Source: Massilia rhizosphaerae (GTDB lineage Bacteria; Pseudomonadota; Gammaproteobacteria; Burkholderiales; Burkholderiaceae_D). From it: 64,000 bases of DNA. The position numbers and the translations under genes were made by a program. The stretch spans positions 62,001-126,000 of the forward strand of contig NZ_JADKYX010000017.1 of NCBI RefSeq assembly GCF_016093545.1, in the 5' to 3' direction. Below are positions 1 to 64,000 of the stretch, one piece after another. Under the pieces are notes generated by a model. That model was given only the letters and a program-made list of their open reading frames with translations, was not told the origin of the DNA and searched no databases. The stretch's first letter is position 1. Every line of letters begins with the position of its first letter.

Positions 1-797
1 CCTTCCGAGAGCATGCGCCACTGGAACGTAAACGTGCCGGCCTGCGTCGGCGTCACGTTAAATGAGAAAGTACGCTGCTCACCTTGGGAGGTGTCGCTTC
101 CCACACCGACGCGGTTGATTCCAAAATTCGAGTTATTCTCCGGGCTTTGCGAGCCCAGGCGATATGGATTTGTGCCACCTGCCAACCAGGTGGAGGTTCC
201 GCTGTTTTTAAAGATCAACCATACGGGATAACTCTGTCCGACGATCATCGATGTGGGAATCGCCGATTGTTGAAGGTAAGTGGCGCCCTCGACCGGCGCC
301 GCCACATTGACCGTGATCGGATAAGTCAACGAATTGCCGCTGGCGCCGTTGTAGGTTTCGGCATAAACGTAGAGAGAATGGCTACCTGGTGACAAGTTGG
401 TCGCAAGGAAGATCGTGCGCGGATTATTGGTCACGACCTCCGTTCTCGGGTCCACATCAGGCGTGTACGAGGTGCTTGCCAGAACCGTGCTGCCCTCGTG
501 AAGCTCGACCAGGACGACCTCGTCCATTGAAGACACGGCGGCAACCGTCCCGCCAATGTTGGCTCGAAATGTTCCGCTGGAATCGGCCGTCGCAGTGGCC
601 GGCGGGCCGGATATGTTCGAGAACGTGACACCGCCGCTGGTTTGTGCGAATGCCAGCTGGGCGGAAGCGCCCAGCACCGCAAACAAAATTGGAATACCCA
701 ATCGCTTCAGGACTTGGCCGAATGCCCGGACCAAGAACAGAAAGATCAAAGCGAATATGGAAAGGCCCGCAGTGCCAGCTTTGATTGTCATAACCAT
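1..797 (-). CDS. Secreted protein with NBR1-Ig-like domain (3' end beyond window)
   Basis: Reading the minus strand from an ATG at 797 (or an in-frame ATG at 791) the frame stays open to base 1, so the C-terminus lies outside the window. The N-terminus has hydrophobic stretches at about residues 8-23 and 34-51 ending in an AFA/Q-type signal peptidase site. A Ser/Thr/Gly-rich beta-type region follows (HEGSTVLAST, SPGSHSLYVYAETYNG). The last ~85 residues match the NBR1-Ig-like pattern: KNSGTSTWLAGG, YRLGSQSPENN, NRVGV, FNVTPTQAGTFTFQWRMLSEG. In bacteria this domain is found in exported multidomain proteins, where it probably serves in binding or assembly. The true function cannot be read from this fragment. 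Base composition is lower in G+C than the genes to the right. Confidence 0.75.
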   Translation of the reverse strand, partial: MVMTIKAGTAGLSIFALIFLFLVRAFGQVLKRLGIPILFAVLGASAQLAFAQTSGGVTFSNISGPPATATADSSGTFRANIGGTVAAVSSMDEVVLVELHEGSTVLASTSYTPDVDPRTEVVTNNPRTIFLATNLSPGSHSLYVYAETYNGASGNSLTYPITVNVAAPVEGATYLQQSAIPTSMIVGQSYPVWLIFKNSGTSTWLAGGTNPYRLGSQSPENNSNFGINRVGVGSDTSQGEQRTFSFNVTPTQAGTFTFQWRMLSE

Positions 798-1154
798 CGC
801 CCGATAGAATTGAATCGAACCCGCGCGCGTATGCGCAAATCATGTCGAAGGAAGACATGTCCGGGAGCGATTGTGGTCGAGATTGTTGCCAAGAAAACTA
901 TCTAATAGTCACACTCGGCAATATTTTTTTGGGAACGTGGAAGCATGTAACAAAACCGCAACGTCAAGAGTTAATTCGCGGGATTTGAGGAGTCCGAATT
1001 TTCTTGGCAATTCGGCCGGAATTACCCCGATTGGATGACAAAAAGGTGCAAATTATGGACTTCTCCCGCTCCGGTAAACATTTCTGACCTGTGATCGGAC
1101 TTACCCAAATCCGGTATACATTTCTGGCCCATGATTTGAGCATAGGAGAAATGA
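798..1154. other. Non-coding stretch between the exported protein gene and an IS remnant
   Basis: No convincing gene. A perfect 6-bp inverted repeat (CATGTC/GACATG) lies at 841-859. A 25-nt imperfect direct repeat (4 mismatches) occurs at 1071-1095 and 1111-1135, just before the transposase remnant; it may be a relic of IS end sequence or its promoter region. The promoter of the leftward gene should lie within about 800-960. Confidence 0.5.
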
Positions 1155-1580
1155 ATGAGTACCCAGCGTTACACACCGAAATTCAAGGAAGAGCAATTAA
1201 GCAGGTGGTCGAGCGTGGCCATCCCATTCCAGAGGTCGCGGCCGATTGGAGGTATCGGCACGCTGTTTGTCCAAGTGAGTCAAGGCAGTGATGCCAACGA
1301 AGGATGAAAAGCAAAGTGCCGAACTAATCGAAGCAATCCGGCATTCCAATTCGGCCGGCCGTGGCGTCTACGGAGCGAACCGCGTTTTGGCGATCTGCGA
1401 GAAGCCGACGAGACATGCGGTCGCAATCGTGCGACGCGGCCCAGGTCAATCGGATCAAGACGATGCGCGCCTAAAATGCGCCCAGGAGGATTGCTGGATG
1501 GCCTTCGATTATTGCTCCCGATCGGCTGGATCCAAAACTTACCGTCGACGCGAAATCAATGCGGCCAAAATTGCCGCTTG
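1155..1580 (+). mobile_element. Decayed IS3-family transposase remnant (orfA then orfB fragments)
   Basis: From an ATG at 1155, pieced together across frames, the translation gives MSTQRYTPKFKEE, AIKQVVERGHPIPEVAA and QVSQGSDANEG, which is the start of an IS3-type OrfA helix-turn-helix protein. Further on, VYGANRVLA plus DLREADETCGRNR resembles the OrfB region before the integrase core, and PSIIAPDRLDPKLTVDA (1502-1552) matches the segment just before the first catalytic Asp of IS3 OrfB. Single-base shifts separate these pieces (for example near 1190 and 1240) and most of OrfB is gone, so the element cannot encode an active transposase. No terminal inverted repeats or target duplication could be recognised. 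Confidence 0.7.
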
Positions 1581-1720
1581 ACACTTAGAAGGACGTCGAC
1601 GGCAGTCAGTACGGAACCGAAACTGGCGCCCGTTGCTCTTCAGGTAAGAGGAAGATTTCCTAGTACGCCGAGTCAACTGCTGACATAAACCACCGCCGAA
1701 GCGCTGATCTACAAGTATGC

Positions 1721-1794
1721 TGGAGGCGAGGATGGGAGTCGAACCCATCTACACGGCTTTGCAGGCCGCTGCATAACCGCTTTGCTACCTCGCC
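1721..1794 (-). tRNA. tRNA-Cys (GCA)
   Basis: The 74-nt minus-strand gene includes an encoded CCA. The acceptor stem starts GGCGAGG, the T-loop is GGTTCGACTCCC, and the anticodon loop CTGCAAA reads GCA. It lies last in a Gly-Gly-Gly-Gly-Cys array downstream of pgsA, the same order (pgsA, glyW, cysT) seen in E. coli. Confidence 0.95.
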
Positions 1795-1870
1795 GGAGGA
1801 AGACTTTGACGATGCCGTCGCGACCGGTTATTTGTCGCAGCGACACGAGAAGGCTGGCTTCTCTTGCAAC

Positions 1871-1946
1871 TGGAGCGGGAGAAGAGTCTCGAACTCTCGA
1901 CCTCAACCTTGGCAAGGTTGCGCTCTACCAACTGAGCTACTCCCGC
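1871..1946 (-). tRNA. tRNA-Gly (GCC), copy 1
   Basis: The 76-nt gene has an encoded CCA, starts GCGGGAGTAGCTCAG and has anticodon loop TTGCCAA (GCC). It is identical to the three copies to its right. Confidence 0.95.
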
Positions 1947-1982
1947 ATGGAGTTCATCACTTTTTATACTGCCGTAAAACAC

Positions 1983-2058
1983 TGGAGCGGGAGAAGAGTC
2001 TCGAACTCTCGACCTCAACCTTGGCAAGGTTGCGCTCTACCAACTGAGCTACTCCCGC
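1983..2058 (-). tRNA. tRNA-Gly (GCC), copy 2
   Basis: Identical 76-nt copy of the neighbouring tRNA-Gly genes. The spacers between copies are short (36-78 nt) and differ from each other, so only the tRNA body is conserved. Confidence 0.95.
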
Positions 2059-2100
2059 ACGGAGTCTTACGTTTGTTGCCCCAGCCTCATCTGCGATGAG

Positions 2101-2176
2101 TGGAGCGGGAGAAGAGTCTCGAACTCTCGACCTCAACCTTGGCAAGGTTGCGCTCTACCAACTGAGCTACTCCCGC
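2101..2176 (-). tRNA. tRNA-Gly (GCC), copy 3
   Basis: Identical 76-nt copy with encoded CCA, in the same orientation as the array. Confidence 0.95.
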
Positions 2177-2254
2177 GTCGCTGGAACTTGCGATTATCTC
2201 AGATTTTTTACTGCTTTCCAAGACAACCTTTTCGTTACGACCACCTGCAAACAC

Positions 2255-2330
2255 TGGAGCGGGAGAAGAGTCTCGAACTCTCGACCTCAACCTTGGCAAG
2301 GTTGCGCTCTACCAACTGAGCTACTCCCGC
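2255..2330 (-). tRNA. tRNA-Gly (GCC), copy 4
   Basis: Identical 76-nt copy. It is the first gene of the array in the direction of transcription and lies 80 nt downstream of the pgsA stop, so it may be transcribed from pgsA. Confidence 0.95.
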
Positions 2331-2410
2331 TTCGTTTGCCGCGATGTCTTCGCAACAGGCAGGCATTATAGAGATGCTGAGCTATGTGTCAAGGATGACC
2401 TGGCAGAAAC

Positions 2411-2995
2411 TTATACGGCACCCGACTTTTCCTTGATCAGCGGCCAGGCGCGGCGCAGGTAATAGAACATCGACCAGACCGTCAGCACGCCCGCGATCCA
2501 CAGCAGGATCTCGCCGCAGCGGTGGATGTCGAGCCCGCCGCCGAACAGCGGGTCGTGGAACAGCAGCAGGGGAATGGCGACCATCTGGGCGGCCGTCTTG
2601 ATCTTGCCGAGCGAGCTCACCGCGACGGACTTGCGCGCGCCGATCTCGGCCATCCATTCGCGCAGCGCCGAGATCGTGATCTCGCGGCCGATGATGATGA
2701 ACGCGATGACGGCGTTCACGCGGTCCAGTTGCACGAGCACGAGCAGCGCGCCGGCCACCATCAGCTTGTCCGCGACCGGGTCGAGGAAGGCGCCGAAGGC
2801 CGACGTCTCGTTCCAGCGCCGCGCCAGGTAACCGTCGAACCAGTCGGTGATCGCGGCCACGATGAAGACGAGCGTGGAGGCCAGGTTGCGGTCGGCCAGG
2901 TGCAGCCAGTGTTCGGGGAGGTAGTAGACGCCGACGACCAGCGGGATGAGTGCGACGCGTAGCCAGGTCAGGAGAATCGGGATATTGAAAGGCAT
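2411..2995 (-). CDS. pgsA: CDP-diacylglycerol--glycerol-3-phosphate 3-phosphatidyltransferase
   Basis: This 194-residue integral membrane enzyme transfers a phosphatidyl group from CDP-diacylglycerol to glycerol-3-phosphate, the committed step to phosphatidylglycerol and cardiolipin. The CDP-alcohol phosphotransferase signature is complete at about residues 51-75: DWFDGYLARR, then G, then DPVAD (D-x2-DG-x2-AR-x8-G-x3-D-x3-D). Several hydrophobic segments surround it (LPEHWLHLA region, LVFIVAAI, VIAFIIIG, ILLWIAGVLTVWSMFYYL). Length fits the family. It lies 109 nt downstream of uvrC on the same strand, and uvrC-pgsA-tRNA is an order shared with E. coli. No strong ribosome binding site is visible before the chosen ATG. 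Confidence 0.96.
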   Translation of the reverse strand: MPFNIPILLTWLRVALIPLVVGVYYLPEHWLHLADRNLASTLVFIVAAITDWFDGYLARRWNETSAFGAFLDPVADKLMVAGALLVLVQLDRVNAVIAFIIIGREITISALREWMAEIGARKSVAVSSLGKIKTAAQMVAIPLLLFHDPLFGGGLDIHRCGEILLWIAGVLTVWSMFYYLRRAWPLIKEKSGAV

Positions 2996-3104
2996 GGGTG
3001 GGGCTGATCGGTGCTCGGCTTGTTGAGTTGCATGCGCGCTAGTCTACATGGCTCTCGCCGTTAAAACCAGTTGGGGCAGAACCGGGCCGGGCCCGGTTCC
3101 GCGC

Positions 3105-4997
3105 CTAGTGAAGCTGGCGGTAGATCTCTTCCGCCAGCGTGCTCGAGATGCCTTCCACCGACATCAGGTCTTCCACGCTCGCGTCGATCACGCCTTTCAG
3201 GCCGCCGAAGCGCGCCAGCAGCTTCTGGCGGCGCTTGGCGCCGATGCCCTCGATCTCTTCCAGGCGCGACGCCTGGCGCGTCTTGGCGCGTTTGGCGCGC
3301 ATGCCCGTGATGGCGAAGCGGTGCGCCTCGTCGCGGATCATCGCCACCAGCATCAGCGCGGCCGATTCCTTGCCCAGTTCCTGCGGCGCCCGGCCGTCGG
3401 CGAAGATCAGCGTCTCCAGGCCGACCCTGCGACCCTCCCCTTTCGCCACGCCGACGATATTGCCGATGTCGAGGCCCAGCTCCGTAAACACCTGGCGCGC
3501 CATCTCGACCTGCCCGCGGCCGCCGTCGATCAGGGCGATGTCCGGCATCACGCCCTCGCCGTTCGCCACTTTTTCGTAGCGGCGCGTGAGCACCTGGCGC
3601 ATGGCGGCGTAGTCGTCGCCCGGCGTGATGCCCGCGATGTTGTAGCGCCGGTATTCGCCGTTCTGCATCTGGTGGTGGTGGAACACGACGCACGACGCCT
3701 GCGTCGCCTCGCCGGCCGTGTGGCTGATGTCGAAGCATTCGATGCGAAGCGACTCCAGATCCTCGTTGTCGACGCCGAGCACCTCCGCCAGCGCGCGCGT
3801 GCGCGATTGCTGCGAGCCCTGTTCCGACAGCAGCCGGGCCAGCGAGATCTCGGCGCCCTTCTGCGCCAGTTCCAGCCACTGGCGGCGCTGGCCCTGCGGC
3901 TGGAACACGAGGTTGATGCGGTGGCCGCACTGCTCCGTCAGCGCCATCATCAGCTCGGGCTGGTCGAACTCGATGTTCAGGATGATCGTGCCCGGCACGA
4001 ACTTGTCGCCGTAGTGCTGCGCCATGAACGCCGCCAGGACTTCCACCTCAATGGGGCATTCATCCATCGCATCGCCGACCTGGGTCGGGAAGTAGGCGCG
4101 GTCGCCCAGGTGGCGGCCGCCGCGCACCATCGCCAGGTTGACGCACGCGCGCCCGCCCTGCACGACGACGGCGATGACATCGACGTCGGCGTCGCCCGTC
4201 GTCTCCATGCTCTGCTGGTGCAGCACGCGCGACAGCGCCTGGATCTGGTTGCGTACGCTCGCCGCCTGCTCGAACTTCAGGTCCTCGGCGTAGGCGAGCA
4301 TCTTTTTCTCGAGTTCTTCCAGCACCTCGGTCTGGCGGCCGCGCAGGAATTTCGCGGCGTTGTCGACGTCGCGCCGGTAGTCCTCGTGCGAGACCAGGTC
4401 GACGCACGGGCCGCTGCAACGGCCGATCTGGTGCAGCAGGCAGGGCCGCGTGCGATTGGCGAAGACGCTGTCCTCGCAGGTGCGCAGCATGAATACCTTC
4501 TGCAGCAGCTGCATGGATTCCTTCACGGCCCACGCGCTGGGGAACGGCCCGAAGTACTGGTTCTTCTTGTCCAGCGCGCCGCGATAATAGGCCATGCGGG
4601 GGAAGTCGCCGCCCGTCAGCTTCAGGTACGGGTACGACTTATCGTCGCGGAACAGGATGTTGTAGCGCGGCTTGAGGCTCTTGATCAGGTTGTTTTCCAG
4701 GATCAGGGCCTCGGCCTCGCTGTGCGTCACCGTCGTTTCCAGGCGCGCGATCTGCGCCACCATCATCGCGATGCGCGGGCTCGCCAACGTCTTCTGGAAG
4801 TAGCTCGACACGCGCTTCTTGAGGTTGCGCGCCTTGCCGACGTACAAGACCTTGTCCTCGGCGTCGAAATAGCGATACACGCCCGGCAGGTCGGGCAGCC
4901 TGGCCACCGTCGCCAGGACTTGTTCGCGCGCCGCCTCGCTGGGGCGCACGGGGGATTCCGCATCCTTCGTCATCGTCGCGATCAATTCCTCTTTCAT
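3105..4997 (-). CDS. uvrC: UvrABC system protein C (excinuclease subunit)
   Basis: UvrC makes both incisions around a lesion bound by UvrA/UvrB in nucleotide excision repair. The 630-residue product has an N-terminal GIY-YIG nuclease ([25 protein letters not shown]), a UVR motif that contacts UvrB ([20 protein letters not shown]), the C-terminal RNase H-like nuclease ([23 protein letters not shown]) and two helix-hairpin-helix motifs at the end ([29 protein letters not shown]). The frame is open further upstream into acpS, but ATG 4997 gives the family length; ATG 4973 is a close alternative. Many related genomes have nagZ between acpS and uvrC; here there is only a 125-nt gap. Confidence 0.97.
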
Positions 4998-5122
4998 GGC
5001 TTGCCACGCGTCCGGACGGGCGCGCGGCGCTTTCGCCGGGGCCGGCAGCGTCTTGCGCCGTCGGGGTACTGCCACTTCATTTGTCACTTCCGCTACACCT
5101 GCCAGGCAGCGGACGACAACGA

Positions 5123-5518
5123 CTACGGGTCCTGGGTGACGATGACGAACGCGACGCCGTAGTCGGCTTCGTCGCTGATCGTCACCTGGGCCGTGAGCCG
5201 GTGCGTCCGCATGAATTCTTCCAGCGCCCCGCTGCATACGATGATCGGCCTGCCGCTCGGGGCGTTGAGCATCTGGGCCGAGCGCCACGTCATGGGCATG
5301 CGCATGCCCAGACCGATGGCTTTCGAGAACGCCTCCTTGGCCGAGAACCGCGTGGCCAGGAAGCGCAGCCCGCGCACGTCGTTCTTGGCGCGGCGGGCAT
5401 GGTATTTGACGAGTTCCTCGGGACCGAGGATTTTTTCCGCGAAGCGTGCGCCGCTGCGCTTGAGGGCCGCCTCGACGCGCGAGATCTGGACGATGTCCGT
5501 GCCGATCCCGTAAATCAT
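5123..5518 (-). CDS. acpS: Holo-[acyl-carrier-protein] synthase
   Basis: AcpS transfers 4'-phosphopantetheine from CoA to the serine of acyl carrier protein, switching it to the active form. The 131-residue product has the two signature motifs: IYGIGTDIV at the N-terminus (Mg2+-binding Asp8) and [12 protein letters not shown] (about residues 58-69, catalytic Glu and Lys). Length is typical of the small trimeric class. Its ATG lies one base after the pdxJ stop, so the two are clearly in one transcript. The substrate ACP (acpP) is encoded about 16 kb away on the same strand in this window. Confidence 0.97.
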
Positions 5519-5519
5519 G

Positions 5520-6305
5520 TCATTGCCCCGTCCCGCGCGCGGCGTACGACACGCCCAGGCGCGCGGCGACCATGATCGCCTTCATCTCGCGCACGGCATT
5601 CTCGAAACCGGCGAACAGCGCGTGCGCGACGATCGCGTGGCCGATGTTCAGCTCGTGGATCTCGGTGATCGCCGCGATCGGCTGCACGTTCGTGTAATGC
5701 AGGCCGTGGCCCGCGTTCACGCGCAGGCCGTGCTTGACGCCGGCACGCACGCCCCGCTTGACGCGTTCCAGCTCGTGCGCCAGTTCTTCCGGCGTGGACG
5801 CCTCGGCGTAGCGGCCCGTGTGCAGTTCGATGACCGGCGCACCGACCGCGGCTGCGGCCGCGATCTGCTGCTCGTCCGCATCGATGAACAGCGACACGCG
5901 GATGCCCTCGCCTTTCAGCTGCCGGATCGCGGCCTCCACTTCCTTCTGGTAGCGGATCACATCCAGGCCGCCCTCGGTCGTCACCTCTTCGCGCCGCTCG
6001 GGCACGAGGCACACGTCCTGCGGTTTCACCTTGCACGCGAAGTCGATCATCTCCGGCGTGACGGCCGCTTCCAGGTTCATGCGCGTGGCCAGTTGCGGGC
6101 GGATGGCCAGCACGTCGGCGTCCTTGATGTGGCGGCGGTCTTCGCGCAGGTGCAGGGTGATGAGGTCGGCGCCGGCCTGCTCGGCCACCAGCGCGGCGCG
6201 CAGCGGGTCGGGATAGGCGGTGCCGCGCGCGTTGCGGACGGTGGCGATGTGGTCGATGTTCACGCCCAGGTCGATCACCTGGCCGGCGGGTTGCAGGAAG
6301 CTCAT
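5520..6305 (-). CDS. pdxJ: Pyridoxine 5'-phosphate synthase
   Basis: PdxJ condenses 3-amino-2-oxopropyl phosphate with 1-deoxyxylulose 5-phosphate to give pyridoxine 5'-phosphate, the last ring-forming step of vitamin B6 synthesis. The 261-residue TIM-barrel protein carries the family landmarks [18 protein letters not shown] (residues 11-28), [15 protein letters not shown], the catalytic region around Glu in LNLEA-type strand ([12 protein letters not shown]), SLFIDAD, and VNAGHGLHY near the C-terminus. It sits in recO-pdxJ-acpS, the usual proteobacterial order. The cofactor is used by the decarboxylase at 14721-16163 but also by many other enzymes. Confidence 0.97.
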
Positions 6306-6327
6306 GGTCGTAGTCTCGTATTCTTTT

Positions 6328-7125
6328 TTACAGCTGCATCAGGTCGATCAAAATCTGGCGCGTGTTCAGCGGCGCGCCTCCCAGGTGATAGGCCAGCAGG
6401 AAGCGCATCAGCTGCTTGCTCTGCGCCTTCGTCTGCGGGTCGGCGTAGTCTTCGCGCTCCATGTCGACCAGCGTCTTGCCGGACACCACCGGCCACGTCT
6501 CGACGGCCGCCGCCGCGCGCGCGCCGCGTTCCGGGTCGACGACGTACAGGCCGTCAGGCAGCACGGGTGCGCGCGTCGTCGTGCAGCGCGTGAGGTCGGC
6601 GGCGACGCCGGTTTCCTTAAGTAAGGCCCGTTCGAATTTTCGCAAGGCGATCGGCGCAGGTTCGCCGTGCGCCAGTTCGTTCAAGGTAGCGACGTAATGG
6701 TTGAACAGCGCGGGATGCGGATCGTCGCGCGCCAGCAGTTTCACCAGCAATTCATTGAGATAGAAGCCGCACAAGAGCGCCGTCTTCTCGATCGGCAGCA
6801 TGCCGCCGACCCATTCGGCGTCGATCAGGGTGCGCAGTTCGGACTTGCCGGAAAACGACACGGACAGCGGCTGGAACGTCTGCAGCACGCCGCGCAATTT
6901 GGACATCGGCCGCTTCGCGCCCTTCGCGACGACGCCGATGCGGCCGTGGTCGCGCGTGAACAGGTCGACGATGAGGCTCGTTTCCTTGTACGGATAGCTG
7001 TGCAGGACGAACCCCGGCTGGCCGGTGACGCGGCCTTCGCGCGCGGGCGCGCGGCGCTTGGCGCCGGCGGGCGGCGCGTGCGCGTCCTGGTCGTTGTCGA
7101 TGGGTTCGTCGTCGCGGCTGGGCAT
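6328..7125 (-). CDS. recO: DNA repair protein RecO
   Basis: RecO works with RecF/RecR to load RecA on SSB-coated single-stranded gaps. The 265-residue product has a polar, basic leader of about 30 residues, then the OB-fold ([36 protein letters not shown], split across residues ~37-73) and the helical C-terminal domain ([22 protein letters not shown]). No four-cysteine zinc cluster is present, as in E. coli RecO. It lies between era and pdxJ with short gaps (21 and 22 nt), consistent with one operon. Confidence 0.95.
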
Positions 7126-7146
7126 GCGGGCTATCTTACCCCGGCT

Positions 7147-8076
7147 TCACTCGTAGCCGTAAGCGCGCAGGCCCGCCTCGTTGTCGGCCCAGCCGGATTT
7201 CACCTTGACCCAGATTTCCAGGTACACCGGACCGCCGAACAATTTCTCCATGTCGAGGCGGGATTGCGTGGAAATCTCTTTCAGGCGCGCGCCCTTGTTA
7301 CCGATGATCATGGCCTTGTGCGTGTCGCGCTCGACGAGGATGGCGGCGAACACGCGGCGCAGATTGCCTTCCTGCAGGAATTGCTCGATGAGGACGGTGC
7401 TCGTGTACGGCAGCTCGTCGCCCAGCAGGCGGAACACTTTTTCGCGCACGATCTCGGCCGCGAGGAATTTCTCGCTGCGGTCCGTGATGTCGTCCGGGCC
7501 GAAGATCGGCGGATTTTCCGGCAGGTGGCGCTTGATCTCGGACTCCAGCGCGTCGATCTGGAAGCGGTGCTTGGCCGACACGGGCACGACGGCCGTGAAA
7601 TCGCGCAGGGCCGCCACCCTGGCCGCGAACGGCATCAGCTCGGCCTTGTCCTTCATGCGGTCGGACTTGTTGATGACGAGGATGACGGGCACGTTCTTCG
7701 GCAGCAGGTCCAGCACTTGCTGGTCGGCCGCGCCGAACGTGCCGGCCTCGACGAGGAACAGGATCGCGTCCGACGCCGTCAGCGTGTTCGACACGGTCTT
7801 GTTCAGGGTCTTGTTCAGCGCGTTCGCGTGGCGGGTCTGGAAGCCCGGCGTGTCGACGTAGATGAATTGCGCGTCGTCGCGGGTCTGGATGCCGGTGATG
7901 CGGTGGCGCGTCGTCTGCGCCTTGCGCGACGTGATCGACACCTTGGCACCGATCAGCACGTTCATCAAGGTCGACTTGCCCACGTTCGGACGGCCGACGA
8001 TGGCGATGTAGCCGCAGCGGAAGCCTTCCGGCGTGCCGTCCTGTTCGTGATTGCCGGTGGCGGTCTCGATGTTCAT
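7147..8076 (-). CDS. era: GTPase Era
   Basis: Era is an essential GTPase that binds the 3' end of 16S rRNA during 30S subunit assembly. The 309-residue protein has G1 GRPNVGKST (about residues 29-37), the switch region with HRITGIQT, G3 DTPGF, G4 NKSD and G5 SAKHR. A C-terminal KH domain ends [17 protein letters not shown]. The ATG at 8076 overlaps the rnc stop in an ATGA, so the two are translationally coupled; the frame remains open upstream but only inside rnc. A leader of ~20 polar residues precedes the G domain. Confidence 0.97.
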
Positions 8077-8906
8077 ACTGGGGTGTTTCCTGACTGGTGA
8101 GGCGGTTGTTGTTTCTGCTGCGACTGCGGCTCCTCGGCCTGCACCGTCAGCTCGCTCTGGTCCGTCGCGATGCCCGCCAGCTTCAGTTGGGCGGAACGGG
8201 GCCGGGACTTGCGCGCCGCGGACGGGCTCTTCTGCAGCAATTGCTCGGCCGTTTCCAGCGCAAGCCGCGCCGCGGCCTGTTCGCCGGCACGGCGGCTGCC
8301 GCCGCGGCCGTAGACCTGGATGCCCAGCTTCGGCACGAGGCATTCGATTTCGAATTCCTGGCTGTGCGCGGCGCCGTGCGTGGCGACGACGTTATACGTG
8401 GGCAGCGAGATTTTTTTGCTCTGCAAGAATTCCTGCAGCAGGGTCTTGGCATCCTTGCCGAGCGTGCGCGGGTCAACGGAGTCGAGCAGCGGGACGTAGA
8501 ACGCGCGGATCGTATTGCGGGCCGCCTCGAAGCCGCTGTCGAGGAAGATGGCGCCCAGCAGGGCTTCCAGCGTGTCGGCCAGGATGGACGGCCGGCGGAA
8601 TCCGCCGGATTTCAACTCGCCCTCGCCCAGCCGCAGGAATTGCGACAATTCCAGCGTCTGGGCAATCTCGAACAGCGACTGCTGCTTGACGAGATTGGCG
8701 CGCAGGCGCGACAAATCGCCTTCGGGCAGGTTGTTGAAACGTTCGTAGAGGATGGAGGCGACGACGCAATTCAGGATCGAGTCGCCGAGGAACTCCAGGC
8801 GCTCGTTATGCAGACTGCTGTGGCTGCGGTGGGTCAGCGCCTGCTGCAGCAGGCCGGGGTCCCGGAACGTATAGCCTAGGCGAGTTTGCAATAACTGAAG
8901 ATTCAT
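8073..8906 (-). CDS. rnc: Ribonuclease III
   Basis: RNase III cuts double-stranded RNA, including the 30S rRNA precursor. The 277-residue protein has the catalytic signature [12 protein letters not shown] (residues ~34-45), a second acidic cluster [16 protein letters not shown] (about 111-126), and a double-stranded RNA-binding domain ([46 protein letters not shown]). It is longer than E. coli RNase III (226 residues) because of a ~45-residue C-terminal tail rich in Gln, Pro and Ser, which looks disordered. The stop overlaps the era start by 4 nt. Confidence 0.97.
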
Positions 8907-8968
8907 TGTCGTACCAATCTAATGGGCCGGCGTCGCGCGCCGATCCCATCGCGCGCCCTCCCGGCGTG

Positions 8969-9382
8969 TTACTTGTCGGCCGTATCGGCCTTGGCGGCAT
9001 TGATGCCGCTCGGGTCGGTGGTGCCGGAAAAGTCGAACAGCAGGCTGACGTTCCCCGCCAGCGAAACCCGCTTCTCGTAGGCGAAGCTGATTTCGGTATC
9101 GCCGCCGTCGCGGGTAATCACCAGGTCGCGCCCGGACACCGCCGTGATGTCGTTGACGCCGGCATTCTTGTCGAACGCCTGCTGGATCTCGCGCACGGTG
9201 CCGGTGCCGGCGTCCGCCTTCGCCCTGGCGATCGAACTCTTGACGGCCTTGTATTCGAGGAAGGCCGGCGTCACCTTGATGGCCACCAGCGCCAGCGCAC
9301 CCAGCACGATCAACACCACGATCAGGCCGGACAGCGACACACCGCTCTCCGCGCCGATCCGATACCGCTTCTCACCTTTCAT
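8969..9382 (-). CDS. DUF4845 family single-pass membrane protein
   Basis: The 137-residue protein has a short basic N-terminus, one membrane helix (about residues 15-36, GVSLSGLIVVLIVLGALALVAIKV) and a periplasmic-type domain (EYKAVKSSIARA, VREIQQAFDKNAGVNDI, GRDLVITR, AYEKRVSLAGNVSLLFDF). This is the pattern of the DUF4845 family, commonly found between lepB and rnc in beta- and gammaproteobacteria. The function is unknown. The N-terminus resembles a pseudopilin-type leader only loosely (no cleavage-site Gly-Phe). A GGAGG ribosome binding site precedes the ATG. Confidence 0.85.
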   Translation of the reverse strand: MKGEKRYRIGAESGVSLSGLIVVLIVLGALALVAIKVTPAFLEYKAVKSSIARAKADAGTGTVREIQQAFDKNAGVNDITAVSGRDLVITRDGGDTEISFAYEKRVSLAGNVSLLFDFSGTTDPSGINAAKADTADK

Positions 9383-9401
9383 CTCGCCCTCCGCGCCGAC
9401 C

Positions 9402-10316
9402 TTAATGGATACCGCCGATGCGCTTCAGGTTGCCGAAGTTCATCCAAACAAACACAGCCTTGCCGACGATGTTCTGGTCCGGCACGAAGCCCCAGTAACG
9501 GCTGTCTGCGCTGTTGTCGCGGTTATCGCCCATCATGAAATAATTGCCCTCAGGTACGATACAGGTAAATTTATCGTAGGTATAGGTGCAATTTTCGCGA
9601 TGCGGGAAATCCTCCACGGCGCTCAGATTGAGCGTGCGCGCACCGTCCATGTTCAAGATGCGGTGCGGGGCGTTCGGCAGCTTTTCCAGGAACTGCTTGT
9701 GGTACACCGGGCGCTCGTCGTCCAGGTAATCGTCCAGGGGCACGTACTCGACAGGCTTGCCGTTGACGGTCAGGCGCTTGTTCTCGTAGGTGATTTTATC
9801 ACCCGGCACGCCGATGACGCGCTTGATGTAGTCCTGGCTCGGATCCTTCGGGTATCTGAACACCATGACGTCGCCCCGCTGCGGATTGCCCACCGCGATG
9901 ATCTTCTTGTTGATCACCGGCAGGCGGATGCCGTAGTCGAACTTGTTCACGAGGATCAGGTCGCCCACGAGCAGGGTCGGCACCATCGACGACGACGGGA
10001 TCTTGAACGGCTCGAACAGGAAGGATCGCAGCACGAACACGAGAGCGATCACGGGGAAGAAGCTGCCGGAATACTCCACCCACGTCGGCTGGCGCAGGAT
10101 GGACGCTTCCAGCACGGCGCGGTTGCCGTTGTCCAGCTTGATGCCGTCGGCCGTCAGCTTGGCGTGGCGCGCGTCGTACTCGGCCAGCGCGGCGTCCGCC
10201 TTGGCGCGGCGCTGCTTGGCGAGGACGAACACGTCCAGGCACCAGATGACGCCGGTGATCACCATCGCCACGAACAGGATTAATGCAAAGTTCCCAAGAA
10301 TCGGTTGCAGGTTCAT
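9402..10316 (-). CDS. lepB: Signal peptidase I
   Basis: LepB removes signal peptides from Sec- and Tat-exported preproteins at the outer face of the inner membrane. The 304-residue protein has two N-terminal membrane segments (about 6-32 and 87-102) and the serine-lysine dyad: Ser110 in IPSSSMVPTL and Lys165 in DYIKRVIG. Box D (GDNRDNSADSRYWG) and the RGDVMVFRYP strand are also present. Length is typical for betaproteobacteria. It begins 17 nt after the lepA stop, the classic lepA-lepB arrangement. Likely substrates in this window include the PEP-CTERM proteins and the Tat-type amidase. Confidence 0.97.
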   Translation of the reverse strand: MNLQPILGNFALILFVAMVITGVIWCLDVFVLAKQRRAKADAALAEYDARHAKLTADGIKLDNGNRAVLEASILRQPTWVEYSGSFFPVIALVFVLRSFLFEPFKIPSSSMVPTLLVGDLILVNKFDYGIRLPVINKKIIAVGNPQRGDVMVFRYPKDPSQDYIKRVIGVPGDKITYENKRLTVNGKPVEYVPLDDYLDDERPVYHKQFLEKLPNAPHRILNMDGARTLNLSAVEDFPHRENCTYTYDKFTCIVPEGNYFMMGDNRDNSADSRYWGFVPDQNIVGKAVFVWMNFGNLKRIGGIH

Positions 10317-10333
10317 CGCTTGTCAGTCTTCCC

Positions 10334-12127
10334 TTATTTTTCTTCCACTTGCAGGATGGCGAGGAATGCCTCTTGCGGAATCTCCACCGAGCCCACCTGC
10401 TTCATGCGCTTCTTGCCGGCCTTTTGCTTTTCCAGCAGTTTCTTCTTGCGCGAAATGTCGCCGCCATAGCACTTGGCCAGCACGTTCTTGCGCAGCGCCT
10501 TGACGTTCTCGCGCGAGATGATCGTCGCGCCGATCGCGGCCTGGATCGCCACGTCGAACATCTGGCGCGGGATCAGTTCGCGCATCTTCGCCGCGACCTG
10601 GCGGCCGCGGTAGGCGGCATTGGCGCGGTGCACGATGATGGCGAGCGCGTCGACCTTGTCGCCGTTGATCAGCATGTCGACCTTCACGACGTCCGACGCG
10701 CGGTATTCCTTGAACTCGTAGTCCATCGACGCATAGCCGCGCGAAGTGGATTTCAGGCGGTCGAAGAAGTCCAGCACGATCTCGGCCATCGGGATCTCGT
10801 ACACGAGTTTCACCTGGCGGCCGTGGTAGCTCATGTCCATCTGCACGCCGCGCTTGCCGGTGCACAGCGTGATGACGGCGCCGACGTATTCCTGCGGCAT
10901 GTACAGGTTGACGGTGACGATCGGCTCGCGCACCTCGTCGATCTTCGACACTTCCGGCATCTTGGACGGGTTGTCGACCTTGATCATCGTGCCGTCGCGC
11001 ATCATGACTTCGTACACGACGGTCGGTGCCGTGGTGATCAGGTCCTGGTCGAATTCACGCTCGAGGCGCTCCTGCACGACGTCCATGTGCAGCAGGCCCA
11101 GGAAGCCGCAGCGGAAGCCGAAGCCCAGCGCCTGCGACACTTCCGGCTCGTACTGCAGCGCGGCGTCGTTCAGCTTCAGCTTTTCCAGCGAGTCGCGCAG
11201 CGCGTCGTACTGGTTCGCTTCCACCGGGAACAGGCCGGCGAACACCTGCGGCTGCACTTCCTTGAAGCCGGGCAACGGCTCGGGTGCCGGGCGCGACGCC
11301 AGGGTGACGGTATCGCCCACCTTGGCGGCCTTCAGCTCCTTGATGCCGGCGATGATGAAGCCCACCTGGCCCGCCGACAGCTGGTTCAGCTGCACGGAAC
11401 GCGGGGTGAACACGCCGACCTGCTCGACCAGTTGCTGGGAGCCCGTCGCCATCAGGAGGATCTTGTCTTTCGGACGCAACGTGCCGTTCTTCACGCGCAC
11501 GAGCATCACGACGCCGACATAGCTGTCGTACCACGAGTCGACGATCAGCGCCTGCAGCGGACCGTCCGGATCGCCTTCCGGCGGCGGCACTTTCGCGATC
11601 AGCGTTTCCAGCACGTCTTCCACGCCCAGGCCCGTCTTGGCCGAGCACGTGGTGGCGTCGGTCGCGTCGAGGCCGATCACGTCCTCGATTTCCTGCTTGG
11701 CGCGGTCCGGGTCGGCGTGCGGCAGGTCGATCTTGTTCAGGATCGGCACCACTTCCACGCCCAGGTCCAGCGCCGTGTAGCAGTTGGCGACGGTCTGCGC
11801 TTCCACGCCCTGCGACGCGTCGACGACGAGCAGCGCGCCTTCGCAGGCGGACAGCGAGCGCGACACTTCATAGCTGAAGTCGACGTGGCCCGGGGTGTCG
11901 ATCAGGTTCAGGTTATAGATCTCGCCATTGCGTGCCTTGTATTGCAGCGCCGCGGTCTGGGCCTTGATGGTGATGCCGCGCTCGCGCTCCAGGTCCATCG
12001 AGTCGAGCACCTGCTCGTCCATTTCACGTTCCGACAAGCCGCCGCATAACTGGATGATGCGGTCGGCCAGCGTCGATTTGCCGTGATCGATGTGGGCGAT
12101 GATGGAAAAGTTACGTATGTTTTTCAT
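10334..12127 (-). CDS. lepA: Elongation factor 4 (LepA GTPase)
   Basis: LepA is a ribosome-bound GTPase paralogous to EF-G, implicated in back-translocation and 30S biogenesis. The 597-residue protein starts [19 protein letters not shown] (P-loop AHIDHGKS), then RGITIKAQ (switch I), DTPGHVDF (switch II), NKIDLP (G4) and SAKTG (G5). The LepA-specific C-terminal domain contains [22 protein letters not shown] and [24 protein letters not shown]. An upstream in-frame start 30 nt earlier is possible, but ATG 12127 matches the family start. A structured leader lies upstream at 12202-12249. Confidence 0.97.
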
Positions 12128-12201
12128 TAACAAACTCAAAACCGAAAAGAGCGGCACGCGGCCAGGCCGGCGGACACGGAAACCGGCGCCGGCGGAATAC
12201 G

Positions 12202-12249
12202 AAAAAAGCGCCGCGTCTGGGGGACGGGACGTTCCCCGGGCGAGCGCTT
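12202..12249 (-). promoter_or_regulatory. Terminator-like structured leader upstream of lepA
   Basis: On the minus strand AAGCGC pairs with GCGCTT followed by a run of six T (12202-12207). Inside the large loop, GGGG-A-ACG pairs with CGT-CCCC. The T-run ends about 75 nt before the lepA ATG. It could be a transcription terminator for read-through from the minus strand, or an attenuator in the lepA leader. The rest of 12128-12504 shows no gene. Confidence 0.45.
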
Positions 12250-12504
12250 ATCGGGCGGGACGCGGCGGCCTGGCACCGCGGATTCACCCGTAAGCTGCCC
12301 ATTTTACCGGATTTCGAGCCAGAAAGCCCGGTTTCCGGGCCGCAGTCAGGATAGATGCGGTGCGAAACACCGGACGCAAGGGCCCGCGGCGGGGCTTGTC
12401 GGGCTGTCAACGGCACGGCGAATTTCATTTCCAACCGTCAAGTTAAGCATGGGGCCGCCGTTAATGGGACATCGGCGGCACGCCGCCATCCCGACCTCGA
12501 CACC

Positions 12505-13476
12505 ATGATCTACACGTCCGATCCGCAAGCATGGCATGCCCAGCTGGGCCTGCCCATCGAGCAACGCGTCCTGCCCCTGCCGGACGAAGTGCGCGAACTC
12601 GTGCACCAGGTGAACATGGCGACGGGCCTGGCGGCCGTGCCGGCCCCGTGCACGCCGGACGGCGCACTGCAGGCGGACCTGCGCGCCGCGCTGGCCGGCC
12701 TGCCGGCCGCCGTGCGCGACCTCGTGAGCCCGCTGCTGCTGGGCGTCTGCACGGGCCGCGGCCTGGGCTCGTCGGGCGTGACGGACATCGTGGCGGACGC
12801 CGTCGACGGCCGCATCCTCGGCTGCATCGTGCTGCTCGACATGGATCTGCTGGAAACGCACACGGCGAATTCCTGGGCCACGTGGAAGGAAAACCTGCCG
12901 TTCGGCGGCCCCGGCTTCTCCCTGGCCGCGACGATCGCGGAACCCCACCAGGACACCCGCGCGCACGCGCTGCAATTCTTGCTGCTGCACGAATTCGGCC
13001 ACGTCGTGACGGCGGGCGGCACCTTCCTGCCACGCTGGTGGGAGCCGGTGCCGGCGGCCTCGTTCCCCTTCCTCGACCTGAGCTGGGGCATCAACGGCCA
13101 GGGACGTTTCGTGCCGTGGGACGGTTCGAATTTCGAGCTGCGCGGCGTCGTCGATTTCTACGGCAACAACAAGCTCGACAGCGATGCCATCGTGACCGCG
13201 TACTCGGGCCTGGAAGGCAGCGATTTCCCCAGCCTGTACGGCGCGACGAATCCCTACGACGATTTCGCCGAGTGCTTTGCGACCTACGTCCATCACGAGA
13301 TGATGGGCCGGCCGTACGTGCTCCGCGTCGACTACGACGGCGCGCCGCAGGCGACGCTGGACAGCTTCTGGGCGAGCCCGCGCAGCAATGCGAAGCGGGC
13401 GTTCATGCGCAGCCTGCTGGGCGAAGCGGCGGCCCTGGCCGTCGCCAACGATGCGCACGCGCTCGCGGCCGCTTGA
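12505..13476 (+). CDS. Predicted HExxH zinc metallopeptidase-like protein, family not recognised
   Basis: This 323-residue protein has no signal peptide, so it is probably cytoplasmic. A zinc-binding HEFGH motif lies at about residue 169 in FLLLHEFGHVVTAGG, and DDFAECFATYVHHEM about 90 residues downstream could supply the third ligand (Glu) as in gluzincin-like folds. Otherwise no family is recognised. Start chosen at ATG 12505; the frame is open 150 nt further upstream but that part reads as non-coding. The stop codon abuts the stop of the convergent ATP-grasp gene (TGATCA at 13474-13479). It faces the ligase-decarboxylase pair, which suggests a shared locus. Possible roles include processing or breakdown of a peptide-like product; this is inference. 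Confidence 0.7.
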   Translation: MIYTSDPQAWHAQLGLPIEQRVLPLPDEVRELVHQVNMATGLAAVPAPCTPDGALQADLRAALAGLPAAVRDLVSPLLLGVCTGRGLGSSGVTDIVADAVDGRILGCIVLLDMDLLETHTANSWATWKENLPFGGPGFSLAATIAEPHQDTRAHALQFLLLHEFGHVVTAGGTFLPRWWEPVPAASFPFLDLSWGINGQGRFVPWDGSNFELRGVVDFYGNNKLDSDAIVTAYSGLEGSDFPSLYGATNPYDDFAECFATYVHHEMMGRPYVLRVDYDGAPQATLDSFWASPRSNAKRAFMRSLLGEAAALAVANDAHALAAA

Positions 13477-14709
13477 TCACGCCGCCCGCGCGGCCCGGTG
13501 CAGCATCGCCTCGAACGCGCGGAACACCTTGTCCATCACGGGTCCCTTGTACGGATACTTGCCCGGATCGTCCATCGCGTGCACGACCATCGCGTTGTCC
13601 ACTTCGAAGATGAGCAGACGGCCATCCCGCGTTTCCGCGCAATCGATGCCCAGGTAGGGCAAGCCGATGCGCGCGTCGATGTCCGCCAGCGCCGCGGCGT
13701 GGCGTTGCGCGAAGCCGGTATCGAATTCGGCCATGCCGGCCGCCTCTTCCGCCCGCTTGGCCGCGCTGTCGTCCATGCCCGCGTTCAGGTAATGCACCAT
13801 CCAGTGCATTGATATCGCCAGGTGGCAGATGAACGGTTTCCCCTCGATGAGCACGATGCGGTATTTGCGGAACTGGCCGTCCGGCCCCGAATAATCGACG
13901 AACGGCGCCAGGTAGAACTCGCGCGACGCCTGGGCCGCGAGGTAGCCGCGCAGCGCCGCCGCATCGTCCACTTTGTGCAGGTCCGTGCCTGCGTGCGAAT
14001 CCAGCGGCCGCACGATCAGGGGGAACGCGGCGCCCGGCAGCAAGGCCTGCAGGTCGAGCGCGCCGCCGGCCAGTTGCTCCGCCGTCGCGCGCGCGACGCG
14101 CACCGTTTGCGGCATCAGCACGCCCGTCGCGCCTGCCAGCTTCGCATGGGCGCCGTCGCGCGACAGGTGCCCGATCCGTTCCGGACGATTGACGACGGGG
14201 CGCGGCCAGCCGTCGAGCATCTGCGCCACGTCGCGCAGCAGCGGCGCGTTGGCGTCGGATTGGGCGATCGCCACGAACAGCACGTCATGGTCGGGCACCT
14301 GTTCCGGCAGCGGCAGGTCGAGCGTCAGGTATTGCACCTGCGCCGCGATATCCGACGTCTGGAGCAGGAATTCGATCGGCGTATTGGCCATGAAGTCGCC
14401 GGGCCCCATCAGCACGAGCAGGTTCAACGTGGGCGTGCGCGCGGGCGCCGGCAGCGCGTACAGCGCGCGGGTGGCGAGTGCGTGGTGCTGCACGTCCAGG
14501 CCGGCCTCGCGCTGGCCCAGCAGTTGCAGCACGAAACTGGCGTCCAGCCAGGCGTTCGCGTCGTCGGGGTTGGCCTGGGCGCGGGCCAACAACATTTCGC
14601 CGATGGGGCGCAGGTCGTCGCGATAAAAGGCGCAGCGCATCAAGGTCGCCGCGCCGATCAGCGGGGCGTACGGTGTGGCGGCGGCGTCGACGAGTTCGGG
14701 CGTGATCAT
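13477..14709 (-). CDS. TPR and ATP-grasp (RimK-like) domain protein
   Basis: The 410-residue protein starts with a helical TPR-like region (about 35-90: LARAQANPDDANAWLDASFVLQLLGQ, ALATRALY) followed by an ATP-grasp fold. Visible elements are AFPLIVRPLDSHAGTDLHKV (nucleotide-binding strand), EFYLAPFVDY, KYRIVLIEGKPFICHLAI, and YLGIDCAETRDGRLLIFEVDNAMVVH, where the acidic and Asn residues would bind Mg-ATP. ATP-grasp enzymes ligate a carboxylate to an amine or thiol through an acyl phosphate. The substrate is unknown. It starts 11 nt after the PLP decarboxylase stop, so they are very likely co-transcribed and may act in sequence. Confidence 0.8.
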   Translation of the reverse strand: MITPELVDAAATPYAPLIGAATLMRCAFYRDDLRPIGEMLLARAQANPDDANAWLDASFVLQLLGQREAGLDVQHHALATRALYALPAPARTPTLNLLVLMGPGDFMANTPIEFLLQTSDIAAQVQYLTLDLPLPEQVPDHDVLFVAIAQSDANAPLLRDVAQMLDGWPRPVVNRPERIGHLSRDGAHAKLAGATGVLMPQTVRVARATAEQLAGGALDLQALLPGAAFPLIVRPLDSHAGTDLHKVDDAAALRGYLAAQASREFYLAPFVDYSGPDGQFRKYRIVLIEGKPFICHLAISMHWMVHYLNAGMDDSAAKRAEEAAGMAEFDTGFAQRHAAALADIDARIGLPYLGIDCAETRDGRLLIFEVDNAMVVHAMDDPGKYPYKGPVMDKVFRAFEAMLHRAARAA

Positions 14710-14720
14710 GGTGGTAAAGG

Positions 14721-16163
14721 TCAGGAAAGGCGGCGGCCGGCGGCGAGCACGGCGTCGACGAGCGCGTCGATGTCGGCCTGGCCGGTGCGATGGTTGACGA
14801 TGGCGGCGCGGATCGCGTAGTGGCCGCCGAGCGTGGTCGCGGACGGCGCGACGCGGCCCTCGTCGTACAGGGTCAGCACGATCTCGCGGTTGATGTGCTC
14901 GATGCGGCGTTCGTCGTCGCAGACATAACGGAAACAAACGACGTTCAGGGTGACGGGCGCGGCCAGTTCCAGTTCCGGCTCGGCCGCGATGCGCTCGGCC
15001 AGCCGGCGCGCCAGCGCGCAGGTGGCGGAGATCGAGCGGCCGATGGCGTCGGCGCCATAGACCTGGAACGTCAACCACGTCTTGAGCGCGCGAAAGCCCC
15101 GCGACAGGTCTGGCCCCACGTCGCACGGCCACGCCGTCCCCGCCGCGAGGCCACGGCCCGCGCGCTGCAGGTAGGACGCCGGCGCCGCGAACGCGTCCAG
15201 CATGCGGTCGCCGTCGCGCGCCATGAAGTAGCCGGCGTCGTACGGCACCTGCCCCCATTTGTGGAAATCGAAGGCGATGGAATCGGCCCGTTCGATGCCG
15301 CCCAACAGCGGCGCGACGTCCGGCGCCAGCATGCCCAGCGCCCCGTAGGCGCCGTCGACGTGCAGCCACATGGCGTGCTCGCGCGCGAAGTCCGCGAGCG
15401 CGGCGAGCGGATCGATGGCGCCCGTGTTCACCGTCCCTGCGCTGGCCACGACGAGGAACGGCCGCAGCCCGTTGGCGCGGTCCGCCGCGACCTGCGCGGC
15501 GAGCTCGATCAGGTCCATGCGGCCGGCGGCGTCCACGCGCACGCTGCGCAATGCGTCGGTGCCGAAGCCCGCCATGTCCATCGCCTTGGCGATGCAGCCA
15601 TGGGCCTCCACCGACGCGTACGCGCGCAGGCCCGCGTGGGCGGCGAGGCCCTGCTCGCGCACGTCGCGCCCGAGCGCGGCCGTGCGGGCCACGACGACGC
15701 CCATGAAGTTGGCGATCGACGTGCCGGTGACGAACACGCCGCGCGCGTTGGCGGGAAAGCCGAACAGCGATGCCATCCACGTCGACACCTGGTGTTCGAC
15801 CTCGACGGGCGCCTGGTTGCGTCCGCCGACGTTGGCGTTCAACCCGCCGGCGATCATCTCGGCCAGCATGCCGACGGGCGTGCCGGCGCCGTGCACCCAG
15901 CCCATGAAGCCGGGATGCGGATTGCCGACGGTATAGGGGATCACACTGTCCTGCAAGGTGCGGTAGGCCTCCTCCAGGGAGCCCGGTGCGCGCGGGAGCG
16001 GCGCGCGCAGGCTGTCGCGCGCCTCCGCCGGCATCTGCTGCCAGACGGGCCGCGCGCGGATACCCTCCAGGTGGTCGAACATATCGTCCAGCATCCGGTG
16101 CCCGATGGCACGGATGTCCTTCCAGTCCTCGGGATCGAGCGTAGCGTCGGGGCCGTCAACCAT
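14721..16163 (-). CDS. PLP-dependent group II amino acid decarboxylase
   Basis: The 480-residue protein belongs to the aromatic-L-amino-acid/glutamate decarboxylase fold. Key residues: His188 in SVEAHGC (stacks on PLP), SAGTVNTGAIDP, Asp270 in LHVDGAYG, and the Schiff-base Lys302 in FDFHKWGQVPYD. The N-terminus has NPHPGFMGWVHGAGTP, the usual substrate-side motif of this family (HPxFxG). Substrate (aromatic, acidic or other amino acid) cannot be read from sequence. It is the first gene of the decarboxylase-ligase pair, 78 nt upstream of which lies the stop of the glutaredoxin-like gene. Decarboxylation would give an amine that the neighbouring ATP-grasp ligase could couple; this is a hypothesis. 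Confidence 0.88.
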   Translation of the reverse strand: MVDGPDATLDPEDWKDIRAIGHRMLDDMFDHLEGIRARPVWQQMPAEARDSLRAPLPRAPGSLEEAYRTLQDSVIPYTVGNPHPGFMGWVHGAGTPVGMLAEMIAGGLNANVGGRNQAPVEVEHQVSTWMASLFGFPANARGVFVTGTSIANFMGVVVARTAALGRDVREQGLAAHAGLRAYASVEAHGCIAKAMDMAGFGTDALRSVRVDAAGRMDLIELAAQVAADRANGLRPFLVVASAGTVNTGAIDPLAALADFAREHAMWLHVDGAYGALGMLAPDVAPLLGGIERADSIAFDFHKWGQVPYDAGYFMARDGDRMLDAFAAPASYLQRAGRGLAAGTAWPCDVGPDLSRGFRALKTWLTFQVYGADAIGRSISATCALARRLAERIAAEPELELAAPVTLNVVCFRYVCDDERRIEHINREIVLTLYDEGRVAPSATTLGGHYAIRAAIVNHRTGQADIDALVDAVLAAGRRLS

Positions 16164-16241
16164 ATGCGTCTTTCAAGAGTCGATGACGCCGATTATCGCA
16201 GGTCGGCGTGCATTCGGTCCTTGGAGCATGACCAGGCCGCA

Positions 16242-16526
16242 CTAGGCCGCGGCCGCCTGCAGGCCGAGGTGGCGCCGCAGCGCCGCCTCGTCGAGGAAGT
16301 AGTGGCAGAGCTCGATGCCGGCCGGGTCGGCGACCAGCACCGGCACGAGTTCGTCGAAGCGGGCGACGAGGGCCGGATCGGCGTCCACGTCGACCACGTT
16401 CACCGTGTACGCCTGCCCCTGGCGCGCCATGAACGCCTGCAAGGCCACCAGCATGTCTTCGCACAGGTGGCAGTACGACCGCGAATATAGAGTGAAGCGC
16501 AAGGTGAAGCGCGGTGTCGTGTTCAT
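16242..16526 (-). CDS. Glutaredoxin-like (DUF836) thioredoxin-fold protein
   Basis: The 94-residue protein has the N-terminal strand LRFTLYSRSYCHLCEDM with a CxxC redox pair (CHLC, about residues 19-22), and VNVVDVDADPALVARFDELVPVLVAD, which holds the cis-Pro of the thioredoxin fold (VPV). It ends with a short Ala-rich tail. The family is often found directly after mucD in betaproteobacteria. The ATG overlaps the mucD stop by 4 nt (ATGA), so it belongs to the sigma-E unit. Expected role is thiol-disulfide exchange in the cytoplasm; the partner is unknown. Confidence 0.85.
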   Translation of the reverse strand: MNTTPRFTLRFTLYSRSYCHLCEDMLVALQAFMARQGQAYTVNVVDVDADPALVARFDELVPVLVADPAGIELCHYFLDEAALRRHLGLQAAAA

Positions 16527-17977
16527 GGGCGCGGCCGGATGACGAGGTAGCGGGACGCATTGTCGCGCTTCACCAGCAGGGCGACGGATTTCTTCTTGTC
16601 GAGCTTGGCGACGAGCCCGTTGAACTGGGCGGCGCTCGTGATCTCGACATTGTTCATCTGCAGGATCACGTCGCCCTGGCGGATGCCGGCCGACGCCGCG
16701 CGGCCCTCGGCGAATTCGACCAGCACGCCCGCCTCCGTCTTGAGTTCGCGCTTCTGCGCGGCGCTGAGATCCGACACATGCAGGCCCAGCGCGTTCGGGG
16801 CCTGGTCCGGCGCCGGTTTCTTGGGCGTCGCTTTCGCCGTCGCCGATTTTTCTTCCTGCAACTCGACGATGGTCACCGGCAGGTCGAGCTGGCTGCCGCG
16901 GCGCCACACGGTGACCGTGGCGCGGCTGCCGACGGCGCTGGCGCCCACGAGGCGCGGCAGGTCGGAGCTGCGGTCGATGTCCTTGCCGTTGTATTTCAGG
17001 ATGATGTCGCCGACCTTGATGCCGGCCTTGTCCGCCGGTCCGCCCGGCTCGACCATCGCGACCTCGGCGCCGTGCGCGCGCCCCAGGCCCAGGGATTCCG
17101 CGACGTCCGTCGTCACTTCGCTGATCTGCACGCCCAGGCGCCCGCGCGTCACCTTGCCCGTCTTGCGGATCTGGTCGGCCACGCGCATGACCTCGTCGAT
17201 CGGCACGGCGAACGAGATGCCGTTGTAGGCGCCGGACAAGGTGGCGATCTGCGAGTTGATGCCGATGACTTCGCCGCGCATGTTGATCAGGGGACCGCCC
17301 GAGTTGCCGGGATTGACGGCCACGTCGCTCTGGATGAGGGGCAAATACTCGCCCGTGTCGCGCGCCTTGGCGGAGATGATGCCGGCGGTCACCGTGTTCT
17401 CCAGGTTGAACGGCGAACCGATGGCGATCACCCATTCGCCCACGCGGATCTTGCTGGAATCGCCGATGCGCACGCTGGGCAGGTTGCGCGCGTCGACCTT
17501 GAGCAGGGCCACGTCGCTGCGGGCGTCCGAACCGAGCACCTTGGCCTTGAATTCGCGGCGGTCGGTGAGCGTCACGACGACCTCGTCCGCGCCCTCCACG
17601 ACGTGGGCATTGGTCAGCACGTAGCCGTCGTCCGAAATGACGAAGCCGGAACCGACCCCGCGCTGCACGCGCTCTTCCTGCGGCGTCTCCACCGGCCCGC
17701 CGCGGCGTCCACGCGGCGCCATCTGGCCGCCGAAGAAGCGGCGCAGGAATTCCTGCATCTCTTCGTCCGGCCCGCCCTGGTCGAGGCGGATGTGTTCGGT
17801 CGTGCGGATGTTGACGACGGCCGGGCCGACCTTGTCGACGAGGTCCGCGAAGTCGGGCAGGCCCGTGACGGCCGGGACGGCAACGGGGGCGGCGGCAATG
17901 GCCGCCGGGGAGGACATCAGACTCGCGCCCGCAAAGACGAGGGCGGACAGGAGCGCGCTTCCGGTTTTGCTTGTCAT
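16523..17977 (-). CDS. mucD: DegP/MucD-type periplasmic serine endoprotease
   Basis: This 484-residue HtrA-family protease degrades misfolded envelope proteins. A signal peptide (MTSKTGSALLSALVFAGASL to about residue 29, ending AIAA) precedes the trypsin-like domain with His in NAHVVEG, Asp in SDVALLKVD and Ser in GNSGGPL. Two PDZ domains follow (RGRLGVQISEVT onwards, and LHVSDLSAAQKRELK onwards). A linker rich in Arg-Gly lies in the LA loop (GGQMAPRGRRGG). Start ATG 17977 is supported by the signal peptide. It follows the short rseA; rseB, which commonly lies between them, is absent. Confidence 0.95.
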   Translation of the reverse strand: MTSKTGSALLSALVFAGASLMSSPAAIAAAPVAVPAVTGLPDFADLVDKVGPAVVNIRTTEHIRLDQGGPDEEMQEFLRRFFGGQMAPRGRRGGPVETPQEERVQRGVGSGFVISDDGYVLTNAHVVEGADEVVVTLTDRREFKAKVLGSDARSDVALLKVDARNLPSVRIGDSSKIRVGEWVIAIGSPFNLENTVTAGIISAKARDTGEYLPLIQSDVAVNPGNSGGPLINMRGEVIGINSQIATLSGAYNGISFAVPIDEVMRVADQIRKTGKVTRGRLGVQISEVTTDVAESLGLGRAHGAEVAMVEPGGPADKAGIKVGDIILKYNGKDIDRSSDLPRLVGASAVGSRATVTVWRRGSQLDLPVTIVELQEEKSATAKATPKKPAPDQAPNALGLHVSDLSAAQKRELKTEAGVLVEFAEGRAASAGIRQGDVILQMNNVEITSAAQFNGLVAKLDKKKSVALLVKRDNASRYLVIRPRP

Positions 17978-18143
17978 AGGATCGATAAGGTCTGTGCTTG
18001 GATGTTGGTATGGTAAGACAAAAGTGCATTGTTGTCGCGTTGGCACGCCCGTGGCGAACGGGGCGGCATGCCCGTGCCGGCGTGCGTGGCCGATGCGCGT
18101 GCAAGCGGGCCGCGCGACCGGGGCGGCGCCGTGGAGCGGCGGC

Positions 18144-18452
18144 TCAGCCCGGACCGGCCACGGTCTGGTCGAGCTGGGTGGCGGGGCCGGCCGCATCGCC
18201 GGCGGCGGCTGCGCGCTTGCCCGGCAGCGGTTCGGCCGCGAGGCGTGCCGCCAGCCGCTCGGCAAAGCCGGGCGACAGGTCGGGCGCCGGCGCCGCGCGC
18301 AGGACGTCGCCGACCCGGTGAAAAAGCGCCCATGCCTGCTGGCCGTCCGGCGTGTCCAGGGCGGCAAGCGCCAGTTCCTGGTCGGCGTCGGGGATCTCGC
18401 CGTCGCTCAACGCCGAGATGAGTTCGCGGTTTTTTTTGTTCGTGTCCATCAT
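18144..18452 (-). CDS. rseA: Short RseA-like anti-sigma-E factor lacking a membrane segment
   Basis: RseA normally binds sigma-E through a cytoplasmic N-terminal domain and spans the inner membrane. The 102-residue product contains the N-terminal domain (ELISALSDGEIP, LALAALDTPDGQQAWALFHRVGDVLRAAP, GFAERLAARLAAEPLP) but stops after an Ala/Gly/Pro stretch with no hydrophobic helix and no periplasmic part. Nothing in the 166 nt before mucD restores a membrane segment in another frame. It therefore looks like a soluble anti-sigma factor, a truncation, or a start of remodelling of the pathway. It lies 46 nt after rpoE. Confidence 0.8.
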   Translation of the reverse strand: MMDTNKKNRELISALSDGEIPDADQELALAALDTPDGQQAWALFHRVGDVLRAAPAPDLSPGFAERLAARLAAEPLPGKRAAAAGDAAGPATQLDQTVAGPG

Positions 18453-18498
18453 CGTCCCATCACGCCGGTGGCTGATTATTAGTCTCCATCATCGCTAC

Positions 18499-19101
18499 CT
18501 ACCGACGTTTGTCCGCCGAGATATCGAGCAAGGGCCGCAATTTCTCGGCGATGACTTCGCGCGCCCGGAAAATCCGGCTCCGCACCGTACCGATTGGACA
18601 CGCCATCACTTCGGAGATTTCCTCGTAGCTTAAACCTTCTATTTCGCGCAGTACAATTGCCGTTCGCAATTCCAGCGGCAAGGCTTCCATGGCCGCATTC
18701 ACGGTATAAGCAATCTGCTTGCTGGCCAACACCGATTCCGGTGTATTAATGTCTCGCAAGCTATCCGCGTCGTCAAATCCTTCCGCACGTTCGGCATCGG
18801 CTTCCGTCGAGGTCGGCGCTCGCCTGCCTTGCGTAACAAGAAAATTCTTTGCTGTATTAATCCCTATTCGATACAACCACGTATAAAACGCGGAATCGCC
18901 GCGGAAATGGCGCAGGGCGCGGAACGCCTTGATAAAGGTTTCCTGCACGACGTCTTCCGCCTCGGCCGGATCGTGCACGAGGCGCGACACGAGCCGCATC
19001 AGGCGACGCTGGTATTTCGCTACCAGCAGGTCGAACGCCCGGCGATCGCCAGCCTGGACGCGCTCAACCAGCAGTTGATCACATTCGCGTTCGGTCGTCA
19101 C
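18499..19101 (-). CDS. rpoE: RNA polymerase sigma-E (RpoE/AlgU-type ECF sigma factor)
   Basis: This 200-residue ECF sigma factor directs RNA polymerase to envelope-stress promoters. Region 2 is clear (AFDLLVAKYQRRLMRLV, DPAEAEDVVQETFIKAFRALRHFRGDSAFYTWLYRIGINTA in pieces) and so is region 4 (ALPLELRTAIVLREIEGLSYEEISEVMACPIGTVRSRIFRARE). The start is GTG (19101). It is followed by rseA, mucD and a glutaredoxin-like gene, the usual sigma-E unit. A 7-bp hairpin (GGAAACG/CGTTTCC, 19141-19162) sits directly between the preceding stop and this gene, and a possible autoregulatory promoter lies further up at 19719-19747. Confidence 0.96.
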   Translation of the reverse strand: MTTERECDQLLVERVQAGDRRAFDLLVAKYQRRLMRLVSRLVHDPAEAEDVVQETFIKAFRALRHFRGDSAFYTWLYRIGINTAKNFLVTQGRRAPTSTEADAERAEGFDDADSLRDINTPESVLASKQIAYTVNAAMEALPLELRTAIVLREIEGLSYEEISEVMACPIGTVRSRIFRAREVIAEKLRPLLDISADKRR

Positions 19102-19162
19102 TGCAATGCCCCGTTGGCTGCGGCGGCGTCCCTGTTATGCGGAAACGGTATTCCACGTTTCC

Positions 19163-19690
19163 TTAAGAGTTGGTCCGCTGCAATGAGTTCGTCGTGTCTT
19201 CGCATCCTTCGTCCGCATCTCCCCGCCGGCCGACCACCGCCAGCGCGACGGCCAGCGCGCGCCACGTCGCCGCGTCGACGCTGTCGCGCCACACCGCCAG
19301 GGTGCGCGGCCCCGTGCCCGGCGCGGCGTACCGCAACAACATCAGCATCGGCCAGATCACCGAGCCCGGCAGCAGGGCCGCATGACCGCCAGCATGACCG
19401 CCCGGCTCGCCGCCGCCATCCCGGCCGTCCACGTCTTGTTGTACCGTCACGCGTAGGTCGCCGGTTCCAGAAATATCAATTTGGGGCGTCTTTGCACGTG
19501 CCGCGGCCGCGCCCAGCACGGCGATGCCCGCGGCGGCCAGCGCGAGCGCCACCCAGGGCGGCCAAAGGAAACGTCCTGGCGCCAACAGCCCGACGGCCAG
19601 CGCCGCTGCGCATTGCGCCAGGCCGCATCCGCCCCACACGGCACGCTGGATGCGCGACGGCCTGACGAGCGCGGAAACCGCGATCGACAT
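19163..19690 (-). CDS. YgfX-like two-helix membrane protein
   Basis: The 175-residue protein has a basic start (VRPSRIQRAVWGG), two adjacent hydrophobic segments (about residues 18-37 and 42-61), and a soluble remainder ending in a variable tail. The region PGSVIWPMLMLLRYAAPG and TLAVWRDSVDAATWRALAVALAV is reminiscent of YgfX-type proteins (LLLWRDSLDAEAFRRLRVWLR). The family role is debated and no function is assigned here. ATG 19690 is preferred over an upstream start that would read through the fabF terminator. It is the first gene of the rpoE unit and ends 61 nt before rpoE. Confidence 0.6.
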   Translation of the reverse strand: MSIAVSALVRPSRIQRAVWGGCGLAQCAAALAVGLLAPGRFLWPPWVALALAAAGIAVLGAAAARAKTPQIDISGTGDLRVTVQQDVDGRDGGGEPGGHAGGHAALLPGSVIWPMLMLLRYAAPGTGPRTLAVWRDSVDAATWRALAVALAVVGRRGDADEGCEDTTNSLQRTNS

Positions 19691-19718
19691 GGAAAGCTTT
19701 CGTGATTGGTTGTGGTCG

Positions 19719-19747
19719 CTTGACCGGAAATGACAAACGCCCATTCC
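19719..19747 (-). promoter_or_regulatory. Candidate sigma-E-type promoter of the rpoE unit
   Basis: On the minus strand GGAATGG (19741-19747) is followed after 16 nt by GTCAAG (19719-19724). This resembles the sigma-E pattern GGAACTT - 16 nt - GTCAAA, with mismatches in the second half of the -35. Autoregulation of rpoE is known in other proteobacteria. The -35 overlaps the fabF terminator stem, so the match may be fortuitous. Confidence 0.35.
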
Positions 19748-19765
19748 TTGGACAGGAATGGGCGT
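19728..19765 (-). terminator. Hairpin terminator after fabF
   Basis: An 11-bp perfect stem (ACGCCCATTCC / GGAATGGGCGT, 19737-19765) with a 7-nt loop is followed on the minus strand by TTGTCATTT. The T-tract is imperfect. It lies 29 nt after the fabF stop and separates the fab cluster from the rpoE unit. Confidence 0.65.
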
Positions 19766-19793
19766 CAGAAAGTTCGGAGATCGGCGAGGCCGA

Positions 19794-21038
19794 TCAGATC
19801 TTCGCGAAGACCAGCGTGCCGTTGGTGCCGCCGAAGCCGAAGGAGTTTTTCACTGCGTAATCGATCTTCATGTCCCGCGCCGTATTGGCGCAGAAGTCCA
19901 GGTCGCATTCCGGATCCTGGTTGAAGATATTGATCGTCGGCGGCGATACCTGCTTGTGGATCGCGAGCACGGTAAACACCGACTCCAGGCCGCCCGCGCC
20001 ACCCAGCAGGTGACCCGTCATCGACTTGGTGGAGTTGACCACCAGCTTCTTCGCGTGGTCGCCGAAGGTGCGCTTGATGCCCTTCACTTCCGCCACGTCG
20101 CCCACCGGGGTGGACGTGCCGTGCGCGTTCACGTAGTGCACCTGGTCCGGATTGATGCCCGCATACTGCATCGCGGCGACCATGCAGCGCGCCGCGCCGC
20201 TGCCGTCCTCGAGCGGTGCCGTGATGTGGTTGGCGTCCGCGCTCATGCCGAAGCCGACGACTTCCGCATAGATCTTGGCGCCGCGCGCCTTGGCGTGTTC
20301 GTACTCTTCGAGCACCATCACGCCCGCGCCCTCGCCCAGCACGAAACCGTCGCGGTCGCGGTCCCACGGACGCGAGGCCGTGGCCGGATCGTCATTGCGC
20401 GACGACAGCGCGCGGGCCGCGGCGAAACCGCCCAGGCCCAGCGGCGACATGGTCGATTCCGCGCCGCCGGCGATCATCACGTCGGCGTCGCCGTATTCGA
20501 TCAGGCGGGCTGCCTGGCCGATGCAGTGCAGGCCGGTCGTGCAGGCGGTGACGATGGCCAGGTTCGGGCCGCGCAGGCCGAACTTGATCGACAGGTCGCC
20601 CGAGATCATGTTGATGATCGACGCCGGGACGAAGAACGGCGAAATGCGGCGCGGGCCGCGGCTGTCGTACTCCGCCTTCGTATCTTCGATCATCGGCAGG
20701 CCGCCGATGCCCGAGCCCACGAGCACGCCGATGCGGTCGGCATTGTCCTCGGTGACGACGAGGCCCGAATCTTGTATCGCCTGGATGCCCGCGGCCATGC
20801 CGAAATGGATGAACGTATCCATATGGCGGCCTTCCTTGCCCGGCAGGTAATCCTCGACGTTAAAGTTCTTCACTTCGCCCGCGAAGCGGGTCGAAAATGG
20901 CGTTGCGTCGAACTTGGTGATGTTGGCAATGCCCGATTTGCCCGCCAGTGCTGCCTCCCACGCGTCGGCAATGCTGTTGCCGATCGGAGAGATGCAACCC
21001 AGGCCGGTAACGACGACACGGCGGTTGCGTGAACTCAA
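19794..21038 (-). CDS. fabF: 3-oxoacyl-[acyl-carrier-protein] synthase II
   Basis: FabF condenses malonyl-ACP with acyl-ACP in chain elongation and extends C16:1 to C18:1. The 414-residue protein has the catalytic Cys166 in VTACTTGLH, the first His in [11 protein letters not shown] and the second in GHLLGGAGG, plus KSMTGH with the conserved Lys. The start is TTG at 21038, supported by an AGGAGA ribosome binding site 5-6 nt upstream and the conserved [16 protein letters not shown] beginning; no ATG is available. It lies 25 nt after acpP, the usual order. Confidence 0.96.
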
Positions 21039-21063
21039 GCGCTTCTCCTGAAATCCTGAAAGC

Positions 21064-21303
21064 TTAGGCCTTGACGTGTGCCTGTGCGTACTCGATTGCC
21101 TGGCGAACGGTCGTGATCTTCTCGGCCTGCTCGTCCGGGATTTCCATTTCGAATTCGTCTTCCAGGGCCATCACCAGTTCCACGGTGTCCAGCGAATCAG
21201 CGCCGAGGTCGTCAACGAACGAGGAATCGATTTTGATGTCTGCTTCGGCAACGCCCAGTTGCTCAGCGACGATTTTTTTAACGCGTTGTTCGATATCCGA
21301 CAT
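21064..21303 (-). CDS. acpP: Acyl carrier protein
   Basis: This 79-residue acidic four-helix protein carries growing acyl chains on phosphopantetheine attached to Ser37 in the motif [15 protein letters not shown]. Length and sequence are typical of fatty acid synthesis ACP ([37 protein letters not shown]). It lies between fabG and fabF with a 176-nt upstream gap that contains its own promoter, as expected for a very abundant protein. AcpS for its activation is encoded at 5123-5518. Confidence 0.98.
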
Positions 21304-21343
21304 GTTATGGCTCCATTAGGTATGTGTTGCGGAAAGTGCGCGC

Positions 21344-21372
21344 ATTTTATCAGGGTTTGCGCGTTGAAAAAC
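21344..21372 (-). promoter_or_regulatory. Probable acpP promoter
   Basis: A good -10 (TAAAAT, 21344-21349) lies about 40 nt before the acpP ATG on the minus strand. The -35 is weak (GTTTTT or TTTTTC at 16-17 nt spacing). Its place in the fabG-acpP gap fits separate strong expression of acpP. Confidence 0.4.
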
Positions 21373-21479
21373 TATTTTCAGTGTTTGACGCTAAATCAAC
21401 TGAAACTACTGCCAACTGCCGAGAATTCTCTACAAAACGCGCCGGCCGCACCTTTTCGACGGGCCGGCGCGTCCGGCGA

Positions 21480-22217
21480 TCAGTTCATATACATGCCGCC
21501 GTTGACGTGCAATTCGGTGCCCGTGATGTAGCCGGCCTGCGGGCTCGCCAGGAAGGCGACGGCGTGCGCGATGTCTTCCGGCTGGCCCAGGCGGCCCAGC
21601 GGGATCTGCGTCAGCAGCGCCTCGTGCTGGCCTTCGCCCAGCGCCTTCGTCATGTCGGTGTCGATGAAGCCCGGCGCGACGCAATTGACGGTGATGTTGC
21701 GGCTGCCGATCTCGCGCGCCAGCGCGCGGGTCATGCCGGCCACGCCGGCCTTGGCCGCCGCGTAATTCATCTGGCCCGGATTGCCGGCCGCGCCGACGAC
21801 GGACGTGATGTTGATGATACGCCCCTGCTTCGCCTTCATCATGCCGCGCAACACGGCGCGCGCCAGGCGGCCGACGGCCGTCAGGTTGGTGGCGATCACG
21901 TTGTCCCACTCCTCGTCCTTCATGCGCATCGCCAATTGATCTTGGGTGATGCCGGCATTGTTGACGAGGATGCCGATGGTGCCCACGTTCTTGCTGACGT
22001 CGTCGATGACGGCCGCGCACTGGGCGGCGTCCGTGACGTTCAGCACGACGCCCTTGCCACCGAACTCGGCGAGGTAGGCGCCGATGGCTTCCGCGCCGGC
22101 CGCCGTCGTGGCGGTGCCGACGACCTTGGCGCCCTGGCGGGCCAGTTCCAGCGCGATGGCCTTGCCGATGCCGCGCGAGGCGCCGGTGACGAGGGCGACT
22201 TGGTTTTGCAGATTCAT
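21480..22217 (-). CDS. fabG: 3-oxoacyl-[acyl-carrier-protein] reductase
   Basis: FabG reduces 3-oxoacyl-ACP with NADPH in each elongation cycle. The 245-residue short-chain dehydrogenase has the cofactor motif TGASRGIG (residues ~12-19), LVNNAGIT, the catalytic Ser in ITSVVGAAG, the YxxxK motif in MNYAAAKAG and a C-terminal GGMYMN. The ATG at 22217 follows an AAGAGGA ribosome binding site. The frame stays open into fabD upstream, but only as shadow sequence. It is 38 nt downstream of fabD. Confidence 0.97.
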   Translation of the reverse strand: MNLQNQVALVTGASRGIGKAIALELARQGAKVVGTATTAAGAEAIGAYLAEFGGKGVVLNVTDAAQCAAVIDDVSKNVGTIGILVNNAGITQDQLAMRMKDEEWDNVIATNLTAVGRLARAVLRGMMKAKQGRIINITSVVGAAGNPGQMNYAAAKAGVAGMTRALAREIGSRNITVNCVAPGFIDTDMTKALGEGQHEALLTQIPLGRLGQPEDIAHAVAFLASPQAGYITGTELHVNGGMYMN

Positions 22218-22255
22218 TGAGTCCTCTTCTTCTTTAACGGGGGATATTGCTGCGC

Positions 22256-23203
22256 TCAGCCCTGGACGGCGGCGAGCACACGCTCCAGCGCGGCCTGGTC
22301 GACCAGGGCTTCGCCCACCAGCACGGGGTCGATCCGCTTGGCCATGCCGATCAGGGTCTTGCTCGGCGCGCATTCGATGACCTGGGTCACACCATCCGCC
22401 GCCATCTTCTGCATGGTCTCGACCCAGCGCACCGGACCGGCGGCCTGGCGCACCAGCGCGTCCTTGATCGCGGCCGGATCGTTCAGGATAGCGACGTCCA
22501 CGTTGTTGATCAAGTCGATCCGCGGCGCCGCGAAGTTCAGGTTCGCCATATAGTCGCGCAGGCGGTCCGAGGCGGGTTTGAGCAGCGACGAGTGGAACGG
22601 CGCCGACACGGCCAGCTTCATGGCGCGCTTGGCGCCCTTGGCCTTGGCGATGTCGCAGGCGCGCTCGACGGCGGCCGTGTGGCCCGCGATCACGATCTGC
22701 GTCGGCTCGTTGAAGTTGACGGCTTCCACGACTTCGCCCGCATCTCCTCCTTTCTCGGCCTCGGCGCACACGGCGCGCACGTCGTCGGCAGCAAGGCCGA
22801 GGATCACGGCCATGCCGCCCTGCCCGACCGGCACGGCATCCTGCATCGATTGCGCACGGAAGCGCACGAGCGGCACGGCATCCTTGAAGTCGATCACGCC
22901 GGCGGCGACCAGTGCCGAGTATTCGCCGAGGCTGTGGCCGGCGACGACGGCCGGTTGCGGGCCGCCCGCGGCGATCCACGCGCGGTACACGGCGACGGCG
23001 GCCGTCAGCATCACGGGCTGCGTATTGGTGGTGAGATCCAGTTCTTCCTTCGGACCTTCGGCGATCAGCTTGCCGAGGTCCTGGCCCAGCGCGTCCGATG
23101 CCTCAAGCACGGTCTCTGCGACGACCGGGTTGCCGGCGAAGCCGTTCAGCATGCCGACGGCTTGCGCGCCCTGGCCCGTGAAAAGGAATGCGAATTTGCT
23201 CAT
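22256..23203 (-). CDS. fabD: Malonyl CoA-acyl carrier protein transacylase
   Basis: FabD moves malonate from CoA to ACP. The 315-residue protein has the start FAFLFTGQGAQAVGM, the nucleophile elbow GHSLGEYSAL (Ser91), the catalytic His in VSAPFHSSLL and the oxyanion-forming Gln11. Length is typical. It sits in fabH-fabD-fabG with a 48-nt gap after fabH, and an AAGGAG-type ribosome binding site precedes the ATG. Confidence 0.97.
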   Translation of the reverse strand: MSKFAFLFTGQGAQAVGMLNGFAGNPVVAETVLEASDALGQDLGKLIAEGPKEELDLTTNTQPVMLTAAVAVYRAWIAAGGPQPAVVAGHSLGEYSALVAAGVIDFKDAVPLVRFRAQSMQDAVPVGQGGMAVILGLAADDVRAVCAEAEKGGDAGEVVEAVNFNEPTQIVIAGHTAAVERACDIAKAKGAKRAMKLAVSAPFHSSLLKPASDRLRDYMANLNFAAPRIDLINNVDVAILNDPAAIKDALVRQAAGPVRWVETMQKMAADGVTQVIECAPSKTLIGMAKRIDPVLVGEALVDQAALERVLAAVQG

Positions 23204-23251
23204 CTAAACTCCTTGATTCTTGTGTTTCTTGTTGTTCGGCGCAGGCCGGCG

Positions 23252-24232
23252 TCACATGCGCGCCAGCACGGCGCCCCACGTGAAGCCGCCGCCCACGCCT
23301 TCCATCATGACGTTGTGGCCGGGCTTGATGCGGCCGTCGCGCACGGCGACGTCGAGCGCCAGCGGGATCGACGCGGCCGACGTGTTGCCGTGTTCGTGGA
23401 CGGTGACGATCATCTTCTCGGCCGACATGCCCAGCTTTTTCGCGGTGCCCGTCATGATGCGCAGGTTGGCCTGGTGCGGGATCAGCCAGTCGATCTCGGC
23501 GGCCGGCATCTGCGCGTGGGCCAGGGCTTCGTTGGCGACCTTTTCCAGCACGGAGACGGCCAGCTTGAACACGGCCGGACCGTCCATGTACAGGAATTTC
23601 CGGGGCGCGGCCAGGTTCGACGGGTTCGCGGGGCCGCACAGGATGTCGCCATGGCTGCCGTCCGCATGCAGCTTGACCGCGAGCAGGCCCGGCTCGGCGG
23701 ACGCCGTCAGCACGACGGCGCCGGCGCCGTCGCCGAACAGCACGCAGGTGCTGCGATCGTCGAAATCGAGGATGCGGGAAAACACTTCCGTGCCGATCAC
23801 GAGCACGTTCTTCGCATTGCCGGCCTTGATGAAGGCGTCGGCCGTCGCCATCGCGTAGACGAAGCCGGAGCACACGGCCCCCATGTCGAACGCGGCGCTG
23901 TTGTTGCGCATGCCGAGCTTGTTCTGGACGATGCAGGCGGTGCTGGGGAAGCTGCCGAAGAAGTCCGGGGTCGACGTGGCGACGATGATCAGGTCGATCT
24001 GTTCGGCCTCGAGGCCGGCCGCCTCGAGCGCCTTGCGCGCCGCGTTCACGGCCAGGTCCGACGCGTTTTCGTCGGGCGCCGCGTAGTGGCGCGCGGAGAT
24101 GCCGCTGCGGGTCACGATCCACTCGTCCGAGGTCTCGATGCCCTTGGCGGCCAGCTGGGCCGCGAGGTCGTCGTTCGTGACACGCTGTGCGGGCAGGTAG
24201 CTGCCGGTGCCGATAATTTTGCTGTAAGTCAT
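23252..24232 (-). CDS. fabH: 3-oxoacyl-[acyl-carrier-protein] synthase III
   Basis: FabH starts fatty acid synthesis by condensing acetyl-CoA with malonyl-ACP. The 326-residue protein has catalytic Cys121 in [10 protein letters not shown], His in [10 protein letters not shown] and Asn in [10 protein letters not shown], and the typical N-terminus [17 protein letters not shown]. The start lies 2 nt after the plsX stop, so the two are tightly coupled. Nothing in it departs from the family. Confidence 0.97.
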
Positions 24233-24234
24233 TG

Positions 24235-25275
24235 CTAACCCTGCTGAATAGTTGAGCCTGGCGCTTCCGGATCGGGAGCTTGCGGCAACATTTCGGCGAT
24301 CAAGGTCGAGAGTTGCGCTTGCACATTATATTTCGCCGCGTCAAAAGCGCGCCGAAGTGCCCACTCGTAGGCGTAGGCACTGGCGCCGCCGTGGCTCTTG
24401 AAGACCAGGCCCTTGAGGCCCAGCAGACCGGCGCCGTTATAACTTTCGGGGTTCAGCTTCTTGAGCGATTTGCGCGCGAACAGTGCACCGATCTTCGACA
24501 TCGTCGTTTCCAGGAATACCGACTTGACGAAGCGGGACAGCCCCTCGATGGCCTTCAAGGTCACGTTGCCGACGAACCCGTCGCACACGACGACGTCGAC
24601 CGTGCCCTTGAAAATGTCGTTGCCTTCGACGTTGCCGTGGAAATTCAGCACGCCGCGTTCGTGGTCGGCCCGCAGCAGGGGTGCGGTGGCCTTGACCACT
24701 TCGTTGCCCTTGATCTCTTCCGTACCGACATTGAGCAGACCGATGCTCGGGCGGCGGTGTTCCATCGCCTCGAACAGCACGGCGCCCATGATGGCGAACT
24801 GGTGCAGGTGGTGCGGCTCGCAATCCACGTTGGCGCCCAGGTCCAGCATATAGGTCGGGCCGCCCTTCTGGTTCGGCAGGATCGAGCAGATGGCCGGACG
24901 GTCCACATCGGCCATGGTTTTCAGGACATAGCGCGAGATGGCCATCAACGCGCCCGTATTGCCGGCGGAGACGCACACGTCGGCGCTGCCGTCCTTGACG
25001 AGCTCGATCGCGACGCGCATCGACGAATCCTTCTTGCGGCGCAGCGCGACTTCGACGGGATCGTCCATGGCCACCACTTCCGAGGCGTGGCGGACGGCGA
25101 GGCGCGGATTGTCGCCCGCGTGGTGTTTCTTGAGTTCAGCACGGAGCTGCTCTTCCTGACCAACGAGGATCAGCTCGGCGTCGGGTTCGTGCTTGAGGAA
25201 TGCGAGGGCTGCCGGGATCGTCACGGCGGGGCCGTGGTCGCCGCCCATGCAGTCGATGGAAATTTTGATTGTCAT
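24235..25275 (-). CDS. plsX: Phosphate acyltransferase PlsX
   Basis: PlsX converts acyl-ACP to acyl-phosphate, the donor for PlsY in phospholipid synthesis. The 346-residue protein starts [14 protein letters not shown] and includes [37 protein letters not shown] and [17 protein letters not shown], all family landmarks. It begins 176 nt after rpmF, beyond a hairpin terminator, so a promoter for plsX-fabHDG probably lies in 25276-25380. Ends 2 nt before fabH. Confidence 0.96.
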
Positions 25276-25380
25276 TTGTCGGGATGAACCGCGGGCTCAA
25301 GGTCGGCCGGCGGCGGCGTGTTCTCGGCGGGGTGCAAAGCAGTCCGAGTCAGCGGGATGGTAAATGACGGAGTTACCGCG

Positions 25381-25425
25381 AAAGAAAAAGCGGCGCCACG
25401 CATTCGACATACGTTGCACCGCTTT
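25381..25425 (-). terminator. Hairpin terminator after rpmF
   Basis: On the minus strand AAAGCGGTGC pairs with GCGCCGCTTT (10 bp with one G-U) around a 19-nt loop, followed by TTTTTCTTT. It ends the yceD-rpmF transcript 27 nt after the rpmF stop. Confidence 0.7.
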
Positions 25426-25451
25426 CATGGAACAAAACAGCAAGACGTCGA

Positions 25452-25634
25452 TTACTCGTCGTTCTTGGTCTTGAGCACTTTACGACCACGATAGAAGCCG
25501 TTCGGGCTGATGTGGTGACGCAGGTGCGTTTCGCCGGTGGTCGGCTCGACTGCCAGGTTCGGGGCGGTCAGGAAATCGTGCGAGCGGTGCATGCCGCGCT
25601 TCGACGGGGACTTCTTATTCTGTTGAACTGCCAT
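25452..25634 (-). CDS. rpmF: 50S ribosomal protein L32
   Basis: The 60-residue basic protein starts [22 protein letters not shown] and ends with GFYRGRKVL, typical of L32. It is the cysteine-free form (no CxxC zinc ribbon). An AGGAG ribosome binding site lies 6 nt before the ATG. It follows yceD, as in most proteobacteria, but with a rather long 213-nt gap that may contain its own promoter (a TAGAAT box lies about 40 nt upstream of the ATG). Confidence 0.97.
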
Positions 25635-25847
25635 GATGACTCCTAAACATAAGTTCTAAAATTCTAACACATTCGACTTGCAAGTACATGCGCATCGAGT
25701 ATCCCAGCGGCAATAACCGTCATTGCCGACATGTTTAACGCTGCCTTACAACGATGACTCAATACTCGAGCTGCACGCGCTTGACACGTTTTGACGCTGC
25801 GAATGCTACCCGGAGGCCGCACTCACTGCAATTCTTTTGTTTACTTC

Positions 25848-26345
25848 TTATTCTGATTTGAGGTTCTTCAAAGCCGCGAACGGCGATACCTTCTCGGACT
25901 TGATCGAGTCCAGCAGCTTGGTATCGGGGCATACCTCGTGTTTCGGTGCCTGCGGCAGGGCCAGCAGGGCTTCGTCTTCGAGCAGGTCGCGGATGTCGCA
26001 GGTATGGCTGCCGACGATCACGTCGATACTCTCGTCGTCGAGGATTTCCTCGATTTCGTCCGCTTCCGCGTCGTCCTTGCCCAGCACCAGCACGGTCGAG
26101 GAACCGATCTCGTAGCCGAACGGGGTCAGGCAGCGCTGGCAGACCAGTTGCACGGTACCGGAGACGGACAGCGTCAGCATCGGATACCCCTGGCGGGTCT
26201 GGCCGCCCTGGATGGACCATGCGATCTCGCCGGAGCGATCGGCGCAATCGGCCGCCAAGCGGGGCATGTCCGCCACCGGCGTGACGCCTTCACGATAGCC
26301 GTTGTTCCGACAAAATTCAAAGGCGTCGATGACAAAAGCGCTCAT
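25848..26345 (-). CDS. yceD: DUF177 (YceD-type) protein, 23S rRNA accumulation
   Basis: YceD-family proteins are needed for normal 23S rRNA levels in E. coli and plants; the biochemical role is unsettled. The 165-residue acidic protein has the central CQRCLTPF motif (two Cys, about residues 71-74), a strongly acidic stretch (DDAEADEIEEILDDESIDV) and a second Cys pair site (SHTCDIRDLLEDEALLALP, HEVCPD). ATG 26345 has a GGGG sequence 11 nt upstream; an ATG 12 nt earlier is the alternative. Adjacent to rpmF, as usual. Confidence 0.9.
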   Translation of the reverse strand: MSAFVIDAFEFCRNNGYREGVTPVADMPRLAADCADRSGEIAWSIQGGQTRQGYPMLTLSVSGTVQLVCQRCLTPFGYEIGSSTVLVLGKDDAEADEIEEILDDESIDVIVGSHTCDIRDLLEDEALLALPQAPKHEVCPDTKLLDSIKSEKVSPFAALKNLKSE

Positions 26346-26451
26346 TTGGAAAAACATCCCCGGAAAACCTGCGATAATAGCAGGCTTCGGCCCGCGCAGT
26401 CAAAGACTCCGTCGCAAAAGCGCTATCTTCCTGTTTTATTTACAAAAATCG

Positions 26452-27075
26452 ATGTCCAGCCCTACCCTTCCGCGCCTCATTCTCGCCTCCAGTTCGGCCT
26501 ACCGCCGCGAACTGCTGAGCCGCCTGCGCCTGCCGTTCGAAGCGGTCGCGCCGGACGTCGACGAAACCCCGCATCCCGGCGAAAGCCCGGAAGCGACGGC
26601 GCTGCGGCTGGCGCGCGACAAGGCGGCGGCCGTCGCCCGCGCGCACCCGGGCGCGCTCGTGATCGGCTCGGACCAGGTCGCGACACTGGACGGCGCCCAG
26701 ATCGGCAAGCCCGGCGACCACGCCCGCGCCCTCGCCCAGCTGCAGACGATGCGGGGGCGCCGCGTCGTGTTCCATACGGCCCTGTGCCTGTGGGACGGAC
26801 GCCTGCCCGCGGACGAAGCCGCGGCCGCGGCGCAAGTCGAGAACGTGCAAGTGTTCGTGACGTTCCGCGACCTGCCGGACGCGGAGCTGGACGCCTATCT
26901 GCGCATCGAGCAGCCGTACGACTGCGCCGGCAGCGCCAAGAACGAGGGCCTCGGCATCGCCCTGCTCGAACGCATCGACAGCAGCGACCCGACCGCCTTG
27001 ACGGGCCTGCCCCTGATCGCTCTCACGGGCATGCTGCGCCGCGCCGGCATGCCATTTTTTAATCGCCAACAATAA
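26452..27075 (+). CDS. Maf-like nucleoside triphosphate pyrophosphatase (YceF type)
   Basis: Maf/YceF proteins hydrolyse non-canonical nucleotides; the E. coli YceF form prefers 7-methyl-GTP. The 207-residue protein has LILASSSAYRRELLSRL (residues 8-24, substrate loop), PDVDETPHPGE, the catalytic VIGSDQVATLDG (Asp general base) and KPGDHARAL. It is divergent from yceD with 106 nt between the start codons. The ATG at 26452 fits the family start; the open frame upstream is non-coding. Which nucleotide is used cannot be told with certainty. Confidence 0.93.
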   Translation: MSSPTLPRLILASSSAYRRELLSRLRLPFEAVAPDVDETPHPGESPEATALRLARDKAAAVARAHPGALVIGSDQVATLDGAQIGKPGDHARALAQLQTMRGRRVVFHTALCLWDGRLPADEAAAAAQVENVQVFVTFRDLPDAELDAYLRIEQPYDCAGSAKNEGLGIALLERIDSSDPTALTGLPLIALTGMLRRAGMPFFNRQQ

Positions 27076-27080
27076 CAACG

Positions 27081-27830
27081 ATGCCCGGTACGCTCTACCT
27101 CATCCCGAACACCCTCGGCCCGACCGAAGCGGCGCCGCACGCGCTGTCCCACATCCTGCCCGAACAGGTGCAGGACATCGCCAGCAAGCTCGACTATTTC
27201 GTGGCCGAGAACGCCAAGACGGCGCGCGCCTTCCTGAAGCTGGTCGCCATCGACCATCCGCTCGCGCGTCCCCTGCAGGACATCCGGATCGCCGAACTGA
27301 ACGTCAACACGCCGCCGCAGGCGCTGGCCGCGCTGCTGGCGCCGCTGCTCGAAGGACGCGATGCGGGCCTCGTGTCGGAAGCGGGCGTGCCGGCCGTCGC
27401 GGACCCCGGCGCCGACCTCGTCCGGCTGGCGCACCAGCACGGCGTGAACGTGCGTCCGCTGGTCGGGCCATCGTCCTTGCTGCTGGCCGTCATGGCGAGC
27501 GGCCTGAACGGCCAGAGCTTCGCCTTCAACGGTTATCTGCCGACGGATGCCGCCCAGCGCACGAAGCGCATCCAGCAGCTGGAGCAGCGCTCGCGCAGCG
27601 ACAAGCAGACGCAGTTGCTGATCGAGACGCCCTATCGCAACGGCGCGATGCTGGAAGCGCTCGTTGGCGCCTGCCAGCCGGGCACGTTGATCTGCGTCGC
27701 GACGGACCTGTCGCTGCCGACGGAAACCGTGCGCACGCAGGCGGCCGCCAAGTGGAAGGCGCAGCTGGCCGCCGGCCGTGCGCCGGATTTCCACAAGAAG
27801 CCGACCGTCTTCCTGTTCCTGGCGCAGTGA
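27081..27830 (+). CDS. RsmI-like SAM-dependent methyltransferase paralogue
   Basis: The 249-residue protein belongs to the tetrapyrrole/diphthine methylase fold used by RsmI, which 2'-O-methylates C1402 of 16S rRNA. Visible elements: GTLYLIPNTLGP, the central GLVSEAGVPAVADPGADLVRLA (the SDAGTPxxSDPG-type motif, here SEAGVPAVADPG), VRPLVGPSSLLLAVMASGL, FNGYLP, and IETPYRNGAMLEAL. It is shorter than RsmI (about 285) and has SEAGVP where RsmI has SDAGTP, so it is better called a paralogue than rsmI. It starts 5 nt after maf, so the two are one unit. Confidence 0.85.
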   Translation: MPGTLYLIPNTLGPTEAAPHALSHILPEQVQDIASKLDYFVAENAKTARAFLKLVAIDHPLARPLQDIRIAELNVNTPPQALAALLAPLLEGRDAGLVSEAGVPAVADPGADLVRLAHQHGVNVRPLVGPSSLLLAVMASGLNGQSFAFNGYLPTDAAQRTKRIQQLEQRSRSDKQTQLLIETPYRNGAMLEALVGACQPGTLICVATDLSLPTETVRTQAAAKWKAQLAAGRAPDFHKKPTVFLFLAQ

Positions 27831-27843
27831 CGCGGCCGCGGGC

Positions 27844-29118
27844 TCAGTGCACCTCGGCACCGAGTTCGCGCACCCAGCCGAAGGCGGCCAATTCGATCTC
27901 GCGCACCTGCTTGACGGACAGGCCCAGCCGGCCCAGCGCGGCCCCCATGTCGCAGCCCGTCTCGGCGTGCTCCAGCGCTTCCGCCACGCTCAGCATGGCG
28001 CCGTAATCGCCGGCGCGCTCCAGCAGCGCGGCACGGACGTCGCGCGAGATGTCGACCTTGCCGAGGATCTCGCGCATCGGCACGCCGAACAACGCATCCA
28101 TCAGCGACATGATGCCGACCGTGAACGCCGCGTTGGCACCGCCGACGTCGCCCGGACGCAGGGTCAAGGTCATCAGCTCGAGCAGCCGGCCGCGCGTGGT
28201 CGCCATCTGCAGCAGCGGCGAATTCAGTTCGACGTGGCCCTCCGGGCCGCTGTACAGCAGGATCTGCACCCAACGCTGCAACTGGCTGCGGCCGAGCTGG
28301 GCAAGCGCCTGCGAGATCGATTCCACGCGCGGCGCGCCCGTGCCCGTCAGGTGCCCGTTCACCAGGCGCAGCAGGTTCAGGCTGAGCAGCGCGTCGCGCT
28401 TGACGGCCGCTTCGATCGCGTCGTTGTCGGCGTGCGAGTGGATCAGGTCCAGCAGACGCAGCAGCACGAGCTCGGACGGCGTGATCTTGCGGCCGGACAA
28501 GATGGCCGGGCGGGCAAAATAATAACCCTGGAAATATTCGAAGCCGAGTTCCATGCACAGCTGGAATTCTTCGACCGTCTCGACCTTCTCCGCCAGCAGC
28601 TTCTGGTGCGGTCCGCGCAGCGTGCGCACGAGTTCGGCAAGCTCGCCGCGCCCGACGCCTTGCAGATCGATCTTGATGACGTCGACGAGGTTCAGAAGCT
28701 TGCGTACCTGCTCGGAATGGCCTATAACATCGTCGAGAGCGAACTTGAAGCCAAGCTCTTTCAATTCCCGGATGCGCGCCAGCAACCGCGCCGTGGGACG
28801 GACAGTTTCCAGGATTTCGAGTATCACCCGATCGGGAGGCAGGAAGCGGACGAAATCGCTCATCAACACGACCTCGTCGACATTGACGAAGGCAACCTGC
28901 TCGCCCACCACGTGGCTCATGCCCAGTTGCGACGCATGGGAAATCACGGCGGCGGTGGCGGCGGCATAATCGGTCAGCTGCGCGTCCTCGTGCTCCGGCG
29001 CGGCGCGAAACAGCAACTCGAACGCCACCAGTTTCTGGTCGCGTCCGAGAATGGGCTGGCGCGCCAAAAAGAATTCGTCGGACGGCGTGGACGCGACTGC
29101 CGTTGCTACCGCATGCAT
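27844..29118 (-). CDS. EAL-HDOD signalling protein (YuxH type)
   Basis: The 424-residue protein combines an EAL domain (about residues 15-200) with an HDOD domain (about 205-400). The EAL domain is degenerate: ELL (34-36) replaces EAL, DDVIGHS replaces DDFGTG, while KIDLQG and the closing YFQGYYFARP remain. It may bind cyclic di-GMP or a partner without hydrolysing it. HDOD landmarks include LLRLVNG, ISQALAQLG and FTVGIMSLMDALFGV. Such proteins affect motility and biofilm in Vibrio and others. ATG 29118 gives a short leader before FFLARQPILG. It converges on the RsmI-like gene with 13 nt between stops. Confidence 0.88.
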   Translation of the reverse strand: MHAVATAVASTPSDEFFLARQPILGRDQKLVAFELLFRAAPEHEDAQLTDYAAATAAVISHASQLGMSHVVGEQVAFVNVDEVVLMSDFVRFLPPDRVILEILETVRPTARLLARIRELKELGFKFALDDVIGHSEQVRKLLNLVDVIKIDLQGVGRGELAELVRTLRGPHQKLLAEKVETVEEFQLCMELGFEYFQGYYFARPAILSGRKITPSELVLLRLLDLIHSHADNDAIEAAVKRDALLSLNLLRLVNGHLTGTGAPRVESISQALAQLGRSQLQRWVQILLYSGPEGHVELNSPLLQMATTRGRLLELMTLTLRPGDVGGANAAFTVGIMSLMDALFGVPMREILGKVDISRDVRAALLERAGDYGAMLSVAEALEHAETGCDMGAALGRLGLSVKQVREIELAAFGWVRELGAEVH

Positions 29119-29282
29119 GTAAAAACTCCTGAAACGCACGGCACGCACCATGCGTACCGGGTCCGGTCTGGCCGGAACACCGGTCCGACTATACACCATG
29201 CGCGAAGTCTTTACATTTCGACATCGTATCAAATCGTTTCAGACGCAGATGTGCTCGCCTGAAACGATGCATGCATACGGGG

Positions 29283-30452
29283 TCAGGAACGGCCCGAGCC
29301 GTTGCGCTTGAACGGGCCGCGCGGCGCGAGGGCTGCCTCGCTGCGCGGGCCGCGCGGCTTGGCATTGCCGCCCGTACCGGCGTCGCGCGGGCCTGGCGCC
29401 GCGCCGTCCTGCTTGCCCTTGGCCGCGCGGCCGCCGTGCTCGCCTTCGCCGAACGCCTGGCCCGGCAGGCGCAGGCTGCCGCCGCCGGACAGCGGACTCG
29501 CGCGGCGCGCATTGCCCACCGGCTGGCGCGGCGTGCCGACGGCACCGCCGCGCGCGCCCACCGCGCCCGTGAGTTGCGTGCCCTTCTCGATCCGGAACGT
29601 CGCGCCCGCGTCCTGGCCCAGTACCTGCACGAGGTAGGGCATCGTTTCGCGCAGCGTCGCTTCCAGCGTGTACGGCGGGTTCAGGATGAACATGCCGCTG
29701 CTGTGCAGGCCGTTGCCGTCGGCGCGCGGTCCGGCCACGCTCAAGGTCACGTGCAGCCACTCCTTGGCCGGCAGGCGTTTCAGGCGGTCGGGGAACTGGC
29801 GCGATTCCATGCGCTGCAGCACCGGATACCAGACGGCGTACATGCCGGCCGGGAAACGCTTGAGCGCTTCCTCGAGCGCGTCGCGCACGTGCTTGTAGTC
29901 GAGCTTGACTTCATATGGCGGATCGACGAGCACCAGCGCCCGGCGCGACGGCGGCGGCAGCAACGCCTTCAGGCCGTGGAAGCCGTCCGCGTGGTCGACG
30001 AGGATGCGGCGGCCGCGCGCGCGCTGGCCCTGCTCCGCATGATGCGCTTCGAGCTTGCGGACGTTTTCCGCCAGCACCTTGATGTCGGCCGGATGCAGCT
30101 CGAACAGGCGCAGGCGGTCCTCCAGCCGCGCCTCGGCATCGGCCACCCACGGCGAACCGGGATACCAGCGCAGCTTGCCGCTCGGATTGAGCGAGCGCAC
30201 GAGGCTCACGTAATCGGCCAGCGCCGGCGGCAAATCGTCGCGGTCCCACAGGCGCGCGATGCCGTCGACGTATTCGCCACTCTTGACCGCCTGCGCGCTA
30301 TCGAGCGCGTACACGCCGGCACCGGCATGGGTGTCGATATACGTGTAAGCCGTGTCTTTCTGGTTCATGTATTTATGCAACTGAACCTGAATAAAGTGCT
30401 TCAGGACATCGGCGTGATTACCCGCGTGAAAGGCGTGGCGGTAGCTGAACAT
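29283..30452 (-). CDS. rlmJ: 23S rRNA (adenine(2030)-N6)-methyltransferase with long C-terminal tail
   Basis: RlmJ methylates A2030 of 23S rRNA. The catalytic part (residues 1-290) starts MFSYRHAFHAGNHADVLKH, has the SAM strand TYIDTHAGAGVY and the N6-methylase motif DPPY (177-180). The family ends near 280 residues, but here ~100 more follow (291-389), rich in Gly, Arg, Ala, Pro and Lys (GGGSLRLPGQ, KGKQDGAAPGPRD, RGPFKRNGSGRS). This tail looks disordered and RNA-binding in character. The start is the ATG at 30452; an upstream extension reads as non-coding. Confidence 0.92.
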   Translation of the reverse strand: MFSYRHAFHAGNHADVLKHFIQVQLHKYMNQKDTAYTYIDTHAGAGVYALDSAQAVKSGEYVDGIARLWDRDDLPPALADYVSLVRSLNPSGKLRWYPGSPWVADAEARLEDRLRLFELHPADIKVLAENVRKLEAHHAEQGQRARGRRILVDHADGFHGLKALLPPPSRRALVLVDPPYEVKLDYKHVRDALEEALKRFPAGMYAVWYPVLQRMESRQFPDRLKRLPAKEWLHVTLSVAGPRADGNGLHSSGMFILNPPYTLEATLRETMPYLVQVLGQDAGATFRIEKGTQLTGAVGARGGAVGTPRQPVGNARRASPLSGGGSLRLPGQAFGEGEHGGRAAKGKQDGAAPGPRDAGTGGNAKPRGPRSEAALAPRGPFKRNGSGRS

Positions 30453-30551
30453 AGGGATTCCAATCTGATTGATGCGGCGCCCGCGGTGCGATCGCGGTTG
30501 CGGGCCAACCGCCATTATCCACCAGATACGCCTCCACCCCAACAACCGGCT

Positions 30552-30767
30552 AAATTCGGGGTCAGAGCATTTTTTGGCGAAATTTTGGGGTCAGAGCACT
30601 TTTGAGTGCACGAGCTTTGGGGCAAGTTTACAGGCGAATCCGCCGGCTTTTCGCCAAGTGGCAGGACAACGCCGCGTTCAGCGACACGGTATATTGCCGA
30701 TCAAAAATTGATCCGAAATTCGCTCTGACCCCGAATCCGGCGCAAAAAATGCTCTGACCCCGAATTT
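30552..30767. repeat. REP-like inverted-repeat element (GGGGTCAGAGC motif)
   Basis: A perfect 25-bp inverted repeat (30552-30576 and 30743-30767, core GGGGTCAGAGCATTTTTTG) brackets about 166 nt. A second, inner pair of the core motif occurs at 30587-30597 and on the opposite strand at 30722-30732. The interior shows no clear gene. Arrays of a GGGGTCAGAGC-type motif flank RAYT (Y1) transposases in several Gram-negative genomes; no transposase is present here, so this may be a non-autonomous REP/BIME-like unit. The whole intergenic gap 30453-30848 holds nothing else recognisable. Confidence 0.7.
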
Positions 30768-30848
30768 TGGGGGAGGCGAAAAAATGCCGCAGCGGCTTGT
30801 GGCCACTGCGGCAGACCATCGCGAGGATGGGTGGAGGATCGTTTCGGC

Positions 30849-32147
30849 TCAGGCGACTTTCTGTTGGTCGAAGAATTGTTCGTCTTCGGTGGAGCCGTGC
30901 AGCGCCGTCGTCGAGCTCTGGTGCTGCTGGATGGTCTGGGTCACGGCGTCGAAATAGCCGGTGCCCACTTCGCGCTGGTGCTTGACGGCCGTGAAGCCTT
31001 TGTCGGCGGCGGAGAATTCCGCTTCCTGCAACTCGACGAAGGCCGACATGCCGCGGCGCGCATAGCCATGCGCCAGGTTGAACATGCTGTAGTTCAGCGC
31101 GTGGAAGCCGGCCAGCGTGATGAACTGGAATTTATAGCCCATCGCGCCCAGCTCTTTCTGGAACTTGGCGATCGTCGCATCGTCCAGGTTTTTCTTCCAG
31201 TTGAACGACGGCGAGCAGTTATATGCGAGCATCTTGCCCGGGAATTTCGCGTGGATGGCGTCGGCGAAGCGCTTGGCGAATTCCAGGTCCGGCTTGCCCG
31301 TCTCGCACCACACGAGATCGGCGTACGGGGCATACGCCAACCCGCGCGCGATCGCCTGGTCGACACCCGGCTTGACGCGGAAGAAGCCTTCGACCGTGCG
31401 TTCGCCCGTGCAGAACGGCTGGTCGTTCGCGTCGACGTCGGCCGTCAGCAGATCGGCCGCTTCGGCGTCCGTGCGGGCGACGAGGATCGTCGGCGTGCCC
31501 ATCACGTCGGCCGCCAGGCGGGCCGCGGTCAGCTTCTCGACGGCTTCGCGGGTCGGCACGAGGACCTTGCCCCCCATGTGGCCGCATTTCTTGACGGACG
31601 CCAGCTGGTCCTCGAAGTGCACGCCGGCGGCGCCCGCTTCGATCATGGACTTCATCAGTTCGAAGGCGTTCAGCACGCCGCCGAAGCCCGCTTCGGCATC
31701 GGCCACGATCGGCGCGAAGTAATCGATGTCGTCCTTGCCTTCCGACCACTGGATCTGGTCGGCGCGCTGGAACGTGTTGTTGATCCGCTTGACGACCATC
31801 GGCACCGAATTGGCGGGATACAGCGACTGGTCCGGATACATCTCGCCGGCCAGGTTGGCGTCGCCGGCGACTTGCCAGCCCGACAGGTAGATGGCTTTCA
31901 GGCCGGCCTTGACCTGCTGCATGGCCTGGTTGCCCGTCAGCGCGCCGAGGGCGTTCACGTACGGCTCGTTGTTGATCAGGTCCCACAGCTTCTCGGCGCC
32001 GCGCCGCGCCAACGTATGTTCGATCTGCACGGAACCGCGCAGCCGCACGACATCTTCCGCGGTGTAGTTGCGGACGATACCTTTCCAGCGCGCGTTCGAC
32101 TCCCAATCCTGTTGCAGGGCGGCGATTTGCTGTTCACGAGTTGCCAT
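30849..32147 (-). CDS. aceA: Isocitrate lyase
   Basis: AceA splits isocitrate to glyoxylate and succinate, the first step of the glyoxylate bypass needed for growth on acetate and fatty acids. The 432-residue protein has the active-site loop KKCGHMGGK (Cys188, His190), preceded by [10 protein letters not shown], and [19 protein letters not shown] and YNCSPSFNW. This is the canonical ~430-residue bacterial form. A good ribosome binding site (CAGGAG, 6 nt before ATG) and a sigma-70-type promoter at 32199-32227 are visible. Malate synthase is not in the window. Confidence 0.98.
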
Positions 32148-32198
32148 GGCGATCTCCTGATAGAAAAGACGAGGTTGGACAGTGATTCCGTTAGAAAC

Positions 32199-32227
32199 AT
32201 CATAACGCCGATTGTGCGCAGCACCAA
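32199..32227 (-). promoter_or_regulatory. Sigma-70-type promoter of aceA
   Basis: On the minus strand TTGGTG (32222-32227) and TATGAT (32199-32204) are separated by exactly 17 nt. Transcription would start near 32192, giving a 5' leader of about 45 nt. A GAAAACA sequence repeated 22 nt apart lies further upstream (about 32300-32330) and could be a regulator site. Confidence 0.6.
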
Positions 32228-32677
32228 TACTCTTATATAAGACATATGACGATTTTTAAGCATATAAAAATCAGCCACTTACGAATTTAATTCCATGATA
32301 CGAAAACAAATTTCTTAAAATGAAAACACGTCGACTCGGCGCTCTTGTGCGCTTTTCACATCTGCGAACAGATTTTCACGATGCGGAATGCACGACAAAG
32401 TTTCCGATAGGCACGTCGTCCATGCTGCCGCAAATTCCGCAGCCTTGTTTGATGAGGCTGCGCCGCGATGCCGAAGAGAATCATTAATGACGACATTCAT
32501 CAATCGAGCGACACATTCGCCCGGCTCAGCCGTTGTTACAAACGATGCGTTAGACGGCTAACAGAGCCATATCGCCCCCGCCTCTACGCTTGCGGCACGG
32601 ATGTCATCCGTATGTACCCGGCAGTCTCGCAGGACGCGAGCTGTCGGGTTCTTAACGATGCGTGGAGAAGGAAACAC
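32228..32677. other. Intergenic region between aceA and a PEP-CTERM gene
   Basis: This 450-nt AT-richer stretch contains the upstream control region of aceA and the promoter of the rightward gene. No gene or RNA is recognised in it. A leader of about 200 nt may precede the PEP-CTERM gene. Confidence 0.4.
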
Positions 32678-33256
32678 ATGAAATTGCTCATCCGCACTAC
32701 CCTGCTGGCCGCGCTGCTGGGCGCCGCCACACTCGGCTCGGCCCAGGCCGGCACACTGACATTCCAGGGCGTGGACTTCACGTCGTCCTGGTCCGGCAAC
32801 GTGCTGACCCTGCAGATCGACGCCGCCGATCCCACCGGAAGCTGGACCGGCGCCGCCTCGCTGGGCGCCCTGCAATTCAAGGACCTCGGCAGCTTCGACA
32901 GCGTGTCGCTCACCGCCGCGCCCAAGGGCGCGTCGAACTGGACGCTGTCCAGCAACGAGTTGAGCGCGAACGGCTGCACCGGCGGCAGCCATGCCGGCGC
33001 CTCCCTCTGTCTCTCGGGCGCGCCCATCGCGCTGACGGACGATATGGTTTTCCAGTTCGCCTTTTCCGGAGGCGACCCGAATCCCGTCGCACCCCAGCTC
33101 AAGGTGAACATGCTCGGCCTGGACGGCGGCCGCAAGGTCGGCAGCCTGATGGGCGAGCATCTCCCCGTCGCCGCCGTGCCCGAACCGCAGACGTACGCGA
33201 TGATGCTCGGCGGCCTCGGCCTGCTCGGCCTGATGGCGCGCCGCCGCAAGGGCTGA
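32678..33256 (+). CDS. PEP-CTERM exported protein
   Basis: The 192-residue protein has a signal peptide (MKLLIRTTLLAALLGAATLG, cleavage after AQA at about residue 24), a beta-rich passenger region with no recognised domain, and a C-terminal sorting tail: VPEPQTYAMM, a hydrophobic stretch (LGGLGLLGLM) and ARRRKG. PEP-CTERM tails are cut by exosortase in bacteria that make exopolysaccharide and biofilm. The ATG has a strong GGAGAAGG ribosome binding site 7 nt upstream. Two Cys in the passenger (about 109 and 118) could form a disulfide. The exosortase gene is not in the window. Confidence 0.88.
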   Translation: MKLLIRTTLLAALLGAATLGSAQAGTLTFQGVDFTSSWSGNVLTLQIDAADPTGSWTGAASLGALQFKDLGSFDSVSLTAAPKGASNWTLSSNELSANGCTGGSHAGASLCLSGAPIALTDDMVFQFAFSGGDPNPVAPQLKVNMLGLDGGRKVGSLMGEHLPVAAVPEPQTYAMMLGGLGLLGLMARRRKG

Positions 33257-33275
33257 CACACGGCCGCGCAAACAC

Positions 33276-33316
33276 GAAAAAAAACGCCCTGCCGGCGCTT
33301 GCCGGCAGGGCGTTTC
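33276..33316 (-). terminator. Bidirectional terminator between PEP-CTERM gene and clpB
   Basis: A 13-bp perfect stem (ACGCCCTGCCGGC / GCCGGCAGGGCGT, 33284-33313) with a GCTT loop is flanked by eight A on the left, which is a T8 tract for the minus-strand clpB transcript, and by TTTCCGTTT on the right for the plus-strand gene. Confidence 0.85.
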
Positions 33317-33332
33317 CGTTTCCAACAGGCGA

Positions 33333-35957
<2,625 letters not shown>

Positions 35958-36001
35958 ATTCTCGGTCCCTGGTTGTTGGGTTGGATTTCGGATTGACACA
36001 C

Positions 36002-36030
36002 AGTTAGGGATGCCGTAACGACTTTTCAAG
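36002..36030 (-). promoter_or_regulatory. Sigma-32 (heat shock) promoter of clpB
   Basis: On the minus strand CTTGAAA (36024-36030) and CCCTAACT (36002-36009) are 14 nt apart, close to the RpoH consensus CTTGAAA - 13-15 nt - CCCCATNT. It lies 45 nt before the clpB ATG. Confidence 0.8.
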
Positions 36031-36083
36031 ATGTGAACACGCGGCTGTCGGTCATTTAAAGTTGCTGCGATAAAATAATCAGC

Positions 36084-37340
36084 ATGGGCCCATCCTTTTT
36101 ATCCAGACACTTCCACGAACAGCTGCGCCTGCTGCCATACATGGCGAAGTGGCTGCTGCTCGCCCTTGCCGTCGGGCTGCTCGCCGGCTCCGCGTCCGCC
36201 TTCTTCCTGTTCGGCCTCGAGTGGGCGACGGCCACGCGCATCGCCCACCGCTGGCTGATCGCCCTACTGCCGCTGGCCGGATGCGCCGTCGGCTGGCTGT
36301 ACCTGCGCTTCGGCAGCGCCGTGGAAGCGGGCAACAACCTGCTGATCGACGAGATCCACGACCCGAAAAAAGTCATTCCGTTGCGCATGGCGCCGCTCGT
36401 GCTGGGCGGCACGGTGGTCTCGCATCTGTTCGGCGCCTCCGTCGGGCGCGAGGGCACGGCCGTGCAGATGGGCGGCGCGCTCGCGGACCAGCTCACGCAC
36501 GTGTTCCGGCTGCACCACGAAGACCGGCGCATCGTCCTGATGGCGGGCATCAGCGCGGGCTTCGCCTCCGTGTTCGGCACGCCGCTGGCGGGCGCCATCT
36601 TCGGCCTGGAAGTCCTCGCGATCGGGCGGCTGCGCTACGACGCCCTGCTCGCCTGCCTCGTGGCCGCGGTGGCCGGCGACCAGGTCTGCCTGCTGTGGAA
36701 CGCCGTGCTTGGCATCCACCACACCCATTACGCCATCGCCGCCGTGCCGGCGCTGGCCCTGTGGCCCCTGCTGGCCGTCGCCATCGCCGGCGCCTTGTTC
36801 GGCCTCGTCGGCAAGCTGTTCGCGGATTGCACCCACGCGCTGTCGGGCTGGATGAAGCGGCGCGTCCCGTACGGCCCGCTGCGTCCGCTGCTGGGCGGCA
36901 GCGTCGTCGCGGCCGCCGCGCTGGTGTTCGGCGCGGACCGCTACATCGGCCTGGGCATCCCGACCATCCAGGCCGCGTTCGCCGCGCCGCTGGCGCCGTG
37001 GGACTTCGCCGGCAAGATGGTCTTCACCATTGCGTCGCTGGGCAGCGGCTTCAAGGGAGGCGAAGTGACGCCGCTGTTCTACATCGGCGCCACCCTCGGC
37101 AATGCGCTGGCGCCGCTGCTGCACGTGCCTTTTGCCCTGCTGGCGGGCGTCGGCTTCGTCGCGGTGTTCGCGGGCGCGGCCAACACGCCGATCGCGTCGA
37201 CGTTGATGGCCGTGGAATTGTTTGGCGCGGAGGTGGGCGTGTACGCGGCCGTCGGGTGCGTGCTGGCCTACCTGTTTTCCGGCCACACGGGCATTTACCG
37301 GGCCCAGCGCATCGGCCAGGCCAAGCCGGGCAAGTCGTGA
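36084..37340 (+). CDS. CLC-family antiporter, probable fluoride-specific (CLC-F) type
   Basis: The 418-residue membrane protein has the CLC fold with about ten or more hydrophobic segments. The selectivity regions differ from chloride CLCs: where those have GSGIP this one has AGNNL (82-86), the gating motif is [10 protein letters not shown] (121-130, Glu123 external glutamate), and the third motif is GGEVTP (325-330) rather than GGxFxP. These changes are what I know of the CLC-F group that exports fluoride with proton exchange. Its close neighbour crcB is a second fluoride exporter. No fluoride riboswitch was recognised upstream. The assignment to fluoride rather than chloride is inference from motifs and context. 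Confidence 0.8.
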
Positions 37341-37344
37341 CGGA

Positions 37345-37770
37345 TCAGGCTTGCTGCGCCACCGGCGGCTCGCCCGCCGCGGCCAGGTCGCGCACGTTCT
37401 TTTGCACGGCCACGATGGCGAACAGGGTCAGTACGAACGACATCGCATAAAAACCTTTTTCGCTGGGCATCAGCGACGCATTCCACAGGCCGATCGTCAG
37501 CAGGCAGATGGACGCGATCAACGACGTCCAGCACAGCCCCACGTACAGCCCCGTCACCGGCAGGCCCTCGGCGCGGTCGCGCAAGGTCTTTTGCAGCGAC
37601 ACGGCGGCAAAGCAGCCATACAGCAGGATGGTGAAGTAATACCCTTTTTCGTTGAGCTGCATCTCCGCGTTCCACAGGCCGGTGAGATAGGCGAGGATGC
37701 CGACGATCATGGCGGTCCAGGATGCGCCGACGAAGGCGGGGCTCGGGCGTGAAGACGTGTGCAGGGTCAT
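37345..37770 (-). CDS. YiaA/YiaB-like inner membrane protein
   Basis: The 141-residue protein has four predicted membrane helices arranged as a duplicated two-helix unit: [20 protein letters not shown] and [16 protein letters not shown], then [20 protein letters not shown] and [17 protein letters not shown]. Each repeat contains GLWNA followed by EKGxY, the YiaAB signature. Function is unknown. ATG 37770 has a GGAG ribosome binding site. It converges on the CLC gene with 4 nt between stops. Confidence 0.88.
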
Positions 37771-37852
37771 GGCGATCTCCAATCGATGAAAACTAGAACT
37801 TTGCCAGATTGCAACGCCAGCACTTTGCGCGCAAGCGAACACCGTGAAAGTA

Positions 37853-38236
37853 TCAGCCGATGGCACGCCAGGTGGCATATCCCGCGACACAGCAGCCGAT
37901 CGAGCCCAGCACGTGCACGGCCGAATGCCCCAGCGCCCAACCGTAATGGCCCCGCTGCAGCAGCACCATCGCTTCGCCGGAAAAACTGGAAAACGTCGTC
38001 AAGCCGCCGAGGAAACCCGTGATGATGAACAAACGCCAGACGGGGGACAATGCCGGCGACGTGTCGAAGAACCCGAGCGCCAGCCCGATCAGGTAGCCGC
38101 CGACGAGGTTGGCGACGAGCGTGCCCAGCTGGATGTGGGCATGAAGCTGGCCGAGCAGGATGGTCAGCCCCCAGCGCAGCCAGGCACCGAGGGCCGCCCC
38201 GACGGCGACCGCGATCCAGCTCAGCGGGTGGCCCAC
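37853..38236 (-). CDS. crcB: Fluoride ion transporter CrcB (Fluc)
   Basis: CrcB/Fluc forms a dual-topology dimer that lets fluoride leave the cell. The 127-residue protein has four membrane helices and the family motifs: [29 protein letters not shown] (pore Asn) and [16 protein letters not shown] (TTFS motif). The start is GTG at 38236, which overlaps the moaE stop by 16 nt; there is no ATG in the right place. It is the third gene of DUF349-moaE-crcB, and lies 513 nt from the end of a CLC-F-like gene. Confidence 0.92.
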
Positions 38237-38709
38237 TTGGCCCGGGCCGTGTCGTCCGTCACACGCGCGTCGACCCAGCGCGCACCGTTCGGCGTCTGTT
38301 CCTTCTTCCAGAACGGCGCGTCCGTCTTGAGGTAATCCATGATGAATTCGCAGGCCGCGAACGCCTCGCCACGGTGGGCGGCCGTGCAGGCGACGAGGAC
38401 GATCTGGTCCAGCGGCCGCATCGGGCCGATGCGGTGGACGACGAGGACGCCGTACAACGGCCAGCGCGCGCGCGCCTGAGCGACGATATCCTGCAGCGCG
38501 CGCTCCGTCATGCCCGGATAATGCTCCAGCTCGAGCTCGGCCACGTCGTCGCCGTCGTTCATGTCGCGCACGGTGCCGACGAAGCTGACGACGGCGCCCA
38601 CGCGCGCATCGCCCGCGCGCAGGCGTGCGATCTCGGCGCTCAGGTCGAAGTCGGCGCTCTCGACCCGGATGTCCGTCGTCTCTTGTAAGTCCGTCGTCTC
38701 TTGCTTCAC
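38221..38709 (-). CDS. moaE: Molybdopterin synthase catalytic subunit
   Basis: MoaE with MoaD-thiocarboxylate inserts two sulfurs into precursor Z to form molybdopterin. The 162-residue protein has VSFVGTVRDMNDGDDVAELELEHYPGM, HRIGPM, AAHRGEAFAACEFIMDYLKT and the active-site lysines in PFWKKE. The start is GTG at 38709, marked by a strong AAGGAGG ribosome binding site, and overlaps the DUF349 gene stop by 4 nt (GTGA). The N-terminal ~10 residues contain an in-frame duplication of QETTD. moaD and other moa genes are not in the window. Confidence 0.94.
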   Translation of the reverse strand: MKQETTDLQETTDIRVESADFDLSAEIARLRAGDARVGAVVSFVGTVRDMNDGDDVAELELEHYPGMTERALQDIVAQARARWPLYGVLVVHRIGPMRPLDQIVLVACTAAHRGEAFAACEFIMDYLKTDAPFWKKEQTPNGARWVDARVTDDTARAKWATR

Positions 38710-41351
38710 TTGCCCTCCTTCGCCACACGCAGCGCGAGCTGCTCGATACGGGACGCCGTGCGCGCGTCGACGAGCGCCGGCAGCGCGCACAGGTCGCGCA
38801 ACTGGGCCCCCGTGCCGTCCTGCGCGCCGCGGCCGCCGTGGCCGCCATGGCCGGATTTCAACGACGATTGCAGCACTTCGACCTGCAGCTTCAGGCGCTC
38901 GCGCGCGAACTCCGGACCGCTGTCGATGCCGGCGCCGATTTCCAGGCGCAGCAGGTCGTGCAACAGCCTGTCGCGATTGGCTTCCAGCCGACTCGCGTAG
39001 GCCGTCCTGTCTTCGGGACTGCCGCGCAGCGCGGCCAGTGCGGCGTCGAAACGGGTGCGCAGGGTGCGTTCCATCTCGGCGTCGAGCGCGGGCAAGGCGG
39101 TCCAGCGGGCTTCCCAGTCGACGTCGGCCGTGCCGGCGGACGCGACGGCCTGCTCCAGTTCCTGCACGAGGCGCAGCTTGTCGCGCAGCATCCCCGCCTG
39201 GGCGACGCCGGCCGCGCGGCGGGCCTGGTCAACCTGCTGCTGCACGAGCGCCACGGCCGCGTGGTAGCGCTTTTCGACGCGGGCCTCGTGGGCGCGCGGC
39301 ACGGGCCCGATCGCCTGCCATTCCGCCTGCGCCTCGCGCAGCAGCTTGCCGGCCGTGGCCGGAGTGACGCCCGGCGCCGCCGCTTCCAGGCGCGCGCTGA
39401 TCGCTTCCTTGGCGGCCTCGTGGGCGCGACGCTCGATGTCGGCCTCGTGCATGGTCTCCTTGCGGCGCTGGAACACGTCGTCGCAGACGGCGCGGAAGCG
39501 CTGCCACAACGCCTGCTCGCTCTTGCGTTCGAGCGGCAGCGCGCGCGCGTGCTCCTGCCAGCGCTGCTGCAGTGCCCGCATCGTGTCGATCGCGTGGCGG
39601 TCGTGCGGGTCGATCGCGGCCGCTTCCTCGATGATCGCCTCGCGCTCGGACACTTCGGCCTTGCGCTGCTCTTCGAGCGGCCGCTGCAGCGTGTTCAGCG
39701 CGTCCGTGAACAGCGCATCCAGGCGTTTCTTTTCCTTGCGGTCGATAGCGCCCAGGTGGCTCCACGCGAGGCGCAGCCGCTGCACCGTGCCCGCCACGTG
39801 CTTCCACTCGGCGCTGCCGTCGCGCAGCCGCGCGATCTCGGTCTGGGCTTCCTCGACCAGGGCCTGGCCCCGCGCCGCGTTCGCATGCCGCTCGTCGGCC
39901 AGGTGGCGGAAGTGGGCCGCGGCCGGCGCATACGCGGCCGTGCAGGCGGCATCGAAACGCTCCCACAGGCTCTTGGGCGCGGCGCCGGACAGGCTGTCGA
40001 GCGCCTTCCAGCGGTCGCGCATGCTGCCGACCTTCTTGGCCAGCTCGCTCATTGCCAGGTTTTGCGTGGGCAAGGCCTCGACCGTCTTGATGAGTTCTTC
40101 GCGCGACACGTTGCCGCCCCAGCGGGCCCAGTCGGACAGGCGCTTGAGCTCGGCCCGCAAATGGGCCAGGCGGTCGGACTGCGCGGACGTCAGGCGCATG
40201 CCCTTCTCGCGCGCTTCCTTCAAGATCTTGTCGTGCTCGGCGGCGGCGCCCAGCGAACCTTGCTGCAGGGCCGCCTCCATCGCATCCATCGTGTCGATGA
40301 AATGCTGGTCCGCGCCGCGCGGCTTGTTGTCCTTGTTGTCTTTGCCGGCCGCCTTGCCGCCGTCATGGGCGGCGGTGCGCTCGGGCCGGGGTTCGCGCGC
40401 CTCTTTCGGCTTGCGCGGCTCCGCTTGCGGCAGCGAGGCCAGCAGCGCATCGAAGCGGCGCTGCAGTTCGGCCGCCTGGTCGTCCTGGGGCGGATGCGGC
40501 AGGGCTTTCCATTCGCGCCGCAATGTCTCTGCGTTCAGTTCGGCAACGGGTTTCGCCTGCTCGGCGTCGAGAAACGCGGCGCGGGCGGCCAGCGCGGCCT
40601 GGCCCGCTTCCTGCACCTGCAAGCCGGCCCGCAGCTTCTGCATCTCGGCCGTGAATTCCGCCACGAGGGTGCGCGGCAGCGACGGATGCTCGGGCGAGCG
40701 CAGGGCCTCGTCCTGTTCCTGCGTCAGCGCGTCCAGACGCTGCGCGAGTTCGCCGGCCGGCAACCCGCTCGCCCCCAACTGGCGCAACGCGGCCACGCGG
40801 TCGATCATGGCGCGCTGCAGGACCACCTGCGCTTCCAGGCGGCGGGCCAGGGCAGCGCGGGCCGTCTGGAACGCGGCGTCGAGCTCGGGCGCGGCGATCA
40901 CGGACCATTTACGGTCCAGGTCGGCCACGTGGTTCGGGGTCAGCAAGGCGTCCTTGAGGAGGGATTCGGCGTGCTCGACGGCAGCCTCGGCGCGCCGATG
41001 CTCGGCCTCGCGGTGCCGGTGCGCATCGAGGCGCGACTGCATCAACTTGGCGACGCGGCGATCCGTATTGCGCATCGCGGTATGGACACGCTCGAGCTGC
41101 TCCGGACTGTGCACGAACTCGGCGGCGGACAGCCGCAGTTCGGAAAATTCGCATTGGAGGATGAATTCCGCGGCGGCGGCCTCGTCATCCCCGAGCCGGC
41201 TCAGCTTTTCAGCCTGGGCCGCACGCTGTGGATTGGACGCGTGCGCGGCGGCGGGCGCGGACAGCTCCGCGTGCGCCCCCGCCTGCGCTTCCTGCCCGGC
41301 CGGCTTGTCGCCAGGCTTGTCGCCCGGCCGCTTGAATAGGAACTCGAACAT
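38706..41351 (-). CDS. DUF349 repeat coiled-coil protein
   Basis: The 881-residue protein starts with MFEFLFKRPGDKPGDKP and consists almost entirely of charged helices, typical of DUF349 proteins with several ~75-residue repeats of three helices (for example LLRLEIGAG, LWQRFRAVCDDVFQRRKE, ERFDAACTAAYAPAAAHF, WQEHARALP). An Arg/Glu/Pro-rich linker (about 303-350, PKEAREPRPERTA) divides two halves. The function of DUF349 is unknown. It is first of a tightly overlapped unit with moaE and crcB. No membrane segment or signal peptide. Confidence 0.85.
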   Translation of the reverse strand: MFEFLFKRPGDKPGDKPAGQEAQAGAHAELSAPAAAHASNPQRAAQAEKLSRLGDDEAAAAEFILQCEFSELRLSAAEFVHSPEQLERVHTAMRNTDRRVAKLMQSRLDAHRHREAEHRRAEAAVEHAESLLKDALLTPNHVADLDRKWSVIAAPELDAAFQTARAALARRLEAQVVLQRAMIDRVAALRQLGASGLPAGELAQRLDALTQEQDEALRSPEHPSLPRTLVAEFTAEMQKLRAGLQVQEAGQAALAARAAFLDAEQAKPVAELNAETLRREWKALPHPPQDDQAAELQRRFDALLASLPQAEPRKPKEAREPRPERTAAHDGGKAAGKDNKDNKPRGADQHFIDTMDAMEAALQQGSLGAAAEHDKILKEAREKGMRLTSAQSDRLAHLRAELKRLSDWARWGGNVSREELIKTVEALPTQNLAMSELAKKVGSMRDRWKALDSLSGAAPKSLWERFDAACTAAYAPAAAHFRHLADERHANAARGQALVEEAQTEIARLRDGSAEWKHVAGTVQRLRLAWSHLGAIDRKEKKRLDALFTDALNTLQRPLEEQRKAEVSEREAIIEEAAAIDPHDRHAIDTMRALQQRWQEHARALPLERKSEQALWQRFRAVCDDVFQRRKETMHEADIERRAHEAAKEAISARLEAAAPGVTPATAGKLLREAQAEWQAIGPVPRAHEARVEKRYHAAVALVQQQVDQARRAAGVAQAGMLRDKLRLVQELEQAVASAGTADVDWEARWTALPALDAEMERTLRTRFDAALAALRGSPEDRTAYASRLEANRDRLLHDLLRLEIGAGIDSGPEFARERLKLQVEVLQSSLKSGHGGHGGRGAQDGTGAQLRDLCALPALVDARTASRIEQLALRVAKEGK

Positions 41352-41467
41352 GATGAAATCGCACTTCCAAAATCGCCATCATAGCAAAGAACCCTGATGG
41401 CCCCGTAACGCCAGCCCTGAGCGTGCGAGCACGATGTTCGTCCATACCCATTTTGAATATCAGTGGG

Positions 41468-42091
41468 TCAGTGGGCTACCGTCAATGTCGCGTGCCGTCG
41501 TCCGAACTCCGGCTGCAGCGGATCGTGCCCGTGCACCGTCTGGCCCGCGTGCCCGATCAGCGTGTGGCGCAGGCGGCGCGCATCGCCGCGGCGCTCCTGC
41601 GCATAGGTATCGTGGGCGAGCATCTGGTGGGCGATCGCGAACCAGGCATCGCCGCCGACCGCGGCGCGCGCCAGCGGGAACAACTCGTGCTCCTCGCGCT
41701 CGAGCCGGCTGCGCAGCGCCGCCACGCAGCGTTCGACGGCGTCGCAGAACACGTCGCGCGGCACCGGATGGTCGGCCGCGCCGACGCAGGCTTGGGCCGC
41801 GGCCATCGCGGCGCCCGCCTGGCCGCTGAGGCGTTCGAGTTCCTCCAGCAAGCCGTCGGCCGCCGCCGTGCTGCGGCGCAGGGCCGGCACGAGGAATTTG
41901 TCGAGCTTGCGCCAATGACAGTTGTCGTAGGCCTGGCGCAGCGTGGTGCACAACTGGGCAGCCCGCCCGGCGGCCAGCGTGCTGAAGTCGCCCGGCAGCG
42001 CGCCCAGTTCGTCGAGCAGCGACTGCAGGGCTGCGCGCATGGTCGTCTGTTCGACGGACAGGGCGACGAGGGTATAAGTCGATGTCAGCAT
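41468..42091 (-). CDS. Hemerythrin-like (HHE) domain protein
   Basis: The 207-residue protein is all-helical with His/Glu placements like HHE cation-binding domains: NCHWRKLDKFLVPAL, LEREEHELFPLARAA and AIAHQMLAHDTY. The C-terminus (about 170-207) is rich in His and Arg and differs from typical hemerythrins. Such proteins bind a di-iron centre and respond to oxygen or nitric oxide, or repair iron-sulfur clusters. ATG 42091 has a GGTGGAG ribosome binding site. In the upstream gap (42092-42339), TTGATCTATCACAA at about 42282-42296 is a weak match to an FNR box. Confidence 0.6.
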   Translation of the reverse strand: MLTSTYTLVALSVEQTTMRAALQSLLDELGALPGDFSTLAAGRAAQLCTTLRQAYDNCHWRKLDKFLVPALRRSTAAADGLLEELERLSGQAGAAMAAAQACVGAADHPVPRDVFCDAVERCVAALRSRLEREEHELFPLARAAVGGDAWFAIAHQMLAHDTYAQERRGDARRLRHTLIGHAGQTVHGHDPLQPEFGRRHATLTVAH

Positions 42092-42339
42092 TCGGTCTCC
42101 ACCTTTTCTCACGAGTGAGTTCCGTTCCGTCGCAAATCGACCGTCCGCATGCAGGCGCGGCGCGATGCAGTTTCCGTGGGAACGTTGTTGACAGGCCTGG
42201 GGTGCGTACGGGCATCGACGTGCCCTCTGTTTGTCATCGGCCTGAAGGAAGGTCTAGTGTAAGGAGGCCGGCCGGGTACCTGTTTGATCTATCACAAACG
42301 GTCCCCAGCCCTTGCGGAATGCCGATCCGGCGCCGGACG

Positions 42340-43575
42340 TCAGGCCGCGTCCGCCAGTGTCTGGCCCAGCGCGGCGGCCAGCGGCGCCGCGATGGCGGCC
42401 GGCGCCGCATGCGTGAGCACGACCTGCGGGCAGCCATGCCAGCGCGCGCAGCGGGACAATGCGGCGGCCAGGTCGCGCACGAAGCGGTCGCTGACGCGCG
42501 CGCCCGGCTCCAGCACGAGCGATTTCAGCTCGAACACGCCGGCCCGGCGATGCGCCTTGGCGTCGACGCGGCCGACGAGCGAGCCGCGGCGCAGCAGCGG
42601 CAGGGTGAAGTAGCCGTAGCGCCGCTTCTCGGCCGGCGTATAGCATTCCAGGCGGTAGTCGAAGCCGAACAGGTCGAGCGCCCGGCGGCGGTCCCACACG
42701 ATCGGATCGAACGGCGACAACACGCTGGTGAGCGTGGGCTGCAGGCCGCCCTGCACGGCCTGGTCGAGCAGCCCGGCGTGGTCCGGATGGACGTACACGG
42801 GCTCCTTCCACCCGTCGACGCGGGCGCGCAGCAGCAGGCCCTCGTCGGCCAGCGCCTGCGGATCGAGGTGCGGCGGCTTCGTGCGGTGGTAGTCCGGGAT
42901 CCAGGCAGCCTTCGCCACGCCCAGCGCGCGCACGGCCCGCAGCACGTACCGGCGCCGCGTCTCCGCGGACGACGGCATGTTCGCGTCGCTCCAGCCCGGC
43001 AGCACGCGCTCGGCCAGGTCGTACACGCGGTGAAACTGCTGGCGCCGGGCGATCATCAGCTGCCCCGTCGTGAACAAGACCTCCAGCGCACGCTTTTCCG
43101 GCTTCCATTCCCACCAGCCGCCGGCCTTGCCGTCCGTGCGTTCGAAATCGGCCGAGCGTGCCGGCCCATTGGCGCGGATGTGGGCCAGCACGCGCTCGAC
43201 TTCGTCGCGATGCGACGCCAGCCACGTCCCCGCGTACTTCCAGCCGAGCGAGCCGGGATCGACCATCCGGTGCCGGTACAGGCCGTAATCCTCGATCGGG
43301 ATGAAGCACGCCTCGTGGGCCCAGTACTCGAACAGCTTCCCTTCGGCCAGCAACTGGTCGAGCCAGTCCGGATCGTAGTCGCCCAGGCGGCTCCACAGCA
43401 CGAGATAGGGGCTGCGCGCGACGACGCTGATGGTGTCGATCTGCAACACGCCCATGCGCCGGATCGCGGCCAGCACATCGTCCTTCGTGGCGCGGGCGCG
43501 CCTGGCCTGCAGCATGCCCTGGGCCGCCAGGTGAAGGTTTCTGGCGACAGCGGGCGTCAAAATTGGTTCGCTCAT
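42340..43575 (-). CDS. YcaQ/AlkX-type winged-helix DNA glycosylase
   Basis: The YcaQ family opens interstrand DNA crosslinks and removes bulky N7-alkyl purines. The 411-residue protein has the family core LQIDTISVVARSPYLVLWSRLGDYDP, with the catalytic QxD (Q-I-D, about residues 45-47), followed by EYWAHEACFIP and LLSPFDPIVWDRRRALDLFGFDYRLECYTP. The ATG at 43575 lies two codons after a GTG in the same frame. It is divergent from sbcD, another DNA repair gene, with 135 nt between starts. Confidence 0.9.
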   Translation of the reverse strand: MSEPILTPAVARNLHLAAQGMLQARRARATKDDVLAAIRRMGVLQIDTISVVARSPYLVLWSRLGDYDPDWLDQLLAEGKLFEYWAHEACFIPIEDYGLYRHRMVDPGSLGWKYAGTWLASHRDEVERVLAHIRANGPARSADFERTDGKAGGWWEWKPEKRALEVLFTTGQLMIARRQQFHRVYDLAERVLPGWSDANMPSSAETRRRYVLRAVRALGVAKAAWIPDYHRTKPPHLDPQALADEGLLLRARVDGWKEPVYVHPDHAGLLDQAVQGGLQPTLTSVLSPFDPIVWDRRRALDLFGFDYRLECYTPAEKRRYGYFTLPLLRRGSLVGRVDAKAHRRAGVFELKSLVLEPGARVSDRFVRDLAAALSRCARWHGCPQVVLTHAAPAAIAAPLAAALGQTLADAA

Positions 43576-43710
43576 CCGCACATTCTAGTGTCATCCGATC
43601 AACATTTGTACAGGTCGACGCGAAAAAGTACTGGTTTTTTTTACAGTATCGCGCCGTCTGCGCTATAGTTGGCGCCCTGGCTCATCACTGTTGCTGACTT
43701 TCTAACGACC

Positions 43711-44988
43711 ATGCGGCTGCTGCACACATCGGACTGGCACCTCGGCCAGACACTGCACAATTTCGACCGGACCCACGAGCACCAGTGCTTCCTCGACTGG
43801 CTGCTCGACACGATCGTCGCCGAGGAAGCGGACGCCCTCCTGATCGCGGGCGACGTGTTCGACAACTCGAACCCGTCCGCCGCCTCGCAGCGCCAGTTGT
43901 ACCGCTTCCTGCAGCAGGCGCGGGCGCGCGCGCCGCAGCTGGACATCGTCGTCATCGCGGGCAACCACGATTCGCCGGGCCGGCTCGAAGCGCCGGGGCC
44001 GCTGCTGGAAGCGCACGGCACCCGCGTCGTCGGCCACGTCGTGCGCGACGCCGCCGGCAACATCGACCTGGAGCGATTCATCGTGCCGCTGGCCGGCAAG
44101 GACGGCGACGTCGAAGCCTGGTGCGTGGCGATCCCGTTCCTGCGGCCGGGCGACGTGCCGCGCGTGACGCCGGCCGCCGACGCCGGCGCCGAGGACGCGT
44201 TCGACGCCTACCTGGCCGGCATCCGGCTGCTCTACCGCCACGCGTACGAACTGGCCCGCGCCCGCGCCGGGGCCGGCCAGGCGATCGTCGCGATGGGCCA
44301 TTGCCACATGGTCGGCGGCGACGCGTCGCCGGATTCCGAGCGGCGCATCGTGATCGGCGGCACCGAGGCCCTGCACGCCTCGATGTTCGACCCGGACATT
44401 GCCTACGCCGCGCTGGGTCACCTGCACCTGGCGCAGTGCGTGGGCGGGCAGGACCGCCTGCGCTACAGCGGCAGTCCCCTCCCCCTGTCGTTCGCCGAGG
44501 TCGGCTACAAGCACCAGGTGCTGCGCATCGACCTGGACGGCGCGCGCGCCGCCGCCATCGAACCGCTGCACGTGCCGCGCGCCGTCGAGCTGTTGCGCGT
44601 GCCGGCCAGCCCGGCGCCCGTCAAGCAGGCGATTGCGGAACTGGTCGGCCTCGACCTGCCGGACCGGCCGCGCGAGGACTGGCCGTATCTGGAAGTGCGG
44701 GTGCTGCTGGACGCGCCCGAACCGGGCCTGCGCGCCCAGGTCGAGGCCGCGCTGGAAGGCAAGCCCGTGCGCCTGGCGAAAATCGAGCCGACGCGCCGCG
44801 TCGCGACGGCGCCCGGGGTGGAGCCGGCGCTGAGCCTGGACCAGCTCGCGCAACTGCAGCCGGACGACATCTTCCGCCGCCTGTGGCAACAGCGTTTCGG
44901 GACGGATGCGCCGGACGACCAGCTTGCGGCATTCGCCGAACTGCTGCTGCCCGCGGAAGGCGCGGCCAAGAACCGGGAGGCAGCATGA
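43711..44988 (+). CDS. sbcD: Nuclease SbcCD subunit D
   Basis: SbcD is the Mre11-type Mn2+ nuclease that with SbcC cuts hairpins and protein-blocked DNA ends. The 425-residue protein has the metallophosphoesterase motifs in order: LLHTSDWHLGQ (I), LIAGDVFDNSNPS (II), IAGNHDSPGRL (III), MGHCHM (IV) and LGHLHLAQ (V). The ATG 43711 gives the standard MRLLHTSDWHLG start. Its stop overlaps the sbcC start (ATGA), showing translational coupling. Confidence 0.97.
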   Translation: MRLLHTSDWHLGQTLHNFDRTHEHQCFLDWLLDTIVAEEADALLIAGDVFDNSNPSAASQRQLYRFLQQARARAPQLDIVVIAGNHDSPGRLEAPGPLLEAHGTRVVGHVVRDAAGNIDLERFIVPLAGKDGDVEAWCVAIPFLRPGDVPRVTPAADAGAEDAFDAYLAGIRLLYRHAYELARARAGAGQAIVAMGHCHMVGGDASPDSERRIVIGGTEALHASMFDPDIAYAALGHLHLAQCVGGQDRLRYSGSPLPLSFAEVGYKHQVLRIDLDGARAAAIEPLHVPRAVELLRVPASPAPVKQAIAELVGLDLPDRPREDWPYLEVRVLLDAPEPGLRAQVEAALEGKPVRLAKIEPTRRVATAPGVEPALSLDQLAQLQPDDIFRRLWQQRFGTDAPDDQLAAFAELLLPAEGAAKNREAA

Positions 44989-47900
44989 AGATCCTGCGCA
45001 TCGGCGGCAAGAACCTCGCGTCGCTGGCCGGCGAATTCGAAGTCGATTTCGAGAGCGAACCGCTGGCGACGGCCGGCCTGTTCGCGATCAGCGGCCCGAC
45101 CGGCGCCGGCAAGAGCACCCTGCTGGACGCCTTGTGCCTGGCCCTGTACGACGCGACGCCGCGGCTCATCAAGGGACCGCGCGTGGGCAACTACCTGCCC
45201 GACGTGGGCGACGAGACCTTGTCCGTGGCCGACCGCCGCACCTTGATGCGGCGCGGTACGGCCGACGCGTTCGCCGAAGTGGATTTCGTCGGCAACGACG
45301 AGCAGCGCTACCGCGCGCGCTGGAGCGTGCGCCGCTCGCGCAACCGCGCCGCAGGCGCGCTGCAGCCGTCCACGATGAGCTTGCAGCAACTGCCCGGCCT
45401 GCAGCCGCTGGGCGGCACCAAGACCGAGGTGCTGGCCGAGGTCGAACGCCGCATCGGCCTGTCGTTCGAACAGTTCACGCGTTCCGTGCTGCTGGCGCAG
45501 AACGAGTTCTCCGCCTTTCTCCGCACCGACGACAACGAGCGCGGCGAACTGCTCGAGACGCTCACCGGCGGCGCCGTCTACAGCGACATCTCGCGCCGCG
45601 CCTACGAACGCTGGCGTCTGGAACAGGAAGCGATGCGCCGCCTGACGGCGCGCCTGCAGGACCAGGCGCCGCTGGGTCCGGACGCGCGGACCGAGCTCGA
45701 CACCGGCCACGCCGCCGCGCAAGCCGCGCTGACGGCGGCCGAAGCGCGCCGCGCCGGCCTCGAGCGGCAGTTGCGGTGGCACCAGGAACTGGACCGCCTG
45801 CGCGCGGCCGAAGCCCAGGCGGACGGCACGCTGGGGCGGGCCCGCGCCGACGTCGACGCGGCGTCCGAACGCCGGCGCCGCCTGGCCACGCTGGATGCCG
45901 TGCAGCCCGCGCGCGCCCTCGTGGCCGACCTGAACCGCCTGGCCGGCGAACAACGCCAGGTGCAGGCGCAACTGGCCGCCGGCGAACACGACCTGGCGCG
46001 CGCCCTCGACGCCCAGCAGCAGGCCGCGCGCGGACTGATGGAGGCCGAGCGCAAGCTGGAAGCGGCCGAGGACGCGCAGCGCGCGGCCGCACCGCAACTG
46101 GACCGCGCGAAAGCCCTCGACGCCACGCTGGAGACGCTGGCCCCCGCCCACGCCAAGGCCAGAGCAAACGCGGACGGCGTGCGCACGGAGGCCGGCCAGG
46201 CGCAGGCGGCCCTGCAGGCCAAGGCGACGGAACTGCAAGCCAGCCGGCGCGCCTTGCACGACACGGGCACATGGCTCGCCGCGCACCAGGCTCACGAGGT
46301 GCTCGCCACGCAATGGACGCGCTGGGACCAGCGCCTCGCGCAAGCCGAGCAGGCCGCGCGCCAGGATGCGTCCGGCCGCGAGGCGCTGGACGCGGCCAGG
46401 GCCGGCGCCGAACAGGCGGCCGCCATGGCCCAGCGCACGGCGCATGCGCTGGCCTCGTCGACTGAACTGCTGGACGTGCGCGAGGCCGCGCGCCGGCAGG
46501 CCGTCGACGCGCTGAACGGCATCGACGGCGACGCCCTGCGCACGGAACGGCGCGCGCTCGACAAGCGGCGCGAACACCTCGCCTCGCTCGACCACACTTG
46601 GCAGGCGCTGCGCACGAACCGCGGCCGCCTGGCCGAGCTGGACGCGCAGACGACCCAAGCCAACGAGGCGCGTGCGGGCGCCCAGGACGGTCTCGACGCC
46701 GCGCGCGCGGCCGGCATCGCGCTGGACGCCGCCGTGGCCCAGGCCGAACGCATGCTCAAGGCGGCCCAGCTGGCCTGCGCCGACGGCGTCGAACAACTGC
46801 GTGCCACCCTCGTCGACGGCGACGCCTGCCCCGTGTGCGGCGGCACCGAACATCCTTACCGCCACCAGGACGACCGGCTCCACGCCGTGCTGGACGAGCT
46901 GTCGGCCGAACTGGCCGCGCGCCGCGCCGACCAGCGCGCCAACGTCGACCGACAAGCCGGCCACCGTGCCGCGCTCGACGCGGCCGGCGAGCGGCTGGCG
47001 GCGCTGGCGCGGGAGCGCGACGCGCTGGCCGCCGCGCTCGCCCAACTGGACGACGAATGGGCCGACAACCCGCTCGCGGCCGAGACGCCCGGCGAGGACG
47101 GCGGCGGCGACGCGCGCGGCCGCTGGCTGGCGGCCGAACTGGCGGCGCTGCGCACGTCCTACGCCGGCCTGGAGTCGCGCGACGCCGACCTGCGCCGCGC
47201 CGAACTGGCGCGCGATGCCGCCCAGCAGGCGTGGGACCAGGCGCACCGCGAACACGCGCGCCTGCTCGACGCGACCCACACGGCCCAGGGCACGCTGGCC
47301 CGGCTGGACGCCGAGATCGCGGCGCTGGCCGCCCGGCGCGAGGCGGCCGCCGCGGCGCTGTCCGACCTGCTGGCGGAGCTGGACCCCGTGCTGGCCGAGG
47401 CATGCGGCGACGGCTGGCAAGGCCACTGGCAACGCGATCCGGCCGCGTGGCGCGAGGCGCGCGCGCAGGAAGCCCGCGAATGGAACGACCAGGCGGCGCG
47501 CCAGGCGCGGCTGCAGGGCGCCATCGGCACGCTCGACGCCGAACACGCCGCGCTGGCCGAACGCGTGGAGCACGCGCGCCAACGCCTGGCCGAGACGGAC
47601 GCCGAATTCGCCCGCCTGGACGCGGAACTGGCCGCGCGCCGCGCCGAGCGCGCGACGCTGTTCGACGGCCGTGCCGCGCGCGACGTCGAGCAATTACTGG
47701 CGTCCGCCGTGAGCGCCGCGCGCGACGCGCTGAACGCGTGCCAGGCCGCGAGCCTGCAGGCGGCCCAGTCGGAAGCGCGGGTGCGCGCGGCCCAGGCCCA
47801 GGCCGCGGCCCGCATCACGGACCTGCAAGGCGAATTGGCCGACGCCAGTGAGCGCCTCGCGCAATGGATCCACGATTTCGACGGCAGCGACCCGGCGCTG

Positions 47901-48824
47901 GAAAACGTGGCCAACGAACAGCAGCTGGCCGCCCTGCTCCAGGTCGGCGCCGCGTGGATCGCCCAGGAACGCGCGGCCCTGCAGGAGCTGGACACGGCCG
48001 TGCGCCAGGCGACGGCCGTGCTGGACGAACGCCGCACGCAGCGCGAGCAGCACGAACGCCTGCGCGAGGACGCGGTGCCGGCGCAGGCGCAGGCGGACGG
48101 TGGACAAGCGGACGCCGACGCGCCCGCCGCCGCGCAAGCAATGGCGCAGGACGTCGATTCCGTCGCCGCCGCGCTGGGGCGCGCCCAGGCCGAGCGCGAT
48201 GCCGCGCACGAGGCCGCCGCCGGCCTGGCCATGCGCATCCGCGAGGACGACCAGCGCCGCGAGCGGGCACGGGCTATGATGGCCGAGATCGAACGCCAGC
48301 GCGCCATCGAGGACCGGTGGGCCAAGCTGGCGGAGCTGATCGGCTCGGCGGACGGCAAGAAATTCCGCAACTACGCCCAGCAATTCACGCTCGACGTCCT
48401 GCTCGGCTATGCCAACACCCACCTGGCCCAGCTGGCGCGGCGCTACCGGCTGGAACGTGTCGCCAGCTCGGCCGGCCCGTCGCTGGCGCTGATGGTGCGC
48501 GACCAGGACATGGGCGGCGAGGTGCGCTCGGTGAACTCGCTGTCCGGCGGCGAATCGTTCCTCGTGTCGCTGGCGCTCGCGCTGGGCCTGGCGTCGCTGT
48601 CGTCGAACCGCGTGAAGGTGGAATCGCTGTTCATCGACGAGGGATTCGGCAGCCTGGACAGCGATACGCTGGGCGTCGCGATGGATGCGCTGGACGCGCT
48701 GCAGTCGCTGGGCCGCAAGGTGGGCGTCATCTCGCACGTGCAGGAGATGACGGAGCGGATCGCCACCAAGGTGCTCGTCCGGCCCGCCGGGGGCGGCAGC
48801 AGCGCCGTGACCGTGCAATGCTAA
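44985..48824 (+). CDS. sbcC: Nuclease SbcCD subunit C (Rad50-type SMC ATPase)
   Basis: SbcC is the ATPase partner of SbcD. The 1279-residue protein starts MKILRIGGKNLASLAGEF with Walker A GPTGAGKST (37-45), has long coiled coils on both sides of the zinc hook CPVCGG (Cys615, Cys618), and ends with the ABC signature SLSGGESFLVSLALALG and Walker B SLFIDEGFGSLD. It is longer than E. coli SbcC (1048 residues), mostly through Ala/Arg/Glu-rich coiled coil. Its frame is open to the left of 44985 but only inside sbcD. Confidence 0.97.
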   Translation: MKILRIGGKNLASLAGEFEVDFESEPLATAGLFAISGPTGAGKSTLLDALCLALYDATPRLIKGPRVGNYLPDVGDETLSVADRRTLMRRGTADAFAEVDFVGNDEQRYRARWSVRRSRNRAAGALQPSTMSLQQLPGLQPLGGTKTEVLAEVERRIGLSFEQFTRSVLLAQNEFSAFLRTDDNERGELLETLTGGAVYSDISRRAYERWRLEQEAMRRLTARLQDQAPLGPDARTELDTGHAAAQAALTAAEARRAGLERQLRWHQELDRLRAAEAQADGTLGRARADVDAASERRRRLATLDAVQPARALVADLNRLAGEQRQVQAQLAAGEHDLARALDAQQQAARGLMEAERKLEAAEDAQRAAAPQLDRAKALDATLETLAPAHAKARANADGVRTEAGQAQAALQAKATELQASRRALHDTGTWLAAHQAHEVLATQWTRWDQRLAQAEQAARQDASGREALDAARAGAEQAAAMAQRTAHALASSTELLDVREAARRQAVDALNGIDGDALRTERRALDKRREHLASLDHTWQALRTNRGRLAELDAQTTQANEARAGAQDGLDAARAAGIALDAAVAQAERMLKAAQLACADGVEQLRATLVDGDACPVCGGTEHPYRHQDDRLHAVLDELSAELAARRADQRANVDRQAGHRAALDAAGERLAALARERDALAAALAQLDDEWADNPLAAETPGEDGGGDARGRWLAAELAALRTSYAGLESRDADLRRAELARDAAQQAWDQAHREHARLLDATHTAQGTLARLDAEIAALAARREAAAAALSDLLAELDPVLAEACGDGWQGHWQRDPAAWREARAQEAREWNDQAARQARLQGAIGTLDAEHAALAERVEHARQRLAETDAEFARLDAELAARRAERATLFDGRAARDVEQLLASAVSAARDALNACQAASLQAAQSEARVRAAQAQAAARITDLQGELADASERLAQWIHDFDGSDPALENVANEQQLAALLQVGAAWIAQERAALQELDTAVRQATAVLDERRTQREQHERLREDAVPAQAQADGGQADADAPAAAQAMAQDVDSVAAALGRAQAERDAAHEAAAGLAMRIREDDQRRERARAMMAEIERQRAIEDRWAKLAELIGSADGKKFRNYAQQFTLDVLLGYANTHLAQLARRYRLERVASSAGPSLALMVRDQDMGGEVRSVNSLSGGESFLVSLALALGLASLSSNRVKVESLFIDEGFGSLDSDTLGVAMDALDALQSLGRKVGVISHVQEMTERIATKVLVRPAGGGSSAVTVQC

Positions 48825-48861
48825 AATGCGCGCCTTCCATTGACCCGTCCTCCTTTTCATC

Positions 48862-49074
48862 ATGTCCAAACCCGCCCGCTTCCTGACCTTCAAGTGCGCC
48901 AAATGCGCCAAGCCGGTCAAGGTCACGCTGCAGAAAGTGTCCGCCTGCTCGCACATCCAGCCCTACCAGGGCATCTGCGAGTGCGGCGAGATCAAGCGCC
49001 ACGCGACCGGCAATCCGGATGCCGTGAAATCCTACGTCGAGTCGAACGAACTCCACTGGCATCACCACCACTGA
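48862..49074 (+). CDS. Small Cys-rich protein with putative zinc ribbon
   Basis: The 70-residue protein has Cys pairs KCAKC (about residues 11-15) and CECG (about 38-41) plus a lone Cys-His pair (ACSH), which could bind one zinc. It ends HWHHHH. No family is recognised. A start at ATG 48862 is supported by a plausible spacing after sbcC (37 nt) and by clear coding character. It precedes the methyltransferase gene with 11 nt between them, so they may be co-transcribed. Confidence 0.75.
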   Translation: MSKPARFLTFKCAKCAKPVKVTLQKVSACSHIQPYQGICECGEIKRHATGNPDAVKSYVESNELHWHHHH

Positions 49075-49085
49075 TCGGAACGGCG

Positions 49086-50243
49086 ATGACGACTCCCGAC
49101 GGCGCGGCGCGCATCCACTGGATCGAACACGGCGAGGAACGCTCGGCGCACTGGCGCTCGGAAAGCGGCTGGCCGGCGCCCAGGAAGGTCGTGGCGGCCG
49201 ACGACACGATGAGCGCCGATACGGCCTGGCGCCTCGCGCTGGACGGCACTGCCCTCCTGTGGCGCGGCGATTTCCAGAATGCGCGCCAGCTGCTGCAGGC
49301 GCTCATGCGCCGCGTCGACCACAAAGGCCCGCGCGCCAAACGCGCCAAGGCCGGCAAGGCCGCGGCGTCGCTCACCGAACAATTCCACCGCCACCGCCTC
49401 GCGCAGCTGCAGCGCGCGCGTACGCTGGCGATGCTCCTGATCCCGTTCGATGCCGGCCACGCCATCCCGCTGCGCCGCGCGCCCGACGTGCGCGAAGCCT
49501 GCACGGAAGCGTACGGAGCGGCGGCGGAACCGTATGTCGCGTCGCTGCGCGAACTGCTGGGCGTCATCGGCGCGCACGAATGGCGGCGCAAGGGCGTGTT
49601 CATCCCGGCCCTGGACGAACGCATCCACCCTTGGTACGGCGTGTTCTCGCCCGTGCGGGGCGAATACGTCGAGCTCGTCGCGCAGGCGCCGTTGTCGACA
49701 AACGCCAAGCTGGCGTTCGACATCGGCGCCGGCACCGGGGTGCTGTCGGCCGTGCTCGCGCACCGCGGCCTGCAGGGCGTGCTCGCCTCCGACATGGACG
49801 AGCGCGCACTCGGCTGCGCGCGTGAGAACGTCGAGCGTCTCGGCCTCGGCGGGCAGGTCGAAGTCGTGCGCGCCGATCTCTATCCCGAGGGGCGCGCCGA
49901 CCTCGTCGTCTGCAATCCGCCCTGGCTGCCGGGCAAGCCCAGTTCCGCCATCGAATACGCCATCTACGATCCGGACAGCCGCATGCTCAAGGGCTTCCTC
50001 GCCGGCTTGAAGGACCATCTGCGCGACGGCGGCGAAGGTTGGCTCATCCTGTCCGACCTGGCCGAGCACCTGGGGCTGCGTTCGCGCGATCAATTGCTCG
50101 GCTGGATAAGCGATGCGGGCCTCGACGTCGCCGGCCGTCACGACATCCGTCCCACGCACGCCAAGGCCAGCGATCCCGACGATCCGCTCGCGGCGGCGCG
50201 CATGGCCGAGGTGACGTCGCTGTGGCGGCTGCGCCCCGCGTGA
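49086..50243 (+). CDS. Class I SAM-dependent methyltransferase with NPPW motif
   Basis: The 385-residue protein has a helical N-terminal region (about 1-150) and a Rossmann-type methyltransferase domain: FDIGAGTGVLSAVLA (SAM site, motif I), ASDMDERALGCARENVERLGL (motif II), and VVCNPPWLPG (motif IV, NPPW). The NPP(W/Y) motif is shared by PrmC/HemK-type glutamine and N6-adenine methylases, so the substrate is likely a protein side-chain amide or a base amine. The N-terminal domain is not recognised. It ends 84 nt before the initiator tRNA. Confidence 0.85.
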   Translation: MTTPDGAARIHWIEHGEERSAHWRSESGWPAPRKVVAADDTMSADTAWRLALDGTALLWRGDFQNARQLLQALMRRVDHKGPRAKRAKAGKAAASLTEQFHRHRLAQLQRARTLAMLLIPFDAGHAIPLRRAPDVREACTEAYGAAAEPYVASLRELLGVIGAHEWRRKGVFIPALDERIHPWYGVFSPVRGEYVELVAQAPLSTNAKLAFDIGAGTGVLSAVLAHRGLQGVLASDMDERALGCARENVERLGLGGQVEVVRADLYPEGRADLVVCNPPWLPGKPSSAIEYAIYDPDSRMLKGFLAGLKDHLRDGGEGWLILSDLAEHLGLRSRDQLLGWISDAGLDVAGRHDIRPTHAKASDPDDPLAAARMAEVTSLWRLRPA

Positions 50244-50286
50244 ACGCGGCGCCGGCACCGGCCGCGGGGAGGACAGTCAAGCCGAT

Positions 50287-50315
50287 TTGCGCTTCGGCGC
50301 CGATCCGGTTAAAAT
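50287..50315 (+). promoter_or_regulatory. Sigma-70 promoter of initiator tRNA
   Basis: TTGCGC (50287-50292) and TAAAAT (50310-50315) are separated by 17 nt. Transcription would start about 6-7 nt later, just before the tRNA body at 50328. Confidence 0.65.
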
Positions 50316-50327
50316 AGCGTTCTCAGA

Positions 50328-50404
50328 CGCGGGGTGGAGCAGTCTGGCAGCTCGTCGGGCTCATAACCCGAAGGTCACAGGTTCAAATCCTGTCCCCGCA
50401 ACCA
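50328..50404 (+). tRNA. Initiator tRNA-fMet (CAT)
   Basis: The 77-nt gene has encoded CCA, anticodon CAT in GGGCTCATAACCC, the three G-C pairs of the initiator anticodon stem, and an unpaired first base (C1 opposite A72), which marks a formyl-Met tRNA rather than an elongator. Confidence 0.97.
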
Positions 50405-50467
50405 AATACCGTAACAACAAGCCCGACTCTTGCAGCCGGGCTTTTGTTTTCTGGGCCAGCGCAGCGC

Positions 50468-50737
50468 ATGAGAGACAAGAAAGACAACGCGACCTTCGAC
50501 CTGCCCGGCTTCGAGCCGGCACCGCATGGCGATACCGCCGCTGTCTCCGCCGCCGTCGCACCCGATGCATCCGCCGTCCCGGCAGCCAAGCGCCCCCGCG
50601 CGCGGCGCACGGGGCAGAAACAGGAACAGTTGATGCTGCTGGACCTGGAAGGCACGGATGCGACCGGTCTGCCGGCCTGGAAACACGATCCGAATCTCGA
50701 CCTGACCGGCTTGCCCATCTGGGAGCCAGCGGCCTGA
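50468..50737 (+). CDS. Small hypothetical protein upstream of dbpA
   Basis: The 89-residue protein has no hydrophobic segment. Its composition suggests disorder, with an Arg-rich central part (AKRPRARRTGQKQEQLMLLD) and two related modules at the ends (FDLPGFEPA near residue 10; DLTGLPIWEPA at the end). The repeated D-L-x-G-x-x-x-W/F-E-P feature could be a docking motif. It is not recognised. It begins 64 nt after the tRNA and ends 54 nt before dbpA, so it may share its transcript. Confidence 0.55.
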   Translation: MRDKKDNATFDLPGFEPAPHGDTAAVSAAVAPDASAVPAAKRPRARRTGQKQEQLMLLDLEGTDATGLPAWKHDPNLDLTGLPIWEPAA

Positions 50738-50790
50738 GCGGCACGCCGCCCGTCGCGGCAAACCAACCGCCGCGCTGCGCGGCCGACGAC

Positions 50791-52203
50791 ATGTCCGACA
50801 CCGCCTTTTCCTCGCTGCCGCTGGCAGCCCCCTTCCTGGCCAACCTCGACCAGCTCGGCTACAAGCAGATGACGCCCGTGCAGGCCGCCACGCTGCCGCT
50901 CGCGCTCGAAGGCCGCGACCTGATCGCCCAGGCGAAGACGGGCAGCGGCAAGACGGCCGCGTTCGGCATCGGCATGCTGCTCAAGCTGAACCCGACGCTG
51001 TTCGCCGTGCAAGGACTCGTCATGTGTCCGACGCGCGAACTGGCCGACCAGGTCGCGCACGAACTGCGCCGGCTGGCGCGCGGCATCGGCAACGTCAAGG
51101 TCGTCGTGCTGACGGGCGGCATCTCGATGCGTCCGCAGATCGCGACACTCGAATTCGGCGCGCACATCGTCGTCGGCACGCCGGGCCGCATCCGCGATCA
51201 CCTGCAGCGCCGCACGCTCGACCTCGCGCGCCTGCGCACCCTCGTGCTGGACGAGGCCGACCGCATGACGGACATGGGGTTCTACGACGAGATCGCCGCG
51301 ATCGTGCGCGCCTGCCCCGCGCACCGCCAGACCCTGCTGTTCTCCGCAACGTATCCGGACGACATCCGCGCCGCCACCGCGCGCTTCCTTCGCGATCCGC
51401 TCGAGGTCGCGGTCGACACGGCGCATGCGCCGGCCCGCATCGAGCAGCGCTTCTACGAGATCGGCTTCGACGGCCGCATCGACGCCGTGGCCCGGCTGCT
51501 GCGGCACCACCGCCCCGGCTCCGCGATCGCGTTCTGCAACACGAAGGCGCGCTGCCGCGAAGTGGCCGACGCCCTGCGCGAGCTCGGCTTTTCGGCGCTG
51601 GCGCTGTACGGCGAGATGGAACAGCGCGACCGCGACGAGACGCTCGTGCGCTTTGCCAACCGCAGTTGCGCGGTACTCGTCGCGACCGACGTGGCGGCGC
51701 GCGGCATCGACATCGCCGGGCTGGAAGCCGTCATCAACGTCGACGTGTCCAAGGACCCGGAAGTGCACGTGCACCGCGTCGGCCGGACGGGACGCGCGGG
51801 CGCGACGGGACTGGCGCTGTCGCTGTGCGCGCCGAACGAAAAGCGCTGGGTCCGGCTGATCGAGGAGGCGCAGGGTTTCACGGCCGAGTGGCATGCCCTC
51901 GCCGAGCTCACGGTCGACGACGACGCACCGGCCGAACCGGCGCCGATGGTCACGCTGTGCGTGTCCGGCGGCAAGAAGGACAAGCTGCGCCCCGGCGACC
52001 TGCTCGGCGCGCTGACGGGCGACGCGGGCCTGACGAAGGAACAGGTCGGCAAGATCCACATCTTCGAATTCGTCAGCTACGTCGCGCTCGACCGCGGCGT
52101 CGCGCAGCAGGCGTTCGCGCGGCTGAACGGCGGCAATCCGCTGGGTCCGGACTTCGGCGCCTTCAAGGGCCGCAACTTCAAGATGCGTTTCATCGAGGAC
52201 TGA
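50791..52203 (+). CDS. dbpA: ATP-dependent RNA helicase DbpA
   Basis: DbpA is a DEAD-box helicase stimulated by hairpin 92 of 23S rRNA and acts in 50S subunit assembly. The 470-residue protein has the Q-motif (GYKQMTPVQAATLP), AKTGSGKTAAF (Walker A), PTRELADQV, DEADRMTDMGF, FSATYP and HRVGRTGRAG. The C-terminal 75 residues (VTLCVSGGKKDKLRPGDLLGALTGDAGL to NFKMRFIED) form the DbpA-specific RNA-binding domain, which separates it from RhlE and SrmB. Start ATG 50791 gives a family-typical length; the open frame to the left is shadow. Confidence 0.95.
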   Translation: MSDTAFSSLPLAAPFLANLDQLGYKQMTPVQAATLPLALEGRDLIAQAKTGSGKTAAFGIGMLLKLNPTLFAVQGLVMCPTRELADQVAHELRRLARGIGNVKVVVLTGGISMRPQIATLEFGAHIVVGTPGRIRDHLQRRTLDLARLRTLVLDEADRMTDMGFYDEIAAIVRACPAHRQTLLFSATYPDDIRAATARFLRDPLEVAVDTAHAPARIEQRFYEIGFDGRIDAVARLLRHHRPGSAIAFCNTKARCREVADALRELGFSALALYGEMEQRDRDETLVRFANRSCAVLVATDVAARGIDIAGLEAVINVDVSKDPEVHVHRVGRTGRAGATGLALSLCAPNEKRWVRLIEEAQGFTAEWHALAELTVDDDAPAEPAPMVTLCVSGGKKDKLRPGDLLGALTGDAGLTKEQVGKIHIFEFVSYVALDRGVAQQAFARLNGGNPLGPDFGAFKGRNFKMRFIED

Positions 52204-52314
52204 GCGCGGCGCCGCCAAATGTAACATTTGTAACAGGCGCGCACGGTTGAGCAGAGCGCGGGGCATGGGTCCTGCAAATCTGGCATGATTTTGCCAAGCC
52301 CATGCCTTAGCAAA

Positions 52315-53520
52315 ATGACCAGCCTAACTTCCATCGGACCGGACCAGCAGCACCTCGAAGGCCGCACCGTCAGGGACATCGTCGAATACAGTCCCGAACA
52401 GGTCAACGAAGTCTGGTGCCGCAAGATCTTCCGCCAGATCCTGCAGTCGCTCGAACTGCAGTACGCCATGCACATGCCGCATCGCGCCATCACGCCCGAC
52501 ACGATCGTGTTCCACGACAACGGCGAGCCGCTGCTGATCCCCTCCGACGTCGGCCCGCCCGACGCGCACGAAGCCGAGGACCTGAATGCGCTGGCACGCA
52601 TCGTCCACTACGCCATCACGCGCGAACTCGCCCCCACCGGTCCGCTGGAAGGCCGCGCGGAAGGCTACAGCGAATCGCTCGTCAAGGCGGTGGACCGCTG
52701 CATGGATCCCGATCCGGCGCGCCGTCCGCACAGCATCGGGGAGTTGCGCGACCTGCTGGGCATCGTCCCGCTCGGCCCGCCCGTCGGCGCCGCCGTGGCG
52801 TCGCACATGACGCCGCCACCGCACGACGTCGAGCCGCGGCCCGTGGTGGCCGCCCCACGCCACGCCGAGGTCGACGTCGGCGCGGATCCGCCGCCGTTCA
52901 TGGAGACCGCCGAACGGCCGCGCCGGGCCTTCGGCCTCAGCCGCTGGCAACGGTGGGCCGTCGCGGCGGGCGGCGGCGCCGTCCTCGTCGCGCTGGCGCT
53001 CGCCATGTTCGCCGAGATGCGCGATTCCGGCTCGTTCGACCACATCGTCCTGACCTTGCCGCAGCAGGGCGACGGGACGCGCGCCGGCCAGGACATGGCG
53101 CCCACGTCCTCGGGCCAGACGGGCGGCGCGGCGGCCGGCACGACGGACAGCAGCGCAGCCTATGCCACGCCGGAGCCGGCCCTGCCCGCCGCCGGCACAT
53201 CCACGGAAACGGCCGCGCCCGCGCCTGCCGCCGGCGCGCAAGACCACCCGGCAACGGCCGGCCGCCTGCCGGGCGTCGTCGTGACGCCGAACGGCAATCT
53301 GTACAAGCTGCAGATCCAGCCGTGGGGCGTCGTGTACGTGGACGGCGTCGACCGTGGCGTCAGCCCGCCCGTCAAGCGCCTCACGCTGACGCCGGGCCGC
53401 CACGCGATCCGCGTGACAAACCCGAACTTCCACGACCGCATGCTCGAGGTCGACACGGCGAGCGGCGACGGCGTGATCACCGTCGACTTCAACAACGAAC
53501 CCCGCGCCGAACCCCGATGA
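52315..53520 (+). CDS. Membrane-anchored pseudokinase with PEGA domain
   Basis: The 401-residue protein begins directly in the C-lobe of a Ser/Thr kinase fold. The catalytic loop reads HRAITPDTIVF (56-66), where active kinases have HRDxKxxN, so the catalytic Asp, Lys and Asn are all replaced; DFG is DVG (78-80). No glycine loop or VAIK lysine is present. Helices up to residue ~150 end with DPDPARRPHS, the C-lobe PxxRP motif. A Pro-rich linker, a membrane helix (about 214-234), an Ala/Thr/Pro-rich linker and a PEGA domain (330-392: WGVVYVDGVDRGVSPP, LTLTPGRHAIRV) follow. It probably signals or scaffolds across the inner membrane. Stop overlaps the next start. Confidence 0.82.
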   Translation: MTSLTSIGPDQQHLEGRTVRDIVEYSPEQVNEVWCRKIFRQILQSLELQYAMHMPHRAITPDTIVFHDNGEPLLIPSDVGPPDAHEAEDLNALARIVHYAITRELAPTGPLEGRAEGYSESLVKAVDRCMDPDPARRPHSIGELRDLLGIVPLGPPVGAAVASHMTPPPHDVEPRPVVAAPRHAEVDVGADPPPFMETAERPRRAFGLSRWQRWAVAAGGGAVLVALALAMFAEMRDSGSFDHIVLTLPQQGDGTRAGQDMAPTSSGQTGGAAAGTTDSSAAYATPEPALPAAGTSTETAAPAPAAGAQDHPATAGRLPGVVVTPNGNLYKLQIQPWGVVYVDGVDRGVSPPVKRLTLTPGRHAIRVTNPNFHDRMLEVDTASGDGVITVDFNNEPRAEPR

Positions 53521-53534
53521 CCGTCCGGAGACCG

Positions 53535-54053
53535 ATGAATATCCAGCGCCCCGCCCGTCCCCTCGTCCACGTCGCGCTGCTGGCCGTCACGGCCGCGCTG
53601 CTCGGCGGTTGCGCCAACTTTCCCCTGTTCGACAGGAAACCGGCACGCAATCCCAACCACCCCAAGGCAGTGACGGCGGTGGAGCGGGAAGCGCCGCCGC
53701 CACGCGAAGCGCCGCCGCGGCCCAGGGAAAGGCCGCACGAACGCGAGGAAACGCCCGCGCCCAACGCGGGCCTGCAGGAAGGCATCCGGCTGTACAACGA
53801 CGGCGACTTCAACGGCGCGATCCGGCGCCTGTCCGCGCGCGACGTCAACAACGGCCCGCTCGCCACGCGCCTGACGGCGTTGAAATACCTGGCGTTCAGC
53901 TATTGCGTGACGTCGCGGCCGGGTCCGTGCCGCCAGGCATTCGATCGGGCGCTGCGCCTCGATCCGTCGTTCGACCTGGCGCCGGGCGAACACGGCCACC
54001 CGCTGTGGGGCCCCGTCTTCACCAAGGCCAAGCAGGCGGCCGCGGCGCGCTGA
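53535..54053 (+). CDS. Lipoprotein coupled to the pseudokinase
   Basis: The 172-residue protein has a lipoprotein signal (VALLAVTAALLGGC, lipobox LGGC at about residues 24-27), then a Pro/Arg/Glu-rich linker (about 50-80) and a helical TPR-like region (LQEGIRLYNDGDFNGAIRRLS, ALKYLAFSYCVTSRPGPCRQAFDRALRLDPSFDLAPGE in parts). GGAG at 53527-53530 favours the ATG at 53535; an earlier ATG at 53517 overlaps the pseudokinase stop. The pair is probably one functional unit in the envelope. Confidence 0.8.
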   Translation: MNIQRPARPLVHVALLAVTAALLGGCANFPLFDRKPARNPNHPKAVTAVEREAPPPREAPPRPRERPHEREETPAPNAGLQEGIRLYNDGDFNGAIRRLSARDVNNGPLATRLTALKYLAFSYCVTSRPGPCRQAFDRALRLDPSFDLAPGEHGHPLWGPVFTKAKQAAAAR

Positions 54054-54079
54054 CGCCACTGCGTCCCCGCCGCCTTCCC

Positions 54080-55489
54080 ATGAGCACCCTGCCCGCCCAC
54101 TGCGACCGCCCGCTGGCGGACAGCACGCCGGCGCGCGGCCACGCCGCCCATCCGAACCTCGTGCTGGCCACGTCGATCCTGGCCAGCAGCCTCGCGTTCA
54201 TCGACGGCTCCGTCGTCAACGTCGGCCTGGCCGCCATCGGCCGCGACCTGGGCGGCGCGGGCGCGGACCTGTCGTGGGTGGTGAGCGGCTACCTCCTTCC
54301 GCTGAGCTCGTTGCTGCTGCTGGGCGGGGCCGCCGGCGACCGCTACGGCCGGCGCCGCATCCTGCTCGCCGGCATCGCCGCGTTCGCCCTGGCGTCGCTG
54401 CTGTGCGCGTGGGCGCCGCGCTTGTGGCTGCTCGTCGGCGGACGCGTGCTGCAAGGCGTGGGCGCCGCGCTGCTGTTGCCGAACAGCCTCGCCATCCTCG
54501 GCGCCACCTTCACCGGCAAGGCGCGCGGCAAGGCGATCGGGATCTGGGCCGCGGCCGGCGCCGCCGCGGGCGCCGTCGGGCCGCTGCTCGGCGGCTGGTT
54601 GATCGACACCGTCGGCTGGCGCGCCGTCTTTTACATCAACCTGCCGATCGCGGCGCTGGCGATTCTTCTCGGCTGGCGCTACGTCAACGTGCCGCCCGGC
54701 GACAAGCCGGTGGCGCTCGATCCGTCCGGCGCCCTGCTGGCCAGCATCGGCCTCGGCTGCCTGACGTGGGGCCTCGCCGCCGCCTCGGCCGACAAGGGCG
54801 TGACGCCGGCGGCGAGCGTGGCGATAGCGGCCGGCGTCGCCGTCCTGCTCGCCTTCCTGTGGTTCGAACGGCGCGCCGGCGACGCGGCGATGCTGCCCCT
54901 GAAGTTATTTGGCTCGAGCAGCTTTTCCGGCCTGAACCTGATGACCTTCCTGCTGTACGGGGCGCTGGGCGCGCTGATGCTGCTCGTGCCCTATGTGCTG
55001 ATCCAGGCTCTGCAATACTCGGCGAAACAGGCCGGCGCCGCGCTGCTGCCGTTTCCCATCGTGCTGGCGATCGGTTCGCCGCTGATGGGCAAGCTGGCCG
55101 GCAGCCACGGATCGCGCCTGCCGCTGTCCATCGGGGCGCTGATCGTGGCCGGCGGCTTCCTGCTGGGCACGCGCATCGGCGCGGGCAGCTATGCGACGCA
55201 CGTGCTGCCCGCAATCCTCGTCATCGCCGCCGGTATGGCGTGCGTGGCGGCGCCGCTGACGACGGCCGTGCTGTCGTCCGTCGACGGCAGCCATACGGGC
55301 ATCGCGTCCGGCTTCAACAGCGCGGTAGCGCGGGGCGGCGGGCTGATCGCGACGGCGCTGCTGGGCGTCGTGCTGACGGCGCAAGGCCGCGCGCTGCTGG
55401 CGCCGTTCCACGCGGCGATGGTCGTGTGCGCCGCCGCCGCGTTGGCGTCGTCCGTATGCGCCTTCGTCTGGGTCAGGGGCGAACGTTGA
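54080..55489 (+). CDS. MFS transporter, DHA2-type drug/proton antiporter
   Basis: The 469-residue protein has about 14 hydrophobic segments. Motif D1 (LAFIDGSVVNVGLAAIGRDLG), motif A (GDRYGRRRILLAG), motif B (LLVGGRVLQGVGAALLLPNSLAIL) and motif C (GAVGPLLGGWLIDTVGWRAVFYINLPI) are present, typical of the EmrB/QacA group that exports toxic compounds with proton uptake. The substrate is unknown. It follows the lipoprotein gene with 26 nt between them. Its last 17 nt overlap the convergent amidase gene. Confidence 0.9.
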   Translation: MSTLPAHCDRPLADSTPARGHAAHPNLVLATSILASSLAFIDGSVVNVGLAAIGRDLGGAGADLSWVVSGYLLPLSSLLLLGGAAGDRYGRRRILLAGIAAFALASLLCAWAPRLWLLVGGRVLQGVGAALLLPNSLAILGATFTGKARGKAIGIWAAAGAAAGAVGPLLGGWLIDTVGWRAVFYINLPIAALAILLGWRYVNVPPGDKPVALDPSGALLASIGLGCLTWGLAAASADKGVTPAASVAIAAGVAVLLAFLWFERRAGDAAMLPLKLFGSSSFSGLNLMTFLLYGALGALMLLVPYVLIQALQYSAKQAGAALLPFPIVLAIGSPLMGKLAGSHGSRLPLSIGALIVAGGFLLGTRIGAGSYATHVLPAILVIAAGMACVAAPLTTAVLSSVDGSHTGIASGFNSAVARGGGLIATALLGVVLTAQGRALLAPFHAAMVVCAAAALASSVCAFVWVRGER

Positions 55490-57056
55490 CCGACGCGGGA
55501 TACGTCGGCGGCCGGCGCCGCTGGCTCGCCTGCTCGTACGCATAGGCCATCGCGACCAGGGCCGCGTCGCTCCACGCGCCGCCGACGAACGACAGGCCGA
55601 CGGGCAGGCCGTGCACCTGGCCGGCCGGAACCGTCACGTGCGGGTAGCCGGCCACGGCCGCGGGCGACGAAAAGCCGGGACCGTCGTGGTCACCGTTGAT
55701 GTAGTCGGTCAGCCAGCCCGTGCCGCCCGTCGGCGCGACGAGCGCGTCGAGTTTTTCGTCGCGCAGGATCCGGTCGATGCCTTCGTCGCGGCTGTAGCGG
55801 TGGTTGTTGGCGAGCGCGGTCCGGTAGGCCGCGGCATCGAGGCCCGGCTTGGCCTGCGCGGCGATCAGGTGCTCCTGGCCGAAGTGCCGCAATTCCTGTG
55901 CGGCGTGCTTGTCGTTGAACGCGATCAGGTCGGCCATCGTCCGGATAGCCGCATGCGGCGCGTAGGCGGCCAAGTACGCTTCCAGGTCGGGCCGGAATTC
56001 GGACAGCAGGACTTCCAGTTCGCTGTCGCCGTATTTGTCGACATTGGGCACCTGCACGTCGACGAGCGTCGCGCCTTGCGCCGCGAGGATGGCCAGCTCG
56101 GCGCCGATGACGGCGTCGACGGCCGGGTTATTTCCGAAGAAATTACGCGCCACGCCGATGCGCCGGCCGCGCAAGCCGTCCGCCCGCAAGGCCGCCGCGA
56201 AATCGGCCGGCCTGCCCGGCGCGGCGTTCGTCGCGGCATCGTCCGGATCAGATCCCGCGATGGCGGCAAGCAGCAGCGCGGCGTCGGCGACGGAGCGCGT
56301 CATCGGGCCGGCCGTGTCCTGCGAATGGGCGATCGGAATGACGCCGCTGCGGCTGACGAGTCCCAGCGTGGGCTTGATGCCGACGACGCCGCAGATCGAC
56401 GCCGGCGACACGATCGAGCCGTCCGTCTCCGTGCCGATGGCGAGCGTGGCGAGCGCGGCCGCCATCGCGGCGGCCGAGCCGGAACTGGAACCGCTCGTGT
56501 TGCGGTCCAGCGCATACGGATTGCGCGTCTGGCCGCCGCGGCCGCTCCAGCCGCTGACGGAATGCGTCGACCGCATGTTCGCCCATTCCGACAGATTCGT
56601 CTTGCCGAGGATGACGGCCCCGGCCGCGCGCAGGCGCGCCGCGACGAAAGAATCCCGCGCCGCGCGCACGCCCTCCAGCGCCAGCGAGCCGGCGCTCGTG
56701 CTCATCCGGTCGCCCGTCGCGATATTGTCTTTCAGCAGGACGGGAATGCCGTGCAGCGGGCCACGCACCTTGCCCTCGGCGCGTTCATGGTCGAGGTCGG
56801 CGGCAATCGTGAGGGCGTCAGGGTTCAGTTCGATGACGGCGTTCAGGCGCGGCCCGGCCTTGTCGACGGCTGCGATGCGCGCCAGGTAGCGCTGCACGAG
56901 CGCCTTCGACGTCAGCTTGCCGGTTTCCATCAGTGCCTGCTGCTCGCGCACGCCGGCGTCCAGAATGGCGTCGGGTTCCTTGGCATGCACTGCGGTCGTC
57001 ATGCCGGCCGCGGCGCCGGCGGCGAGTCCCAGTCGAACGAAATCCCTGCGATCCAT
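55473..57056 (-). CDS. Tat-exported amidase signature family enzyme
   Basis: The 527-residue protein starts with a twin-arginine signal (MDRRDFVRLGLAAGAAAGM). The amidase triad is present: Lys in VLLKDNIATGD, cis-Ser in NTSGSSSGSAAAMAA, and the nucleophile Ser in TETDGSIVSPASICG. It would hydrolyse an amide in the periplasm; substrates of such enzymes range from aryl amides to peptides, and none can be named here. ATG 57056 is chosen because the Tat motif follows it directly. The neighbouring MFS exporter is convergent, so a joint role is not implied by operon structure. Confidence 0.9.
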   Translation of the reverse strand: MDRRDFVRLGLAAGAAAGMTTAVHAKEPDAILDAGVREQQALMETGKLTSKALVQRYLARIAAVDKAGPRLNAVIELNPDALTIAADLDHERAEGKVRGPLHGIPVLLKDNIATGDRMSTSAGSLALEGVRAARDSFVAARLRAAGAVILGKTNLSEWANMRSTHSVSGWSGRGGQTRNPYALDRNTSGSSSGSAAAMAAALATLAIGTETDGSIVSPASICGVVGIKPTLGLVSRSGVIPIAHSQDTAGPMTRSVADAALLLAAIAGSDPDDAATNAAPGRPADFAAALRADGLRGRRIGVARNFFGNNPAVDAVIGAELAILAAQGATLVDVQVPNVDKYGDSELEVLLSEFRPDLEAYLAAYAPHAAIRTMADLIAFNDKHAAQELRHFGQEHLIAAQAKPGLDAAAYRTALANNHRYSRDEGIDRILRDEKLDALVAPTGGTGWLTDYINGDHDGPGFSSPAAVAGYPHVTVPAGQVHGLPVGLSFVGGAWSDAALVAMAYAYEQASQRRRPPTYPASVNVRP

Positions 57057-57147
57057 GTGCCCTCCCCAAGAATGCTTCAGAATAACAGCAATCTTGCAGA
57101 TGTGACATGTACGCATGTCTCAAGCGCGCGTGCCGCGGCGACGCAAG

Positions 57148-57176
57148 AAACGCCGGCAGCTGTGCCGGCGTTTTGC
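57148..57176 (-). terminator. Hairpin terminator after the fibro-slime gene
   Basis: A 10-bp stem (AACGCCGGCA / TGCCGGCGTT on the minus strand, 57150-57173) is followed by TTCTTG. On the plus strand it is followed by TTTT, so it may work both ways. It lies 14 nt after the stop of the leftward PEP-CTERM gene. Confidence 0.65.
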
Positions 57177-57189
57177 GCTTGGCAACCGG

Positions 57190-57984
57190 TCAGCGGCGAC
57201 GGCGGCGCGCGGCCGTCAACGCGGCCAGGCCGAGGCCGGCCAGCGCCAGCGATGCGGGTTCCGGCACGTCCGCCGGTGCGGGCGCCAGTTCCAGCGACGT
57301 CGTCATCGTGAAGTTCGAGCCCGAGGTATGGCGCTCGGCCTGGAAGATGTCCAGTTTGTACGTGCCGCCGTCGGCCAGCCCGGCCGTGGGGGCGAACGCA
57401 TTCAGGTCGACGCTCGCCGATTCCGCGCCGTGCACGCCACCGAGGTCGATGGCCAGCCGGTTATTGATGAACACCCACACGTCATCGTCGCCGGTAAACG
57501 TGAAGTTGGCGTTCGCCGCGCTCTGATAGGTGAAGTTCGTGTGCCACTCGGTGGTGAAGCCGAAATTATGGCCGAGCATCGACTGGCCGAGGAGTTGGCC
57601 GTCGATCGGGAAAAACGCGTTGCTGCTGTACTGGTACAGGTTCGGCGCAATTTCGTCGAGCGTCAGCGTGATGCTGCCGGTCCGGTTGACGGAGGCATCG
57701 TCGTGATACCACTGGTAGAACGAGGCGGCGCTCGTCACGGTCGGGTTGAAGTCGGCCGTATTGTAGACCGGCTTGCCGTCGGCGCCCAGCATGGACTGCA
57801 CCATGCCGCGGTCGTCGCCGGATTTGCTTTCGAAGTCGGGATGCCCCGCCACACCGTTGAAGGTGGTGCCGCTGGCATTGAAATCGCGCGCGGTGCCGGT
57901 CAGCGTGATCGTGGTGGCGTGCGCACTTGCCGAGGCCAGCGACGCAGCCAGTGCCAAACCGCTCAAAAGGATATTGGTTTTCAT
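57190..57984 (-). CDS. PEP-CTERM protein with fibro-slime domain
   Basis: The 264-residue protein has a signal peptide (MKTNILLSGLALAASLASAS, cleavage after AHA at about residue 23), a fibro-slime/PA14-like domain (TGTARDFNASG near the start; ANFTFTGDDDVWVFINNRLAIDLGGVHGA centrally; LDIFQAERHTSGSNF) and a C-terminal PEP-CTERM tail: VPEPASLALAGLGLAALTAARRRRR (motif, hydrophobic stretch, Arg run). Such proteins are exported, processed by exosortase and likely bind carbohydrate or become part of the matrix. It is the second PEP-CTERM protein of the window. Confidence 0.92.
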   Translation of the reverse strand: MKTNILLSGLALAASLASASAHATTITLTGTARDFNASGTTFNGVAGHPDFESKSGDDRGMVQSMLGADGKPVYNTADFNPTVTSAASFYQWYHDDASVNRTGSITLTLDEIAPNLYQYSSNAFFPIDGQLLGQSMLGHNFGFTTEWHTNFTYQSAANANFTFTGDDDVWVFINNRLAIDLGGVHGAESASVDLNAFAPTAGLADGGTYKLDIFQAERHTSGSNFTMTTSLELAPAPADVPEPASLALAGLGLAALTAARRRRR

Positions 57985-58150
57985 TGATGTCTTCCCTGTT
58001 AGTCTTGGAGCTTGAAGACGAGCAAGAAACGCGCCACGGTGGTTATCTCGGGAAAATTACCAAAAGAATCAATTGTTTGCGGGGACGGCGCCGGCCGCAT
58101 CGAATGCGATGTCAGATTTTCCGACAGTACCGGCACGCGCCGGCCACGGG

Positions 58151-58186
58151 CGAAAAAAAAACGCTGCACGTGGCAGCGTTTTTTCG
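58151..58186 (-). terminator. Terminator after efp
   Basis: A 7-bp stem (ACGCTGC/GCAGCGT, 58161-58179) has nine A on its left, so the minus-strand efp transcript ends in a T9 tract; on the plus strand six T follow. It is a strong intrinsic terminator 20 nt after the efp stop. Confidence 0.85.
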
Positions 58187-58200
58187 GAGAGCGCGTCGGC

Positions 58201-58776
58201 TTAGTTGCGGACGACTTTCTTGTACTCGGCGGTACGGGTGTCGATCTCGATGACGTCGTCCTGGTTGACGAACAGCGGCACCTGGATGGTGAACTGCTTG
58301 GCTTCGATGGCATTCTCGAGCTTGGCTTCCTTCAGAACGTTGCCCGAGGTATTGCCCTTGACGGCCGGTTCCGTGTAAATGACCTGGCGTGCGATGGTGA
58401 TCGGCAGTTCGACCGAGATCGCCTTGCCGTCATAGAACACGGCTTCGCATTCCATACCGTCTTTCAGGTAGTTGACGGCGTCGCCCATGTTCTCTTCTTC
58501 GATTTCGTACTGGTTGTACTCTTCATCCATGAAGACGTACAGCGGGTCGGCGAAGTACGAGTAGGTCACCGGCTTCTTGTCCAGGACGACGACGTCGAAC
58601 TTGTCGTCGCCGCGGAACACGTTTTCCAACGGAGCGTTGGTCAGAAGATTCTTCATCTTCCACTTGTACGTGAAGCCCGTGCGGCTCGAGCCGTTGACGT
58701 CGGAGCGCAGCACGATGAAAGGCTTGCCATCAACCATGATGATGTTGCCGACACGGATTTCTTTTGCGGGTTTCAT
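58201..58776 (-). CDS. efp: Elongation factor P
   Basis: EF-P relieves ribosome stalling at proline runs. The 191-residue protein has three beta domains; the modification loop reads NGSSRTG with Arg at position 32, the residue rhamnosylated in the EarP class (instead of Lys34 in E. coli). Other landmarks are [14 protein letters not shown] and [14 protein letters not shown]. It lies 66 nt downstream of earP, the gene for the modifying enzyme, on the same strand. A strong terminator follows it. Confidence 0.98.
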
Positions 58777-58842
58777 AGGAGGGTTTTAACCTAAAAATGA
58801 GTTGCAGTAATCAAGCATGATACCATGTTCCTTGCCCGTCGC

Positions 58843-60009
58843 CTACCGCAGCGACCGGGCAAAATCCAGCAGATTGCGCACCAAGTCGCCATTCGCCAAC
58901 ATCTGCGTTTGCCATTCGACATTGCGCTCGGTAATTGCCGGCAATCCGGCTTGCAGGGTCGTCCACAGTGCCGTCCAATCGGCGCGGCTCTCGCCTTCCA
59001 CGCCATTCCAGCGCAGGGAAAAATCGATCAGGCCATCCAGGTTCGCCGCGTATTTTTGCAGGAACGCGCGGAGTTTAACATGATGCAAGTTTTGATCTTG
59101 CGGATAAATGTGCCAGATGAATGGCCGACCCGCCCACTGCGCGCGCACCCAGGAATCCTCGCCACGGACGAAGTTCACGTCGCACGACCACAGCAGGCGG
59201 TCGTAGTCGTCCTGTGACAGGAACGGAATCACGCGCACCGTCAGGCGGCCGCGCGTGGCGGCGGCGCCCGGCACCGGATCCGCGCCGAGGAAGGCGCCCA
59301 CCTTCTCTCCCGCCACGCCCTGCGGCACGAGACAGCTCACCGGACCGGCCCCGTCGCGCCAGGCGCCGAACAGGTCGGCCAGCGGGGCATCCGGGTAGCA
59401 GAACAGGCTGACCGTCGTTGCCGCCATCTCGTCGGGGGTCACGCCCAGCCGTCCCAGGAAGCCGGCGCGTGCCGCCGGGTCGGCCTGGAAGCGGTCGCGC
59501 GCGGGGAGCTGGTCGCGCTCGCGCAGCAGGCCGCCGGTGTTCGGCGTAAATCCCGGAAAGAAAAAATGCTTGGTCAGCTTGAGGCGCGGATGCATCGACG
59601 GCAGCATGTGGCAGCCCTCGACCCAGGCCTCGGCGCTGAGGCCTTCGTAATTGATCCACACGGGACGCGGCTCGCACTGGGCCATCGCGGCGATGTAACC
59701 GGGCGGGATGTCGACGCCGAAGAATTCGATCACGACGTCGGCCACGTCGGCAGGCACGAACGCGCCTTCCTGGTCGCGCCAGTGGACGACCTGCACGCCG
59801 TCGACGTCCTGCACGGCGGCATCGACGGCGACGGCCGGCCAGATGCGGCGGAAGCTGGCGAGGTCGTCGACCCACAAGGTCACCGCAATCCCTTGCTCTT
59901 GGCGCAATTGCCGTGCGAGACGCCAGCAGATGCCGATGTCGCCGAAGTTGTCGACCACCTTGCAAAAGATCGCCAGCGAAGTCGGGGTGCGGGTTGCGTC
60001 GTGTTGCAT
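58843..60009 (-). CDS. earP: EF-P arginine rhamnosyltransferase EarP
   Basis: EarP moves rhamnose from dTDP-beta-L-rhamnose to Arg32 of EF-P. The 388-residue GT-B enzyme has the N-terminal FCKVVDNFGDIGICWRLARQL, whose two Asp (20 and 24) are the known catalytic pair, and the nucleotide-sugar region NFVRGEDSWVRAQWAGRPFIWHIYPQ with the conserved Glu. Matches in length and order. Adjacent to efp, its substrate; the pair marks EF-P activation by rhamnosylation, typical of Betaproteobacteria and Pseudomonas. Confidence 0.96.
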   Translation of the reverse strand: MQHDATRTPTSLAIFCKVVDNFGDIGICWRLARQLRQEQGIAVTLWVDDLASFRRIWPAVAVDAAVQDVDGVQVVHWRDQEGAFVPADVADVVIEFFGVDIPPGYIAAMAQCEPRPVWINYEGLSAEAWVEGCHMLPSMHPRLKLTKHFFFPGFTPNTGGLLRERDQLPARDRFQADPAARAGFLGRLGVTPDEMAATTVSLFCYPDAPLADLFGAWRDGAGPVSCLVPQGVAGEKVGAFLGADPVPGAAATRGRLTVRVIPFLSQDDYDRLLWSCDVNFVRGEDSWVRAQWAGRPFIWHIYPQDQNLHHVKLRAFLQKYAANLDGLIDFSLRWNGVEGESRADWTALWTTLQAGLPAITERNVEWQTQMLANGDLVRNLLDFARSLR

Positions 60010-60177
60010 GGCGTGCGGGAAAAGAGGAAGCGGGACGGCGGGGAATGGACCGGATCAGCGGCCGGTGCGCATTGTACCGGATTTCGCCAGGCCAAGAGAC
60101 CGCGACGAAACGGCCGGCACAAAGAAAAACCGGAGCACCTATCCGCGCATGCGCGTTGGTCTGCTCCGGCTTTTGAC

Positions 60178-60253
60178 TGGCGTCCCCACGGGGATTCGAA
60201 CCCCGGTACTCACCGTGAAAGGGTGATGTCCTAGGCCTCTAGACGATGGGGAC
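60178..60253 (-). tRNA. tRNA-Glu (TTC), copy 1
   Basis: The 76-nt gene has encoded CCA, begins GTCCCCATCGTCTAGAGGCC and has anticodon loop CTTTCAC (TTC). It is last in the array in the transcription direction. Confidence 0.95.
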
Positions 60254-60296
60254 CTAAAACTGTGCTGCTACGTGTTCGCGCGTCTGCGCGTATTCT

Positions 60297-60372
60297 TGGC
60301 GTCCCCACGGGGATTCGAACCCCGGTACTCACCGTGAAAGGGTGATGTCCTAGGCCTCTAGACGATGGGGAC
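60297..60372 (-). tRNA. tRNA-Glu (TTC), copy 2
   Basis: Identical to copy 1; 43 nt separate them. Confidence 0.95.
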
Positions 60373-60430
60373 CCGGAACTTCCTGTTGCCATGCCTGCGC
60401 GGCATGATACCACCAAACACTGCCAAAACC

Positions 60431-60506
60431 TGGCGTCCCCACGGGGATTCGAACCCCGGTACTCACCGTGAAAGGGTGATGTCCTAGGCCTCTAGACGAT
60501 GGGGAC
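60431..60506 (-). tRNA. tRNA-Glu (TTC), copy 3
   Basis: Identical to copy 1. It is preceded in transcription by a tRNA-Ala. Confidence 0.95.
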
Positions 60507-60530
60507 CTGAACTTCGTGACTGCTTGATCT

Positions 60531-60606
<76 letters not shown>

Positions 60607-60685
60607 AAAACAAAAGCCGCTCAAGGCGGCTTCCTTGCACAACCTATTCCAATCTCCCGGGGTCGGAGCCCGAACGATCAAATCT

Positions 60686-60761
60686 TGGCGTCCCCACGGG
60701 GATTCGAACCCCGGTACTCACCGTGAAAGGGTGATGTCCTAGGCCTCTAGACGATGGGGAC
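60686..60761 (-). tRNA. tRNA-Glu (TTC), copy 4
   Basis: Identical 76-nt tRNA-Glu copy between two tRNA-Ala genes. Confidence 0.95.
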
Positions 60762-60796
60762 CCTGGACTGCAATGCATTACTCTGTTTTCCCTGCT

Positions 60797-60872
<76 letters not shown>

Positions 60873-60941
60873 TACGGGAAAACAGCACTATAACACACTA
60901 CATTTACTGCTTACGTCGTTTTTCAACGTCGTTGACGAATC

Positions 60942-61017
60942 TGGCGTCCCCACGGGGATTCGAACCCCGGTACTCACCGTGAAAGGGTGATGTCCTAGGC
61001 CTCTAGACGATGGGGAC
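60942..61017 (-). tRNA. tRNA-Glu (TTC), copy 5
   Basis: Identical 76-nt tRNA-Glu copy, 25 nt downstream of the first tRNA-Ala of the array. Confidence 0.95.
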
Positions 61018-61042
61018 CTGGACTGCATCGTACTTCAGAACG

Positions 61043-61118
<76 letters not shown>

Positions 61119-61180
61119 GCAGCGCTGAAGTGCGAGCATTATAGCGGACACACTTGCATTTCGCAAATACCCGCAGGGGA

Positions 61181-62572
61181 TCACAAACCTTTGTTCACAC
61201 GGGCCGCCACCGTGTCGCGGCCGAACAATTCCAGCACCGCGTCGATGGCCGGCGTCTGCAACTGGCCCGTGACCAGCAGGCGCAACGGCATCGCCAGCTG
61301 CGGCATCTTGAGGCAGTGCGCGGCCAGCACCTCCTTCATCATGGCGGACAACGCGCTCTTGCTCCACTCCACGTCGCGCAGGCGCTCGGCGAACTGGGCC
61401 AGGGCCGGGCGCACGGCGTCCGTCAGGTGCTGGGCCAGCAGCGCCGCGTCCGGCTTGGGCTCCCGATAGAACAGCATGGCGGCGTCGGCCAGTTCGTTGA
61501 TCGTGTTGGTGCGCTCCTTCATCAGGCCCAGCACGGCGGCCAGCGGCGGCGCGCCGTCGAACTTCGCGCCCTCGCGCTCCATCTTGGGACGGGCCAGGCC
61601 GGCCAGGCGGTCGTTGTCGGCCTGCTTGATGTAGTGGTTGTTCAGCCAGCCCAGCTTTTCCGGATTGAATTGCGCGGCCGATGCCGTCAGGTGCTCGAGG
61701 TTGAACCACTCGGTGAACTGCTGCATCGAGAAGATCTCGTCGTCGCCGTGGCTCCAGCCCAGGCGCGCGAGGTAGTTCAGCATCGCTTCCGGCAGATAGC
61801 CCTGCTCCGGATATTCCATCACGCTGACGGCGCCATGGCGCTTGGACAGTTTCTGGCCGTCGGCGCCGAGGATCATCGGCAGGTGGCCGTATTGCGGCAG
61901 CTCGGCGCCCAGCGCGCGCAGGATATTGATCTGGCGGGGCGTGTTGTTGACGTGGTCGTCGCCGCGCAGCACGTGCGTGATCTTCATGTCCCAGTCGTCG
62001 ACGGCGACGCAGAAGTTATATGTGGGCGTGCCGTCCGGGCGGGCGATCACGAGATCGTCCAGCTCCTTGTTGGCGATCGTGATCGGTCCCTTGACGACGT
62101 CGTTCCACGTGACTTCGCCGCCCTCCGGATTCTTGAAACGCACGACGGGCTTGACGCCTGCCGGCACGGGCGGCAACGTCTTGCCCGGTTCCGGACGCCA
62201 GGTGCCGTCATAACGCGGCTTTTCGCCGGCGGCGCGCATGCGCTCGCGCATCGCTTCCACTTCCTCCGGCGAGCAGTAGCACAGATAGGCCGTGCCCGCT
62301 TCCAGCATGCCCTTGACCACTTCGCGGTAACGGTCCATGCGCTGCATCTGGTAGAACGGACCTTCGTCGTGATGCAAACCCAGCCATTCCATGCCTTCCA
62401 GGATCGCCTGCACGGCTTCCGGCGTCGAACGCTCCAGGTCGGTGTCTTCGATGCGCAGGACGAAGGTGCCGCCGAAATGGCGGGCATAGGCCCACGAATA
62501 CAGCGCGGTGCGGGCGCCGCCGAGGTGGAGATAGCCGGTCGGGCTGGGAGCGAAACGTGTGCGGACGGTCAT
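61181..62572 (-). CDS. gltX: Glutamyl-tRNA synthetase
   Basis: GltX charges tRNA-Glu. The 463-residue class I synthetase starts [23 protein letters not shown], with the HIGH-type motif HLGG, then [12 protein letters not shown] and the KMSKS motif as KLSKRHG. Length is standard for the discriminating bacterial form. ATG 62572 is at the family position; the frame is open 60 nt more. Five tRNA-Glu genes, its own substrate, follow directly downstream on the same strand. Confidence 0.97.
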
Positions 62573-62779
62573 GGTCGAATACGATGGCGCGGGCCCCGTC
62601 GGGCGGGACCTGGACGCCTGGATGTTAGTCAAGCGGCTATTTTACAGCCTGCCCCGCCGGCGGGGGGATGGGCGCGCCCGCAACATGGTTACCCCGAGTG
62701 ACTGAAAATTACTTTACAGAAATTTGGTTTCTCGCTACAGTTTCGCCCGACATTCCCACCCCATCGCGCCTCCCTATCC

Positions 62780-63946
62780 ATGCCGAACGACCCGAGCACC
62801 GCTGCCATCGCGCGTTTGCGCGGGGAATTCGTCTGCGCGACGATGGAAGTCGGCTTCCTGCATGCCCAGTCGCGGACGATCCTCCGCGACCTGCGCCGCG
62901 CCCTCACGCTGTGCTCGCTGTTCTACATCATGTTCAGCGTGAGCGACATCCTGGCCCTCGGCCTGCCGGGCGCCCTCCCGTCGCTGCTGGCGCGGTGCGC
63001 CGTTCCCGTCCTGGCGTATGCGGGCCTGCGCCTTGCGTGGCGCGCGGCGGCGCCCGTCAAGACCGCGTACCGGGTCGCGAGCGTCTTCACCTTGCTGGGC
63101 ATGCTCACCTATATGGTCGTCGCGTGGCGCCGTCCGGCCGACACCCTGCTGCACGGCACGTCCGTCGGCCTGATGGCCGTCGTGATCCTGATCTTCATTC
63201 CGAACCGCCTGCGCACGGCCGTCGCCATCGCGCTCGGCTCCAGCCTCGCCTTCATCGCGCTGGCGTGGTATCAGCACCTCGAATCGACGCGCCACCTCGT
63301 GTCGATGACGATACTGATCCTGTTCGCCAACGCCTTCGGCGCCGTCGCCGCCAACCGCCACGCGCGCCTGTGGCGCGAGCAATACCGCACGCAGCAGGTG
63401 CTGACGAACCTGTCCGTGCGCGACGCCCTGACGGGCTGCTACAACCGGCGCCACCTGAACGCGGCCCTGCTCGACGGCGAGATCGCCCGCGCCCGCCGCT
63501 ACCGCCTCAGCCTGTCGCTGATCATGTGCGACCTGGACGGCTTCAAGGCAATCAACGACACCTACGGCCACCACGCCGGCGACGCGTTGCTGCGCAGCTT
63601 CGCGCAACTGCTGCAGGCGATGACGCGCGAAGGCGTCGACACGGTGGTGCGCTACGGCGGCGAAGAATTCCTGATCATCCTGCCGGAAACCCGGCTGGAC
63701 GGCGCCGTCGAACTGGCCGAGCGCGTCCGCGCCGCCTTCGCCGCCCAGCGTATCGATGGCGACGCCGGGGTCCTGGCCACGACCGCCAGCTTCGGCGTCG
63801 TCGGCGCCCACTTCGCCGCGAACCAGGCGATCACGCCGCAAGGGCTGATCGCCGTCGCGGACGAGCTCATGTACGACGCCAAGCGGGGCGGCCGCAACCA
63901 GGTACGCGCGCGCCAGGCGGACGCCGGCGCCGCACGGGTGGCGTAG
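62780..63946 (+). CDS. Membrane diguanylate cyclase (GGDEF)
   Basis: The 388-residue protein has a membrane part with about six hydrophobic segments (residues ~42-190), then a GGDEF domain (about 208-380): LTNLSVRDALTGCYNRRHL, MCDLDGFKAINDTYGHHAGD and the active-site RYGGEEF (GGEEF at 293-297). It should make cyclic di-GMP from GTP. The usual inhibitory RxxD site before the active site reads EGVD (284-287, Arg shifted by one), so product inhibition may be lost. The input domain is membrane-embedded and its signal is unknown. An EAL-HDOD protein is encoded 34 kb away in the window. Confidence 0.92.
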   Translation: MPNDPSTAAIARLRGEFVCATMEVGFLHAQSRTILRDLRRALTLCSLFYIMFSVSDILALGLPGALPSLLARCAVPVLAYAGLRLAWRAAAPVKTAYRVASVFTLLGMLTYMVVAWRRPADTLLHGTSVGLMAVVILIFIPNRLRTAVAIALGSSLAFIALAWYQHLESTRHLVSMTILILFANAFGAVAANRHARLWREQYRTQQVLTNLSVRDALTGCYNRRHLNAALLDGEIARARRYRLSLSLIMCDLDGFKAINDTYGHHAGDALLRSFAQLLQAMTREGVDTVVRYGGEEFLIILPETRLDGAVELAERVRAAFAAQRIDGDAGVLATTASFGVVGAHFAANQAITPQGLIAVADELMYDAKRGGRNQVRARQADAGAARVA

Positions 63947-63974
63947 GCGGGACGCGCCGGCGATAATCCCGTCG

Positions 63975-64000
63975 ATGAGCGACTTTTCCCTGTCTTCCCT
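63975..64000 (+). CDS. Start of an unidentified gene (continues beyond window)
   Basis: An ATG at 63975 opens a frame reading MSDFSLSS to the right edge. Only eight codons are visible, too few to identify. It lies 28 nt after the diguanylate cyclase stop, so a co-transcribed gene is plausible. Confidence 0.3.

Follow-up and report, generated by a model that had tools for sequence, protein, structure and literature searches.

The pseudokinase gene and its lipoprotein neighbor

The locus lies within a stretch of 64,000 nt (the window), within which all coordinates are given, read along the forward strand, and comprises two adjacent genes: one for a kinase-like protein reduced to its C-lobe and continued by a membrane helix and a PEGA domain, and one for a lipoprotein of the TssQ family. 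An earlier note on this DNA had placed open reading frames at 52315-53520 and 53535-54053, and both are present, with the following features.

52315..53520, + strand: C-lobe-only pseudokinase with transmembrane helix, linker and PEGA domain, 401 aa
52357..52764, + strand: kinase C-lobe remnant, residues 15-150 (αD, αE, catalytic-loop relic, αF to αI)
52480..52503, + strand: HRAITPDT, catalytic-loop relic of HRD(I/V)SPDN, by sequence and alignment
52535..52540, + strand: approximate deletion junction, DFG to activation segment gone, by alignment with intact kinases
52942..53022, + strand: predicted transmembrane helix, residues 210-236, from sequence; a helix in the model
53023..53292, + strand: low-complexity, fast-evolving linker (dN/dS 0.538 for residues 234-326; mostly pLDDT <50)
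53293..53502, + strand: PEGA domain, residues 327-396 (PF08308, 17.1 bits, sub-threshold; seven strands in the model)
53535..54053, + strand: TssQ-family lipoprotein, 172 aa (NF038027, E 4.3e-32, 110.6 bits, cut-off 65)
53601..53612, + strand: lipobox LGGC; Cys26 is invariant in 36 aligned sequences
53757..54038, + strand: TssQ TPR-like domain; Cys124 and Cys132 are invariant

The pseudokinase start at 52315 agrees with that of the relatives, and a further in-frame ATG occurs at 52285. Although the kinase profile PF00069 matches the protein weakly (E 0.25, single-sequence HMM), the kinase assignment is upheld by column-by-column alignment, by a confident model of the C-lobe and by matches to kinases of known structure. 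In the predicted model the mean pLDDT is 84-98 per ten-residue block over residues 21-150 (78 for 11-20) and 86-94 in the blocks of the PEGA domain, residues 331-390, with a pTM of 0.46 for the whole protein. The best 50 PDB matches listed for this model are kinases, beginning from E 1.6e-06, and the PpkA structures 5x1r and 5hnv occupy ranks 3 and 4 among them. The remnant is a protein kinase-like fold consisting of the C-lobe helices, for which the names αD to αI are putative assignments by alignment, with the αF Asp and αI Arg in place. The PEGA domain scores 17.1 bits in the window protein versus a gathering cut-off of 20.8 and exceeds this cut-off in relatives (31.6 bits in L050, 28.1 bits in L099). 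With a predicted transmembrane helix and a PEGA domain past it, the membrane tether and outer domain described by the earlier note stand, and the linker between them is probably periplasmic.

The second protein belongs to the T6SS-associated lipoprotein family TssQ (NF038027) by its score over the curated cut-off. Its predicted model has a TPR-like fold; the closest PDB folds include TPR proteins, none with E <0.001. An alternative in-frame start, ATG at 53517, overlaps the pseudokinase stop as ATGA, and such an overlap is a possible TssQ start in 38 of the 59 parsed copies, the window among them. The family match, the lipobox, the TPR-like model and the ATGA overlap all agree with the earlier description of a tightly linked TPR-like lipoprotein.

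Elsewhere in the window there are four tRNA-Gly genes in a row (1871-2330) and a tRNA array of five tRNA-Glu interspersed with three tRNA-Ala (60178-61118).

Loss of the catalytic parts

Alignment of the window protein with intact kinases revealed that the N-lobe is missing, that HRD has become HRA, and that the DFG motif and the activation segment are also deleted, the window copy filling only 7 of the 28 reference columns in the latter region. The missing N-lobe had been correctly recognized in the earlier note, and the β3 Lys and αC Glu are found in none of the 62 truncated copies of the genus survey described below. The reading of HRAITPDT for HRDxKxxN was likewise accurate, except that the Lys is absent already in the intact relatives; since their catalytic loop mostly reads HRD(I/V)SPDN, this residue was gone before the truncation. 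The HRD Asp is retained in 0 of 62 copies, being replaced by P (24), A (18), V (7), R (6), I (4) or L (3). In all 62 the catalytic-loop Asn is replaced by T, S or C and the DFG Asp is absent, whereas the αF Asp and αI Arg are retained. Similarly, in a table of representative loci the Lys, Glu, HRD Asp, Asn and DFG are absent from 20 of 20 truncated sequences and present in 26 of 26 intact ones. Judged by its sequence, the protein therefore lacks both the N-lobe residues and the HRD Asp, Asn and DFG Asp of an active Hanks-type Ser/Thr kinase, and every such feature supports its description as a pseudokinase, which would be without the usual catalytic means.

An N-lobe encoded elsewhere and joined, which the earlier note had named as the finding that would overturn its reading, was looked for and not found. 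Each of the ten Pkinase matches in the genome runs at least as far as position 198 of the 263 in the profile, which means that a lone N-lobe is not among them, and in a search for N-lobe traces across the window every match had E >0.5. A sequencing frameshift as the cause of the truncation is excluded by the same state in 62 copies from 58 genomes.

Distribution in the genus and selection on the remnant

The pseudokinase query matches 60 of the 62 genomes of the window's genus, and TssQ matches the same 60. The truncated form was read in 62 copies from 58 of the 62 genomes; the survey covers all but G113, G213, whose C-lobe falls outside its contig, and the two genomes without a match, G171 and G239. 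G113 has an intact-type kinase piece, matching residues 17 to 305 of the intact form and adjoining PP2C and TagH, on a different contig from its PEGA-TssQ part. In G171, where TssC is present, homologues of the helicase, elongation factor P (EF-P) and amidase genes that flank the pair in the window lie within 20 kb, and no pair is found there; in G239 the contig stops inside an MFS gene, so that absence of the pair there is not established. The reading frame is open through PEGA in 61 of 62 copies, and in equally many the DNA read includes TssQ on the pseudokinase strand. The frame-broken copy belongs to G224 and has its PEGA part in another frame. The same genome has a second module (L132, 7164-10750), consisting of an FHA-bearing TagH, PP2C and a kinase, with no TssQ match there; its kinase and PEGA parts are out of frame with each other.

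Purifying selection acts on the remnant C-lobe. For a set made up of the window and its four nearest relatives, the dN/dS values are 0.107 (C-lobe), 0.188 (transmembrane helix), 0.262 (PEGA) and 0.366-0.538 (linkers); in two wider sets they are 0.254 and 0.270 (C-lobe) and 0.374 and 0.411 (PEGA). The C-lobe of three intact kinases has a value of 0.065, and comparison of the truncated with the intact C-lobes thus indicates that the remnant is constrained, though less than an active kinase. Nor does the C-lobe always show the strongest constraint: for the 39 nearest pairs of T6SS-bearing genomes, a set that leaves out G224 and second copies, the median is 0.166 for C-lobe and PEGA alike and is lower, 0.124, for the TssQ domain. 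This constraint, together with the match in 60 of 62 genomes and the truncated form in 58, argues that the truncation is not a chance occurrence.

Origin of the pair and stepwise erosion at one site

The family search covered 195 genomes, of which 75 contained matches, and at least 78 loci of relatives were named. In Undibacterium, Collimonas, and Glaciimonas the gene order is TagH - PP2C - kinase-TM-PEGA - TssQ, and domain scans of L047 and L050 identified the upstream genes as TagH (T6SS_FHA_C) and a PP2C phosphatase. In other Massilia lineages, which are other genera by GTDB, these four genes are flanked by the helicase and EF-P and thus occupy the site of the window pair, and in some of these intact-module loci the amidase is next to EF-P. 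The conserved neighbors, outside the module and shared by the same 17 of 19 named truncated loci, are in the window:

50791..52203, + strand: left neighbor, presumably a DEAD-box helicase, DbpA-like
55473..57116, - strand: right neighbor, which we take to be an amidase
58201..58776, - strand: right neighbor, presumably elongation factor P

The loci at this site form a graded series. TagH keeps its FHA domain in M. glaciei (L098), and in nine scanned helicase-site loci, including L047 (M. eurypsychrophila) and L048, only the FHA_C part is left and the FHA domain is gone. M. psychrophila (L069) has a 228-aa ORF resembling an FHA-less TagH. In the metagenome-assembled genome (MAG) of L075 the kinase is intact, and TagH and PP2C are left only as short collinear traces (E 1e-4 to 1e-3). 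At the 19 named truncated loci neither the TagH/FHA protein nor PP2C was found (0 of 19), and the window holds no trace of them. Among these lineages the FHA reader domain has disappeared where the kinase is still intact; the catalytic parts of the kinase were probably lost together with the phosphatase or after it. The earlier note, right about the N-lobe and HRD, had overlooked the loss of the activation segment, the phosphatase and the FHA protein.

In a tree of 205 shared columns the 20 truncated sequences form a single clade (100/100, stem 0.68) and so have one origin, which answers the question, raised by the earlier note, of whether the catalytic loss is ancestral to the clade. This clade groups with M. 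psychrophila, M. eurypsychrophila, and L075 at 91/85, below the level starred by the tool; with the joining fork no better than this, L075 may represent a parallel loss. The residue table and the tree comprise the window and 45 of the 78 named loci, leaving out the partial L091, L100, L103, and L105, the cyclase L099, the distant T6SS loci L104, L107, L113, and L118, and 24 alphaproteobacterial kinases (by name); long branches were flagged for L068, L067, L072, L094, and L101.

Relatives of the module also occur in T6SS clusters. The kinase and TssQ are located inside such clusters in Pseudomonas (L093) and in MAG L113, with five core genes identified in each, and likewise in L104, L107, L118, and L159, the two genes being about 8 kb apart in L104, L118, and L159. 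In two clusters (L107, 2318-5707, and L113, 8044-11404) two PEGA kinases in tandem stand ahead of TssQ-TagH-PP2C. Since relatives carry TagH-PP2C-kinase-TssQ, some of them inside T6SS clusters, the source of the pair is a T6SS threonine-phosphorylation module. On sequence comparison the pseudokinase descends from the kinase of the T6SS PpkA pathway, grouping with the intact kinases of the same site at the 91/85 fork. A T6SS core gene is found near the intact-kinase Burkholderiales module in only 1 of 24 loci (L101), against 5 of 5 positive-control loci, so that the exit from T6SS clusters predates the truncation. In a plasmid DNA search with the region, the best 5 of 166 records match at the helicase and tRNA-Met place; a plasmid protein search with TssQ gave three Burkholderiales replicons, and the one examined holds T6SS core genes.

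Relation to T6SS

TssC is present in 57 of the 62 genus genomes and T6SS_FHA_C in 24. All five genomes without TssC keep the pseudokinase and TssQ open; four of them, rated 100% complete, also lack TssM, and the fifth, G232 (84%), has one TssM. The C-lobe dN/dS of these five genomes versus their T6SS-bearing relatives, pairwise values that include the T6SS-bearing branch, is 0.04-0.29, with a control quartile range of 0.094-0.234. Above the upper quartile are G214 (0.29) and, at 0.24 in one comparison each, G139 and G232, which have no close relative (78% identity). Elsewhere TssQ occurs inside T6SS clusters; here it also persists in members of the genus that have neither TssC nor TssM. Dependence of the pair on T6SS was considered and set aside: co-occurrence does not support it, since the pair is kept where TssC is absent.

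No T6SS core gene was found around the pair in the 19 named truncated loci or in the window. The genome of the window has three TssC genes on other contigs and three TssM genes, and one of its T6SS clusters contains an intact kinase without PEGA beside TagH. Compared with the T6SS PpkA pathway, the window locus has neither FHA protein nor PP2C and lies outside a T6SS cluster. The earlier note had captured the pseudokinase, the transmembrane helix, PEGA, the TPR-like lipoprotein and the ancestral loss, and had missed both the T6SS origin and the persistence without T6SS.

TssC is also absent from 8 of 32 related genomes with a match in the family search, including G003, G063, G143, and G187 (L083), where the four-gene module was read despite the missing TssC. 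Genomes with TagH-PP2C-kinase-TssQ and no TssC, namely L051/L096 and L083 (Undibacterium), L046, and L049, represent an orphan T6SS-type phospho-signaling module.

Association of PEGA and TssQ

Over 79 loci (the 78 named loci of relatives and L159) PEGA and TssQ are both present in 53, both absent in 25, and PEGA stands alone in one and TssQ alone in none; as the loci were found with a kinase/PEGA query and the HMMs were partly built from the same sequences, the TssQ-alone cell says little. The locus with PEGA alone is L068, the longest branch of the tree, and of the 25 loci with neither, 24 are alphaproteobacterial kinases and the other is L098, which a contig end interrupts. Further TssQ paralogues with no PEGA gene nearby (9-15 kb read) occur in three genomes of the genus; these proteins of about 190 aa are encoded at L160 (7609-8184), L161 (7729-8298), and L162 (2244-2831). 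G231 has three truncated pseudokinase copies (L138, L139, L140), one without a TssQ match. The lone paralogues, this extra copy and L068 mean that the PEGA gene and TssQ are not strictly bound to each other.

In Noviherbaspirillum massiliense (L099, 9158-11101) a protein with a class III cyclase domain and PEGA, and no kinase, adjoins TssQ, in which the TPR region is apparently duplicated. These observations fit a PEGA-TssQ envelope unit whose inner part can be exchanged, with shared ancestry as a confounding factor.

Possible function of the pair

The function of the pair is what we infer here, from architecture (by sequence and model), origin, selection, co-occurrence and survival without T6SS. 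At a probability of roughly 0.55, we favor a non-catalytic trans-envelope scaffold or sensor that arose from a T6SS phospho-signaling module and no longer needs T6SS. The pair goes back to the inner-membrane kinase and lipoprotein of a TagH/FHA - PP2C - PpkA-PEGA - TssQ module. By the time of the genus ancestor this locus could no longer write, erase or read phosphate, whereas its trans-envelope part was retained. The cytoplasmic C-lobe could then serve as a docking platform for a putative client protein, the transmembrane helix and the long disordered linker would extend PEGA through the periplasm, and PEGA would meet the TPR domain of TssQ on the outer membrane. Such a pair would act as a scaffold or conformational sensor from the outer membrane to the cytoplasmic client without phosphate chemistry. 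The surface binding and signaling role ascribed to the module by the earlier note are likewise putative.

Several lines of evidence favor a scaffold. The catalytic residues are absent from all truncated copies while the αF Asp and αI Arg are universally kept; the C-lobe evolves under stronger constraint than the linkers (0.107 versus 0.366-0.538); C-lobe and PEGA are confidently modeled; the pair shares site and neighbors with the intact module, with graded erosion and a single origin; pseudokinase and TssQ co-occur in the same 60 genomes; and PEGA-TssQ of N. massiliense carries a cyclase instead of a kinase. Independence from T6SS is favored by the five genomes without TssC, four of them also without TssM, which keep both genes with C-lobe dN/dS of 0.04-0.29, and is weakened by the presence of TssC in 57 of 62 genomes. 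The locus counts and the T6SS core-gene scan weaken the argument from PEGA-TssQ and strengthen that for T6SS independence.

The main competing explanation, possible though rather unlikely, is that the pair serves T6SS in trans, with TssQ as outer-membrane anchor and the pseudokinase as inner-membrane dock, phosphorylation being supplied by another kinase; the pair would then determine the place and time of T6SS membrane-complex assembly, a role like that proposed for TssW-PpkA. TssQ and PEGA kinases do lie within T6SS clusters in six loci (L093, L113, L104, L107, L118, L159), the window's genome has three TssC, three TssM and an intact kinase beside TagH in one cluster, and TssW positions T6SS in A. 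citrulli (PMC12607579). Nevertheless, four 100%-complete genomes have neither TssC nor TssM and still maintain both genes under selection, G171 has TssC but lacks the pair where its homologues of the helicase, EF-P and amidase lie, and no T6SS core gene is near the pair in the 19 named truncated loci and the window.

An allosteric or dominant-negative regulator, with a C-lobe that binds active PpkA-like kinases or takes their clients from them, would agree with the selection on the C-lobe and with the ten Pkinase matches in the genome, one of them in a T6SS cluster. Kinase substrates and dimers usually bind via the activation segment, the P+1 region and the N-lobe, and these surfaces are missing here, which makes this role improbable. 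Least probable is a decaying relic kept by its neighbor TssQ or by chance: the long stem branch (0.68), the long tips L068, L067, and L072, the lost neighboring genes, the diverged extra copies and the frame-broken copy of G224 could be taken as decay, but 61 of 62 copies are open through PEGA, 60 of 62 genomes match, and the C-lobe dN/dS is 0.107, 0.254, and 0.270 in three sets.

The scaffold or sensor reading can be extended to a genus-wide module in which a T6SS kinase was stripped to its C-lobe and, with TssQ, bridges the envelope independently of T6SS, PEGA-TssQ being a general input unit coupled to the outer membrane; for this broader statement we regard the chances as even. If it is true, the cytoplasmic end of the PEGA-TssQ unit could be a kinase, a cyclase or a dead scaffold, and the loci would show by degrees how an active bacterial kinase module turned into a retained scaffold. 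A kinase fold kept genus-wide as a C-lobe alone would be unusual: a literature phrase search returned no paper, none of the best 15 of 62 matches of a further search describes one by title, and searches on PEGA kinases gave none with T6SS and two papers unrelated by title. Whether T6SS accessory proteins can function without the secretion machine becomes testable.

Comparison with known systems

The ancestral module type corresponds to the T6SS threonine-phosphorylation systems PpkA/PppA/Fha, such as TagQRST-PpkA of P. aeruginosa and TssW-PpkA-Fha of A. citrulli (PMC12607579). The window pair has in common with them a membrane-bound kinase fold, a periplasmic domain and an adjacent gene for an envelope partner. 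It differs in having no catalytic residues and no FHA protein or phosphatase, in lying outside a T6SS cluster and in being kept without T6SS.

TssW of A. citrulli is an outer-membrane protein encoded between ppkA and fha that places the T6SS; it binds TssM and PpkA in pull-downs, kinase-dead PpkA included, and the periplasmic domain of PpkA in two-hybrid assays (PMC12607579). Binding to a kinase-dead partner favors the scaffold reading. In A. citrulli, however, T6SS killing requires kinase activity (PMC12607579), so that a scaffold alone is insufficient there, which weakens that reading. TssQ resembles TssW in lying beside ppkA and fha, as in L113, and on this likeness in gene order TssQ may be TssW. 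TssW is an envelope protein that binds the kinase and acts in T6SS (PMC12607579), unlike the window pair, which is kept without it. A Bacteroidota protein bears the same name, TssQ (PMC10781749).

Among bacterial Ser/Thr kinases, ActPs2, ActPs3, GLW, DYD, DLHK, and CP1 also lack catalytic motifs; the passages found in PMC12599244 describe none of these families as lacking the N-lobe, and the word PEGA is absent from its text. A parallel in role is EssB/YukC, a pseudokinase critical to T7SSb and likewise structural in a secretion system (PMC12599244). EssB is described there as having a degraded glycine loop and an attenuated activation loop, whereas the window protein has neither N-lobe nor activation segment left and carries an outer PEGA domain.
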